Of a DNA stretch of 64,000 nt, positions 1-64,000 are shown in pieces. The DNA is from Ricinus communis (Eukaryota > Streptophyta > Magnoliopsida > Malpighiales > Euphorbiaceae). Below the pieces are notes generated by a model. It was not told the origin of the DNA. It saw only the letters and a program-made list of their open reading frames with translations, and did no database searches. Positions within the stretch are counted from its first letter, which is position 1. Each line of letters opens with the position of its first letter. Location: assembly GCF_019578655.1 (NCBI RefSeq), contig NC_063256.1, positions 4,216,001 to 4,280,000 on the forward strand. Reading direction: 5' to 3'. The position numbers and the translations under genes are program-made.

Positions 1-958
1 TTTTAGCGTTTCTCTTTCCCATTTTCTTTAGATAGATTTGGTGCAGGAAGCAAATCTAATGGGAAGATTACAAATTGATAATAACTGCATACATAATTGC
101 ACAACTAATTCTTACCTACTTTAGGGGATATTGCAATATATAGAGGAGAATAACACACAGTCTTTTATTTTTTGATATTAAATAATTATTACATAATTTA
201 ATTTTTAATTAATAAATATATTTTAATTATCTAACATTTACTCTGTAAATAGAAACATTCACCTAAACTAGGTAAATATACCCTCATTCTACCATAGGAA
301 GTCAATAGTTTTAACTTTATATTAAGTTTGTTTGTGGAATTTTTTTCAGAAAGAAAACATATCTTTTATAGTTTTTTATGTGTTTTTTTTATTTTAATAT
401 AGTTAATACAAATTATTTTTTTGATTAAAGAAAATTTGAGAAAATGACTTTTATTTTAAAAGCAAAAGTTCATCTTTTATACTTTTACATACTTATAAAA
501 GAAAAGTATAAAAATAATTAAATATATGCTAATTAATATATTAATCATCAATAGTTACATCCAACGACTTTTGTCCACCAAAAAATACAAAAATTTTGAT
601 GAATTTTAAAAATTTATAACTTCAATAATTTTTATGAAAAGAAAATAATACTTTTTTTAGAACATATATTAAATATCCAAAAATAGATTTCTTATGATTT
701 CCGGTATACAATCAAACAATAAAACATATTATATTCTTGAAGCACACGGAGCTTAAGATTTCCAAAACCCTGCATTATCTATATAAAATAAAAGATTATC
801 ATCGTTATCTTTGCTCTAATCGTAATCTCCCGCTATACACCTAATTGAACGATAGTTCCCATAAATATATGAGAACTTCAGAATGACAGCTACCGAGCAT
901 TGTTAATTTGTTCCCACGAGGGCTAAACACGCTGTTAAGGAGTCAATCTTATATGGTC
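1..958. other. AT-rich intergenic DNA
   Basis: No coding region, RNA gene or clear repeat is recognised. The stretch is AT-rich with frequent stops in all frames. Confidence 0.6.
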
Positions 959-963
959 CAATC

Positions 964-1495
964 TGTTAGAGATTTCATATTATTACAAAATAAAAGATAT
1001 TAACTTTTTATATGGGTTTGGTTAGTTCTGGTCATTTTAATATTGATTGGATCGAAGTTTAAAATTTATTTATTGGACTCTAATATTCTCTCATTTAATT
1101 AAATCAATTCAAATTATAAACGGTATCAGAACAAGTGTGTCTCGATTTCTTAATTTTTCGATTTTTCATTTGGATGTTCAATTCCAGCGGTTCGGTACGG
1201 TGTTGCTATTTGTCTTTCAATTCAATTTTAAATTTCAGGAGAAGAATCTCAATTTCTAATGACTAATGAACGTCAAATTAAATCTCAGTTGGACTTGAGG
1301 ATGAGTATTAGAAATCCCATATTATTAAAAAATAAGAAATACTAACCTTTACAAGGACAAAAGTACAATCACTAAAGTGGTTATCTCTAGTCATTTTGGT
1401 ATTGGTTAGATTCAAATCCAAGATTTATTTATTAGATTCTAATATTTTATCATTCATTTAACTTTTATTTAATCAAATCAATTCAAATAATAAGA
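964..1495 (+). mobile_element. TRIM-like miniature LTR retroelement
   Basis: Two diverged direct repeats (about 964-1120 and 1306-1495) begin TGTTAGAG and TATTAGAA. They share ordered blocks, including the phrase ATTTATTTATTGGACTCTAA or a close variant, and both end in a TCAATTCAAAT-type stretch. Directly after the left repeat is CGGTATCAGAACA, which resembles the plant LTR-element primer-binding site TGGTATCAGAGC (complementary to initiator Met-tRNA). The five bases CAATC flank both outer ends (959-963 and 1496-1500), fitting a 5-bp target duplication. The internal part is only about 185 bp and codes for nothing recognisable, as in TRIM elements. The repeats are clearly diverged, so the insertion is old. 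A coincidental duplication is the main alternative. Confidence 0.6.
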
Positions 1496-2101
1496 CAATC
1501 ACCGTATTAGTCGAAAAGGACCAACTCATTATTATTCATTGGATGTTAAAATATTGAATTAAATTCTTGTAATTTAATATATTAATTATTTTAATTATAT
1601 ATATATATATATATATTTATATTTATTCTTAAGAATTAACTTGTATTTTTTTTAAAATATCAATTTCTCAAAAAAGAAAATCATATTTATTCTTAGATTA
1701 ATTTTTGAGAATAAAAAAATAAAGTTGGAAAAAATAAACTTCAATGTCAAATCAATCAAGACTAAATGCATATTTAGGCATCTTTAACTCTCTCCATTTG
1801 GTAATTTTAATATTTTAATTTTTAATATAATCTAATAAACACCTTAATTTATTTTTTATGATATTTAAATACTTTTTGATATATAGTTTCATTCAATTCA
1901 GGTGCCTGTTAGATTAAATCCAAAACTAAAAACATTTATGAGGTTATAAGAATTGAATTTAGGTGTTTGATAAGTTAAATTAAAAATTACAGTATTAAAT
2001 TCACTAAATAACTAAAGTTCAGGTATTTAAATTAAAAATTAAAGTGTTAAAATAACTAAACGCTCGTGCATTCTACCAATCAATCAAACTTTATTTAGAC
2101 C

Positions 2102-2103
<2 letters not shown>

Positions 2104-2159
<56 letters not shown>
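2104..2159. repeat. (AT)n microsatellite, 56 bp
   Basis: Uninterrupted AT dinucleotide run. Confidence 0.97.
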
Positions 2160-2161
<2 letters not shown>

Positions 2162-2238
2162 ATATAATGACACATATATGAAAATTTTATATATTAATAT
2201 TGCATGATTAACTCATTCCCGTTATTTAAAACTAATAA

Positions 2239-2242
<4 letters not shown>

Positions 2243-2284
<42 letters not shown>
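2243..2284. repeat. (AT)n microsatellite, about 42 bp
   Basis: Second uninterrupted AT run, about 85 bp after the first. Confidence 0.97.
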
Positions 2285-2286
<2 letters not shown>

Positions 2287-3107
2287 ATTATTTATGAGTT
2301 TAGTGTATAAATGAAAATAAGCAATAATTTTTTATTATTTTCTTTATTTATTATGTACAATTAGAGTTTTTATTATTCAATACATGCAATTTATTTCTTT
2401 CTTATTTTTAGAGAAAAAGGTACAATATTTACTTTCTTGATATTTATTTTACAACAATACATTTATGATTTTTTCATAATTCTCTTAATTTTTTTATGCC
2501 ACTATATTAAAAAGAATTATACCGAAAATAAATTTGACAACTTATAATATAATATTACAGAAATTTTTTACACATGCTTGGTGTATACATTACAACTAAT
2601 AGAAATGTGACATGTATGTATGAGTATTTTACACTATAGTATCTAATGATTGACACATATTCAATTATTTAAAACTAAATAAATATATGTGAATAATCTA
2701 TTGGTTTGATTCATAGATGGGGACATTCACCGACCGTGACAAAAATCATCCTAATCTTAAATGAGAGAGCCAAATTAAAATTAGAGAGATTCTAGGTTTA
2801 ATATATATTCTCAATTATTTACTAAATTTATAGATGATTGACATATATTTATTACTTTTAAATAATAAAATATATATCAATCATTTAATACTAAAATACA
2901 TATGTCCCTCTCTTGCTAATTTCGGTCTATACATCAAGTCTGAAGAATCTCCTTTGAAATTAAAGGGTGTAGACTAGGGATCTCCTATCTCACGCCTCTT
3001 TCTCTTCGCCCCATTCATTGATTAAATTCTGACCTTTGCAACTAACACACAGAGCATAATGGCAGCTCATAAAGAATATCATTACTCCAATTAGATATGA
3101 TATGATA

Positions 3108-4112
3108 TCATACAGTCCCATCACTTCTTTCTCTTTCAGGATGCCCGTGATCCACATCACCAAAAGCAGCAACCTTAGCTTTGTTGGTAATTGTTCTTTT
3201 CAGTAACCAAGCAGAAAATACAATCACCACAAAACAAACCACTCCAATTCCCCATAATAACAACCCTACTTCCACCCTATTAACTTTACTCATATGATGA
3301 TCATCTTTTCTTTCCCCTCTATTCCGATCCCTCACAGCAACCTGTACTCGTCCGCCACTGCCAATCTCATTAATTCCTCCATTATTGGTGGGGAAGTAGG
3401 AGAAGAACTTGTAACTCTCATATCTGACAATGCAGTACCCATTAGCCGCGGTACCTCCTTCTTTACCACCACAATGCCCATAAACCTTGTCAATGCCTTT
3501 AGCAACACAAGCTCCACATTCTTCAAGTGTTAAAGGTAGAATACACTTAACAAGTGCATAAATTCTGCCACCATGTCTATTTTCGATATGCCCAGTTGAA
3601 AACCTATAATGGGTGGTCAAGTAAATTTCAGCTCTTAGTCTTAAAAGTAATGCTTCAAGTTTTAGCTCAAAGTGACCACGGTCTTGGATACTGGTTTGCT
3701 TTGAGCCGGAACAATTAGTAACCTCATCAAGATCATCTTTCCTGGAATAATATTGAAGGTAACAGCCATCAAACCAAGCTGTTACAGCGGTAGCATTTGG
3801 GCAGAGTTTTTGAATGGTTTGTTTAGCATTATTGGCGCAGAAGGTGCATAGATCTGGGGTGAGATCAGGTAGGCATTGCATGACGCCGTTATACTCTGTC
3901 GTTCCAACATGGAAGGCTGAGTAATTTGGCATTGAAGAAACAATACTATCAACAAGGACTGTGATGGATATGTTGTTCATTAGTGATGTTTTGGGTGGTG
4001 GCGGTGTGCAGGCAAGGGATAGAATAGAAGGGAATTTTGAGGCCATAGAGAAAGGGGTGATGAAGAAAATGAAGAGAATGGCTACAAGAGGAAACGTGGA
4101 AGCCATGTTCAT
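3108..4112 (-). CDS. PDLP-type DUF26 (Gnk2) membrane protein
   Basis: Single-exon 334-aa protein. The N-terminus is hydrophobic (about residues 1-24) and fits a signal peptide. Two DUF26/Gnk2 domains follow, each with the diagnostic C-X8-C-X2-C pattern: CLPDLTPDLCTFC in the first and CILPLTLEECGAC in the second. A transmembrane helix lies at about residues 282-305 (VGLLLWGIGVVCFVVIVFSA), followed by a short charged tail of 29 residues. Two DUF26 domains plus one membrane span and no kinase domain is the layout of plasmodesmata-located proteins, which sit at plasmodesmata and affect cell-to-cell traffic. That role is inferred from the family. The ATG at 4112 is followed two codons later by a second ATG, and either could be used. 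A secreted cysteine-rich-repeat protein is the alternative, but the membrane span argues against it. Confidence 0.9.
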   Translation of the reverse strand: MNMASTFPLVAILFIFFITPFSMASKFPSILSLACTPPPPKTSLMNNISITVLVDSIVSSMPNYSAFHVGTTEYNGVMQCLPDLTPDLCTFCANNAKQTIQKLCPNATAVTAWFDGCYLQYYSRKDDLDEVTNCSGSKQTSIQDRGHFELKLEALLLRLRAEIYLTTHYRFSTGHIENRHGGRIYALVKCILPLTLEECGACVAKGIDKVYGHCGGKEGGTAANGYCIVRYESYKFFSYFPTNNGGINEIGSGGRVQVAVRDRNRGERKDDHHMSKVNRVEVGLLLWGIGVVCFVVIVFSAWLLKRTITNKAKVAAFGDVDHGHPERERSDGTV

Positions 4113-4641
4113 ATCTCTGATAACTCTCCTAGCCAGAAATGCTTGAGAAATTCTCTATAAAGCGTCCAAAGTAGTACTTTGGATAAAAAGAGAATTCTTT
4201 AATTATATCACCTCATTATAAATATATTTTGTAAAAATGAGCGGCATTAATAAATGATGCTATAATTACTCTTAAATATTTTTAAATTCCATACTTATAA
4301 TTAAATTAAAATTAATTAGTCAAATGATCTGGTATCATTAGTTAATATGACTCCTTAAAATTGGTTATTTTCTATGCGTTGTGCATGAATATTGTTTATT
4401 ACTTAAATGATAAATGTTGTTTAATTAAAAAATTAGAATTGTATCTCTTGATTGAAAAAATAACATGAAAATTCATATAAAATTAGTGACAATTTAGAGT
4501 CGGTTAATGAAAAAGCTTCTTAACCTAATAAAAAACTTCTAAAAATTTTAGGATTGTTTATCATGTTTTAAGAGCCAAAATCACAAGATATCCCTAATTT
4601 TCAAAAAAAAAAATTTATGACAAATATTATCATTATAGGAT

Positions 4642-4680
<39 letters not shown>

Positions 4681-5805
4681 TAATCACAATAATAAGTATT
4701 TAAAATACTTTAATCCATTGTTTTAATCTTTCAAGATTCTATAATCAATACTAATAAAGTACAACAATTACTTCTCAAGACTGGAGTCATTGTTTGATGA
4801 TGCCACATCAACAATTTAAACATATATAAAATTTTAGGTTTTTTAATAATACCACATCATTAATTTTAACACATAAAATTTTACATTAAACATATATAAA
4901 AAATTTGTCTAAACATCTCAACTTATAAATTATGATTATGACTATATATGATTAAAACACATATGTAATTAGTACAAATAAATTTCACTTCTTTTTAGAA
5001 ATTAACCATTTTTAAGAAAATAACTTCCTTCGAATAACGTTTTTAATTTTTTTATTTATAAAAACTGTCCTCAATAACTTCCTTCGAATAACGTTCTTTA
5101 TATATTAAAAATATATATAATGAGATTGGCAACACTAGAAGAAAACCAATTCGTTATGATTAAGAAAAAACAGTAAGGTAGTTATTTGTGAAAGAATCCT
5201 CGTTGAAGGTTTTTAGAGATAAAAAGATTTCCGGTGACCGAATCAGGGTTTACCACCTCTGCTAGTAGAAGTTATTATTAACAGAATCGTCTCCGGTTCT
5301 TATTATCAACAGCACTGATATATTTCCCATCATTAAACAGTTGGAAGATTTGTTTGTTATTTACTGAAACTTATCCCCCGCATTTTAATGGTGATTCAAG
5401 AAAGGGCTAAATCATTAAAATCTTAAAGTTGAATGGTTTAATTATCTTAAAGACAACATAAGGGACTAATATGACACTCTCAGTAAACTTTAGGGTCAAA
5501 ATCGAGCTAGAAATTAGGAAAAGAAAAGGAGAAGTTTTGCGAGCCATCATTAATTAAGAAAAAAGAAAAGAAAGTTTTGTCGTTAACATTATTCTTGTTA
5601 ATGTTATAGATTTGTATATTATATGTTTACCTCTAGATTTCCCGCTTCGCTACCGTTCGATCTTCAATGCAAACCCTTATTTTGCTTTATATTAATTAAT
5701 GATATGTTTTAAATCGTAATTTAGTTCAATTGAACTGACATTGATATACGGATAATGAAATGAAGTGGTGTGTTGCTTTTGATGTAATAATTTTCATCTT
5801 TGAGA
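4113..5805. other. Intergenic region between divergent genes
   Basis: Holds the upstream regions of the minus-strand DUF26 gene and the plus-strand DUF616 gene, plus an (AAT)n run at about 4643-4677. A TATTTATA-like motif on the minus strand near 4210-4225 could be the DUF26 TATA box, but the AT richness makes this weak. The last 300 bp before 5806 probably carry the 5' leader of the DUF616 gene. Confidence 0.5.
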
Positions 5806-8637
5806 ATGGCTGTGATTAAATACAATGGAGGAGACTTATTACCAGAAAGGAGAGGCGTAATCGGTGCCGTATTCAATTCTCTAAACGGTGATCATACCTT
5901 TTCTTCTCGTGTCGTTCGACGGAGGAAGCTCGGTCGTTTTACTAAACCGAGTTTCCTGATTTTGATTTTGTTGCTTTTTGCTCTTTTCTTGATTTCACTT
6001 TCCGTTTTTGGCCTCAGATTGCAACTTCCAGGTCAGCCGAGGTGCTACTACTGCTTCCTCCTTTTCTTTTTCTTTTTTATAATTATAAATGTCAAGTTTT
6101 GTTTTTCTTTTTGATAGGTAATTTTGAAAGTTTGGAGAAATTAGACAATGCTGATAATTTTGAGGAAAGTAATCAGATTAGAAATGAAGTAAAGCAGGAA
6201 TTTCATGGATCTAATTATATTCTAAATCCTCCAAAATCCAAGCGTAAACAGCGTAAGAGGATTTCGCTTCTTTGTGTTTCGGTTGTTTTCTAATCATATT
6301 TATTATTGTTAAAAGATATCAGCTTTGTGCTCTTGAGTTTTAGATTTAGAAACTCCAGAATGTAATCGTGTTCTTTTATTGTTATATATCAGTGGAAGTA
6401 TGGGACTGGCTTATGTAAACAGAGTGTAGAAGAGGAAGATCAAAGAAATATCACAATAAGCAAAAAATAATTATTATATTAAATTCCTTCATTAGTCTAA
6501 ATAAGAAAGATTCTTTATCACATGTGCTTTTTTATTGAGCTCCAATTTTGTGATAGCAATGGTAAATAGGGGGTCTAAAAGAAATTCTTTGCTGTATAGA
6601 GCTTTAAGCAATGCTGATTTAAGGATGTAGTATGTAAATTCATTTTTAAGAATTATTGAGTTCAGAAAATTTTGCCTACTCCAAAAATATTATCCCTGCC
6701 TATATAACAAATAAATGAGTAATGCATATTTATCAGTATTGAATAATTATGTACGCATCAATTGTTTCTTTGACATGCCTGTCATAACTAATGTTCTAGT
6801 TCATATTGTTCACTAAGAAGAGCTTAATCTCTTAAGACATACTCTTTTTAGCTAATTATTTCTTCTTTTTCAACATGATGTTAATGTTTTTTCCTTATAT
6901 GTTTGAGCTTTCAGATCTTCCCTGCGAAGTTGGTTTTTCAGGATCAGTTAATTATCTTATTGAGCCCCAAGATTTAAGAAATTTCACCCGATTTTCACTA
7001 CGTTATGTGGCCTCAGAGGAGAAACCTTTGGGTGCAAATTCATTTCAATCTAGATTTGGAGGACATCAAACACTCGAGGAAAGAGAGAAATCTTTCTATG
7101 CTAGAAACCAAACACTACATTGTGGTTTTGTTCAAGGAACTCCTGGACTTCCAAGCACCGGATTTGATTTGGATGAGAAGCACAGGGCATACATGAGTAC
7201 CTGTCGGGTAGTGGTCTCTTCCTGCATCTTTGGGAGCTCTGACTTTCTGCGGAGGCCTACAAGCAAAAAGGTAATTCCTTTCACAAAATTTTGCAAAAAT
7301 AAATTTAGAGCTTTTATTCATCTATGCATTTCTCTAATAATACCTGGATTGTGAATGTTTACTTCATATGTTTAAACTTCATTCCTTAACTGATGTTCTA
7401 TATTCTTGCTTGTTTCAGATCAGTGAATTTTCCAAGAAAAATGTTTGTTTTGTTATGTTTGTGGATGAAAGTACACAGTCTAAACTGTCTTCGGATGGTC
7501 ATATACCTGATGATAGTGGACATATTGGTCTATGGAAATTAGTTGTTGTCAGGAACTTACCATATGAGGACATGAGGAGAACTGGAAAGGTGCCAAAATT
7601 CTTATCACATCGCCTCTTCCCATCTTCTAGGTGATTGTTACGCTGCTATTTGCTTATCTAGTTTATGAGCTCCAGGACTTATTGTCATCACTGTAATTAT
7701 GATAAATTAATTATATTCTTACTTGCCTTCATGCTTGTGTTCCAGCTATTCAATTTGGCTTGACAGTAAGATGCGACTCAACACTGATCCAATGTTGATA
7801 CTTGAATATTTTTTGTGGCGAACAAGATCAGAGTATGCCATTTCAAACCATTACGACCGTCACTGTGTCTGGGAGGAGGTACTCCAAAATAAGCGTCTAA
7901 ACAAGTATAATCACACAGCGATTGATGAGCAGTTTAATTTTTACCAGTCTGATGGCCTAACCAAGTTTGACTCTTCAGATCCAAATACGCCTCTTCCAAG
8001 TTGTATGTCTTTCAGCATCTGACCTCTGTTAGTCTATTTTGGTTAGGAAGATTGTTTTTCCTTCTGAATAGTAGATGCCGACACTGTCTGTCATATCCTG
8101 CAGATGTGCCAGAAGGTTCATTTATTGTACGAGCGCATACGCCAATGTCAAATTTATTTTCATGCCTTTGGTTTAATGAAGTTGATCGATTTACTTCACG
8201 TGATCAACTTAGCTTTGCATATACTTACTTGAAACTGAGGAGATTGAATCCAGATCATCTATTCTACCTAAACATGTTCAAGGTATATATGTTGCTCAAT
8301 AACTCTTTAAATATGTATAGCTGATTAGACTGTAAATCAGGTCATATTGTGGATAAGTATAGCGAAGTTCTTTTATACCAGAACTCTACCCAATTAGTCA
8401 CCCAATTTGTAATACTGTAACTATTATTCTGGTCATAAAATCTCTATAATGTTGTCTGAGCTATTTGTGGAGGATTGGACTAATGCGGTCCATCTTGTTT
8501 GGAGGTTGTGCTGGGGACTTATGAACAATTTGGTGTACTTTGTCACTTTATGTTACTTTCTGCAGGACTGTGAACGCAGGGCATTAGCAAAGCTATTTCG
8601 TCACAGGGCATTGCCATCAACTCCACCTGGTCCTTAA
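5806..8637 (+). CDS. DUF616 / TOD1-like type II membrane protein, seven exons
   Basis: Exons read 5806-6031, 6118-6252, 6915-7270, 7419-7630, 7746-8002, 8104-8282 and 8566-8637. All introns are GT-AG, phases fit throughout, and the product is 478 aa ending in TAA. The N-terminus is basic (RRRKLGRFTKPS) and leads into a transmembrane helix at about residues 49-70, so a type II Golgi/ER orientation is likely. The lumenal part carries conserved DUF616 stretches such as LPCEVGFSG, FVMFVDE, GLWKLVVVRNLPY, YSIWLDSK and WFNEVDRFTSRDQLSF. Family members in Arabidopsis include TOD1, described as an alkaline ceramidase, and MUCI70, a putative glycosyltransferase, so the activity here is uncertain. Length is close to that of TOD1. 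The start is the first ATG in frame before the basic region. Confidence 0.9.
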
Positions 8638-10709
8638 ATCATTGAAACTCTTTTTGGCAGTTATGTATAGCCTTGGTAAGGTTAAGCTTAAGCAATTTCT
8701 TACCCCTTTTCTTCAGTAGCCACTATACTTCTTCCCTGTTCCTTTTGTATTTAAATTGCCTTAAATGCCACAGAGATTGGTCTGCTATTAGTTTTAATAT
8801 TCACATATCAGTCTGCTAGTACCTTTACTCCCAATGTCCAAAACACCCTCATAAACGAGCATCTAAAATTTAGACTCATTTAATCTTTGATTCTCTTAAA
8901 AGCATGATTGCTTGTATACATAAGTAGGTGTTGAATCTAGGATACGAGGTCTAATTAAATGGACTGCAGGACTTCAGTCATCAGACATGAAATTAGTACA
9001 TTTTGCTCACTTATATCTTCAAGTTCTTTAATTTTCCCAGTTAAATTTATCTAATTGGTCAGTTTGTTGTCTAACCAGCAGCTTTTTTTTTTTTCTTTTT
9101 ATAATTTTATTCTTTTTCTTTTGTTATTATATTATTTTTATTTTGGCTTTTTTTTCTTTCTCTCTTTCTCTCTTTTCTGAATTCATTGATGACAAGGAGG
9201 CATAAATCCAAGTATAGTCTCCAAGTGCAGTTTAATCTACTCAGATTAATGTATTTTTGCTCCAGTAAAGTTACCAATAAAAACATCCTTTTGAAATCCA
9301 AGAAGCAAAAGTTTGAGCTCATAAAGCTCAATTGGTATATGAGTGTATTTCTGCAGTTGCTGGTTGTCTGATATGGTAATGTAACATAATTTCAATTTTT
9401 TTCTAAAGCAATTTTGGAATTACATGCTCATTAATGATGATAAGATGTTACAAAACTATTACCTACTATTTCCCAAAGTATATTTGTCACCAGAGGGTGA
9501 ACCTTTTATCTTAGACCTGGACGGTTCCCCCTCTGGGCATCGATTTATCAACTTCTTACATTCAGAAACCTCCAATATAAACTCTTTTTGCCACGCATAC
9601 AAATAGACAGTGCTTCCAATACAATGTAATGTAACATAAAACCTCTTCTAGTCATGTCTCATGTGCATGTTTTCATTTAAGAAACTTCTGATAGCATGAA
9701 TGATTTATTTCAATATATTGACGTTGATTACATACTCTCCGTATCCCATTTGAGAATTAATACATAGCTCAAGAACCCGCGCAAGTCTATAATGGATCTT
9801 ACACTGTCTGTAGGAATTCGTATTGACTGGAAAAAAAATATTACATTCCTGAGTTCCCCTTCAAGAATCTACTTTGATGTATCTTTGGAGCTTGGCACAA
9901 ATCAGGCTGTGCAGTCAGCTGCCTTATGAGAGGATGAGATTGATTAGGCGATGGCCCTCATACCATGGTAAATGACTTCAAGAGGTTGTATTCTATTGCC
10001 CAAGTGGTTTTCAGCATGGGGAGCTGTTGTTTATTTTTTTATCTTACACAATTTTCTCTTGGGGCTTTCTTGGACCAAATGATTTGGCTGTAGAGATGGC
10101 TTATGATAATTTATAATAGCATGTGGCATGGGATTTCTTGGCTAAATCCTTGAAGTTCCAAAACTAAACCAACCCATTTAATATACTATGGTGCCCATGT
10201 GCATGGACACACAGTCTAATGACTGGTATTTCTTTTTTCCTATACTTTTAACATTTCTTTTGAATAATGGTTTTACCAACAAATTGTTGGGATGAAGCCC
10301 AGTGCCTTAGATATTTTATATTTTCCTTTCATCTTTTTCCTTCCATACATTTGATCTTTCCTGGGGCTGGTAGGTAGGATACATTTTGTTGAGAGAAGGA
10401 AAATGCTCAACTGCTGAAGATCGTTCAATCTTGCGGTCAAGATCTTGACATTGTACTAATTTGACAGTTCAAGGATTGTTACAGTTTATAGTGCATGCTT
10501 TATCTACACAGATCTGTTACTTGTAATGGACAGAGATATGGTGTAATACTTTGAAATTTGTATGAAAAGCCAATTGGGACTTGTACTTTGTGGTCGACCA
10601 CAGTTTTTGACACTTGTAACTATCAAATAAGAATGCCAATCATGCTTTCTTCGAGATTCTACAATTCTCTTTCATGAAGAATTTGTGTTGGCCTTTTCTT
10701 TAAACTGCT
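8638..10709. other. Intergenic or long 3' untranslated stretch
   Basis: No coding exon recognised. Composition is mixed, with a T/C-rich tract at about 9081-9180. The first few hundred bases are probably the 3' untranslated region of the DUF616 gene. Confidence 0.5.
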
Positions 10710-10717
10710 TATAAATA
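10710..10717 (+). promoter_or_regulatory. TATA box candidate for the microRNA cluster
   Basis: TATAAATA in a less AT-rich context, about 88 bp before the first MIR2275-like hairpin. It would place a transcription start near 10740. Position is the only support. Confidence 0.4.
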
Positions 10718-10797
10718 CTCAGGCCATTGCTCTGCTTTACATAAATACTTTGCCAAAGGCAAACAAGGAAAAAGGAGTCTCAAACTCCTTTGTATGT

Positions 10798-10879
10798 GTT
10801 GTATGTGAAAATTGGAGGGAACTAAACAATCTGGCATTATATTTTTTGGCTACCTGTTTCCAATATTTAATGTCCAGCC
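10798..10879 (+). ncRNA. MIR2275-like hairpin 1 (degenerate 3' arm)
   Basis: The 5' arm contains AATTGGAGGGAACTAAAC, very close to known miR2275 5p strands (consensus core AATTGGAGGAAACCAAAC from the family). The 3' arm keeps the CCAATAT core at about 10859-10865, but the flanking bases no longer match the usual CTCCAATATCTCA end. The arms can still pair around TTGGA/TCCAA and near the base of the stem. This copy looks like a decayed or strongly diverged member of the tandem set, and its ability to yield a mature 22-mer is doubtful. Confidence 0.55.
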
Positions 10880-10934
10880 TTCAAATTGCTTTTTCAGCTA
10901 CAATTACAACCCTTATTGGATAGAGGATGTCTAA

Positions 10935-11020
10935 GTTGTATGTGAGGATTGGAGAAAATTAAATAAAATAGCTTGTTTGATGCATTTTGTTTAATTTTCT
11001 CCAATATCTCATATCCAACC
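10935..11020 (+). ncRNA. MIR2275: MIR2275 hairpin 2
   Basis: A near-perfect stem. The arm starting GTTGTATGTGAGGATTGGAG at 10935 pairs along about 35 bases with the arm ending TCATATCCAACC at 11020, leaving a small loop around 10970-10982. The 3' arm at 10990-11011 is a 22-mer that ends TTCTCCAATATCTCA. Compared with the published rice/maize miR2275 sequence it differs at positions 4, 5 and 9 only, and it begins with U. miR2275 is a 22-nt microRNA that directs cleavage of PHAS transcripts and leads, through RDR6 and DCL5/DCL3-type enzymes, to 24-nt phased siRNAs in meiotic anthers. Identity rests on family knowledge plus the visible stem; expression is not shown. Confidence 0.85.
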
Positions 11021-11074
11021 TGTTCATTTGTTCTTTAAGCATCTAGCAAAAAGTCTTATCTGCAGGAACATGTC

Positions 11075-11173
11075 AAAGTCGGACGTCAGAATTGGAGGAA
11101 ATTAAATAAATCATTTAGTAGCATTGTTTAGTGTGTTTTGTTTAATTTCCTCCAATATCTTATATTTGGCTTT
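11075..11173 (+). ncRNA. MIR2275: MIR2275 hairpin 3
   Basis: The 5' arm starts AAAGTC at 11075 and includes AGAATTGGAGGAAATTAAAT at 11088-11107, matching the known miR2275 5p start AGAATTGGAGGAAA. The 3' arm at 11141-11162 is a 22-mer ending CCTCCAATATCTTA and differs from grass miR2275 at positions 4, 5 and 21. The lower stem (AAAGTCGGACGT against ATATTTGGCTTT) holds mostly by Watson-Crick and G:U pairs. It lies about 55 bp after hairpin 2, in the same orientation, fitting one polycistronic primary transcript. Substitutions between hairpins 2 and 3 are paired on both arms around the TTCTCC/TCCTCC difference (AGAAAA versus AGGAAA). This is compensatory change and supports selection on the stem. 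Confidence 0.88.
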
Positions 11174-11519
11174 TTCAGCATATGTGTCGTCTATTCGACA
11201 AAAGAAGAAGAAGAATGTATGTCAAGCAGAGGTATGAATCAAGCAATCTCATAACAGAACGTGGAAAGACTCTTCACCAGCCTTTTCACTCTTAAACGCC
11301 GATGGCAAAACATATAAATCTATTACCTTACGATTTGAGTTTATTATCCTGAAAGATTAATGATAAATTATTATAAATTACCAACATGTGGCCAGTTAAT
11401 TAGACTTTCTTTTAAAGAAAAGGGTTGTTTTTGTAACTCCACATTTTTGCTTAAATTTCCCCACAGCTGGCCTTGTAGTACTGATCGTCCAAGCCAAAAG
11501 CAAATTCTCACTGGTTGCA

Positions 11520-14500
11520 ATGCAAATGGAAGCTTGCTTGACGAGATGCTGTCATAAAAATGCTTTCTATAGAGCATTAAGAAAACCTCTCAATTTCAAA
11601 CTCTTTAGCTCTTCTTTTCGCTGCTCTTCAATGTCCATTCGTTCTGGTTGTTACTTCTCTTTCTTTCTTCCATATTAGCATGTGTACATGTATGTGGGTA
11701 TTTTATTATCTGACCCCAGAAAGGTTCTAATTTTTTCGATTATTAGGAGGAACCAAGTCCCTTAAAAAGGCATATGATGCATTATTGTTGGATGCTGGTG
11801 GCACCCTTTTGCAATTGCCTCATCCTGTTGAAGAAACTTATGCTTCTATTGGCAGAAAATATGGTTTCTCTCGTTTCCCCTTTTTGTATTGTATTTTTTT
11901 TGTTTCAATATTAATAATAATTAAAAATTAATATCAATAATAATTTTTTAGCAATTTACCTCTGCGTTTTAAGTGCTAGAGAAGTAGTGGGTTATTTAAT
12001 CTGTTAGAAGCTTTTTGTATGTTCTGCCATTGGTCGTACCTGCTCCGTAAAATTGCTGCTTTTGCTGGTGAATTGATCGTTGTTGGAGGAACTGGGTTGT
12101 GACTTTTAAGTAGCATTCTTGGCATGGTTTGTTTAAGTAGTTTGGGTCTTTTTGAACCAACTTGATTAATCTGTTGTATAATATGTTGCTTCGGTTGCAG
12201 CTAATTCTCTTTATGGTTATGGTTCCAGGTCTGTCTACAAGTTCCGCTGAAATTAAGAAGGGATTTAAGAGAGCTTTTTCTGCTTCATGGCCTCAAAAGC
12301 TCCGATACCAGGTCATTGTTGTTAATGATCTGATTTTGTCCTTCGTTTCCTTGTTTTATGTTAAAGATATTCACATTTTTTTTTTAACTTTCAGATGATG
12401 GGGAATTATTTTTCTCTTTTGATATGTAAACTGAATATGTTCTATTGCATTTCACCCATTAACCCATTCTTACAATTAATTTTCTTAAGAAATACATGCT
12501 AGATAATGTTTTTTTTTTTTTTGTTTTAGCTAGGTATGAATATTTTAAAAGATGTAGCAATGTGCATGGATGGCATATTTTTATAGGTGAACGGGTCAAG
12601 ATTCTTGCTTTGGTCAAGCACAGTTGTTCATTAGACTGGTGGATGGTTTTCACTGTGTTTCTTTTCTAATGTAAAATAAGATATTGATGGGGAAATTTTA
12701 CTGAATTTGTACTAGGCAGCTATTAGTATTATGCCCATTTACTAACTTGTTATATGGCCAATGACATTTATAGGTCAGATGAACATCCGTTCCTGTTTCA
12801 TGAAATCAGCCATCCAAAATCTCCTCTTCTTCTGGTTATTAGAAGTTAGAACTCTTTATTCACTATATTCTTCTCCCAATGTTATTGATTGTATAGTAAT
12901 ATCAATAAGTTTCTTAACTAGGACCACTTAATGTGTCAGGTGAATAACATGCATCCTGCTGTTGAGAACTCATAACTTTGTGGTCTATCTTCTTTTTTCT
13001 TTTTCTAAATGGTTACAAAGCAATATGCAGAAAACAAGGATTGCCATGTTCCTTTGATTAGACAATTGTTCTTTGTTGCTCACCAGCTATTTTCCTTAAA
13101 CTTGAAAGCAATTTCTTTTGTAATTGGAAGCGCTGATTAAAATCTGGTCTATCTTGAATTTCTTTTGCTATTAACAGGGAGATGCAAGGCCATTTTGGAA
13201 ATTTGTTGTTTCTGAAGCCACTGGTTGTGATAATGATGATTATTTTGAAGAACTTTATAAGGTTTTTTTGTGAGACCCACTTTCTACATCCGCATTCCTC
13301 CGTTCAATGATACTGTTGAATGCATATATTCTTGGTTTCTATCATTCAAAAAAACTTAAGAAAGGGAAAAAAGATAAAATGAAATCATTTCATATTAGAG
13401 TCCTTTGTATCAAGTCCCAACGGTTGCTTCATGCAGTACTTTGCAGATGGTGATGCATGGCGCCTTCCAGATGGGGCATATGAAACATTATTCTTTCTGA
13501 AAGATGCTGGAGGTCATATTCAATAAATATTCTCTTTTTTCATGCCTAAGTCTTGCAACACCTAATGTCTCTGAATTTAACTTTTTCTTGCTTTTCCCAA
13601 CTTCATGACTAATGGCACAGTTAAACTGGCTGTTGTGTCCAATTTTGACACCCGATTAAGGAAGCTATTACAGGATCTAAATGTTATAAATCTGTAAGTG
13701 TCAGTCTTTTCCTTCCTTTTTCTTCCTCTCTCTCCCACTTTCATTGATTTAGCTTCTCCATGAACGAGCTGCTATTTCTGAACTGCAAAGGTCCACAGTA
13801 ACTTTACATATTTGACTTATGGTATGTTGGTGGCATTCATTCTCTTAACTTACCCCTAGAAGGACAAAAAATTGGATGTGATCCTTTGCTCTATGGAGGC
13901 TCATGATGTAGATGAGCTTACAAAAATCATGTCTTTCTTAATTTCTTTCTCCATTGAGATTTTAGAATTTGCTTTTAGGAGTGTAATTATGGATGATGAA
14001 ACTTTACATTTTCAACACCTTTGAAAATAGCCAGCAGACATAGGGCAGCTAGATGTGCCCCGTTCTATCAGATTTGAAGGTTCTTTTTGTTATTTTTTTT
14101 AAATACTTGTCTCTTTCTCAGGTTTGATGCTCTAATTATATCTTCTGAAGTTGGATATGAAAAGCCAGATCCAAACATATTTAAAGCTGCTTTAGGTATG
14201 TATTGGTTTTATTACCACAAATTGGGGCAGTAGGGATGAGAGCACAAAGGAAACTGTAGCACGACACCAGACTTTCTCATTGTGGACATAATGGCTGACA
14301 AATTATTAGAATGTTTGGCATGCATTTGCCTTTTCATCTGAAGTTATGGGATTTTTGCCTATAGGTTGTTTTAAGGACAGATAGGAGTAGCGACAACCAA
14401 TTTCAGCATAAATTGTATTTGCCTAATGTATAAACTGTTCATGCGTTCTTTGGATTTCAAAATCAGACACCAGCAATTGCTGAAACCACATTAGAGGTAT

Positions 14501-15222
14501 GGCCCGGAAAAAAAGCGCCCGCCACCCCCATCCACTAGCTGTGTGTACGCCTTTCATCCTTATTGGGAAGACTTCAAGAATGTTTAAGCTAATTATCTTT
14601 TAAACTTTTCGAAGTATGTTGGATGGCACGCATTATGTATTATGAGATAGTTGTATTAAACTGACCATGTTGTATTGGTGCTCAAGACTGTTGTACAGAC
14701 AGATACAATGTCTTTGGTCATATGCTGTCTGGGGCAGTGTCAACCCTTTGTTCTTTTTCCTTTCGATTTTTCAGCATAAGTAAAATACAGATAGTATGGA
14801 AATCCCATTATCGAGACTAATATGGAATTGCATCTTATGCTGCAAAATATTCGGCACTCTTTGTAGATCAACTAAATGTGGCAGCAGGCAAGGCAGTACA
14901 CATTGGTGATGATCTTAAAGCAGATAAAGAAGGGGCGAATGCAACTGGAGTTGATTGCTGGTGAGTGCACTGCACTTCATGTATTTCAGGCCTCTTTTTT
15001 TTTTTCTTTCTTTTTCTCTTATAAATTCCTATTGGAAAGAAGTGAGACTATAATAAATACTAGATACATTTTAGTTTCGTGATTCGATGTGAGGACAGGC
15101 AACACCTACTTATGGGCCATAATACTTGTTGGTAGTTGTTAATATTACAAATAAGCAGGTTATGGGGAGCAGATGTCAGTACATTCAGAGATATACAAAA
15201 CCGTATCCTCGTTGCTGAATGA
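11520..15222 (+). CDS. HAD-superfamily hydrolase (HDHD3-like), nine exons
   Basis: Exons are 11520-11646, 11747-11863, 12229-12311, 13178-13261, 13437-13512, 13621-13693, 14122-14195, 14867-14960 and 15159-15222. All introns are GT-AG and in phase, giving 263 aa. HAD motif I is [11 protein letters not shown] (nucleophile Asp58), motif II is VVSNFD (Ser169), motif III is the Lys in VGYEKPDP (Lys201), and motif IV is HIGDDLKAD (Asp226-Asp227). The second Asp of the usual DxD is Gly here, as I recall for the plant HDHD3-like family, so phosphatase activity is not assured. The first 42 residues are rich in Arg, Ser, Lys and Phe with almost no acidic residues, suggesting an organelle targeting peptide. 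ATG 11520 gives this leader; ATG 11631 would remove it. Substrate unknown. Confidence 0.9.
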
Positions 15223-16688
15223 TGGCCCGAAGTGTCAATTGCAAATCTTCTTGGTGATGTGGTGTGCAATTCAGAATAATTGAGATATTTCGACTTTGAT
15301 AGTGCTCAAATAACTTGGGAGTTTTGTATGGTCGATAAATATCATAGTTGTGATGATTTTGGCCTCAGATAAACTAACATTTGGAGATCGATTCCCGATG
15401 GTTGTATGCCCTTGTTTTTTTATTCCCGAGTGAAGTTATACGATGCAAATGAGAAGCTCTTCAATGTCCTTCCATATTTCTATTGACGGTTTTGTTTGGT
15501 TATCGTTGGAAACATCATTTTCAAATGAAATGTCCGTAACTTGCTTTGAAACTCAAATCGGTGGTCTTATTGGGATTTCGAAATTTTCAATAGATGGTAT
15601 GCCAAGTATCTTTCAGCTTTTCATATACCCCGTCAGCAATGGTATAATTTTCCTAAATATATGTAAAAATAACAAGGACAACAAAAAATCTTCGAATTTT
15701 CAAGTCCTATCCATGAACCCTAAAAAGACCAGAAAAAGGTGGAAAAGAGGAAACAAAGAAGTGGCATTTGATAGGAAACGCCTGTAATAGCCACCACTGT
15801 TCCAACATAATCATCTGCAATAATGGCCAACTCTTTAATGACCCCACTCAGATCATCATCTTGTGCAAATACAGAATAAGCAGCAATAAACATCACTTTT
15901 ACCCGGATGTAACTGTATTTAACTATAACCCACTCAATGACACAAGTTTACCTTAATGCAATCCTTTAATTCAGGTAAACCAAGAATCAACATTTCATGG
16001 AAAGCTTATCTCCTGCATACTTCTTTGCCCTCTTCTCTAGTGAATCAAAGGGATACAACCAAAATCAAGGAACGTCAATATTAATCACTTGAACCAGCAA
16101 ATTCAGAAATACAACATTCCGGGCACAGATAACACCAATGCAACATTTTACAGAAGTTCTTGAAAAACCCTGCTGCTTGGACACAGGAGCAAAGCCTTCA
16201 AGTTGCCTAATAAACTTCACTGGATTAGATGATTCAAGATTCCTTTTCTTGTCAAAATCAAATACAGTGCCTCTGATCAAATCACAACTCAAAATGCAAA
16301 CTTCAGAGAAACCTATTATAACTTTGCAAGAATACTAATTTCAAATAATAAACATGACAAATTGCTATCAATATTTAGTTGAAATGAAAGTGTATTGACA
16401 GGGTCCCTGCTATCTACACAACTGAAATTATGACTGCTGCAGTCGTCCCTAATTATTGACAACCTTTTGAGTTTGGAAGAACGAGTAAATACAGCATGAT
16501 TTGGCCACTAATTTCAGACAAGTAACAATAGTCCAGATGACAGTGAAAGCAGAAATAAATGGTATTCATTAAAATCCAATAAACTTGCGGAAATAGAACA
16601 ATTCTCCACTTACCAAGGTACATGTCCAATTGGTAGCTAAACCATCCCCACAAGAAGAGAAAAAACGTAACTTGCTCAAGCCATCCCT
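15223..16688. other. Convergent intergenic region
   Basis: Lies between the 3' ends of the HAD gene (plus) and CUL3 (minus) and probably contains both 3' untranslated regions. Short open frames here show no family features. Confidence 0.5.
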
Positions 16689-19600
16689 TCAAGCAAGATA
16701 TCGATACAGTTTTCTATCAACACTATCCCTCTCCAAGAAATCTCGTTCAATAAGAGACTCGATTCGTTTCTTAATCTCTGTGGGATTTGCCAGAAACCGT
16801 GACTGCAACTGCTTTGTGACCTCAGTAATTATATTGTTATGATCTAATACCCTCCTTGACTTCATGATCCTAACTATTGCTGCTTCAATCTGAGGCTTCC
16901 TGTCCTCCTCCACCCTCTGCCGAGTCTCCTGCTTTTCAGGTTCTGATTCCTTTTGTGCAACGACAGTTCCTATCTTCACCTTGTAGAATTTGCTTGTGAA
17001 CTTATCATTGACAAAAAAAGCATCTTCTTCACCAATGTCTTTACTCATGGGTTCTTTCCGAAGAACATTCTTTCCTTTCACACAAGCCATGGATTGCAGG
17101 CACCTCTTCAAGTCTGAAGCAGGAATCTCTGTTGCCTGCTCAATCTCCTTGTAGCTAAGCCGATCAGCATTGTTAAATAGCATAAGGACACACATTTGAT
17201 ATGTAGATACATTCAACTCATGTTTCTGACCCCTTCCGAATGTTGCTTTTATATCTGCTGTGCCCATGTTAGTTTGCCAGGACAGTCTCCGCCCTGTATG
17301 GGTCCCAAGGTAATATGACCTGAACTTTTCACACAGTGCTGACATCTCAGCAGGTAGGTTGCAAGTAACACTAGGCTGGGTTGGCCAAGATCCTGTCGTC
17401 AGAACTTGGACTACAAGTGTAGGTCCATCCCCTAGCTCTGGGTGGCTTGCATAAAACCCTTGAATTGTATCCTGGGAGGTCTTCATGTCAGTAAACATGC
17501 CTTCTAGTTTTGAAGTGAATTGATATCCACATTCAGTCTTGAGCTTGACTATCAAACTTCTCTCTGCATCATCAGAGACAGTTTTTCCTGATAATAGCCG
17601 CTTAGCCAAATGCTGTTTATAATACTTCTCAAAAACATCTTTCTCTTGTAAGTAGCGGAACAGCATCATCACCTTGTCAAGAATAATCTCCACATCCTCC
17701 TCACTAACTCCCTTTAGACCTTTACGAAGTTTGTCATCCACAAACAATGAAATGAATTCAGGAGAGCGAGCATTCAAATTAATAAAATATTCAAAAGAAG
17801 AATTCAACGCATTCTGGAATGTTTTATCATTGTTGAATGCCAAGCTTATGATGCTATCGTACTTGTCTCTTTCATCCAACAAACGCTGCACAAATTCCAC
17901 GGGATCCTTCAGCCTTTCTGGATCAGTAACTAGTTGCTTACCAGTCTCCCTGAGGTGAGAAGTCATCACTTCTCGAATGGTCTGAAGACCATTAGATACC
18001 CGACGGAATAGGTTATACATTCTTCCCAAGTCTTCATATTTATCATCAAGAAGCATATTCACCAGACCAGAATTCTCCATGTGGACTAGTCTCAGCATGT
18101 GGTTAGCAATCATTTCCTTCTCCACCACATTAGTTATCTTGACTTCACTCTTTGCATCCAAGTAGTGTGTCACTCTCTCTATCTCTTCATTCAAACGTTT
18201 CTCAGCTTTCTTCAAATACTCCCCACAATCACAGCATTCAATGAACTTCTGAGATTCAACCTTGTAAAACTCTGCTGAAACCTCAAGAAATGGCTTCTCA
18301 AAATCCTCTTGGTAAACCAAAGAACCTAAATCCATAAGCATCTTGATAATGTTCCTCATCAATCCTCGGTCTATAACTTCACCTGTTCGTTCTCTGTGAA
18401 CTAATTCAAGAAGTGTGTTCAAAAGCCTTGTTTGAATTTTGCTGGAGTGTATGATGTTATCCCTCCAAAGGTTCAGTCCAAGCTCATGAACAGGGGTTTT
18501 ATGAGTGCTTGGAATGTATGTCCTATCCATGTACATCAATATGTCCCTAATCATTTGCAATGCTTTATTATGGTCATTCCATTTCCTGTTCAGCTCCTCC
18601 AAAAATGAATCCCCTTGAGCAGCCTCAATAGATTTTGAGATTTCTTTAAGATGTGATGTCATCGTTGAAACTAGACCAGAATACAACTTTTCACCAAATT
18701 TATGCAGCACCATGTTATAGGCATTCCTGAAACCACGCCAAAACTGTAATATTAGAAACACAACCACTTCAAACTGTCTGCATTTTCTCCTTCATCCCAT
18801 CTTTTCTTGGATTTACATTGTGAAAGAGGCATAAATAATAATAATAATAATAACAATAATAGTACATTTGAAAAATCCAGACAGAATGAATGGAATTCAA
18901 TAGACCATACATATTAACTGAAGTCGCCTGAACAACAGTCTCAAAAAATGCATAATATAAGAACTGTCTAAAATAGATACAAGGTTGCATATGGGAAAGC
19001 AAGGGAGAAAAGAGTGAATGGTTATCAAATCAATCTGCAACCATTTAAGAAAGAACAAAAACATTTACATGTAAACAAAATAGAGCACTAGACAGACTTC
19101 AATATCCTCTCTCTCTCTCTCTCTCTCTCACACGCACACACACGCACACAAACACACACACACAGAGTAATTAATGTTATGGGTGTAAATTCTTATTGTA
19201 ACAAAATACTCCGTGTAAAATACAAGTGGATGTTATCTGCACCTTGAAAAATAAAACGATTTCTCAATTTTCCTAATTGTAATGCTGATTTCATTGTGTT
19301 TCATCTTCTAAGAAACCAATGCATTATTGTTTACATTAAAATGGTACTCACCACTGCCGCACAATATTTACCAAACTGGCAATCAGGTAATATTAAAACC
19401 TCTGTCTCTCTCTGTTTTCCTTTTATCCATTGTCATTTTAATGACTAGAAATGCTAAAACGAAAAGACTGAGACAATACAAAGTAAGAGACCACAAGCAG
19501 TAATCCGGTAAGCAAATTCCTTGTGTCATCAAAAATCTCTACAGTTTGCATAAATCACCAAAAAGCTAACAAAATTACATCTAGCGAAACTAATATCTGC

Positions 19601-19943
19601 GAGGAACGTAAAATTACGATAGTTGAAATTAATCACCAAATATAATTATCTAAACAGCTTTTTAATTAATCAAGCATAACATGTAATTAAGTTTAATCAA
19701 AGAACCTAAGCATACGCATAAAATCAAAAGAATCGCATATCCTAAAAGCAAGAATTGAAAAGAAAAGAAAAGAAAAGAAAACCTATAGAGCTCTTCAAAA
19801 CTAAGGCCACTAGCGTTATGATTGTAAATCTCATGAATAGCATGTTCGAGAATCTTCCATGTTTTATCTGCATATTTCGGATCCACCACCACCCGATGCT
19901 TAAACGCCTCTATCTGAAAATTTCTCTTCTTCTGATTACTCAT
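16689..19943 (-). CDS. CUL3: Cullin-3, scaffold of BTB-CUL3 E3 ubiquitin ligases
   Basis: Two coding exons on the minus strand, 19783-19943 (starts MSNQKKRNFQIEAFKHRVVV) and 16689-18726. They are joined across a 1,056-bp GT-AG intron in phase and give exactly 732 aa, the usual plant CUL3A/B length. The N-terminal cullin repeats would bind BTB/POZ substrate adaptors. The cullin-homology region (FRYLQEKDVFEKYYKQHLAK, then LKTECGYQFTSKLEGMFTDM) would bind RBX1. The C-terminal winged-helix part contains IVRIMKSRR, whose Lys676 is the expected NEDD8 attachment site, and the chain ends LYRYLA. The complex ubiquitinates proteins in hormone, light and immune signalling; this is family knowledge. No damage is seen. 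The intron contains CT/CA microsatellites. Confidence 0.97.
19106..19165. repeat. Compound (CT)n(CA)n microsatellite in the CUL3 intron
   Basis: A CT run of about 24 bp runs directly into an imperfect CA run interrupted by CG steps. Confidence 0.9.
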
Positions 19944-22900
19944 CCTCTTTATTTCCCCTCTCCGATCCGATTCCCAAACCGAAACTCCCGATCTCCAAAA
20001 CCACAATTAAACAACGAATCGCAAAAGAAATTAGGAAAAACCGTAGACAGTTAGATTAACCGGCAGATATTTATCATTATTCTTATTATTGTTATTAATC
20101 GTCTGCGTACGGACGGGGAAATTAGGGTTTGAAAAAACAGAAAGGTTTTTAGAGAGGGAAGGGGAAGGTAATATATTAAAGGCTGACGAAAGGGAAATAT
20201 ATCAAAATCAGATAAAAGGGGAAATAATTATTACGAAGCAAAAATTAAAATAAAATACAAATTATTGTTTTTGTTTTTTTTCTGAGAAAAGAAATACAAA
20301 TTATTATTACTGTTATAAATTATTAATTAGAAATTTATTTGAACTTTTTTTTTTTAGGTGGAGAAGAAATGGATGATTGACGGTAGAGAGAGAGAGATTT
20401 GGCCTTTTCGGTGGGTTTTGGATGCCGTTTCATAGAAGTTCCAAAAGACGTTTTTTTTAAGGAGGTGTGTAGTTTAGTTCAGTTTAGATTTGAGTGGAGC
20501 GCACATAGATACGTTTCTTTCTGAGTTGAATGCTTTGAGCGCGTCTACAGTTCAATACACACACAGCACCAGCCATGGTCCACTCGGTGCCTTTTAAAAC
20601 AAAATTTTGATTTTTTTCTTAAACCATTGCTTTTTACTTGTTTTTGGTGATTTTGTTTTTCTTGAGTTGAATAGCTTAATTGCTAACTAAATTATCTATC
20701 TTATACATATTTTTAAATTTAGTATGTGATTTTGAATTTTAAATTTTAAATTTTTATAATATATTTTAATATTTATCTTAATTTTAAATTTTATAAAATT
20801 ATAGATGATTAATCATATTAATAAATAAAAAGATTTGAGTCGATAGCAGAATTGTTAGCTAATCTTATAACCAACAACAGCATCATATAAATCAATAAGT
20901 ATATAATCTAGCAATATATAATTTTCTAATATTATACTCATCATTATTAGTATTTGGAAAAAAAAAAATTTAATATTTTGTTTATTTCTATTTTTTTTTA
21001 TCATTTGTTTCAAAGATTGAAAGTATCTCAAGCTTTAGATTTCTAAGATTTTGAATAAACTTTTTAATTAAAGTGTTTAAGGATAACTCGGTTTCTTTTT
21101 TCTATTACCAATATTGTAGCCACAACATTAAATTTTAATTGATATTTCATTAAATATCCAAATTAAAATCAATATTGCAATACGTAATTAATATTAAAAG
21201 AATAACAATTACATACTAGAGTTAAAAATACTTAACATTTAAGCATTGGTTTAAATAAATAAAAAGCATTGCTGAACCAACCAAATGGTAACATATTTAT
21301 GGGTCTCTCATCTTTTTATGTAATTTAACTCACTCTTTGCTCCTTTTGTTTCACTATCCAACTTCACTAAATGGATTCTACCACCTATAAGACATTTGAA
21401 CCAGCTGCTTATCAATTCCTCCGAGTGTTTGCGACATCCAATCCCAAACTGCTAGCAAACCATACACTCCCTTATGAAAATTAGAGATAAAGATAGTGAC
21501 CTAATGATAAGAGATTCTATTGTTTAAAGTTGTCGAGATTATCTTGTCTTTTGACAAAATGTATTGTACGAAACTAAATCTACTAACAGAAATATAAGAT
21601 AAAAGTGAAATAATATCATGAACTAATTCAATTTCCTAAGGACAATCCTCTAGAGGTATCAAAGCTTGGACAAAGTAATTACAAGTTTGAAAAATAAAGG
21701 CCATGGGCAAGTGAGAGTTTCTGGTTGAGAGAATAAAAGCAGGATCAAAATTGAATTTTAGAACCATCTAGTAGTATAGTGAGATAACTTTTGCAAAATG
21801 GCTTGAAATTTTGAATTCAAATTTTGAAAGAATAATTTTTTAATAATATTTCGTCATCGAGATTTCAAACTGCGTTTTCATTAGATTTTTTTTTTTATTT
21901 TGAAATTGACATTAATATGGCGGGCTTGAACTTGATATAAATTAAAATTAACCGTAACTTTATAAATATTTTATTGTAAAATAGAATTTGTATAGTGACT
22001 CTTGAGAAGAATTGCAATCATTAGCCGCTTCTTCTCCTTTCATTTTACTAAAAGAATAAAAGTTGAACTTTAAAACTATAGCATTCTTATTTTTCCTCAT
22101 ACACCACGACATACATTAGATCTTTGACCTGATATATCTATTGGGTGTGTCGTCCTGATATTTCTAAGGAGTGTTTCTACATATTATACCAACACCAACT
22201 CTTAAAAGACATAAACCTTACCGGATTTGCAATAAATCCAAAGCTAAAAGGTAACTGAGAGGCTATAGCACGACAATTAAGGAGTAAAGCATGCTCTACT
22301 AATTCCTCTTCCATCAGCATAGAGACATCTTAGGGAGTCCACCATGGTTAGTTTAAATAGCTTCAGTTTTATAGTCAGGCTGAAGTTATCCATAGAACAG
22401 CTCTTTAATTAAGGGATAAACAAGACTTTTATCCGGAATTTGTCATTATGAAAAAAATAAAGGAAGAAGGTATAATAGAATAAAGTTCATGATCAAACAA
22501 ACTATTCAATGAAGGTTGATTTAGTGGGAATCTAAATGTCATATCACTTTGTCCTTTTTATTAATAAGACTAATAGGAATATTCAAGATAACCTCTATCT
22601 CTTTCTTTTTTCTTTTCTTTTCTGGATGAGGAGGCCAAAGCCAACAATTAAAAAAGAAAAAAGAAAAAGAAACCCAAGACAAAATAAATCAAGCAACAGC
22701 CTTAGATATTGTTTGACCCGACATTCTAGCGTTCTCAGTGAATAGATTTGAAATTATATAAACTGTGTTTTTCAATTTTTTTAAAGAACTTGTTCCTAAA
22801 CTTAAACCTCTAACTTTCACTAACATTTTTTTTAATTAAATAACATTTTCTTAATATTTTTATCACTCCTTTAATCAAAATTTAAATTATATTTAAATTT

Positions 22901-23114
22901 AAATTTATAGTGATTTTTTAATTTTCTATAAAAAATAATAATATAGAGTCATTTATTATATTTTCTTGAAATAATGGTTTGAAATTTCTAATAATAAATA
23001 GATTAATAATATTATGATATACATTATTAAAACTAGAATTTTAATTGATGAATATTTTAGTGGCAATGACTAATAATAATTTCTCAAATATTTAATATTA
23101 GTTAGTGATATGTT

Positions 23115-23153
<39 letters not shown>

Positions 23154-24575
23154 GTATTTTATGTGTTTCTTTTACCTCACTTTAGTTTTCTTATATAATT
23201 TCAAGTGATAATAATAAAAAATGGAAAACATGAGCCAAAAAATGCATGAATATGCTTTAATTGGACTGCAGTAGTAAAATGCTTGAAATAAAGAAACACG
23301 GATTACTAAAATTGCAGGTCTGATAGAATTTATCAAGTCCAACGAAGAGAATTAATTAATTATGATGTTATTAAGAATAATTATCTGTTAAGTTGTTTAT
23401 TTTGTTTATAAGAGAATAACTATAATAGTGTTATGCTGAGAGAATGACTCTGAAAAATAAATCTCTACAAAATGTAGAAGTCAAGAGAGGGGATTAATTA
23501 TTCTTCTCTCTGTAAATTCCCTACAATTCATCTTCTACAACATTTAGTTAGTTTTTGCATTGTTCTTTCAAGAATTATATAAGCTTTTCAGGACGTGGAG
23601 AGTTTCTTTATTCCTTAAAGAACTTATGAATTTTAAGGGAGTTTTAATTTTTTATTTTATATATCTTATGTCAATCTATTTAATTACAATGATCATTAAA
23701 TTAAATATGTCAGGCTAAGTTCTATAAGTGTTTAATTTGAATTTTTTATTTATGTATGAACCTTATATATTATGAGTTTAATGAATGATTTTTTTACCTT
23801 TATACATGTATTAGTTTCATCTATTATTATTGGTTGATCATCATATCAATTTAATAGTAATATTTGTTATAAAAATTCTTAGGTTAAAAGTATTAGAAAC
23901 ATCATTTTTACTTTAATATACGTCATTAGCTTGAGTGATTTATGAAAAATGCACATCACCATCTCTCATTCATTAGATTTGGACTTAAAAAAAAAATAAA
24001 AGGATTGCTAAGTATAAACTAGACTAAATGCTATTTTACCATATAATTTACATTAATCATTCTAGTTGCATATTTATTTTATAGTTATTTGATTTTTTTT
24101 TTGTAAATCTTAAAATCATTCTCAAAACATTAGCTTAGAGTGTTTAGATTTATTTTTAGTATTTTGTTTGTCTTTATAATATATGCTCTATAATTTCTTG
24201 TGAGATCGATCTCACAGTAAACTAACTAGTACTATAATTCAGTTCGTACTCTTACATATGTTAGAGACATCAGTTAGCTATTAACTACTATAAGAGTTGT
24301 AAATTAAGCAAATATTATATATCCCACGTTTTATCTCATTTCTTACCCAGCTAGTAAAAATCTACGTATTCACTTATTGGTCAAAAGAAAGAAAGAAATA
24401 AAGCAGAGTTGCATTCTCTTACTCGGACCGTTATAGGATTATATATAATAGAACCGCCACAACCATTCGAGTATGACTATTAGATTGCAGTAACTAATAT
24501 TGTTTTAACCGCTCTCATTATGTCAGAGATTTAAGTTAAACCTTAGCTCAATTTGTATACAGTATTTATATGTAA
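19944..24575. other. Gene-poor AT-rich region, CUL3 promoter at the left end
   Basis: About 19944-20170 should hold the CUL3 leader and promoter. Beyond that the DNA is AT-rich, with a (TA)n run at about 23116-23147. Only a weak LINE trace (listed separately) was found; no gene is recognised. Confidence 0.5.
22200..22360 (-). mobile_element. Possible decayed LINE fragment (zf-RVT-like)
   Basis: On the minus strand the frame MLMEEELVEHALLLNC resembles the Glu/Glu-EHALL-Cys part of the zinc-binding domain found after reverse transcriptase in plant LINEs. Flanking codons are broken by stops and no reverse transcriptase motif was found, so this is only a hint. Confidence 0.22.
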
Positions 24576-24583
24576 CTCTCTAG

Positions 24584-25074
24584 TAGACCTATTTATGGGC
24601 CTGGGTATCCACCCGGCCCGCCAGGCCCGCACTATTTGGGCTGGGCTTGAGAGCCCGGCCCGGGCCGGCCCGATGTCTAGTATAATTACTAAAAAAATAG
24701 GTTTAAAATAAATATGTCATACTCAACACTCAAAGCTATGACCTCTTCTTATAATTAAGTGTCCTATACCACTTAACTAGCTATTATTTCTACTTATAGT
24801 TTTATTATTATTAATAATATAAAAATAAAAATAAAAAACCCTAAATGTAACTAAAATTTGGGACAATGAATTGAACGCATAGGACAATGAACCTAGACTC
24901 CATCTTGGGCTGGGCCAGGCCGGGCCGGACCCTTTAAAGAATTTAGGGCTTGGACTTGGATAGAGAGATATAAAATATTTTTGGGCTTAGGCGGTTTCGG
25001 GCTTGTTTAGAAAAAAGTCAGGCCCCGTCAGGCCCGGTCCGAATCCGTCCAAGCCCGGTCCATGAACATGTATA
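24584..25074. mobile_element. hAT-like non-autonomous element (MITE), 491 bp
   Basis: Flanked by a perfect 8-bp direct repeat CTCTCTAG at 24576-24583 and 25075-25082, the target length typical of hAT transposons. The ends are imperfect inverted repeats. The left end reads TAGACCTATTTATGGGCCTG and the right end, on the other strand, reads TATACATGTTCATGGACCGG, agreeing at most positions over 20 bases. Subterminal GGGCCGGGCC-type motifs in both orientations stand out sharply from the AT-rich surroundings. No transposase is encoded. Confidence 0.85.
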
Positions 25075-25082
25075 CTCTCTAG

Positions 25083-25441
25083 TCCTGTCTCTTGGCTCAA
25101 TTGCTTGCTAAACCCAAAGTGTATAACCCACTTCATTTCTTCGCATTTACATAGTAACGTAATTCTAAATCGTAAATCACAAACCTAATTCTATTTTTGT
25201 CTCAACCTCACAGCCTCCACCCTCTAATCTCTTTTCCTCTGCCCTCGCAAACCCCAATTGCAGCCGCTTCCACCCTCGCAGCAGTCCCCGGTCATCTTTC
25301 TTCAAGCCTCCACCCTTGGTGGTCATCTGGTACTGTTGTTTGTTTTAATTTCGTCATTGCTCTTATTAATATCGATCAATTTCTCCATATGTACAATTAA
25401 ATGCTTTGAAGCCTATATTTAAGCATACGACATGCTGCATT
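25083..25441. other. Spacer with a C-rich patch
   Basis: Lies between the MITE and duplicated block A. A C/T-rich patch at about 25200-25330 encodes no recognised domain. Confidence 0.4.
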
Positions 25442-26585
25442 ATAGGTAAAGAAAAAAAAATGATTGAAATGATTTTCTTTAGCCTTTTGGTTTGAAGAAA
25501 CTGAACCACAGTCTCAGAATCCTAGCTGGATTGCTCATTTCCTTGTTCTATCTTTACAGCTTTTATAACTATTCTTTTATTCCTTGTATGGCTGTGAGCA
25601 CACATTGCATATTCAAATGAAACGTTATATTTGATAATAACTCCTCAAAGGGGGAGTAGTCAGTGGTCTTTTCTACTTGTAGTCTTACCCCACAGCACAG
25701 ACCATTTCGTAGCATCCTAGGCACTATTTAAATTGAGCAAGTTCAGTCTAATTAGAATTCAAAACAAGAAAATCCATCAATTCTAATTTAATCAAATTGA
25801 CCATATTTGCTCGGTTTTATTTATAAGATGTTTAAAAAATTAAAAAGAAAGACTTTATTTTCTAAAGCAGTGATCCTAAGAAAGGTATCGTTAGAGAAAT
25901 ACCCATCATTAGGTACTTATTTTCTATTAAGCTAGAGGACTCCAAATAAAGAAGCCAAACCTTTTACTGTACAACCATGAACACACACGGTATACATCAA
26001 TTTCTTTTTGGAAAAAGATATGCAAATACCATTTTTATTTCTATTTTTTGAAAGTAGGATAATTGAAAAGGTTTCACTTTCTCTGAAAGGCGCTTAACTT
26101 TATGTAGCTGCTCAAATTATTATACTTTTCCCAAGTTTTTTTCTCTTTTTTTTTTTTTTTCTTAAAGAACGTTTAAGATAGTTTCAAATATCTTAATGTC
26201 TGTGCTAAGGGAAGGCTGCGTTCCCATTATAAAGCTTTTCAGATGAATGGAATAGCTTTAGATCATAAAAGACATAGCATAGAAAAACTATATATAATTA
26301 CATGAATCATGTCTCTCTATTACTTTCTTCTCTAATTTTATGCCAAAAATACGACTACTTCTTGAGTGCGATTTATTGGAAAAAGAAAAGATGGAATTGT
26401 TCATAAAAAAATGTCTTCTCATCTTCTCTCTTTTCAATTCCTTTTATGCTCTTCTCTCCCTTGCTATCATTTTCTTACCTTATATGACCATTTATTCTCT
26501 TTCATCATTAATTTCTTTTTACCATCAATTATGTTTGACAATTTTAATTACCTTTGCAGTCTTTTAATTAAAAAATTCAAGATTT
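25442..26585 (+). repeat. Duplicated block A, copy 1
   Basis: Direct copy of 43830-44936. Long stretches are nearly identical, for example around TCAGAATCCTAGCTGGATTG and GGGGGAGTAGTCAGTGGT. No known protein domain is seen in either copy, and short open frames differ between copies, so it is probably non-coding. Copy 1 has about 25-40 extra bases near 25920-25970. Confidence 0.9.
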
Positions 26586-27391
26586 TACGATGATTATATT
26601 TCTTATAATAATATTAGTATATAGGATAATATTACTTCAATTATTGAAATAAAAAATAGTTAAACGTGAAAATTGAATAATAGTTAATAATAAAATATTG
26701 AAATATCTCTCAACAAATAATATCTAGTTTCAATACATATTGATAATATAAAATTTAATATTTACAGTAATAATATACCTATGAATTCTATCATAATCAG
26801 TATAATCTTATAATTTACATATTTGTTATTTTACAGATTTCGGACTATGTATAAAATTATTTTATTAAATTTAAATCATGTCAGTGCTAATAAAAATGAA
26901 AGAGGAAAAATAATAATACCACGTGCCGGGAATCTAATGCAGAGGAAAATGATAAATCCAGCGTTGAATTGTCTCTAAAAAGATATGCTTTAAATTGTAA
27001 TACTTTTAATTCATCAATAACTGCTTTGTAATTCTAATCAAACACTTGTAGTTCTTTCTTTCTTAAAAAATAAAAAAACACTTTTGGCTCGAGTGTTTCA
27101 TATTAAAATCAGCTAATAAGTTGCTAAACACCGAAAAATATGAAAAAACAAGAGAGCTATCATTGACTTGGGTTATTGTTTGATGCATCTTATTGGGCTT
27201 TACGTTTAGGTTGCTGATTTTCAACAAAACACTAAAATGGACCGGAAAGCATTAAACCATTCAGCGTGCCTAACAAAATATAAAATCCCTAACCTATCCT
27301 TTGAAGCCTTTCTCTCTTTTGATTGTACGGTTTGTGTTGTGTGAGCCAGAAAGCGCGAAAAAAAAGCAGCGGATGAACACAACCCGCCACC
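26586..27391. other. AT-rich spacer upstream of the RPS13 pseudogene
   Basis: No gene recognised. The last 200 bp may be the former RPS13 promoter and leader. A TGGGCTTTA motif at about 27194 is of the sort seen in plant ribosomal protein promoters. Confidence 0.4.
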
Positions 27392-27821
27392 ATGTGACGC
27401 ATGCACAGAAGAGGGTTAGTCATTTCATTTTATCGTGTTTTCAGACAATCCCTTTTCATAGTGCAATTTGATTAATTCGATTTTATTTTATTTTCTTTTC
27501 CAGTAAGGGTATATCGGCATCTGCTTTGCCCTACAAGAGAACGCCGCCTAGTTGGCTTAAGATTTTCTCTTAGAATTTGAGAAATCCTAACCCTAACTCT
27601 AATGATTTTGTCAATTGCTTCATTTTCTTTTGTTTTAAAGCATATTGTTTATGTTTTAAAGTTGAACTTATTTTGGTTTCAGTTTGATGAGAATATTTGC
27701 AAGTCTGCCAAGAAAGGTTTGACACCCTCTACAATTGGTGTTATCCTTCGTGATTCTCATGGGATTGCTCAAGTGAAGAGTGTTACTTGCAGCAAGATTT
27801 TGCGTATATTGAAGGCATACG
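27392..27821 (+). pseudogene. RPS13: 40S ribosomal protein S13 (uS15), truncated pseudogene
   Basis: Three exon remnants are present: 27392-27414, 27504-27573 and 27683-27821. They encode the start (MHRRGKG), then ISASALPYKRTPPSWLKI, and then [20 protein letters not shown] through [18 protein letters not shown]. This matches the N-terminal half of the roughly 151-aa S13 protein, an essential small-subunit component. Lesions: codon 2 is TGA, a second in-frame stop TAG at 27571 replaces the Gln after WLKI-(S)S, and everything after KAYG is missing. Introns are kept, so this came from duplication of genomic DNA and not from reverse-transcribed mRNA. Protein-level conservation is still high, which suggests fairly recent decay. 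Confidence 0.9.
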
Positions 27822-28463
27822 GTAAGAATGCTGCTTCTCTTGAATGTTAGTTATTTTAATTGAACTAGAACTTCTTTTTTGTGATTAATTACTTTTCTGT
27901 ACTTGCTTCACATTGGCTGACTTATGATGTTGATCAATTTAATGATTTTATTGTATGTTTTCTTTATTTTGGAAAATGTTGGCAGACTCAATTGGTCTTG
28001 GTATTGTTACTTCATGCTCTAAAAGAAATTTCCAAAATTTGCATGTCTTTAACTTTGCTTTTCAGTGTCCTGTCTGCAAGAATGATGAATCGATAATTAT
28101 CTTATGTGTGACAAGCATTCGTATTCTTTCATTGATTTCTCTTACTGTGATCTTATATACTTAGGATCAGATAGTCTCTTCTTGCAAGTTTAGTCCATTC
28201 AGTAGCCTCTCAAGGATTTCTTGCTTAGTTTAAAATCTTCTATTATGTCATCTCATAGTCTATTGCGTTTAGCTGTATTACTTTAATTCATCAAAAGCTT
28301 TAATTCTACTTTTTTATTCACCTTTTGATGCTTGAATCAATTTCATTCATTCACCATAAGCTACATGCATGGTGTAGCATGCCAAGTACATGACACAAAA
28401 CAACAAGGGCCTCTCGTAACTATAATCGATCATTTCATGGGTGTGAAAACAATCATAATCATG

Positions 28464-28803
28464 TCATGTTGGAAATGACATTGGTAGTCTATCTCGCAAT
28501 GACTCGATCTTTTCAAAGTACTTTACAGGCACAAAATACCATCAAAACCTTCAGTCAAGATCACTCTATTGTCTGATACGTAAAGCTTCATTCCATCTGC
28601 ATTCAACAGAACAACAAAAAAGGTTTTAAAAGAAAGAACAACACTTTCATTCATGAATCCCTAACTAGCAAATGAAAGGTAGAAAGTATTTAACTTGGAT
28701 ACTGTTTACTATGTGCTAAAGAGGTCAAAAGTTAGGCTAAGCTACCTTCTAGAGCCTTTTTCACATCAAGATATATCAAAACATTCACACTCAGCCTTAT
28801 ACC
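28464..28803 (-). pseudogene. tRNA 2'-phosphotransferase, 3' fragment, inverted copy
   Basis: Two minus-strand exon remnants (about 28746-28803 and 28464-28596) encode SVNVLIYLDVKKALE and then DGMKLYVSDNRVILTEGFDG, the C-terminal part of the Tpt1/KptA family. This enzyme removes the splice-junction 2'-phosphate from tRNA using NAD+. One extra base after the TEGFDG stretch shifts the frame before the PVKYFEKIES block. The acceptor side of the upstream exon is altered, and no 5' exons are present. It is the inverted partner of the copy at 55812-56938 and is the more decayed of the two. Confidence 0.85.
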
Positions 28804-29296
28804 TGAAAGACAAAAGAATCAAGTTAATAATCAAAAGATGCACTTTCTACGAGAATCACTAGAAGAATTGATCTTGTATTTGGAAAACTATAATATTTAC
28901 TCTAATTGCTACTATATTGAATTTTGTTGTTTCCCTTTATCAGCATCCTTCAACTTAAACCACAAATGACCTTTAGCATAGATCCACCATTTGACATGTT
29001 GAATACTAGACACTGAAGGATCATCTAGTAAGCATGCCCAATAAGCTGTCAGGTGAATGCATAAAAGTTATCCAATAAATGTATGAATTTCGAGGAAATA
29101 AAATCCTCACAGGATCGTAATACTTAATTAGGGTCTTCAATATGCACAATTAGAGACCCGATGTTATTACTAAGTTTGATCATTATTAACTTCCAAAGGC
29201 TAACAAAATGTCATCACATATATTATACGTTTAGATTAAAACATTTTCAAGTATGACTTCCACGGAATCAATTACCTAAATGAAATTAATGAATAT

Positions 29297-29464
29297 AATA
29301 TATAACCCTAATAGGAAATCTTATCTAAAGCCCTTCAGGGGAAACTAGGGATTAGCTTATCATTCCAACAACTAGCTCTGGCTCGGCTGTAAGATTACTC
29401 CCCATGAATTAAGCAAACTCCCTATTAAGACAACTCCTAATGGCTTACGGGGTTAGAAGTGGAT
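29297..29464. mobile_element. 168-bp insertion of unknown class within the pseudogene
   Basis: Present only in this copy. Sequence on both sides is colinear with 46880-46935 of the intact gene. No clear terminal inverted repeat or target duplication could be seen, so its class is open. Confidence 0.5.
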
Positions 29465-30025
29465 CTTCAAAATGGCCATTGACCTTTCCGTCTTACTGTA
29501 AAAAACATTCCCAACAATGACTAAATTTGATGATCTATCATCAGGAAAAGAATCCAGTGAAGTGTTGTAAATGGTAAAGACGGTAACAAATGCAACGTTA
29601 TCTCTAACATTGGAGTCAGAGGAAGAATCTAGCAAATGGGTTTTGTTGAGTACTTGTGCAAGAAACAATAACAAGTAAAAGAAAAGTAAAGACTATAAGA
29701 AACCTTCGCATTGCAACCGATTAGGCAAGCCTTGGCTATCAGCAGGCCCAAGAACCAGATGATAAGACTTTTTATTCCGATTTTTCTGGAGAGCTTCAGT
29801 GACCGAGTTCGAATACAATTCCAGCACTAAAATTAATTTTATTTTTAAAATTTTAAAATATAAAGCAATAATTTAGTTCAAGTATCAGGTAATGAATAAA
29901 TAGAAAAATAAAACATAAGGAGAAGGGAGGGAGGATAAATCACCAGAGAATATATGAAAGATGACGAGAAGAAAAAAGAAACAAAGGATGAAACGACGCC
30001 TTCCACTCCATGTTCTCATTCTTAA
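29453..30025 (-). pseudogene. Glycosyltransferase-like pseudogene, 5' half, inverted copy
   Basis: Minus-strand partial copy of the intact gene at 46294-48483. It keeps exon 1 (MRTWSGRRRFILCF...), exon 2 (ending GLPNRLQCE) and part of exon 3 (NKTHLLDSSSDSNVRDNVAF to NVFYSKTERSMAIL). Intron 2 has lost its 3' part including the acceptor, fusing its 5' remnant to exon 3. Exon 3 is then interrupted by an inserted stretch of about 168 bp (29297-29464), giving a stop after AILKIHF. Exons 4-6, including the DSD motif and the conserved C-terminus, are absent. Upstream sequence homologous to the intact gene's promoter is present up to about 30390. Confidence 0.9.
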
Positions 30026-30944
30026 TCAATATTTCTATTAGATCTTAAAGTTCAACAACCATAAGCATTGAAGTTATTCCTAAGAAAAAGGGAATATTAA
30101 ATACTAGAAAATTAGCAAACCAAACCATAAACAAACATGATAAAGAAAGCTGACAAGTCAAGAATCAGTTGATTTCGACTGTAATATTTGAAACTAACTG
30201 CAGAATTAAGCAAGTCGTATAAAACACTAATGATAAATGTAAAACGACATTTGTTTTCTTATAAAACAAAAAGACATTGTAATTATATTAAGCAGAGATA
30301 TCGGAACCTCGGATGAGAGCAAAAATCAGCGACAATACTCAAATTCAGATCTAATAACGCCATTCTGAATATTAGCTGTCTGATTTTGGACATATTTACG
30401 ATCTACAAACGGTAGTTCGTTTCGACCCTTCCATTTCCGCACATCTTTTAAACGAGTTATCATTCCATTACAATCCAAATATGGTTTGATTATATCTTAT
30501 TGGTCCTTCATATATATATTTCTTTTTTTTTTTAATTTTAAACCAGTAATTGTTTTGTTTAATTTAAATGCTATTTTAAATTCAATCAATTTTGTCATGC
30601 TTTGTTTGCCGACAGAAGTGTATTCTAGCTTGCCAGCACAGATTTTCAGTAAATAACACGAATGTAGAGTTATTGAATTTTCATCTTTAGTCATTATATA
30701 TGTTGGGTATATCCTAATTGAATTTAACTAAACACCTCATGATTCCTTGAACAATATTAAAAAGAAGCATTACCTCCGGATCAAACTAAACAGTACGTGA
30801 AAGTGCTTGAACCCTTTAGTCTAGGCTTCATTGGCTTGAATTTTTAACCATATATCACATACAAATTCTATGCATCTGTGAAGATTGAGCTCAAATTCTC
30901 AATAATATACCGTTCATGACTATATATATCAAGTTTTAAGCAAG

Positions 30945-31140
30945 TGGGGATGAAAAGGGGGTTCCGCCTATCATATCTTTACAGTGCAAGTCTGTAGAAA
31001 GACAGTTTCCTGCTACTAGATTCCAGTTACATGAATGTGTATACCAGTCCTCGAAACTTTTCTTCCTATCTTGTGAACTAAGCACATTTCCATGAAAGAA
31101 CATCCATTGCACAGCCAACTTTATCACAATTCTCTCTAGC
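30945..31140 (-). pseudogene. Unrecognised C-terminal exon in block F
   Basis: On the minus strand an acceptor-like TCTAG precedes an open frame containing MFFHGNVLSSQDRKKSFEDW, then YTHSCNWNLVAGNCLSTDLH, then CKDMIGGTPFSSPLA and a stop. Composition is protein-like, but the family is not recognised. The direct copy at about 49115-49290 keeps most of this but has TGG to TGA just before MFFHG and a different, shorter end. It could be the 3' exon of a lost gene. Coincidence is possible because no upstream exon was identified. Confidence 0.3.
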
Positions 31141-32835
31141 CTAGATTATAGTCAGGATGATGGTAGTTGATGATCAGAAAGACCAGTGATTCTTTTTGTC
31201 TCCAAGGGAAAAGAGATAAAGGAAAAGAAGAGGACCAATTCAATCTCCTACATAGTTAGGCCAGTTACGAAGATTAGAAGTAAAAACAATCAAGCAGTTA
31301 ATGAAAGACAAATCAAAGGCAGTAGGAAACTCAATAACAAAAAATTCATTGCCCAATAACAAACTCATACATTTTCATATGGCAAGTGAATAACTAAAAT
31401 TGAATGATGAAATTCAACATATGCAATACATGGTTTTCATTGGAAATGCTATATGGCTGGAGTACGCAAGAGCAGTGTAGCTCAAACTAACCCAACAATG
31501 TTTGTTTTTCAGGATACTGAAAAGTATGAGAAGGAAGCATTCCTGATTGCAGCACCGTGCAACATACATACTGCACTCATATCCTATAAGCCAAAGCCCA
31601 AAATGAATTCTAACTTGAAGTCCCAAAGCATAAAACTGTGGGATGATAGAAAAATAGGTTTTAAGAAGAAAAGAAGGCAAACCTCAAAACAAAATTCAGG
31701 ATTGCAGGTGACACATAGCACGCACATATATTAGATTACTTAAGCCAGAACATGTGACCACATGGCATAATGCTTCTACAGATTGCTAATAATTGCCAGC
31801 ATATCATGGAACAAGGATTTACAATTCCCTCAGATTAAAGGGAGGGTGTTCTAAAAGGAAAGATCTTTGCGTTAAACAAGGATAAGAAGTAAATGCAACT
31901 GAACACATTGTTATACACACACACACACAGCCTTAACAAAGCAGCCTTTAAATGACAGGAAAAGGAAAAGATAGTGAAAACATGAGTGAATCAATATTTT
32001 AGTTCATCCAGTAAGAGAAGCACAATGCCAAATCAACGTGTACAATTTTATTGAAGTTGCACAAGAAAAAATACATGCCCAACAATTAGCATATGTTCTA
32101 CCAGTCATGAATTCTACAATGCATAAACTACAACAATTACATATTTCAAAAATAGAAATAAAAGAAAATGAAGGTTCTGTTTTTCTTTGATACAGCTCAA
32201 CAAAAATCTTCTTGGACACAGGACATGATACTCCTCCTTATATAGCATCAATTAACATATATGAAAAGACAATAATTGGGCTATGAATGATCATAGAAAT
32301 GTTAACGAAAGAACAATCACAAAGTGTTAAGGATCATAGAAATGTTAACGAAAAATCATAAAATGTCTAGTGCTACCAAGGGCTGTTAATCTCTTGTATT
32401 AAACTGTTTACTAATTCATTGCTCTGTTGGCAATAAAATGGAAATTTTTCGTATCTGTGTATTATCAGGGACGAAAATGATGTTTTTAGTGGCTAATTGC
32501 GAAGCCATAATTGAAAAAGTTTTTATTAATGGCTTAAAATGCAAAATGATTTACAGTAAATAATTTTATCTCTCTACATTATTCAGTTGAGAAGGAAATG
32601 GGTGAAAGTAAGACTGATTGAACAAACAAATGACAAAAAATGTATAAATTTTAATCATAATGATAGATAATAGAAATAAAATTAGACCCGAACATTCTAG
32701 CAGAGCAAAGAAAGTAGTAATGGAATGGTTCAAAAAGAAAAAAGAGAGCACTAATGAACACGTGTCACGAGCTCAATTTCTTAAAATTAAAAAATTTCTC
32801 CGTTAACCACTTACGTTGACACCGAATAATTGCCA

Positions 32836-32843
32836 TATATAAT
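32836..32843 (+). promoter_or_regulatory. TATA box candidate for the MLF-like gene
   Basis: TATATAAT about 30 bp before the probable leader exon, which ends at 32937 with GAG/GTAACT. Confidence 0.45.
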
Positions 32844-33453
32844 CCTCGAATTACGACAGTTGGAGATCTGGTTCCTTCACCATCGCCTGTACAATCTCTG
32901 TTCGCTAAATTTCAGCCAATTTTCGACGCCACCTGAGGTAACTATCTGCTTTCTTATCCATTTTCCTCGCAGTTTCTTTGGAGCTTACAAATATTGGGAT
33001 ATCTAGGTTTTTTCTTTTTTCTTTTCTTTTCTTTTTTTTTTATTTAAAAAATTATCATTTCTGATGATGATGCAATACAGTCATTTTACTTCTTCTTAAT
33101 TTTCTCCTTCAGATTTTTAATGCCTGATTAGTTTATTTAGGAATTTCGTTAGAATTATTTTAAATTGTTAGATTCTATTTTCTTTTCCCGCCATCTCTCA
33201 GCAGCCAAATGGAATAGATGTATGGTTTTAAGTGTCTCTGTGTTAATTCGATGATCGCTGATTAAAGTTTTCTTTTCGGTTATTAAAATTCTTGTTAGTA
33301 ATTCTCTCTTTTTGAAATTTAATTTCCATGAATTTTACTTTCCATCTTTTCTTTTTTATTCTCCGGGGATCATCTTTTTAAAAATGTGCCTATGTCTGCT
33401 TAAACTATTATTCTCCGTCTGGTGATTGAATTTGAAAGTTTAGTTCTTATAGG

Positions 33454-34028
33454 ATGCAGAGGAAAAGAGAAAGGAGAGATGATTTCTTTGGCATGGCTGA
33501 CCCTTTTGGTAATTTCGGTGGCTTTGACATGAGGCCCAGCCTATTTGGGGGGCGGAATCCATTTGATGACCCGTTCTTTACTCGCCCTTTTAGGAGCATG
33601 TTTCAATCTTCAAATTCTGCTACTAGTGATGTGTCGCAAACCACTGGAGCAAAAGGAATAGTTATAGAAGAATTAAACTCTGATGATGAGAGCGAAAAAG
33701 AGAAAGAGACAGACACTGGCTTGGAGAATGAACCATCAGTTGAGCATCCCGATGACGGTTTTGATGGTAGATGAAATTTTTCACTGAGATATGTATCCTT
33801 TTTCCCTTCTTGCTTATAACAATTATGTGCTTCTAAACAATAGCAATTGTGACTGGTCTAGCAGAAGAGAAGAGCAAGACTGTGAATCATGGGAGTGATT
33901 ATAACAGGATAGAAGGGAATAAGTCTCAGGCTCGCAGTTTCAGTTTCCAGACTTGCAAAGTCACATACGGTGGAGTAGATGGAGCATATTACACTTGTAC
34001 AAGGACCAGAAGGGCAGGGAACGATGGA
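33454..34028 (+). pseudogene. Myeloid leukemia factor-like gene, 5' part only
   Basis: Coding exons 33454-33766 and 33844-34028 join in phase to 166 codons. They open MQRKRERRDDFFGMADPFGN, followed by FGGRNPFDDPFFTRPFRSMF, an acidic Ser/Glu segment, and TCKVTYGGVDGAYYTCTRTR. This is the N-terminal and start of the core region of plant Mlf1-interacting/MLF proteins. A probable leader exon ends at 32937 and its intron at 33452. After GNDG there is a good donor (GTAAGT at 34029), but no matching downstream exon is visible before 37 kb. The conserved THRISRGIHDKGH-type block of the family is missing. Read-through would add about 19 residues. The promoter side looks whole, so a truncated transcript is possible. 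Confidence 0.75.
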
Positions 34029-34515
34029 GTAAGTAACTTTCTTTTGAAAAGATTTCTAGGCGAGTTGAATTGTATTTGTATTTAAGGAGTGAATATGCTG
34101 TGCTATTTATCAATAGTCACTATGTAAGTCCTTCACGATATAGTTGTAGAACTGGATTAAGTTGAGATATTACTAATTCTGTATTTACAAGATTTAATGG
34201 CTCATTATTCTGTACATATGTTTAATATTTACTTTCTAAACCTGAATACAGAGATTTAATAAGTAATTTTACATCTCAAAAAAGGTACAAAAGAATTAAT
34301 TTTAAGTATATGTCTACCTATCTTGTCTATATAAATTAAAGGGCCATCAAATTAGTCATTATTCTGGGCTACAAATATTGTTGAGCCAGACAGGCGTTAT
34401 CCAAGCCAATTAAATCAATTTCAGTATATTTTTGCTGCTAAAGCTTAAAATATTTGGTTATTAATATCAAAATTCATGTTATAACCAGGTTTGTTTAAAA
34501 ACCTGGTGTTTTCTA

Positions 34516-35145
34516 CATTATTATTATTATTTTCTTTGATAAACAGATGAGCTTTTATTAATTAAATGGGGGAAAAACCAACTTATATTGATAGCAGACT
34601 AGCTACCAACTTTTTGCTGAAGCACCCAAGAAGAAACATAGTCAGTATAAATAGCATAAATTTGCTATTCCAAAACGAAAACTGAAAGCAACAACAATTT
34701 GTCAAACGAAATGCTCCAGAAATGAGATCAAAACTCAATGTGGACCAAGATTGCAGCCTCCATAGCAGAACAACGACATCAGCAGCAGCAAAACAGCATC
34801 AACAACAGCAGAGCTGTATCAGCAGCTTATACAAGGACAGCAGAAATCCAGACAGATTGCAGCAGAATAAACCAAACCAATGGCAACTACCCTAGCAGCA
34901 GTAGCATCAGAAGAACAATAGCAAGTAACGCGGTCAACAACAGTAGAACAGCAAAAGCAAGTAAAAGCACCAGTAACATAATTGCAGTAACAACATTAGA
35001 ACAGCATCAGCAGCAACAGATGGATCAACAGCAGCATAAAATAAAACACCAGATCAGTACATTGCCACTCTGTTTCAGAGTTATATCAACAGCACCAGAT
35101 CATTCCGTCAGCATCAATGGAGCCAAAAACCATGATTAGATTCAT
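34516..35145 (-). mobile_element. Possible non-LTR element end with CAG/CAA-rich body
   Basis: On the minus strand the left end reads AATAAAAGCTCATCTGTTTA and then TCAAAGAAAATAATAATAAT, like the tail of a plant LINE or SINE with a simple-repeat end. The rest is rich in CAG/CAA units on the plus strand. It sits where the MLF-like gene's third intron would begin. No reverse transcriptase is visible and no target duplication was established, so this is tentative. Confidence 0.3.
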
Positions 35146-37324
35146 TTATCCGGCTAACTATACAAGCTTCCCTATTCGTATTTGCTGTTAATGACCAGAA
35201 CATTGTGCACCGTGCAAAAAGCAATTATATCTCTAACTAATAATTTATCCATCTCTTGATAAACTGGAAAATGAACACTAATCGTACAACATAAGAATAA
35301 CTAGAAGAATGTGGAAAATGAATCTAATAATTCTCTAAATAACATAAAGAGTAGAACACGATTTTTATATGAAATAATAACATCAATCCGAAACGGACGA
35401 ACTAATTGATTAAGGTGGTAGTAAAGTGAATATGTAAAGCCAATACCAAAATTATTATAACTAGTTACTTGGTTGGTCGTACAGGTGCCAACAGCAGTTC
35501 TGCAGTAGATATTATATAGATTAGGGGTTCTTTCATACAAAATTCAGCCTAAAAAACTATAATGGAACCGATTATTAATCCTATACATATAAATTAACGC
35601 TTCAAAGAAAACCATTTAGGATAGTAAAATTTGAATCCATGACCTTTTGATTATAGGTGACCCATCTGTATTGGCTATGATAAAGGGCTCATTGGCCCAC
35701 TCGTCTGTTTCTTATATTATTAAAACTGAAAAGCAGATATACCATACAGCCGAAAATAAAAACACATTAACACTAACCAACAATACATAACAGCAGCAGC
35801 AGCAGCTAAACTGCTGAAATGAACAATAAATCTATCTACAGCAACCAACCTTCCATGACACTGTTCACTCGCTACTATATTGCAATTAGAAAAGCTTAAT
35901 ATGACAATGTTCCTTGTCAATGGATGACTTGGCAATAGCAGGAAAAGAAGTCCAACCGAACCCAACCAAAACAATGGAGAAAGGTCATTTTGCAACACAA
36001 GATGAGCTTCAAAACTTAAAAAGCCAATCGGAAGAATTGAAAGACAAGTTCAGGGACTCGTAAATAAAGCACAGAATTCTCTTCTGACCTGCCAAATTCA
36101 AGAATGAAAAATTCATTCCCACAAGAGCTCAAAATCATTTGCTGTTGTTATCTAGCCTTAACGCTCAGGTAATAAAATGGGTTTGCCAATTTCCATGTTG
36201 GGGAAATTAATCAAACAGCCAGGTTCAAGTTGAAGGAGCTTTTTTCTTTTTTTCTTTTTTTACTTCTTGCTGCAGGGAAGTAGCTAAATTATAGCCGTGA
36301 TAATGACTACTAGCATTAACAGGGCTGCTGATTGGGTGGCTAAAGCTACCAACAGGGGTTTGTGTCCATTGGATCGGTTAGCTTTATTATAAAAGAAAAG
36401 GAGTTCTAGAGCTATGAAAAATTGGAATTAGATTGGTCCCATTTCACGCGTAGGAGGAGGGAATCAATAAATTTATACTTGAATTGGATTTTTGCCAATT
36501 CTTGGGGGCGCAAGTCAATACCCCTTCTGACTTTTTGCAAATCTAATGAAAAAAATTAAATTATATATCAAATTTAGGAATGTAAAATAAAAGAACTTTT
36601 TGAAATACTTATCTATATCAATTACAGACATTTTAAATGCTGATTCTATTGATAGTTAATGGCATTTTTGGTTTGTTGTGTTTCAAAAGAACGGAAAATA
36701 AAAAAGGAAAAAGGCAAAGATGAAGAGACAAGAAATATTCACAGGTGAGCAAAAATAATAATAAGCCAAACGTTATGTTGTGTCTCGAGACCCTTTTTCT
36801 TGTTTAGAGAGATTCATGTAGCATGTGCCAAATTAGACAGCCTAGTTCCATCAATTCAAATAGGCCATCTTGTTTAAAGTTAAGGCTCGCTCTGTTTGGC
36901 ACATTCTAGGAATTATTTTGTCCATTTATCTATTGTCCATTTCTTTGTCCACAACATTTTTCCAGAGTATCACATGTTGGAAACATTGTGAGTATTGCAA
37001 CCTTAGCAAATTGTGGAAGGACCAGGCCGATAGCACATTTTCTAGTTGGGTAACGATACAAAAACTTCGAACAGAACATTAAGAAAAAGAAACCATCCTT
37101 GCACCTAAATCTAGCTCGTTACAACTTTCGAGACTTGGATTACAGTAAATCAGTACACAACCAATGTTTACAACAACTTTAGCCCTCAAGAAAGGACAAT
37201 GCAGTTAGATAGATATTAGCAATGCAGCTTTAGTATCAGCCAGTAGTTAGTGAGGGATCAAATCAAACCCTCGCCTCTTGTCATTTGAAAATTGAGGCGA
37301 AACTCCCATGATTCTGCATGTCAA
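35146..37324. other. Intergenic region
   Basis: Contains a CAG-rich patch at about 35788-35818 and otherwise AT-rich DNA. The missing 3' exons of the MLF-like gene were looked for here and not found. Confidence 0.5.
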
Positions 37325-40300
37325 TTAAGGAGCAACAGTAAATCCACTTACTTCTCTCAATACAGTTTCCACGGTTGGCCTTTGATCAGGAGATTCATGA
37401 GTGCAAATAAGAGCTAATTTCCCAAGTTCGATTGCCTCTAATTCTGAGAACTTCCCCTCGAGCTTTGCATCAATAAAAAGTTCCACTTTGCATGATTCCA
37501 CTGCATGGCGAATCATTGCTGTGATGTTCCGTTTTCCACTGAGGATTTGGAGGACAATCATACCAAATGAATAAACATCACTCTTTTCAGTGAAACGACC
37601 AGTAGTTGTGTACTCAGGAGCTAGGTATCCCATGGCAGCACTGGCTTTGAGTATGGAAAAAACAATGTCATCTGCAAGGAGTTTGTGCAAGCCTGAATCT
37701 GAGAGTAATGGATTATACCGTATGTCAATAAACACTTTCTCAGCTGATATATTCTGGTGAAATAGAGCACGTTTACTTCCTTTATTCCCATGTAAATATC
37801 CAATACCTGTTTAAAAAGATGACAAAGAGAACAACTTTAGTTGCCATAAATACAAGATGATTATATACTTCTTAGTACTGCATAAGTTATATCATTCAAT
37901 TTTATTTTGGCCATGCAATCATTTAGAAATTAACAATAATCACTACTGTAATGGTCATACAATATGCTACTATTTAGTTTTCCCCAGATGTGCAGTGTAA
38001 GAGCTTCGCAACAACAAGTACATGGAATGACATGATAGGTAACTGGTTCTAGAAAAACATTAATACATCAAAGAAAAAAATGAGGAAAAACAAGAACAGC
38101 AACAATTCATGTAAATTAATAGGAAAGCACATATACTGACCTTTGGCAATGCCATTTATGATAGATACTCTGGTAGACCACTCAAGAACCCTCTCAGTGC
38201 CTTCTTTTACATCAAGGTATTGCAACAGATTTCCATTCTGGACAAAATGATAAATGAGAAAACACTCCCCCCTTCCTTTGGAGCAACAAAAGCCTCTCAG
38301 CCTCACCAAATTTTCATGTTTCAATGAGGTCAAAATCTTCAACCCCTTCAAAAAGTCAGCTTCATCTGATTTGCAACTTGTTTTGGTGATGCACTTTACA
38401 GCAACAACTGATCCGTCTCTTAGGATTCCCTTATAGGTGGCACAGAAATTACTCTTCCCCAACAAATTCACCTCTGAAAAGCATTGAGTCGCTCGTTCAA
38501 CCTCTTCTAAATTGAACATGAAGCTTTCAAGAAATTCCTGAGAAAGTCCATTTTTATTCTGGCCTATGGCTAAGGGATCCCACCCATTGGAATACTCTAG
38601 CTAATAAGTAGAGAGGCACTCTTCATGCAAACTTTCTTCGCCTGGTCTGTACTAAGCCGTCCATCTGAAGCATCAAAAGCACTTCCAATTTTCTGTTTTT
38701 GACGGCAGTACCATGTGAACGTGAAAAGTACAATGATGGTTAAAACAATGAAAACTCCAATTACACCAAAGATGATACCAAATTGTGGGTTTTTGGATGA
38801 ATTTGAACAATGAGTTTGGCCGCAATTAGAAGTAAAGTTTGCAGATTCCGGGATATCTCTTTGCAAAGTACCATTAGGTTTGAAAGGTTCAGGCCTATTC
38901 GGGTTCAAATTACCAGAAGCTGTACATGTTTCCAAGTTAGGAAACCCAATTCCACATACGTCGGGATTATTGTCATATTGGAATCCATTATCCAGCCTCC
39001 TTAGAGCTTCAATTTTCAGCAACAAGAAAATAAAATTATAATGTCAAAGCCAATTTCAAGTCAATTCTTTGCAAAATCAATGTAGAAATAATGCAAAGCA
39101 AATGCAAGGATGTGTCAGAGTTTGAGAAACCATTATACCTGCAGGTAAATTCCCAGAGAGACTGTTGTTACGGATGTCTAGAACTTGTAGCATAGGGGCG
39201 GTGGCTAATTTTACCGGGACAGATCCAAAAAGGCCATTAAAGCTCAAGTCCAACCTTGTCAAAAATCTCAAATCCCCCAAACTTGCAGGTATTGCACTAG
39301 TTAGCTGATTACACTGTAGAGCAAGGACATTTAGTTTCCTTAGAGATCCCAATTGTGTTGGTATACTCCCAGTCAGCTTATTGTAACACAGCTGCAAAAC
39401 TGCAAAGGAAAATCCATAAATCAGGTAAAAGTTTGCCATTTTTGCAGTTATAACCTGAAAGTATGATGATTGCTCAATGAAAGTTCTAAACAGAAAATAA
39501 GGCCATTCTTTTTTTCTATTTGAAATAAAGGTCCAATCGATCCATTCCCCAGTGCCGGTGATTGAAAGAAAGATCCCAGCATGCTAGTTGAAATATTGAC
39601 CCAACAGAGCAACAACAATGATTTTTGGAATTTAAAATAATGTAAAATAATAAGGACCTCCTGACTGTCTAAGTAATAATGGGGCCAACTATTCAAGTAA
39701 TTATTCAGGTAGAAATAAAAGCAGGCAGCACTGATGAAGGAGAATAAAATTAAAATACTGTAGAGTTTACACAATTAATACCCAGCATCGGAAAATTAAT
39801 GCAAAAGCTTCATTTCATTCTCTACACAAGTCAATTATTTAACTAAGCGCAGAAAGTTTTTAACTTCTAATTAGTCAAGATTTAAGCTTTTTCATGATAA
39901 GCAGTTCAATTTTGAGATTCTCCCATTTCAAAAATAAACTAGAACAAGATCAATAACTCCAAGCTACAGAACAAAACCCGGTTAGAAACAAATACTGAAA
40001 ACAACATGCAAGTCATACAAGATTGAAGCTTTTCAATGGAAAAGTTGACATCAACTATAGATTGAAGCTTTTCAATGGACAACTATTAAATCCAAACGCA
40101 GTAACTTCAGATTTACTGAGAAACAGACACAAATTTTACTAACCAAATTTGCAGAATTTCAAAAAATAGCCAAAACACTGACCTTGAAGATTAGACATGT
40201 TACCAATCTGTCTTGGAATTTCGGCAGATAGATTATTCACATTGGGATACAAATCACTAAGTTCAGTTAGCTGAGCAATCTCTTTTGGTATCTCCCCATT

Positions 40301-40560
40301 CAATGCATTAAAATGTAGATACAAACCAAGTCAAACTCTTGAGCCCACCTAGAGCAGCCGGTAATCTGACCAGAAAGACCCTTTCCCTGAAGAGATATAT
40401 TAGCTACGTTGCCTTGCCCATTGCAAGCCACGCCCTAAAAAGACCCACTGCAAGGGTTAGTGTTGGGTTCCCATGAGGTCAAGAACCCGTTATTTGGGTC
40501 AAGATTGGCCTTTCAAGTTCAGTTGGGGATGACAGAGTTTGTGAGAGGAAGACAGAGAGG
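37325..40560 (-). pseudogene. LRR receptor-like pseudokinase, broken
   Basis: Minus-strand remnants are colinear with plant LRR-receptor kinases of the At5g51560 type. In order: an N-terminal cap (NNGFLTSWEPNTNPCSGSF and GVACNGQGNVANISLQGKG), LRRs (exon ending 40183, exon 39139-39399), a juxtamembrane part with a transmembrane helix (IIFGVIGVFIVLTIIVLFTF), and a kinase domain (exon ending 38141, exon 37325-37806). The kinase keeps VAVK but has HQN for HRD and DSG for DFG, so even the parent was probably a pseudokinase. Lesions: TAG at 40435-40437 in place of Glu in the GSFEGVAC block, single-base insertions near 40372 and 40332, and a one-base deletion near 38600 before LEYSNGWDP. The first coding bases are also disrupted. 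Confidence 0.88.
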
Positions 40561-41896
40561 GAGAGAAGGTAGAATAGAAGACTATGCATGTTTGGCTTGA
40601 AGGAAAGCGAAGGAAAATGAGGGAAAATGTGCAGGGATTCGAATCTTTAAGTTCAGTAGCAAAGTGTTTTTGAGTCACTGGTGGAGTGTAGAAATAAATA
40701 ACTGGTCACACACACATCCACAAACTACAGCAACTCTTTTCTACATTTTCTCTTTTTCTATAGAATTTAGAAGTCATTTTTTCAAGTTTAAAGAAAAAAA
40801 ATAGAAATTAAAAAGTAAATTTTTAAATGGTGGGACCCAAAGCATCCAGTGTGGGTCTATTATCAAAGTGGAGATGCTGGGTTCCAGTTTCTGATCCATG
40901 ATAACCGTCAGATGCGTCGTGAGTGATAGATAGAGAACGTAGAAAGCTATAGTACAATCGGCTTTACAGTAAGGTCTGATATGTGACATTGGTCCTCAAT
41001 TGTCATTTCCTACATTTGCCTAACTCAAAAATTCTCATCCCCACGTGATTGCGTATGGAGAGTGGAGAGGGCTACCAATCTTAAATAACATTCCGGAAAT
41101 TCAAAATCCCTAACTTTTAAATTTTGAACTGGGTCAAAATCCCTAGATGTTTTTATTTGAACTGAGACAAAATCCCTAGCTTCGGGGATCACTAGTGCGG
41201 AGATTTTACTGGGAGTACAATTTGAGAGGTTGATTTTTGTTCTTTTGTCTTGTAACTTGAAAGTTCGTTTTTAATGGAATATTAGATAGCGTAATAAATA
41301 AGCCAAGTGATTATGATAAATAAAAATCGCATTGCTTGGATTAAGATTTTTTAAAGATTATAATTTTAATTAAATTTATCATATACCAAAAGATTTCAAA
41401 AATTATACTTTTTAAATAAATTATAAAATCTATAAATTTATGAAAAATCTTAAAATAAAAAATATAATAATAATAATAATAATAATAATAACTTATTATT
41501 CATTAAACAATAAATTTTAAATTTTTTTATTCCCTGACTTTTTTCTTTAATGAAAATTCCTGTAAAAAAAGTAAAACCTTCACAAAGTTAGTAAATTAAC
41601 AATTCTTTGTTGAGAATAAATGATAAAATGTTAAAAATAGAAAAACTTATCAAAATCAATAGATAATGAAAGTGAAATTTATTTCTGATTTATACTTTAA
41701 ATACGAGTAGTATAAAATATATGAAATCACATGTGAATTGGAAAGAATCTATATATAAGTAATTTAATTATTTTATCATTTTAAAGATTAAAGCAAAAAT
41801 TAAATATCAAAAAATATATGTAAAGATATTTATTTTTATATCTTGTTAATTGTATATGTATATTGTAATAAATGTTATTTTTTTATTTATCACTCT
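40561..41896. other. Intergenic region
   Basis: Former promoter side of the LRR pseudogene and AT-rich DNA, with an (AAT)n run at about 41464-41491. Nothing else recognised. Confidence 0.5.
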
Positions 41897-41904
41897 TATA
41901 AATA
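41897..41904 (+). promoter_or_regulatory. TATA box of the ARL8-type exon
   Basis: TATAAATA about 300 bp before the ATG at 42199. The C/T-rich stretch after it (41940-42190) looks like a plant 5' leader. Confidence 0.55.
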
Positions 41905-42198
41905 CTATGCCCAATCACATGTCATGAAATTGAAAGTTCCTCAGTTTTTCAACTTGCTGAGCGATTCTTCCACTTTGTCTCCCTCTTCTTCAATTTAAAA
42001 ATATAAATAAATTTCTCCATACAATGTGTAGAAACCATAATCAATAATCGATTCTCTCTTTTACACTCTCTCAAGTTTCCTTCTTGCCTTCCCTTTCCTT
42101 CAATTTATCAATTTAGGGTTCCTTTCCGCTTTTCATTGTTTGGTTTATATCTCCTTGAAAACGTCAATCTTTTTAAATTAATCCTTCGGTTTTACCAA

Positions 42199-42236
42199 AT
42201 GGGTCTCCTTGATTCCCTTCTCAACTGGCTCCGCAG
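42199..42236 (+). pseudogene. ARL8-type small GTPase, orphan first exon
   Basis: ATG in good context followed by MGLLDSLLNWLR and a donor AG/GTAACC. This is the exact N-terminal helix and exon end of plant ARL8 (ARLA1) GTPases. The next exon should start with the SLFFKQEMEL stretch and the GLQNAGKTS nucleotide-binding loop. Neither was seen in the 1.6 kb before duplicated block A, nor anywhere downstream on the plus strand. The promoter and leader look intact, so this reads as a gene cut off after exon 1. An extremely long intron leading out of the window is unlikely because other genes intervene. Confidence 0.7.
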
Positions 42237-43829
42237 GTAACCCCTTCTCTCTCTTAATATTTTGTTTTTAATGTTCTTTCAGCTTGAGTTTTGGTGGGTT
42301 TTTCCTCAAATAATGCTTGGTTGCTGAATTATCTTTTCTCTTTTCTGTTTGGTTGCTGAGGAAGCTGTGGAAAAATATGTGTATTTTTGCTTCAATTTTA
42401 GTTAGTTGCATAAAGAGTATATACAAACGAAAGGAAAAACTTTAACTTGATAGAAAAACTATATGACCGTAATTTAGTTAAGCTGGTTTCTTATATAGTA
42501 CACTCTGTTTGATTTTGGCTTTGCTGGTGATTTGAGGTATAATTGTACAATGGGAAAGAAAGTTACATAATCAGTTATTTGTAATAGGATTATATGTGGT
42601 AGATTATGAATTTGTTGCTGCTCTGTTTTGCTTTGTTAAGACCGATTTCCTGGCAAATAAATTCGTTATGGAGGGAAATTTCATTAATGTGTAAGCTTCG
42701 CAGTGTTGCTAATGAAATTCAGGAACATAGAGAGTTATCAAGTGAACGTTGTGGAATATGTTAAAAATAAGGGGCGATGTTTTAGCTGCTTTTTGAGTTA
42801 ATTTTAGCCTGGATTATATGAGGTTCAAATCTCAATTCAGCCATCCTTGATGTAGTATTCTGGCTTATTTCTTTCCCTTACTACTACTACCACACCATAT
42901 ATCATTTTGGATGCCGCTTCTGTTATTTATCTTTGAACAAGGATTAGAGGGCTCATGTTTTCTTTATTCTGGTGGATTGTGTTTTCTAATTTTTTTTTCA
43001 GAACTTCTTGAAGAACATCTGGATTTTAGGATTAATAATCAGATTACATTCTAACTTTATAGCTGATAAAAAAGGATGTTCTTTCAATGGCCGAGTTGAA
43101 AGAAGCATTACTCTTAATTTTAAAGCTAATAAGAACTCGGATGTTTACTTTGCTTTGTTTAGTGTTACGCTTTTTTACAGTAGATCAGAAGTTATCAGAT
43201 TTATCTCTAGTCAAATCTATGGTTAGCTAATTAAACTTCACAGTTTTGGAAATCTGTGTGAAATTTGCCAAAGTGAACTAAGCATAATAATTTTATTGCA
43301 CGAGATAATAATTGATGCTTACCAATAAAGAAGGTGCTTAATCTTCCAAAATTACATTTCTAAAGCGGTTGAGAAACTCTTTATTATGCGTCTCATCTCC
43401 ATGTGAACTTGGACTCCATGTTTCCTTGTCTCTAAAGGACCCAAGCTTCTCATTTGACAGCTTGTGAAAACCCATTATTTGTGAACAATTCAAAAGACAG
43501 ATTTTGTAGGTTCACCTAGCTGTCCATGTTAATCTCATGTAAAGATTAAGGTAAAGAATTGCATCATAATGTGTGTGGATATGTAGAAATTGTTCCCCTT
43601 AAACCCAACTTTTGTTTTATCATTTTGTTTCTTTCCTATTGCTTGTTATAGCTTTATTTCCTTTTAGACTATGTAATTAGTCATAGATGACAATGATAAT
43701 TCAACAGATCCCCACACACCAAATTTCATTACCTGCCATGGAAAACAGCTTTAGGTTTGACTAGTTATGATCGAAGTTGTGACTCTAATGGGAAAAAATC
43801 ATATTCTTTTGTTATGATTTTAATTTAAT
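42237..43829. other. Former ARL8 intron 1 and unidentified sequence
   Basis: T-rich, intron-like composition after the donor at 42237. No coding exon recognised. Confidence 0.45.
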
Positions 43830-44936
43830 ATAGGTAAAGCAAAAAGGAAAAAAAAATGATTGAAATGGTTTTCTTTAGCCTTTTCATCTGAAGAAATTGA
43901 ACCACAGTCTCAGAATCCTAGCTGGATTGCTTATTTCCTTGTTCTGTCTTTACAGCTTTTACAACTATCCTTTTATTCCTTGTATGGCTGTGAGCACACA
44001 TTGCATATTCAAATGAAAAGCTATATTTGATAATAACTCCTCAAAGGGGGAGTAGTCAGTGGTGTTTTCTACTTGTATTCTTACCCCACAGCCCAGACCA
44101 TTTCGTAGCATCCTAGGCACTGTTTTAATTGAGCAAGTTCAGTCTAATTAGAATTCAAAAACAAGAAAATCCATCAATTCTAATTTAATCAAATTGATCA
44201 TATTTGCTCGGTTTTATTTATAAGATGTTTAAGAAATTAAAAAGAAAGACTTCATTTTCTAAAGCGGTGATCCTAAGAAAGGTACAGTTAGAGAAATACC
44301 CATCATTAGGTACTTTTATTGTACAGCCATGAACACACACAGTATACATCAATTTCTTTTTAAAGAAAGATATGCAAATACCATTTTTATTTCTATTTTT
44401 TAAAAGTGGGATAACTGAAAAGGTTCCACTTTCTCTGAAAGGCGCTTGCTTTATGTAGCTGTGCAAATTATTACACTTTTTCCAAGTTTCTTTCTCTTTT
44501 CTTTCTTAAAGAATGTTTGAGATAGTTTCAAATATCTTTATGTCTGTGCTAAGGGGAGGCTGCATTCCCATTATAATGCTTTTCAGATGAATGGAATAGC
44601 CTTAGATCATAAAAGATATAGCATAGAAAAACTATATAAAATTACATGAATCATGTCTCTCTACTACCTTCTTCTCTAATTTTAACCCAAAAATACAGCT
44701 GCTTCTTGAGTGGGATTTCTTGGAAAAAGAAAAGATGAAATTGTTCATAAGAAAATTTCTTCTCATCCTCTCTCTTTTCCGTTCCTTTTCTGCTCTTCTC
44801 TCCCTCGCTATCATTTTCTTACCTTATACGACGACTTTTTCTCTTTCATCATTAATTCCTTTTTATCATCAATTATGCTTGATAATTTTAATTACCTTGG
44901 CAGTCTTTTAATTAAAAAATTCAAGATTCTATGATA
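43830..44936 (+). repeat. Duplicated block A, copy 2
   Basis: Direct copy of 25442-26585, about 18 kb away. It abuts the inverted arm B at about 44938-44943, so its right end is a rearrangement junction. Confidence 0.9.
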
Positions 44937-44942
44937 ATTATT

Positions 44943-45672
44943 AAACGCACTTTTATGAAGAAACCTATCAAATGCTAAATAAGTAACAATTGCCGCCAAC
45001 CAAAAATAAAAATCAAGAGAATTTGAAAAAAGAAGAAGCAAGTATTACATATCAGAAATCGTACTTAGTTCTACCACTCATTAAAATAAGGCACAACATA
45101 TCAGAAATATCAGAAGCAGATCTGAAGAAATTCCATGATTCGAGCATTAAACGTTTCCTTGATCCTTTAAAATGCACCACCTTGACATCCAAAGGCATTC
45201 TGTGAAATTGACCTGCTCCCTCAGGTGGTGTCCAATTATATGTAGCACATGGTAGAAAGAGCACTGATGCACCTCCCATCTCATCCATAAAAGCCTGTGC
45301 TTTGCGAAATCTCCGCAGATCAAAGCCAGGGTGTGATCTTATCACCCACGCAAGAGCTAACTGATCTCCAAGCATTCGAGAAGCATTCATGTACTTGGAA
45401 GTGTAGACTTCTAGCACATGCTGAAGGAAAATCTTTGCTCTACAGCTAATTTATTTCATAAGCAAGTGTCAAAAATTTAGCAATTTAATTTTCTATTTGC
45501 CTAGAATTTGGAGAACATAAGGAAAAAAAGAAGGGGAGAAAGCCAAATGACAATCGTTTCTCCTAAGCTATATACCAAAAAAAGACTCGATTGAATCACT
45601 ACCCTAGCTAACCCACAAGGTTGTGCAGGATCAGAATTAGAGTTTGAAGAACCTAGGCAAACCAAACAAGCT
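44943..45672 (-). repeat. Inverted-repeat arm B1: copy of glycosyltransferase last exon
   Basis: Reverse complement of about 47862-48591. It carries the complete last exon of the glycosyltransferase-like gene in an open frame (from MLEVYTSKYMNASRMLGDQL to GRTKYDF and stop at 45052), with a single visible residue change (Gly to Arg before MPLDVKVV). Part of intron 5 and the 3' flank are also copied. There are no upstream exons on this strand, so it cannot encode the whole enzyme. The high similarity points to a recent event or gene conversion. Confidence 0.92.
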
Positions 45673-45924
45673 CCTTGAGCACACGTGAGCAATATCCAAT
45701 CCGTTACCGACTGGCAAAAACCCTAATCTGACAACACGTGTCCCTTTCTCTAGCACTCCATGCCATCTAAACCCAGTAAAACAACTTTGATAGGCATTCT
45801 TTCGTACTAAAACAGCACCTTTATTACTCAACTTAGCAAACCTCAAAACCCTAATAAATTCCCTCCGTTTGCAATCCACCACCATAAAACGATCTACCGC
45901 TTGCACATTATAAATATTGTCCAA
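45673..45924 (-). other. Unrecognised open frame between repeats
   Basis: The minus strand is open from a TAG near 45930 through NIYNVQAVDRFMVVDCKRRE, FIRVLRFAKLSNKGAVLVRK and HGVLEKGTRVVRLGFLPVGN into arm B1. There is no ATG at its head and the family is not recognised. Part of it is homologous to the non-coding side of block E, which argues against a conserved gene. Confidence 0.25.
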
Positions 45925-46293
45925 AATCTAACGGCTAATATTCAGAATGGCGTTATTAGATCTGAATTTGAGTATCGTCAGCTCATTTTTGCTCTCATCC
46001 GAGGTTCCGATATTTCTCTGCTTATTATAATTACAATGTCTTTTTGTTTTATAAAAAAATAAATGTCGTTTTACATTTATCATTAGCGTTTTATACGACT
46101 TGCTTAATTCTGCAGTTAGTTTCAAATATTAGGGTCGAAATCAACTCATTCTTGACTTGTCAGCTTTCTCTATCGTGTTTGTTTATGGTTTGGTTTGCTA
46201 ATTCTCTAGTATTTAATATTCTCTTTTTCTTAGGAACAACTTCAATGGTTATGGTTTTTGAACTTTAAGATCCAGTAGAAATATTGATTAAGA

Positions 46294-48483
46294 ATGAGAA
46301 CATGGAGTGGATGGCGTCGTTTCATCCTTTGTTTCTTTCTGCTTCTCGTCATCTTTCATATCTTCTCTGGTGATTTGTCCTCCCTCCCTTCTCCTTATGT
46401 TTTATTTTTCTATTTATTCATTATCCGATACTTGAACTAAATTGTTGCTATATTTTTTTAAATTTAAAAAAAGAAAAATTGATTTTAGTGCTGGAATTGC
46501 ATTCGAACTCGGTCACTGAAGCTCCCCAGAAGAATCGGAATAAAAAGTCTGATCATCTGGTTCTTGGGCCTGCTGCTGGCCAAGGCTTGCCTGATCGGTT
46601 GCAATGCGAAGGTTTCTTATAGTCTTTACTTTTCTTTTACTTGTTATTGTTTCTTGCATAATTACTGTTGCTTTGCTTGTTGTATATGTGATTCATGTTT
46701 TTAATTTTGTCTAGGCTCCAAAGCTCTCAACAAAACCCATTTGCTAGATTCTTCCTCTGGCTCCAATGTTGGAGATAACGTTGCATTTGTTACCGTCTTT
46801 ACCATTTACAACACTTCACTGGATTCTATTCCTGATGATAGATCATCAAATTTAGTCACTGTTGGGAATGTTTCTTACAGTAAGATGGAGAGGTCAATGG
46901 CCATTTTGAATGTATTCATTAATTTCATTCAGGTAATTGATTCTGTTGAAGTCATGCTTGAAAATGTTTAATCTAAATGTATAATATATGTGATGACATT
47001 TTGTTAGCTTTTGGAAGTTATATAATTTTCTTTCAATTTTGTATGTTCTGCCTAATATCTACCGGATCATATCTATGTAATAGTTAATCCAAACCATGTC
47101 CACTTGCTTCCATTGTGTAGCTATTGAGACTCTTATTTCAAAAGTACAATTTCAGGTGACTATGCCTCGAAGCAATGTTATCATCCTAACTGATCCAGCA
47201 TCTGATCTCTCGCTGCAAAGATATAAAGTCACTCTGTATCCTATTCAGGGAGAATATTCTCGAGAAAAATTGATGCTTCAAAGAATCAAATCTTACATTG
47301 TAAGGGCTCGTCGCATTGCCAAATAAGCAGAATATTTCTGTTTTGAATTTGTTGTTTTGTTTCTATGGCATCTTTTGTGAACCTTCTTATTCTTGCTTTT
47401 GTTTTTATCCTGCACAAGATTTCCTGATATTCTGACTTCCCACCAAGCCAACAAGTCCTAATGAACTCCATTGCAGTGCTTTATCTTATTTTCTTCCAAA
47501 ATATGCATACTGCTGATGAGCGGATGAATTTCTCTTTTGCACTTTGTATGTTGTTTATGTAGAATTTTCTAGACATGAAGCTCAAGGAGCTTGCTAAGAA
47601 CCCAGTGCATAAAAGCCATTACATCTTTACAGACTCGGATATAGCTGTGGTTGATGACCTAGGGCGCATTTTTCATGAATATCCAAATTTCCATATAGCC
47701 CTCACCTTCCGCAACAACAAAGAGCAGCCTTTAAATTCTGGGTTTATTGCAGTAAGGGGGACTGCCGAGTCAATTTTGAGGTATGTAATTTGCATTTGCT
47801 AGTATTCCCTTTTTCACTGTGATTAATTGGATTGCAAAAACTGTTTGGATATTTCTTGTTGTTTGGTTTGCCTAGGTTCTTCAGACTCTAATTCTGATCC
47901 TGCACAACCTTGTGGGTTAGCTAGGGTAGTGATTCAATCGGGTCTTTTTTTGGGTTTTTTGGTATTTAACTTGGGAGAAACAATTGTCATTTGGCTTTCT
48001 CCCTTTTTTTTTCCTTATGTTCTCCAAATTCTAGGCAAATAGAAAATTAAATTGCTAAATCTTTGACACTTGCTCATGAAATAAATTGGCTGTAGAGCAA
48101 AGCTTTTCCTTCAGCATGTGCTAGAAGTCTACACTTCCAAGTACATGAATGCTTCTCGAATGCTTGGAGATCAGTTAGCTCTTGCATGGGTCATAAGGTC
48201 ACACCCCGGCTTTGATCTGCGGAGATTTCGCAAAGCACAGGCTTTTATGGATGAGATGGGAGGTGCATCAGTGCTCTTTCTACCATGTGCTACATATAAT
48301 TGGACACCACCTGAGGGAGCAGGTCAATTTCACGGAATGCCTTTGGATGTCAAGGTGGTGCATTTTAAGGGATCAAGGAAACGTTTAATGCTCGAATCAT
48401 GGAATTTCTTCAGATCTGCTTCTGACATTTCTGATATGTTGTGCCTTATTTTAATGAGTGGTAGAACTAAGTATGATTTCTGA
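46294..48483 (+). CDS. Glycosyltransferase-like type II membrane protein, six exons
   Basis: Exons 46294-46369, 46489-46611, 46715-46932, 47156-47299, 47563-47780 and 48096-48483. All introns are GT-AG, phases fit, and the product is 388 aa. A short basic N-terminus precedes a hydrophobic anchor at about residues 10-25, as in Golgi type II enzymes. The stretch YIFTDSDIAVVDDLG carries a DSD motif at residues 211-213, the kind that binds metal and nucleotide sugar. The C-terminus (GGASVLFLPCATYNWTPPEG, MPLDVKVVHFKGSRKRLMLE, GRTKYDF) matches an uncharacterised plant family of the At5g12260 type. Donor sugar and acceptor are unknown. No lesion was seen, so this is the likely functional copy; partial copies lie at 29453-30025 and 44943-45672. 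Confidence 0.9.
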
Positions 48484-48591
48484 TATGTAATACTTGCTTC
48501 TTCTTTTTTCAAATTCTCTTGATTTTTATTTTTGGTTGGCGGCAATTGTTACTTATTTAGCATTTGATAGGTTTCTTCATAAAAGTGCATT
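47862..48591 (+). repeat. Inverted-repeat arm B2
   Basis: Partner of arm B1 (44943-45672), overlapping the last exon and 3' flank of the glycosyltransferase gene. The arms are separated by about 2.2 kb that contain exons 1-5. Confidence 0.92.
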
Positions 48592-49026
48592 TACAGTTTT
48601 GTTTGATCACCTAACTTTAGAAATGAAAAAGTTAATTTATGATGCTTGCTTAATAATTTATGAAAAGCCAGTATGAGCTCTAGTATGTAGTTTAGACAAC
48701 TTCATTGTTCAAACGGGAAATTGGGGAGTGCTTCTGCGGCAATAAGATGTTAAAAAGGAACTCACTATTTGAATAGAGTGTGATGCAATCAGCACGGATG
48801 ATTCAAAATGCATTGCGCCCATTGAAAAGTTTTGATGCTAATATGAGAAAAAGAAAGGTAATACTACATTTCAGATTGAACCCTGTAGTCTTGATAGTAA
48901 GTAGTTTTGTTAAGGTTCAAAAAGCTGGTCCTGATCTTGTAAATGCAAAATCTATTAGCAGTGTCACGGGATCTACAATATTGAAAAAAATATGGTCCAT
49001 GTACCTACCATGCACCTCTCACAAAT
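48592..49026. other. Spacer downstream of the glycosyltransferase gene
   Basis: Between arm B2 and block F. No domain recognised. Confidence 0.4.
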
Positions 49027-50096
49027 CTACGCATCTGTGAAGATTGAGCTCAAATTCTCAACAATATACCGTCCATGACTATAAATATATATACATATTA
49101 AGTTTTAAGAAGAGGTTCCGCCTATCATATTTTTACAGTGCAGGTCTGTAGAAAGACAGTTTCCTGCTACTAGATTCCAGTTACATGAATGTGCATACCA
49201 GTCCTCGAAACTTTTCTTCCTATCTTGTGAACTAAGCACATTTCCATGAAAGAACATTCATTGCACAACCAACTTTATCACAATTCTCTCTAGCCTAGAC
49301 TATAGTCAGGATGATGGTAGTTGATGCTCAGAAAGATTAGCGGTTCTTTTTGTCTAAGGGAAAATAGATAGAGAAAAGAAAAAGGACCAATTCAGTCTCC
49401 TACATAGTTAGGCCAGTTACTCAGATTAGAAGTAAAAACAATCAAGCAGTTAATGAAAGACAAATCAAAGGCAGTAGGAAACTCAATAACAAAAAATTCA
49501 TTGCTCAATAACAAAAAATTCAATGCTTAATAACAAACTCATATATTTTCATATGGCAAGTGAAGAACTAAAATTGAATGATGAAGTTCAACATATGCAA
49601 TACATGGTTTTCATTGGAAACGCTATATGGCTGGAGTATGCAAGAGAAGTGTAGCTCAAACTAACCCAACAATGTTTATTTTTCAGGATACTGAAAACTA
49701 TGAGAAGGAAGCATTCCTGATTGCAGCACAGTGCAACATACATACTGCACTCATATCCTATAAGCCAAAGCCCACAATCAATTTAACTCGAAGTCCCAAA
49801 GCATAAAACTGTGGGATGATAGAAAAATAGGTTTTAAGAAGAAAAGAAGGCAAACCTCAAAACAAAATTCAGGATTGCAGGTGACCGCATAGCACACACA
49901 TATATTAGATTACTTAAGCCAGAACATGTGACCACATGGCATCATGCTTCTACAGATTGCTAATAATTACCAGCATATCATGGAACAAGGATTTACAATT
50001 CCCTCAGATTAAAGGGAGGGTGTTCTAAAAGGAAAGATCTTTGCATTAAACAAGGATAAGAAGTAAATGCAACTGAACACATTGTTATACACACAC
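49027..50096 (+). repeat. Duplicated block F, copy 2
   Basis: Direct copy of 30870-31925, with scattered substitutions and small indels such as a repeated ATAACAAAAAATTCA near 49500. It ends exactly at the left end of the copia element, and the homology resumes at 54966. Confidence 0.93.
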
Positions 50097-50380
50097 TGTG
50101 AAAAAGACAGTAAAGAAGATTGAATTTTATATTAAGGATTCTGAGTTCTTTACAATGAGAAGAATGGTATATATACATGATTTGCTTGATTGTGTTCTAT
50201 TCTAACGGTTGCCTAACGACTCTTTTTGCAAGGGTATGGGTTGAAGTGACCTTTCCTGCTTTGCAGGAAAGGATGCTCCTTTTACCCTGAAGCCTGTGAT
50301 GATAGGTCTGCACAAGCAATCTAGCTTGTGCAGCCTCTGAGACCTCAGCTTCTTTTGCTTCTTTTCTTCCTTCTTCAACA
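50097..50380 (-). repeat. Copia 3' LTR
   Basis: 284-bp terminal repeat, 3' LTR in element orientation, paired with 54681-54965. Confidence 0.95.
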
Positions 50381-50399
50381 CTCCTTCTCAATGTGGGTT

Positions 50400-53300
50400 C
50401 GAATAAGTTTATTGCACCCATCTTGTTGAGGATCGAATGATGATTCTGCCTATCCAGGGCCTTTGTGAATATGTTTGCCAGTTGGTCTTGACTTCTGATG
50501 TAAGGAGTCTCAATCTCTCCCTTTTGAACCTTTTCTCTGATGAAGTGGCAATCAACTTCAATGTGTTTGGTTCGTTTGTGAAACACCGGATTCGATGCTA
50601 TGTGTCGAGCAACTTGATTATCACAATGCATTTGCATTGGTTCTTTACTTTCAATTTTCATATCTTTGAGGACTTGTTTGATCCAAATGAGTTCGCTTGC
50701 AGTGGATGCCATTGCAACGATCGCCACTACACTTTGTTTTTTACTTTTCCAAGTCACCAAGTTTCCTCCTACAAAGACACAGTAACTGGTGGTTGACTTC
50801 CTGTCATAGCTTCCAGCCCAATCTGCATCAGAAAAACCAACTATGTTAGTAGTATTGTACTTCTTCATCCAGATTACTTGTCCAGGAGTTCCTTTGAGAT
50901 ATTTGAGGATTCGATCTATAGCTTCTAGGTGACTGGTGCGAGGAGCATGCATGAACTGGCTCACCATACTAACTGCAAATGAAATGTCAGGTCTAGTGAC
51001 AGTAAGATAAATCAGTTTTCCTACTAAGCGCTGATAATGCCCTATATTGGTTAAGGAGTCTCCATCTTCTAGGTTAAGTTTAATTTTGGTTTCCATAGGG
51101 GTGATGGCAGGTTTAGCACCTATTTTTCCAGTTTCTTTCAAAAGGTCGAGGGTATATTTCCTTTAAGATAGAAATAAGCCCTTGTTGGATTTTGCTATTT
51201 CTATGCCTAGGAAATATGACAGTTGGCCAAGATCTTTGATGTCGAATTCTCGTTTTAGACTTTATTTGACATTCTCTATTCCTTGATCATCATTCCCTGT
51301 TATTATAATATCATCAACATACACTAAAATAACAATAGTGTGATTAAGAGTGTTTTTAACGAACACAGATGAATCAGATTCACATTTACTGAAATTAATA
51401 CTTAATAAAAAACGGCTGAGTTTGGCATACCATGCTCTCGGGGACTGTTTTAGGCCATAGATAGTCTTTTTTAGCTTACATACCCGAGAAGTGTCTAAGG
51501 TTGACTTATGACTAGGGGGTAGTCTCATGTAAACTTCCTCTTCTAAATTGCCTTGTAGGAAGGCGTTCTTGACATCCATTTGGAATAGATTCCAGTCCTG
51601 ATTGATTGCTGTTGAGAGAAGAATTCTAACCGTATTCATTTTGGCTACTGGAGCAAATGTCTCTTGATAGTCAACTCCATAGGTTTGAGTGAAGCCTCGG
51701 GCTACAAGTCTGGCCTTGTATCTTTCAATGATTCCATTATTATTGTACTTGATCTTGTATATCCATTTGCATTCCAGGGGTTTTTTATTTTGTGGAAGAG
51801 GAACAATACTCCATGTATCATTTTTCTCTAAGGCAATGAGTTCTTCTTCCATAGCCTTACACCATTTAGGGTCAGTGTTGGCTTCGTAGAAATTTGTGGG
51901 TTCAGTATGATTTGAGATCTGACAAAGGTAGTTGCGATATTGGTTAGATAAGACATTATAGGAAATGAACTTCTGAATTAGATATGTTACGGTATGAGAC
52001 ACATAGTCTCTAAATTTTACAGGAGGTCTGGATTGACGAGTGGATCTTTTCAAGGTAATTTCTTCTTCTTCTTGAGGTTGAGTTTCTCCCCCTGAAGGAA
52101 GTGGCCTTGAGATAGTGGGTGACTCCCCCTGAGGCTGATAATCCTGTTCAGAGCTACTAAGAGAAGAATCAGAGTTAAGCGGAAATAAAGACTGACACGG
52201 TCCATGAGGAAAAACAACACCGGTGGGGGGTGGGTAGTAGGGTTCAGTTTCAACAAAGGTGACAACATGAGAAACATAAGATTTGTGGTTTAAAGGATCA
52301 TAGCATTTGTACCCTTTTTGGGTGGAGGAATAGCCTAGAAAGAGAGTCTTGACCGAGCTTTTGTCTAGTTTGTGTGAGCGCTTGATATGTACATAACAAA
52401 CACATCCAAAAACTCAAAGATGACTTACTGCTATTTTTCGGCTTTTGAGAACTTCTAGAGGGCTGGGGTTTTTTAAGGTGACAGTGGGAAGTCGATTTAT
52501 GAGATAGGCTGCAGTTAAGAGGGCATCAGACCAAAACATAGAAGGCACATGATTTTAAAAAAGGAGAGTGCGAGCGACAATGAGAAGATGTTGATTTTTA
52601 CGTTCAGACACTCCATTTTGTTCGGGAGTATTAATACATGTGGTTTGATGCCCAATTTCATGGTGTTTAAAAAAGCTAGAAAAATATTGATTTACGTACT
52701 CCGTACCATTATCGGAGCGAAAATTTTTTAAATTTGCATTATACTGATTTTTGATGAAATTGAAAAAAATCTTGAAAGCGGAAAAAAACTTCATTTTTGC
52801 CTTTTAATAAATAAATCCAGGTGGTGCGAGAGTAATCATCAATAAAGGTAACAAAGTGTCGAAAGTGATTATATGCAGTAACGGGGGCAAGTCCCCAAAC
52901 ATCAGAATATATTAAATCAAATACGTTTTTAGACATACTGGATGACAAGGAAAAAGGTAAACACGTGTGTTTAGAAAGTTTATACACATCACAATTGCTA
53001 GAATTTAAATTTGAACAAAATAATTTATTTAAAACAATATCAGAAGGATGCCCAAGTCTCCGGTGCATAAGCATATCTTGGGTAGGATTAGTTGACACAA
53101 AATATGTCTTGGGAGGGTTATGCAGATAATAAAGACCATTTTCTAGTTGACCTTTACCAATCGTCTTTCCGAAAATTCGATCCTGAAAAATGACTGAAGA
53201 TGGTGAGAAAATAACGTTGCAATTTAAGTCACGAGTAATTTTGCCAACAGATAAAAGGTTAGATTTAAACTCAGGCAGAAATAAAATATCTGGAATATCG

Positions 53301-54618
53301 GATTGAAATAAATTTGTGGTGCCGTATCCCTGAATTTTGACTTTGTTGCCGTTGGCAACTATCACACGATGGGAATTTTTGATAGAATGAATTTTTTGTA
53401 ATTGAGTGGGATCCCAACTATCCAAGCATTATGATAGTAATTTGATGAATTAATAGTGGTTGAACCAAACCTGACCCATCGGGTGGGTTTGAACTGAACC
53501 CATTGGACGGGGCACGAAGTTGGGCAAGATGTCGACCATTTGGGCTGAGATGGTACGGTGGGCCGTAGGAGTCGACTGGGCCTGGGCCGGATGATCTTGG
53601 TGGGTTGGCTAATTTTGGTGGTCGGAGGAGCCCATGGGAGACTATCAATTTGGAGGGATCACTAGGCCAAAGGCTGAATGGGCCGAGTCCAAGTGATGAC
53701 GGGTTGTTTAGTCGGGTCGGGTCGTTAGACCGGGTTCGAGTCGAGTTTGATTAAAAACACCCACCCCGGCATACACATCCATTCCTAACCCTGCTTCTTC
53801 TCTTGTCCCGTAAAGACCTTCTCTCTTGCCGCCCCCTTTCCTTTCTCCTCTTCCCTCTCGCCTCACTGTTCCAGCCCCTTCCTACCCCCGAGATGGCCTC
53901 AAATACGGGTGTAGGTGCCAGCAGACATCGCGGAAGTGACCTTGCCTTTGGCAGTGGTCACAGCGCGCGATGGCGCTTGGCCCTCCTCGCTGTCGAGTGA
54001 CATCTCGTCGAGCTTTGTAGGCATGATTTTTCATGAGTTGTGGGGGAGAGGAGGAGTTCATGGTGTTCATCCGCGTTTCTTCCACTGAACACTTGCTATC
54101 ACTTCGTCTATTCGAGGAAGCTCAGACGCAAGAAGGATCTATGATCTCAGGCTTTCATAGCTTTAGTCCAATCCTCCAAGGTAAGTGTAGACAAGATCTT
54201 GTTCCCTCCTTTTTTGAATTTCTATCAGATCGATAGAAGGCGGAATATAGTTCTGCAACTCTTCCCACCGTGTGAGTATTTCTGTTGTAAAATTATGTTG
54301 GTGGCCATAAAGGCTTTCCATTTTTTCCCAAATCGATTTTGATGATTCCATCAGGATGCAAAAACGGGAAATTTGGGGCTCCATAATATTTGTGAGCAAA
54401 GACATGACCAAGTGGTCAGATGTCTGCCATTCCTCTATTCTTTCAATTTCTTCTTCTGTTGAGGCTTCCAGCCTCTCTGGTTTTGGCCTTTGCTTTGTCC
54501 GAGTGATAAATCTCAGCATTTTTCTACCACTGAGGGCAATATATACTGTTTTGAACCATTCGAAATAGTTGGAGTTTCCTTTAAGGATGATGTTGGTCAA
54601 TTTTTCATTTTGAGACAT
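50400..54618 (-). pseudogene. Copia gag-pol remnants
   Basis: On the minus strand: a gag segment at 54163-54618 (UBN2 type, SQNEKLTNIILKGNSNYFEW); a zinc knuckle near 53900-53970 (CDHCQRQGHFRDVC, C-X2-C-X4-H-X4-C); and a pre-integrase and integrase start at 52739-53425 (MHRRLGHPSD, FIDDYSRTTW). Next come an integrase continuation at 52555-52794 (SDNGTEYVN), a reverse transcriptase at 51262-52053 (MDVKNAFLQG, YVDDIIITG), and late RT plus RNase H at about 50400-51141 (FSDADWAGSYDRKSTTSYCV). The segments lie in different frames. The RNase H part lacks the usual SSAEAEYRA block, replaced by a shorter sequence, so a catalytic acidic residue is probably lost. Confidence 0.92.
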
Positions 54619-54680
54619 GGCTGAGGTTTAAAAAAAATGGGTAGATGATGATCACTGGTAGGAACCAGGCTCTGATACCA

Positions 54681-54965
54681 TGTGAAAAAGAACAGTGAAG
54701 AGGATTGATTTTTATATTAAGGATTCTGAGTTTTTTACAATGAAAAGAATGGTATATATACATAATTTGCTTGATTGTGTTCTATTCTAACGGTTGCCTA
54801 ACGACTCTTTCTGCAAGGGTATGGGTTGAAGTGACCTTTCCTGCTTTGCAGGAAAGGATGCTCCTTTTACCCTGAGGTCTGTGATTATAGGTCTGCACGA
54901 GCAACTTAGCTTGTGCAGCCTCTGAGACCTCAGCTTCTTTTGCTTCTTTTCTTTCGTCTTCAACA
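54681..54965 (-). repeat. Copia 5' LTR
   Basis: 285-bp terminal repeat, 5' LTR in element orientation, followed on the minus strand by the primer-binding site. Confidence 0.95.
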
Positions 54966-55738
54966 CACACAAACACACAGACTTAACAAAGCAGCCTTTA
55001 AATGACAGGAAAAGGAAAAGATGGTGAAAACATGAGTGAATCAATATTTTAGTTCATCCAGTAAGAGAAGCACAATGCCAAATCAACGTGTACAATTTTA
55101 TTGAAGTTGCACAGGAAAAAATACATGCCCAACAATCAGCATATGTTGTACCAGTCATGAATTCTACAATGCATAAACTACAACAATTACATATTTCAAA
55201 AATAGAAATAAAAGAAAATAAAGGTTCTGTTTTTCTTTGATACAGCTCAACAAAAATCTTCTTGGACACAAGACATGATACTCCTCTTTATATAGCATCA
55301 ATTAACATATATGAAAAGACAATAATTGGCAATGAGCGATCATAAAAATGTTAACGAAAGAACAATCACAAAATGTTAACGATCATAGAAATGTTAACGA
55401 AAGATCATAAAATGTCCAGTGCTACCAAGGGCTGTGCTTCTCAGGTCCAATTTCCTAAGTTTTGGATGTGTTAAATATTGCTATATTATTTAATCTCTTA
55501 TATTAAACTGTTTACTAATTCATTGCTCGGTTGGCAATAAAATGAAAACTTTTCGTATCTGTGTATTATCAGGAACGAAAATGATGTCTTTAGTGTGTAA
55601 TTGCAAAGTCAGAATTGAAAAAGTTTTTATTAGTGGCTTAAAATGTAAAGTGATTTACAGTAAACAATTTTATTTCTGTAGATTATTCAGTTGAGAAGGA
55701 AATGGGTGAAAGTAAAACTAATTGAACAAACACATGAG
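54966..55738 (+). repeat. Duplicated block G, copy 2
   Basis: Direct copy of 31925-32637, continuing block F beyond the copia element. It carries one insertion of about 70 bp near 55435-55500 relative to copy 1. Homology stops near 55738, where tRNA phosphotransferase sequence begins. Confidence 0.9.
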
Positions 55739-55811
55739 AAAAAGATCCTGACATGCCTTGGTTTCTCTTGGATTGAATGTATGCTTGAATGCCTTTGTTA
55801 TGAGTGCACAG

Positions 55812-56938
55812 ACAGTTAAATCTGAGAGTTTATTGAAGCCAATTATTTTAGCTGATGAAGTACCAGGTGAAAACAAATAATTTATGCAATATCATTGTTC
55901 TATCATATGATACTTCTCCCTTTTCTTTTACTTATATACTCTAAGGTTTTTGTATATATTTAGCGATCTTTTCATGCGGTTGTAGTGTGCGTACATGGAA
56001 CCTATAAAAAGAATTTGGGATTTATTTTGGAGTATGGCTTAAAGCGGATGCAAAGATTGCATGTTCACTTCTCATGTGGCTTGCCAACTGATGGTGAAGT
56101 AATTAGTGGTAGGATTTCTCTTCAATCGTATAGTTCATTATTCTCTTACTATTCATAACCTTGTATTGTGAAGACGTGCTGTGTTACTTCCATCTTATTT
56201 TTTGTCAATTTTGTTTTGATAATTATTAAACTTAGTAATAATACTGGGTCCCTAATTGTGCATGTTGAAGACCCTAATTAAGTATTACGTCCTGTGAGGA
56301 TTCTATTTCCTCGGAATTCATACATTTATTTGATAACTTTTATGCAATCACCTGACAGCTTATTGGGCATGCTTACTAGATGATCCTTCAGTGTCTAGTA
56401 TTCAACATGTCAAATGGTGGATCTATGCTAAAGTTCATTTGTAGTTTAAGTTGAAGGATGCTGATAAAGAGAAACAAGAAGAATCACTGTAGTAGCAATC
56501 AGAGTATATATTATAGTTTTTCAAATACAAGATCAATTATTTTAGTGATTCTTGTAAAAAGTGCATTTTTTGATGATTGAATTGATTCTTTTATTTTCAG
56601 ATATGAGGCGGAATGTGAATGTTTTGATATATCTTGATGTGAAAAAGGCTCTAGAAGGTAGATTAGTCTAACTTTTGACCTCTTTAGCACATAGTGAACA
56701 GTATGCAAGTTAAATAATTTCTACTTTTCATTTGCTAGTTAGGAATTCATGAATGAAAACTGTTGTTCTTTCTTTTAAAACCTTTTTTGTTATTCTGTTG
56801 ACTTTAGATGGAATGAAGCTTTACATATCAGACAATAGGGTGATCTTGACTGAAAGTTTTGATGGTGTTGTGCCCGTAAAGTACTTTGAAAAGATCGAGT
56901 CATGGCCAGATAGACTATTAATGTCGTTTCCAACATAA
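55812..56938 (+). pseudogene. tRNA 2'-phosphotransferase (Tpt1/KptA), 5'-truncated
   Basis: Four exons, about 55812-55866, 55986-56108, 56601-56657 and 56808-56938, join in phase. They encode TVKSESLLKPIILADEVP, then VCVHGTYKKNLGFILEYGLK and RMQRLHVHFSCGLPTDGEVI, then MRRNVNVLIYLDVKKALE, and finally DGMKLYISDNRVILTE to KYFEKIESWPDR and a stop. This is the C-terminal NAD+-binding half of the enzyme that completes tRNA splicing by moving the 2'-phosphate to NAD+. The HGTY and HVHFS motifs of the active site are intact. The N-terminal winged-helix half (with the LRHRA-type start) is missing because block G replaces it just upstream. The open frame is undamaged, but there is no start, so a fusion transcript would be needed for expression. 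Confidence 0.88.
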
Positions 56939-57122
56939 CATGATTATGATTATTTTTACACCCATGAAATGATTGATTGGAGTTACGAGGGGCCCTTCTT
57001 GTTTTGTGTCATGTACTTGGCATGCTACACCGTACATGGAGCTTATGGTGAATGAATGAAATTGATTTAGGTATCAAAAGGCGAATGAAAAAAATAGAAT
57101 TAAAGCTTTTGATGAATTTAAT

Positions 57123-58510
57123 TTTTGTGAGTGATGTTTTATATGTACATAGGTTGATCTAGATATCTTTTTCAAGTTATACAACCGATTTCTGAATTTT
57201 TGAAGGAAATGAAGAAAGTTTTGGGAGTAATCTATTCTGACTGTTTAGGTATTTAGATGAGAAAGTATGAAGCTTTTTAGTGCTGGAATTACTTGGTTGA
57301 GGGAGTTTAGTTGCATAATTCATCTGTTTGTAATTGAAGGCGAAGCAAAGAATGTTAAGCAATCGGATTTCTGTATCGAAGCTATGAAGTAGTTATTTGT
57401 AATACCGTCTGCCTAATAAACTTTGTAATATTTTTGCAATTGGTTGGACATGTTTTATGGATAAAATATCGATCCTTTTATGATTAAGGAGAAACATGGT
57501 CTCTCATTGAACTGGGTGTAAGGAAAAACTTGATTAATAATTAAAATTTGTATGTGATATACGGCTAAAAATTCAAGGCAATGAGGCCTAGACTAAAGGG
57601 TTCAAGCACTTTCACGTACTGCTTAGTTTGATCCGGAGATAGTGCTTCTCCTTAATATTGTTCAAGGAATCATGAGGTATTTAGTTAAATCCAATTAGGA
57701 TATGAAAATTCGATAACTTTGCATTCGTGTTATTTACTGAAAATCCGTGCTGGCAGGCTAAGATATATTTCTGTCTCAAACAAAGCATGACAAAATTGAT
57801 TGAATTTAAAATAGTATTTGAATTAAATAAAAATTATTGGTTTGAAATTAAAAAGAAATATATATATATATATATATATGAAGGACCAATAAGATATAAT
57901 CAAACCATAATTAGATTTTAGTGGAACGACAACTCATTTAAAAGACGTGCGGAAATAGAGGGGTCGAAACGAACTACCGTTTATAGATTGTAAATATTAT
58001 CCAAAATCTCGTTCTCATATAATTTTGAATTTGTGTGTCTAATTAAATTCATGTGGAACTTACTTTTATATATATATATATATATATATACTTACTCGAG
58101 TCATATCACTGTTAGAGATTTGAAGCATTTTAATATGTATTTAGAAGAACCAGCTCATTCTTTTATTTGGCCAAATAAGTAGAACAGAATCCAAATTTCC
58201 GGTTGCATTAAAACTCAGAGCTCCAAAAATCTGGATTTTTATTTATGAAAAATATTACTCATGCAACATATATTTTTACTATTTACGTATGAGAATTACT
58301 TGACTACCTCGAATGTATTTTACTAGACCTGTTTCAGCCGTCTGGGCCTACCATGCCATGCCATGCCCAGCCCACCTCAGCCAGCCCTATGCAGTCAAAT
58401 CGCTTATCCAGTGACGCGCGGAATAGGCGTTAGAATACCGTTAAATCCTATCTTCTGCAACAGGCTATTCATTCTGAATAATTAGAGATCGAAGAAGTTT
58501 AGCTCAATTA
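57123..58510. other. Spacer with block E and TA tracts
   Basis: 57541-58008 is the inverted copy of 30392-30869 (block E). (TA)n runs lie at about 57858-57879 and 58067-58090. No gene recognised. Confidence 0.6.
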
Positions 58511-59558
58511 ATGCTTATCTGTGCCAGTACAGATCAACAGCCCTGGAATTCACCGCTATCAACTCTGATTCTTGTCCGAAAATGCAAAACTGCAAGCGAC
58601 ACAAGTCAAGTCCATACAAGGATGATAACAACTGGGTTTATTAAAAGCACTTCTTTAACTACTAAAATCATACTGTCTCTCTCTCTCTCTCACCAAAGAG
58701 GACCCTTTTCTCTGGAATGCTGTAATCAAGACTCACTCTCGTGGAAATGACCCAAAACAAGCGTTAATAATTTTCTCTTTGATGCTTGAGAATGGGGTTT
58801 TTGTGGACAAGTTTTCGGTTTCTTTGGTCTTGAAAGCACGTTCTCGACTGGAGTTGGTTAAGGAAGGAATGCAAATTCATGGGTTATTGAGAAATTTAAA
58901 ATTCGGGTCTGATGTGTTTTTGCAAAATTGCTTGATCGGGTTGTATATAAGATGTCGATGCATAGAGTATGCACGTCAAGTGTTTGATAAAATGCCCATG
59001 AGAGACTCTGTTTCATATAATTCGATGATAGCTGGTTATGTCAAGCATGGTAACATTGACCTGGCACGTCAATTGTTTGATGTTATGCCGATTAATTGGA
59101 GAAATTTAGTTTCTTGGAATTCTCTATTGAGAGGGTATATGCGGTCAGACAATGGATTCGAGCTTGCTTGGAATTTGTTTGAGAAAATGCCTGAGAGAGA
59201 TCTGTTTTCGTGGAAATCAATGGTTGATTGGTGTGCGAAATGTGGGAGGATGGAAGATGCTCAGGCTTTGTTTGATAGGATGCCGGAAAGGACTATAATT
59301 GGCTGGGCTAACATGGTTGATGGGTATGCTAAATTAGGCTATGTTGATATTGCTAGGAAATTTTTTGATAACATGCCAGATAGAGATGTTGTTGCTTGTA
59401 ATGCCATGATGAGTGGTTACGTACAAAATGGCTACTGCATGGAAGCTTTAGATATCTTTCATGATATGCAAAGAGAGAGTAATCTGTGTCCTGACAATGC
59501 CACGTTGTTGATTGTTCTTTCTGCAATTGCTCAGTTAGGGCATATTGAAAAAGGATGA
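58511..59558 (+). pseudogene. PLS-type pentatricopeptide repeat protein, frameshifted and truncated
   Basis: The N-terminal frame from ATG 58511 (STLILVRKCKTASDTSQVHT, RMITTGFIKSTSLTTKIILS) breaks in a CT microsatellite at about 58676-58692. The neighbouring frame continues EDPFLWNAVIKTHSRGNDPK and on through several repeats: ARQVFDKMPMRDSVSYNSMI, AGYVKHGNIDLARQLFDVMP, FEKMPERDLFSWKSM, LFDRMPERTIIGWANMVDGY and NMPDRDVVACNAMMSGYVQN. A TGA at 59556 ends it after AQLGHIEKG, well short of the length usual for the E or DYW subgroup, and no E domain follows. Such proteins bind organelle RNA. Two lesions make it a pseudogene unless the CT tract varies between alleles; even then the C-terminus is missing. 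Confidence 0.85.
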
Positions 59559-59683
59559 AAACTGTGCAGCTAATCTATACTTGTTTATGGGAGATGTGTA
59601 TGATGATAATGGGTTAACTTCCAGAACTGTGGCCACTCACATTGTGCATATTAGTGTGGTGTCTGGTGAAGAAAAGTAATTCG

Positions 59684-59687
<4 letters not shown>

Positions 59688-59723
<36 letters not shown>

Positions 59724-59726
59724 TAT
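59688..59726. repeat. (TA)n microsatellite
   Basis: Almost uninterrupted TA run between the PPR and MOG1-like remnants. Confidence 0.95.
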
Positions 59727-59857
59727 TTATGGGGCTGTTTTTTTTCTTAACTGCCTTACCTACATTGGTATAAAACTTTAAGGTTCTTGTCCTGCATGTC
59801 TTTTTTCAAGTAAACCTTCTAATCTGTCCTGTAATTTAGATTATGATGTGTACACAG

Positions 59858-60873
59858 AATATTTCTAAGGGACGACAAGGAAGGGAAGCGCAAAATGTTG
59901 TAAGGGTAAGTCTCTACATGTTCTCTCTCGCGTGCTCCAATTGTTTTGAAATGTTAAACACAATGACTTGACGTATACATGCAGGTTATTTGGCAAATAT
60001 ACGTCTTAAGGGAGTTAGCTCAGATGTGCTGATAACTGCCTACGAACCTGTCCTAATAAAGTAAGCAACATGGTTACTGTCTATGTGACATGAATGTGAA
60101 AGGAAACCATACTAACTATTCACCATAGCCAATAGTTTTGAGTTTTGATTGAAACTGAGTTTTTGAAAGTACCTATATTGTCCAGAAATTAGTTTAGATA
60201 GCTTGTACATTAGATACAGAATTTTGAGAGTTACAACTGGAGATTTTAGTTGCTGATCGGTATTCTGATTTAAGCCACTAGAAATTAGAACAATGTAGAA
60301 GCATGAGAAGTTTGGTATGCCAGCAATTGGTTCTTGCCTAAGTTTTGTTCTGTACTTGTAATATTTTAAGTTGCTTGTTATAATATGGTTAAAAGCAGTG
60401 TATAAATTTTCCTCACACTTTGTACCAGTTTTGCATGCTTTGGCGACAAAGAACAGAAAGGCGTCATAACTTCTGTTTTTCTGCTGCTCAAGGAAACTTG
60501 GGAAAACCTTTCTTTTATTAGTTGTTCGTTGAATTGTTATATATAGTACTTAAACCCCGCGAATTGTTTTTCTACTGCACACTTAAAGTCCTGCTTTCAC
60601 CACCTAGGCCAAGGCCCACAGGCTTTTTCTTTCCAGTGTGGATTTTCATTCGCCATAATGAAGTTGCTTTTGCTAAGCGTGTTTCCTCTTACATTTGGCT
60701 CTTGTTTGCCGTGTGTTTGCAGTCCTCTGAGTGAAACTGCTAGAACAGTTGGTGCTGGTATGGCAGCTCCTGCTGCACAATCTGGATTTCTGCCAATGTC
60801 TGAAGTCTTTAAACTTGCAGTCTCTACCTTCAAAGTGAATGACTGGAATCTTTTCGGCAGTGCTGCTGTCTGA
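59858..60873 (+). pseudogene. MOG1-like Ran-binding protein, 3' part with frameshift
   Basis: Exons 59858-59905, 59985-60060 and 60723-60873 encode NISKGRQGREAQNVVR, then YLANIRLKGVSSDVLITAYE with PVLIN, and then PLSETARTVGAGMAAPAAQS through STFKVNDWNLFGSAA and a stop. This is the C-terminal half of plant Ran guanine-nucleotide release factor (MOG1), which helps nuclear transport by acting on Ran. At the second exon's start one T is missing compared with the family's Val-Tyr codons, which shifts the frame. The N-terminal half (the LFGGAI and DVSNIRQVPDHQE blocks) is absent, and the PPR remnant lies there instead. An in-frame stretch at about 59575-59680 (LYLFMGDVYDDNGLTSRTVA) is not recognised and may be a decayed exon. 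Confidence 0.82.
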
Positions 60874-63800
60874 ACATGTTCAAGGAGCAGCTACTCCACA
60901 AAGCAAGGTTTTGTGCGCAAAGCCATACAAAGGTGTATATACACATGTATATATTTTGGATCAGAGTCTCGCTCGATTAGTTTTTTATGCCTTCTCTCTC
61001 TCTCTCTCTCTCTTGTACAATTCTTTAAAGTTGATGAGAACAATAATTCTGGCTGTTCTTGTTGAATCCTTTAGAATTGTCAATTCTATTTGGATTTTCA
61101 AGCAAGTGTCGGAGTGATATGGCTGTAGTATTGTGGTGAGTTTTGCCATCACAGATTTAGTTGCATTCTTTCTTGGGTATTATATTATCGGTCGCTTTCT
61201 TGATCAAAATACACATTAAGACATACCAAACAATTTCTTCATAAACTAAAATAGAAGACTCTAAACTTATGGCCTGTGTTGGAGCTCAGTGTCCCCCTCG
61301 CTTCTCTAGATATGTAATATAATTAAAATATTTATGGTAAATGTTTCCGTTTTTTAGCTTTTAAAATAAACCAATTAAGTAAAAATAGCCATTTACTTGA
61401 CTTTCACCAATACTAAGTAACAAACACGTGCAATTAGTTAATTTAATCCGGCTCTGAAAAAATAGGATCTAACCTCTGCTTGCCGCGTGATTCATGAATA
61501 TTTACAAACATTGTTGGAGCCCTGCAGTTTTTGATATTCACACGGCCAGATTTTAGTAAGCATAATACCGAAGATTATGGATAATCCTGTGTATGCCTGG
61601 AACTTATTAAAAAGAAAATTCTAAAAATATATTACTAGAATAAATTATAACTAAAAAGATTTATGAAAAGAAAATACATTGGAAATAAAATAAAACGGGT
61701 GAGAAAAAAAATTGAAAATGGCATTTTAATATTATATTTCTGTCAATCATACTCAATTTTAGTACTCAAAATCAACTTATTGACATATTTACTAAAAGCA
61801 TATGTTGTTGCTCGTTTTCAGTTTTTTTGAAATTAACTTTTGCTTCAAATATTGTGAAACGATTTCATGCTATATCTTTAAAATGACAAAAACATTATGA
61901 AATCATTTTGTATCACTTTTTCTGAAATTAGTTAGGTCTATCGCTCTGTTTCCTTCTTTTTTGGTTTCTTTTATCGAATCATCCATCTTTCTAACACGAG
62001 GGTTAGTAGCAAACAAATAAATCAAGAATAATTAAATTTAGTGGCTTTTTAAAAGGCATGATGATGATGATGTCAATAATTGCCCAATCATGTGTCCTCA
62101 ACTAATGGGAGATAATCCTTACTGTCCCTTAATGCGCTATCACTTCACAAATTAAGGGAGTGTCTAACAAATTAAAGAGATTTCGTTAGACACCGAATCA
62201 TTTCGTTTCTATGACTTTTAAAGGAAAAAGGCACATGACTAAGCCGATGCATTATCAGTATATGCATATGGAGAAAAGTTGATGTCATTTTCGAATCCAA
62301 AGAAATTTTTTGGCCCATATAAAAGTGTTGCCTTAGCTTCAATTATCTTTACCTAGCTGCAGTTTGTATTTTGCCTTTTTGCATGAAAAGCAAGAAAGTG
62401 CCATCACCCACTTTTACTAAAGCCTAAAGGGTCATCCACAGATTCAAATCTTTATCATTACAATTGGCTCTTCACCAATGTCATTGCCAATACATACTTT
62501 TCTTTTATGATTATTGTTTATATATGTGCAACAAAATGGTGCTGGTTTGAGTTTGGTGATTCTTGATTACAACTTTGTAATCTCTTATTCATGACAAATG
62601 ACAGTGTTAAAGGATCTTTCTGCCGATTTTCGTTTCATGTTTGTTCGCTTTTGGTGTTTGTGTTAATTAATTTGACAACCTAAATTAGTTCGAGATAAAG
62701 TAGCACGTACGTGATGGACTCTTCTTGCAGCATGCCATATTAACAAGGTCTGCGTTTTGATTTTTCTATTATATATATATATATATATATTACATTTCCT
62801 AACTGCACTTCTTCAACAATGCACCCTTGCATGATTAGTTTCGTCGTAGGCCTTATGGCCCAGTTATAGCTTAGCTTTCATCAGACAGACTTTCCATTGT
62901 TTGATTGAAAAATGTACGAGACATAGACCCAAAAACTTAGGTAATTGAAGTCTAACAGAGCCATAAAACTAAAACAAATAAAATAAAACATTAGAAAGGA
63001 GAAATTTGGAATATTAACATGAGAAATTATATAAAGAAACGAAATAGATTGCTCCCGACAAGAAGCCGATAGCAGCACAAACAAATGGTTATTTCAGCAG
63101 GTTAGAATACAAAACTTTGACAAGTCCAGAAATTTGAATTTCTAAAAAATCAAATCCACTTTCTTTTTCATTCATACTTCTAGCCGTGATTTTCTCAAAT
63201 TCTTTCTACTTTTAATCTCTCAACTAAATGTCCCTTTAATTAAAATATTATACATTTTTCTTTTTGAAATTTATATCGGTAACCAAAATTTAAGATTAAA
63301 AATACGTATAATAGTATTGGATATGCAAATTAATTTAAGGAGGAACCATTTCAGTTAATAAATAGATTACATGTAAAAATCTTCTGCATGTAAACGTAAC
63401 TCATTTACTACACAGCTTACGGCCACATTATCCACATATAGAGACATTAGCTTAAAATCTTGGACCTCCATATTATATTTGGACCAGAAAATTCAAGAAT
63501 ATTTCTGGGTTCAAATAATTGAGATGAAAGGTCAATATCAATAGAAACAAGAATGGTTGTATACGCTGTATATATAGCTCAATCATTATGGGGAAAATAA
63601 GAAAAGAAACAGACAGTAGTTTACCTGTTATCTTTTCCCATAATCCTTATTTTCTTTGGAGATATCTATAGTAATATATGTCGGCGCAGTGATTTAGACA
63701 AAAATTGGTTCCGAATGATTCACAAAAAGACATATTAAGTAGACTAATCAAATCACCTCACCTCTCTCTCTCTATCAATAGACTATGGTACTAGTGGCAA

Positions 63801-64000
63801 GTGTTCCTTTTGGATGAGGCTGCTTCAATCATGGAGGTAAACATTCATACAAATGCCTATTCCTTTGAAAGCTACACCTTTCTATCATTTCTTTTTTCAA
63901 GGGGCTACCCAAGTTTCTCTTTACATTATCATTCAAATTATATGTCTTCCCACTCATCCTGTAATCCTTTCACACCTAAAATTGGGCGATTATATTGTAG
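60874..64000. other. AT-rich intergenic DNA
   Basis: Holds a (CT)n run at about 60991-61013 and a (TA)n run at 62769-62790. No coding exon, RNA gene or mobile element recognised. Confidence 0.55.

Follow-up and report, generated by a model that had tools for sequence, protein, structure and literature searches.

Surroundings of the locus

The window analysed here, a 64-kb stretch of DNA (C1:4216001-4280000), carries a tandem array of MIR2275 units, flanked upstream by TOD1/MUCI70-type gene exons (6875-8019) and downstream by a frame (11731-11928) which has no Pfam match and which we take to read as a HAD-type hydrolase. The preliminary description of this DNA had called the genome eudicot-type, and the proteins bear this out, since both the joined receptor-kinase exons and CUL3 match eudicot proteins. 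Four receptor-kinase exon pieces within 37328-39439 share 421 of 438 aligned residues with a protein of Ricinus communis, and we take the plant to be castor bean or a near relative; the eight best relatives of the joined exons come from Ricinus, Vernicia, Jatropha, Mercurialis, Hevea (twice) and two Euphorbia species, all of them genera that we take to be Euphorbiaceae, the family to which castor and cassava presumably both belong. The best match of CUL3, a protein too conserved to serve as a species marker, is a poplar cluster (96%), and a receptor-like protein in the window has distant matches only.

Elsewhere in the window a gene piece occurs twice, head to head, at 44942-45669 and 47859-48593; the copies are 97-98% alike and about 2.2-2.5 kb apart, and they reflect either an inverted duplication of recent date or a feature of the assembly. 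This gene piece contains 121-aa frames that have no Pfam match. A copia-type LTR retroelement lies in pieces at 50101-54966, with 281-nt direct repeats at both ends (94% alike); its RVT_2, GAG-pre-integrase and gag-like matches fall in different frames. At 58659-59555, a 299-aa frame of PPR repeats stops in the middle of its repeat array, which points to an intron or a broken gene.

Two MIR2275 clusters and their predicted mature strands

Direct repeats in register divide 10780-11190 into three tandem units in one orientation, with a start-to-start spacing of 137-151 nt. Hairpin 2 (10933-11021, forward strand) scores 62.9 bits with the Rfam model of MIR2275 (RF03896), at an E-value of 6.9e-10 in the whole window; it thus passes the curated cut-off of 60.5 bits and is the sole match above the cut-off of any Rfam family in the 64 kb. 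Hairpin 3 (11076-11172, forward strand; 57.1 bits) falls slightly below that cut-off, and the first unit (10796-10880, forward strand; 26.7 bits) is far below it. The scores of hairpins 2 and 3 uphold the MIR2275 identity that had been read from the letters. The clustered layout, which had been taken to be the habit of the family, is seen here in the tandem units and agrees with the clusters reported by Xia et al. (2019; PMC6367383), in whose survey almost all species containing MIR2275 have at least one cluster.

Fold significance was expressed as z against dinucleotide shuffles (200 for each hairpin). Hairpins 2 (-39.8 kcal/mol, z -10.63) and 3 (-35.8 kcal/mol, z -7.84) are stable stem-loops with the miRNA in the 3p arm, the fold energy of neither being equalled by any of its 200 shuffles, and the full 411 nt also fold better than expected (z -6.83). 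The first unit has no stem (z +0.37, with 126 of 200 shuffles equally good): its arms are unpaired, and the arm-arm pairing of -9.6, against a shuffled mean of -8.4, was equalled by 131 of 500 shuffles. The earlier picture of three hairpins therefore holds for the second and third units and fails for the first, which is a recognisable MIR2275 copy, aligned with the others by repeats in register, that has decayed. Upstream of the cluster, a pattern scan found the word TATAAAT (10710-10716, forward strand), a possible Pol II promoter element that gives a hint only of Pol II transcription of the cluster.

The predicted 22-nt miR2275 3p strands are TTTAATTTTCTCCAATATCTCA in hairpin 2 (10990-11011) and TTTAATTTCCTCCAATATCTTA in hairpin 3 (11141-11162), both on the forward strand and with ends set by homology. 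They lie exactly where they had first been placed, and each has three differences from the MIR2275 consensus 3p strand of the Rfam model, the number that had been given relative to grass miR2275. The fold, with an assumed 2-nt 3' overhang, predicts 21-nt 5p partners on the same strand at 10945-10965 and 11088-11108; the 5p core AATTGGAGGAAA, originally attributed to both, is exact in hairpin 3, and hairpin 2 has GATTGGAGAAAA instead. All five hairpins that fold, the two here and three on C10, leave nucleotide 17 of the 22-nt strand without a partner, and in each of the five the partner is 21 nt long under the 2-nt overhang rule; in hairpin 3 nucleotide 21 is unpaired too. Xia et al. (2019; PMC6367383) likewise mark bulges in the litchi and strawberry duplexes of miR2275, and the triggers of phasiRNAs are typically 22-nt miRNAs (PMC6367383).

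A search of the genome (a 315.5-Mb assembly of 140 contigs) with the MIR2275 model returned six matches, namely the two hairpins described above, three hairpins on C10 and the opposite strand of one of the latter. The C10 cluster (C10:8853690-8854055) scores 63.0, 43.8 and 50.3 bits, so that two of its three hairpins are below the Rfam cut-off, and all three fold (z -8.28, -4.36 and -6.62). Counting the decayed first unit, there are six MIR2275 units in all, three at each of two genomic places. In the C10 cluster a TATAAAT-like word stands 112 nt ahead of the first mature strand. The middle C10 hairpin (C10:8853886-8853907) has a diverged 3p strand, TTTAGTTAACTCTGATATCTCA, with four unpaired positions in a stem that still folds; this strand may be decaying, or may have other targets. 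A recent duplication linking the two clusters was considered and rejected, as the window and the 60 kb around the C10 cluster were found to have nothing in common beyond PPR-type similarity (21-25% identity in frame-against-frame blastp) and, at the DNA level, a single repeat-like match of 143 nt.

The opposite strand of hairpins 2 and 3 folds too (z -8.11 and -5.63), because the stems are near-palindromes, and it scores lower in Rfam (39.4 and 34.4 bits). Near-palindromic stems with a folding opposite strand are also what might be seen in a generic inverted-repeat or transposon-derived hairpin that feeds heterogeneous siRNAs and resembles miR2275 by chance. We find such an origin barely credible, given the E-value of 6.9e-10 in the whole window, a bulge position that is common to five hairpins at two places, and a genome-wide total of only six model matches (one of them an opposite strand), which is unlike a repeat family. 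A second possibility is that the hairpins are genuine MIR2275 descendants in a plant whose pathway has weakened or been lost, the locus decaying and the stems being unexpressed or triggering nothing. The first unit no longer folds, so that decay is under way, hairpin 3 scores below the Rfam cut-off, and one C10 hairpin has the diverged strand with four unpaired positions. The stems of hairpins 2 and 3 are nevertheless near-perfect despite flanks and loops that differ between the two, which neutral decay would not preserve, and complementary sites are in excess in the genome (see below); we therefore regard a relic locus as unlikely.

Candidate complementary sites in the genome

A site pattern, TRAGATATTGGAGRAAAYYAAA, was built from the reverse complements of the precursor 3p strands. 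With up to three mismatches it has 239 matches in the genome, against 142 for its reversed form, and with up to two mismatches 37 against 9. Four of these matches fall on the precursors themselves, so that 33 candidate sites lie elsewhere. Two same-letter scrambles and the reversed forms of both served as further controls and gave, for scramble and reversed form respectively, 14 and 8 and 7 and 5 matches with up to two mismatches, so that the five controls range from 5 to 14 with a mean of 8.6. The excess thus amounts to about three-quarters of the 33 sites relative to the control mean, and to somewhat more than half relative to the highest control. Before the last two controls were added, the Poisson probability of 33 sites was 1.6e-8 for a mean of 10.3 and 1.1e-5 for a mean of 14, and a two-count binomial comparison of 33 with the highest control (14) gave P 0.004. 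Four of the 33 sites have a single mismatch, against none with fewer than two among the 21 listed matches of the scrambles. Two pairs of identical sites lie in homologous DNA (L036/L037, 81% alike, and L044/L045, 97%), which reduces the number of independent sites to 31. When positions opposite nucleotides 16-18 were left free and one further mismatch was allowed, there were 41 matches, including four at precursors, as compared with 12 when the pattern was reversed, a count that depends on the first. From these comparisons the genome seems to hold more candidate complementary sites than chance gives.

Twenty-six of the 33 sites were fetched as 3-kb loci (7 were not). At 24 of these the site is not crossed by any open frame of at least 80 aa, the frames in the other two being 130 and 119 aa, and the G+C content of the loci is 0.16-0.39. 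Chance sites would likewise be mostly intergenic and AT-rich, and no single candidate PHAS locus is established by these site features. Conservation among 24 loci (precursors and two duplicates dropped) ends at the borders of the 22 nt except in scattered columns, for example at +30. Three pairs of otherwise unlike loci (L026/L043, L027/L046 and L046/L051) match each other in the immediate surroundings of the site, in register or almost, although both members of each pair were chosen by the pattern, so that only a few extra bases are informative.

Among the 31 distinct sites, 18 of 58 mismatches fall opposite miRNA nucleotides 16-18, against 5.8 expected from base composition (binomial 9e-6, with weights set by hand from base frequencies and a test chosen post hoc). 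Mismatches in the seed (nucleotides 2-8) number 9 against about 12 expected, with no clear depletion. The minus strand of C1:33.607-34.347 Mb carries five of the 33 sites, two of which duplicate each other, and the nominal P of 1.6e-8 for this group is inflated, as duplicates were included and the region was picked afterwards. A stretch of 29 kb holds three candidate sites on a single strand (L035, L036 and L037; C1:33.89-33.92 Mb), and two of the three are in duplicated DNA that is 81% alike.

We also considered whether the target-like loci are further MIR2275 copies, and rejected this as a general account: there was no Rfam match at E 0.01 in the 14 of the 26 non-precursor loci so searched, and all six candidate windows that were folded behave like their shuffles (z -0.95 to +0.97). 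At L036 and L037 the site pairs locally with a neighbouring stretch, the overall fold being no better than that of shuffles. Pairing of the site with its flanks ranges from -3.7 to -13.2 kcal/mol in the 26 loci, as against best flank pairings of -21.4, -22.4, -20.4 and -13.6 in the four precursor loci, the last of which is hardly separable from the candidate loci.

The main target could instead be a protein gene, namely a U-box gene whose mRNA the hairpin-2 strand would cut at C1:10235045-10235066. Pairing there is near-complete (penalty 2.5; L013 1500-1521), with a single end mismatch and two G:U pairs, and the site falls within a 444-aa coding frame with a U-box domain. The 16-nt core, however, occurs once outside the precursors and the reversed control once too, so that chance suffices to account for it, and we hold this target to be very improbable.

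Dicer complement and the proposed 24-nt pathway

A search of the genome for the Dicer dimerisation domain found four loci, this and all Dicer counts here being lower bounds. Compared with solved structures, an exon piece of one locus matches Dicer-like 3 at 199 bits, with DCL1 next at 88.6, and other exon pieces match DCL1 at 557 bits and DCL4 at 109 bits. The fourth locus has weak matches of similar score to DCL1 (47 bits) and DCL3 (44 bits), and by exclusion would be DCL2. No second DCL3-like or DCL5 locus was found among the at least four Dicer loci. DCL3 has been suggested to dice 24-nt phasiRNAs in eudicots, and is single in grape and rubber (PMC6367383). Since no second gene of the DCL5 type, which makes 24-nt RNAs in many monocots, was found in castor, the single DCL3-like Dicer is the likely dicer of phased 24-nt RNAs in this plant.

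We propose that the two hairpins at 10933-11172 probably form a MIR2275 gene, preceded by a third unit that has decayed, and that this gene serves the 24-nt phasiRNA pathway. One non-coding transcript would most likely run through the cluster, and Dicer would cut each stem to give a duplex of the 22-nt 3p and the 21-nt 5p strand. The 22-nt strand would be loaded into Argonaute and would cut long non-coding PHAS transcripts at complementary sites, and the cut RNA would be made double-stranded and diced, probably by the DCL3-like enzyme, into phased 24-nt RNAs in anthers at about meiosis. Transcription, processing, cleavage, double-strand synthesis, phasing and anther timing are all inferred from the published pathway, of which meiotic anther transcription, slicing, RDR6 synthesis and 24-nt dicing are described in PMC6367383 and in the available text of PMC8098804 and PMC12337324. 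Activity of the pathway in castor is made more plausible by the second cluster, the DCL3-like Dicer and the excess of sites.

A more specific model is tentative, and we would call it possible rather than likely: plants of the castor type may have a pared-down meiotic 24-nt pathway, with two MIR2275 clusters and a DCL3-like enzyme as the sole 24-nt Dicer, in which part of the targets lie in the same-strand supercluster at C1:33.6-34.35 Mb and a tolerance of mismatches opposite nucleotides 16-18, around the precursor bulge, is a targeting rule. The retention of the miR2275 pathway among eudicots, and the choice of Dicer within it, are matters of evolutionary interest that bear on male fertility. 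Castor, in which two small clusters, a single DCL3-like Dicer and a limited number of candidate sites were found, offers a simple system in which to ask whether heterochromatic and phased 24-nt RNAs come from the same DCL3.

The locus is a further case of the known miR2275 clusters. Xia et al. (2019; PMC6367383) found the pathway to be widespread in eudicots, with Malpighiales among the orders that have MIR2275, and castor may be one of the 209 genomes of their survey, possibly with this locus already recorded. As the pathway is known across eudicots including Malpighiales, and cassava miR2275 is said to be in miRBase (available text of PMC4723133), its presence here is not very surprising. 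A search of titles and the starts of abstracts for Ricinus, castor or Euphorbiaceae together with miR2275 or phasiRNA gave no paper on this locus.

The eudicot pathway of litchi, strawberry, grape, orange and cotton (PMC6367383) resembles what we see in castor in its precursor family, in same-strand tandem stem-loops, in a 22-nt strand within a bulged duplex and in DCL3 without DCL5; the sites there are in non-coding loci, and castor has candidate complementary sites. Expression, cleavage and phasing were measured in those species, whereas the castor locus is described here from sequence, and the castor cluster, unlike the systems compared, has two intact units and one decayed. In peach, according to the available text of PMC8098804, a eudicot miR2275 likewise has targets predicted in non-coding 24-nt loci, and there, in contrast to castor, floral buds provided measurements of the miRNA and of 36 predicted PHAS loci. 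Cassava is of the same order as castor, and the part of PMC4723133 available gives neither cluster anatomy nor phasing. In poplar, a control library contained 11 miR2275 reads (available text of PMC4570220).
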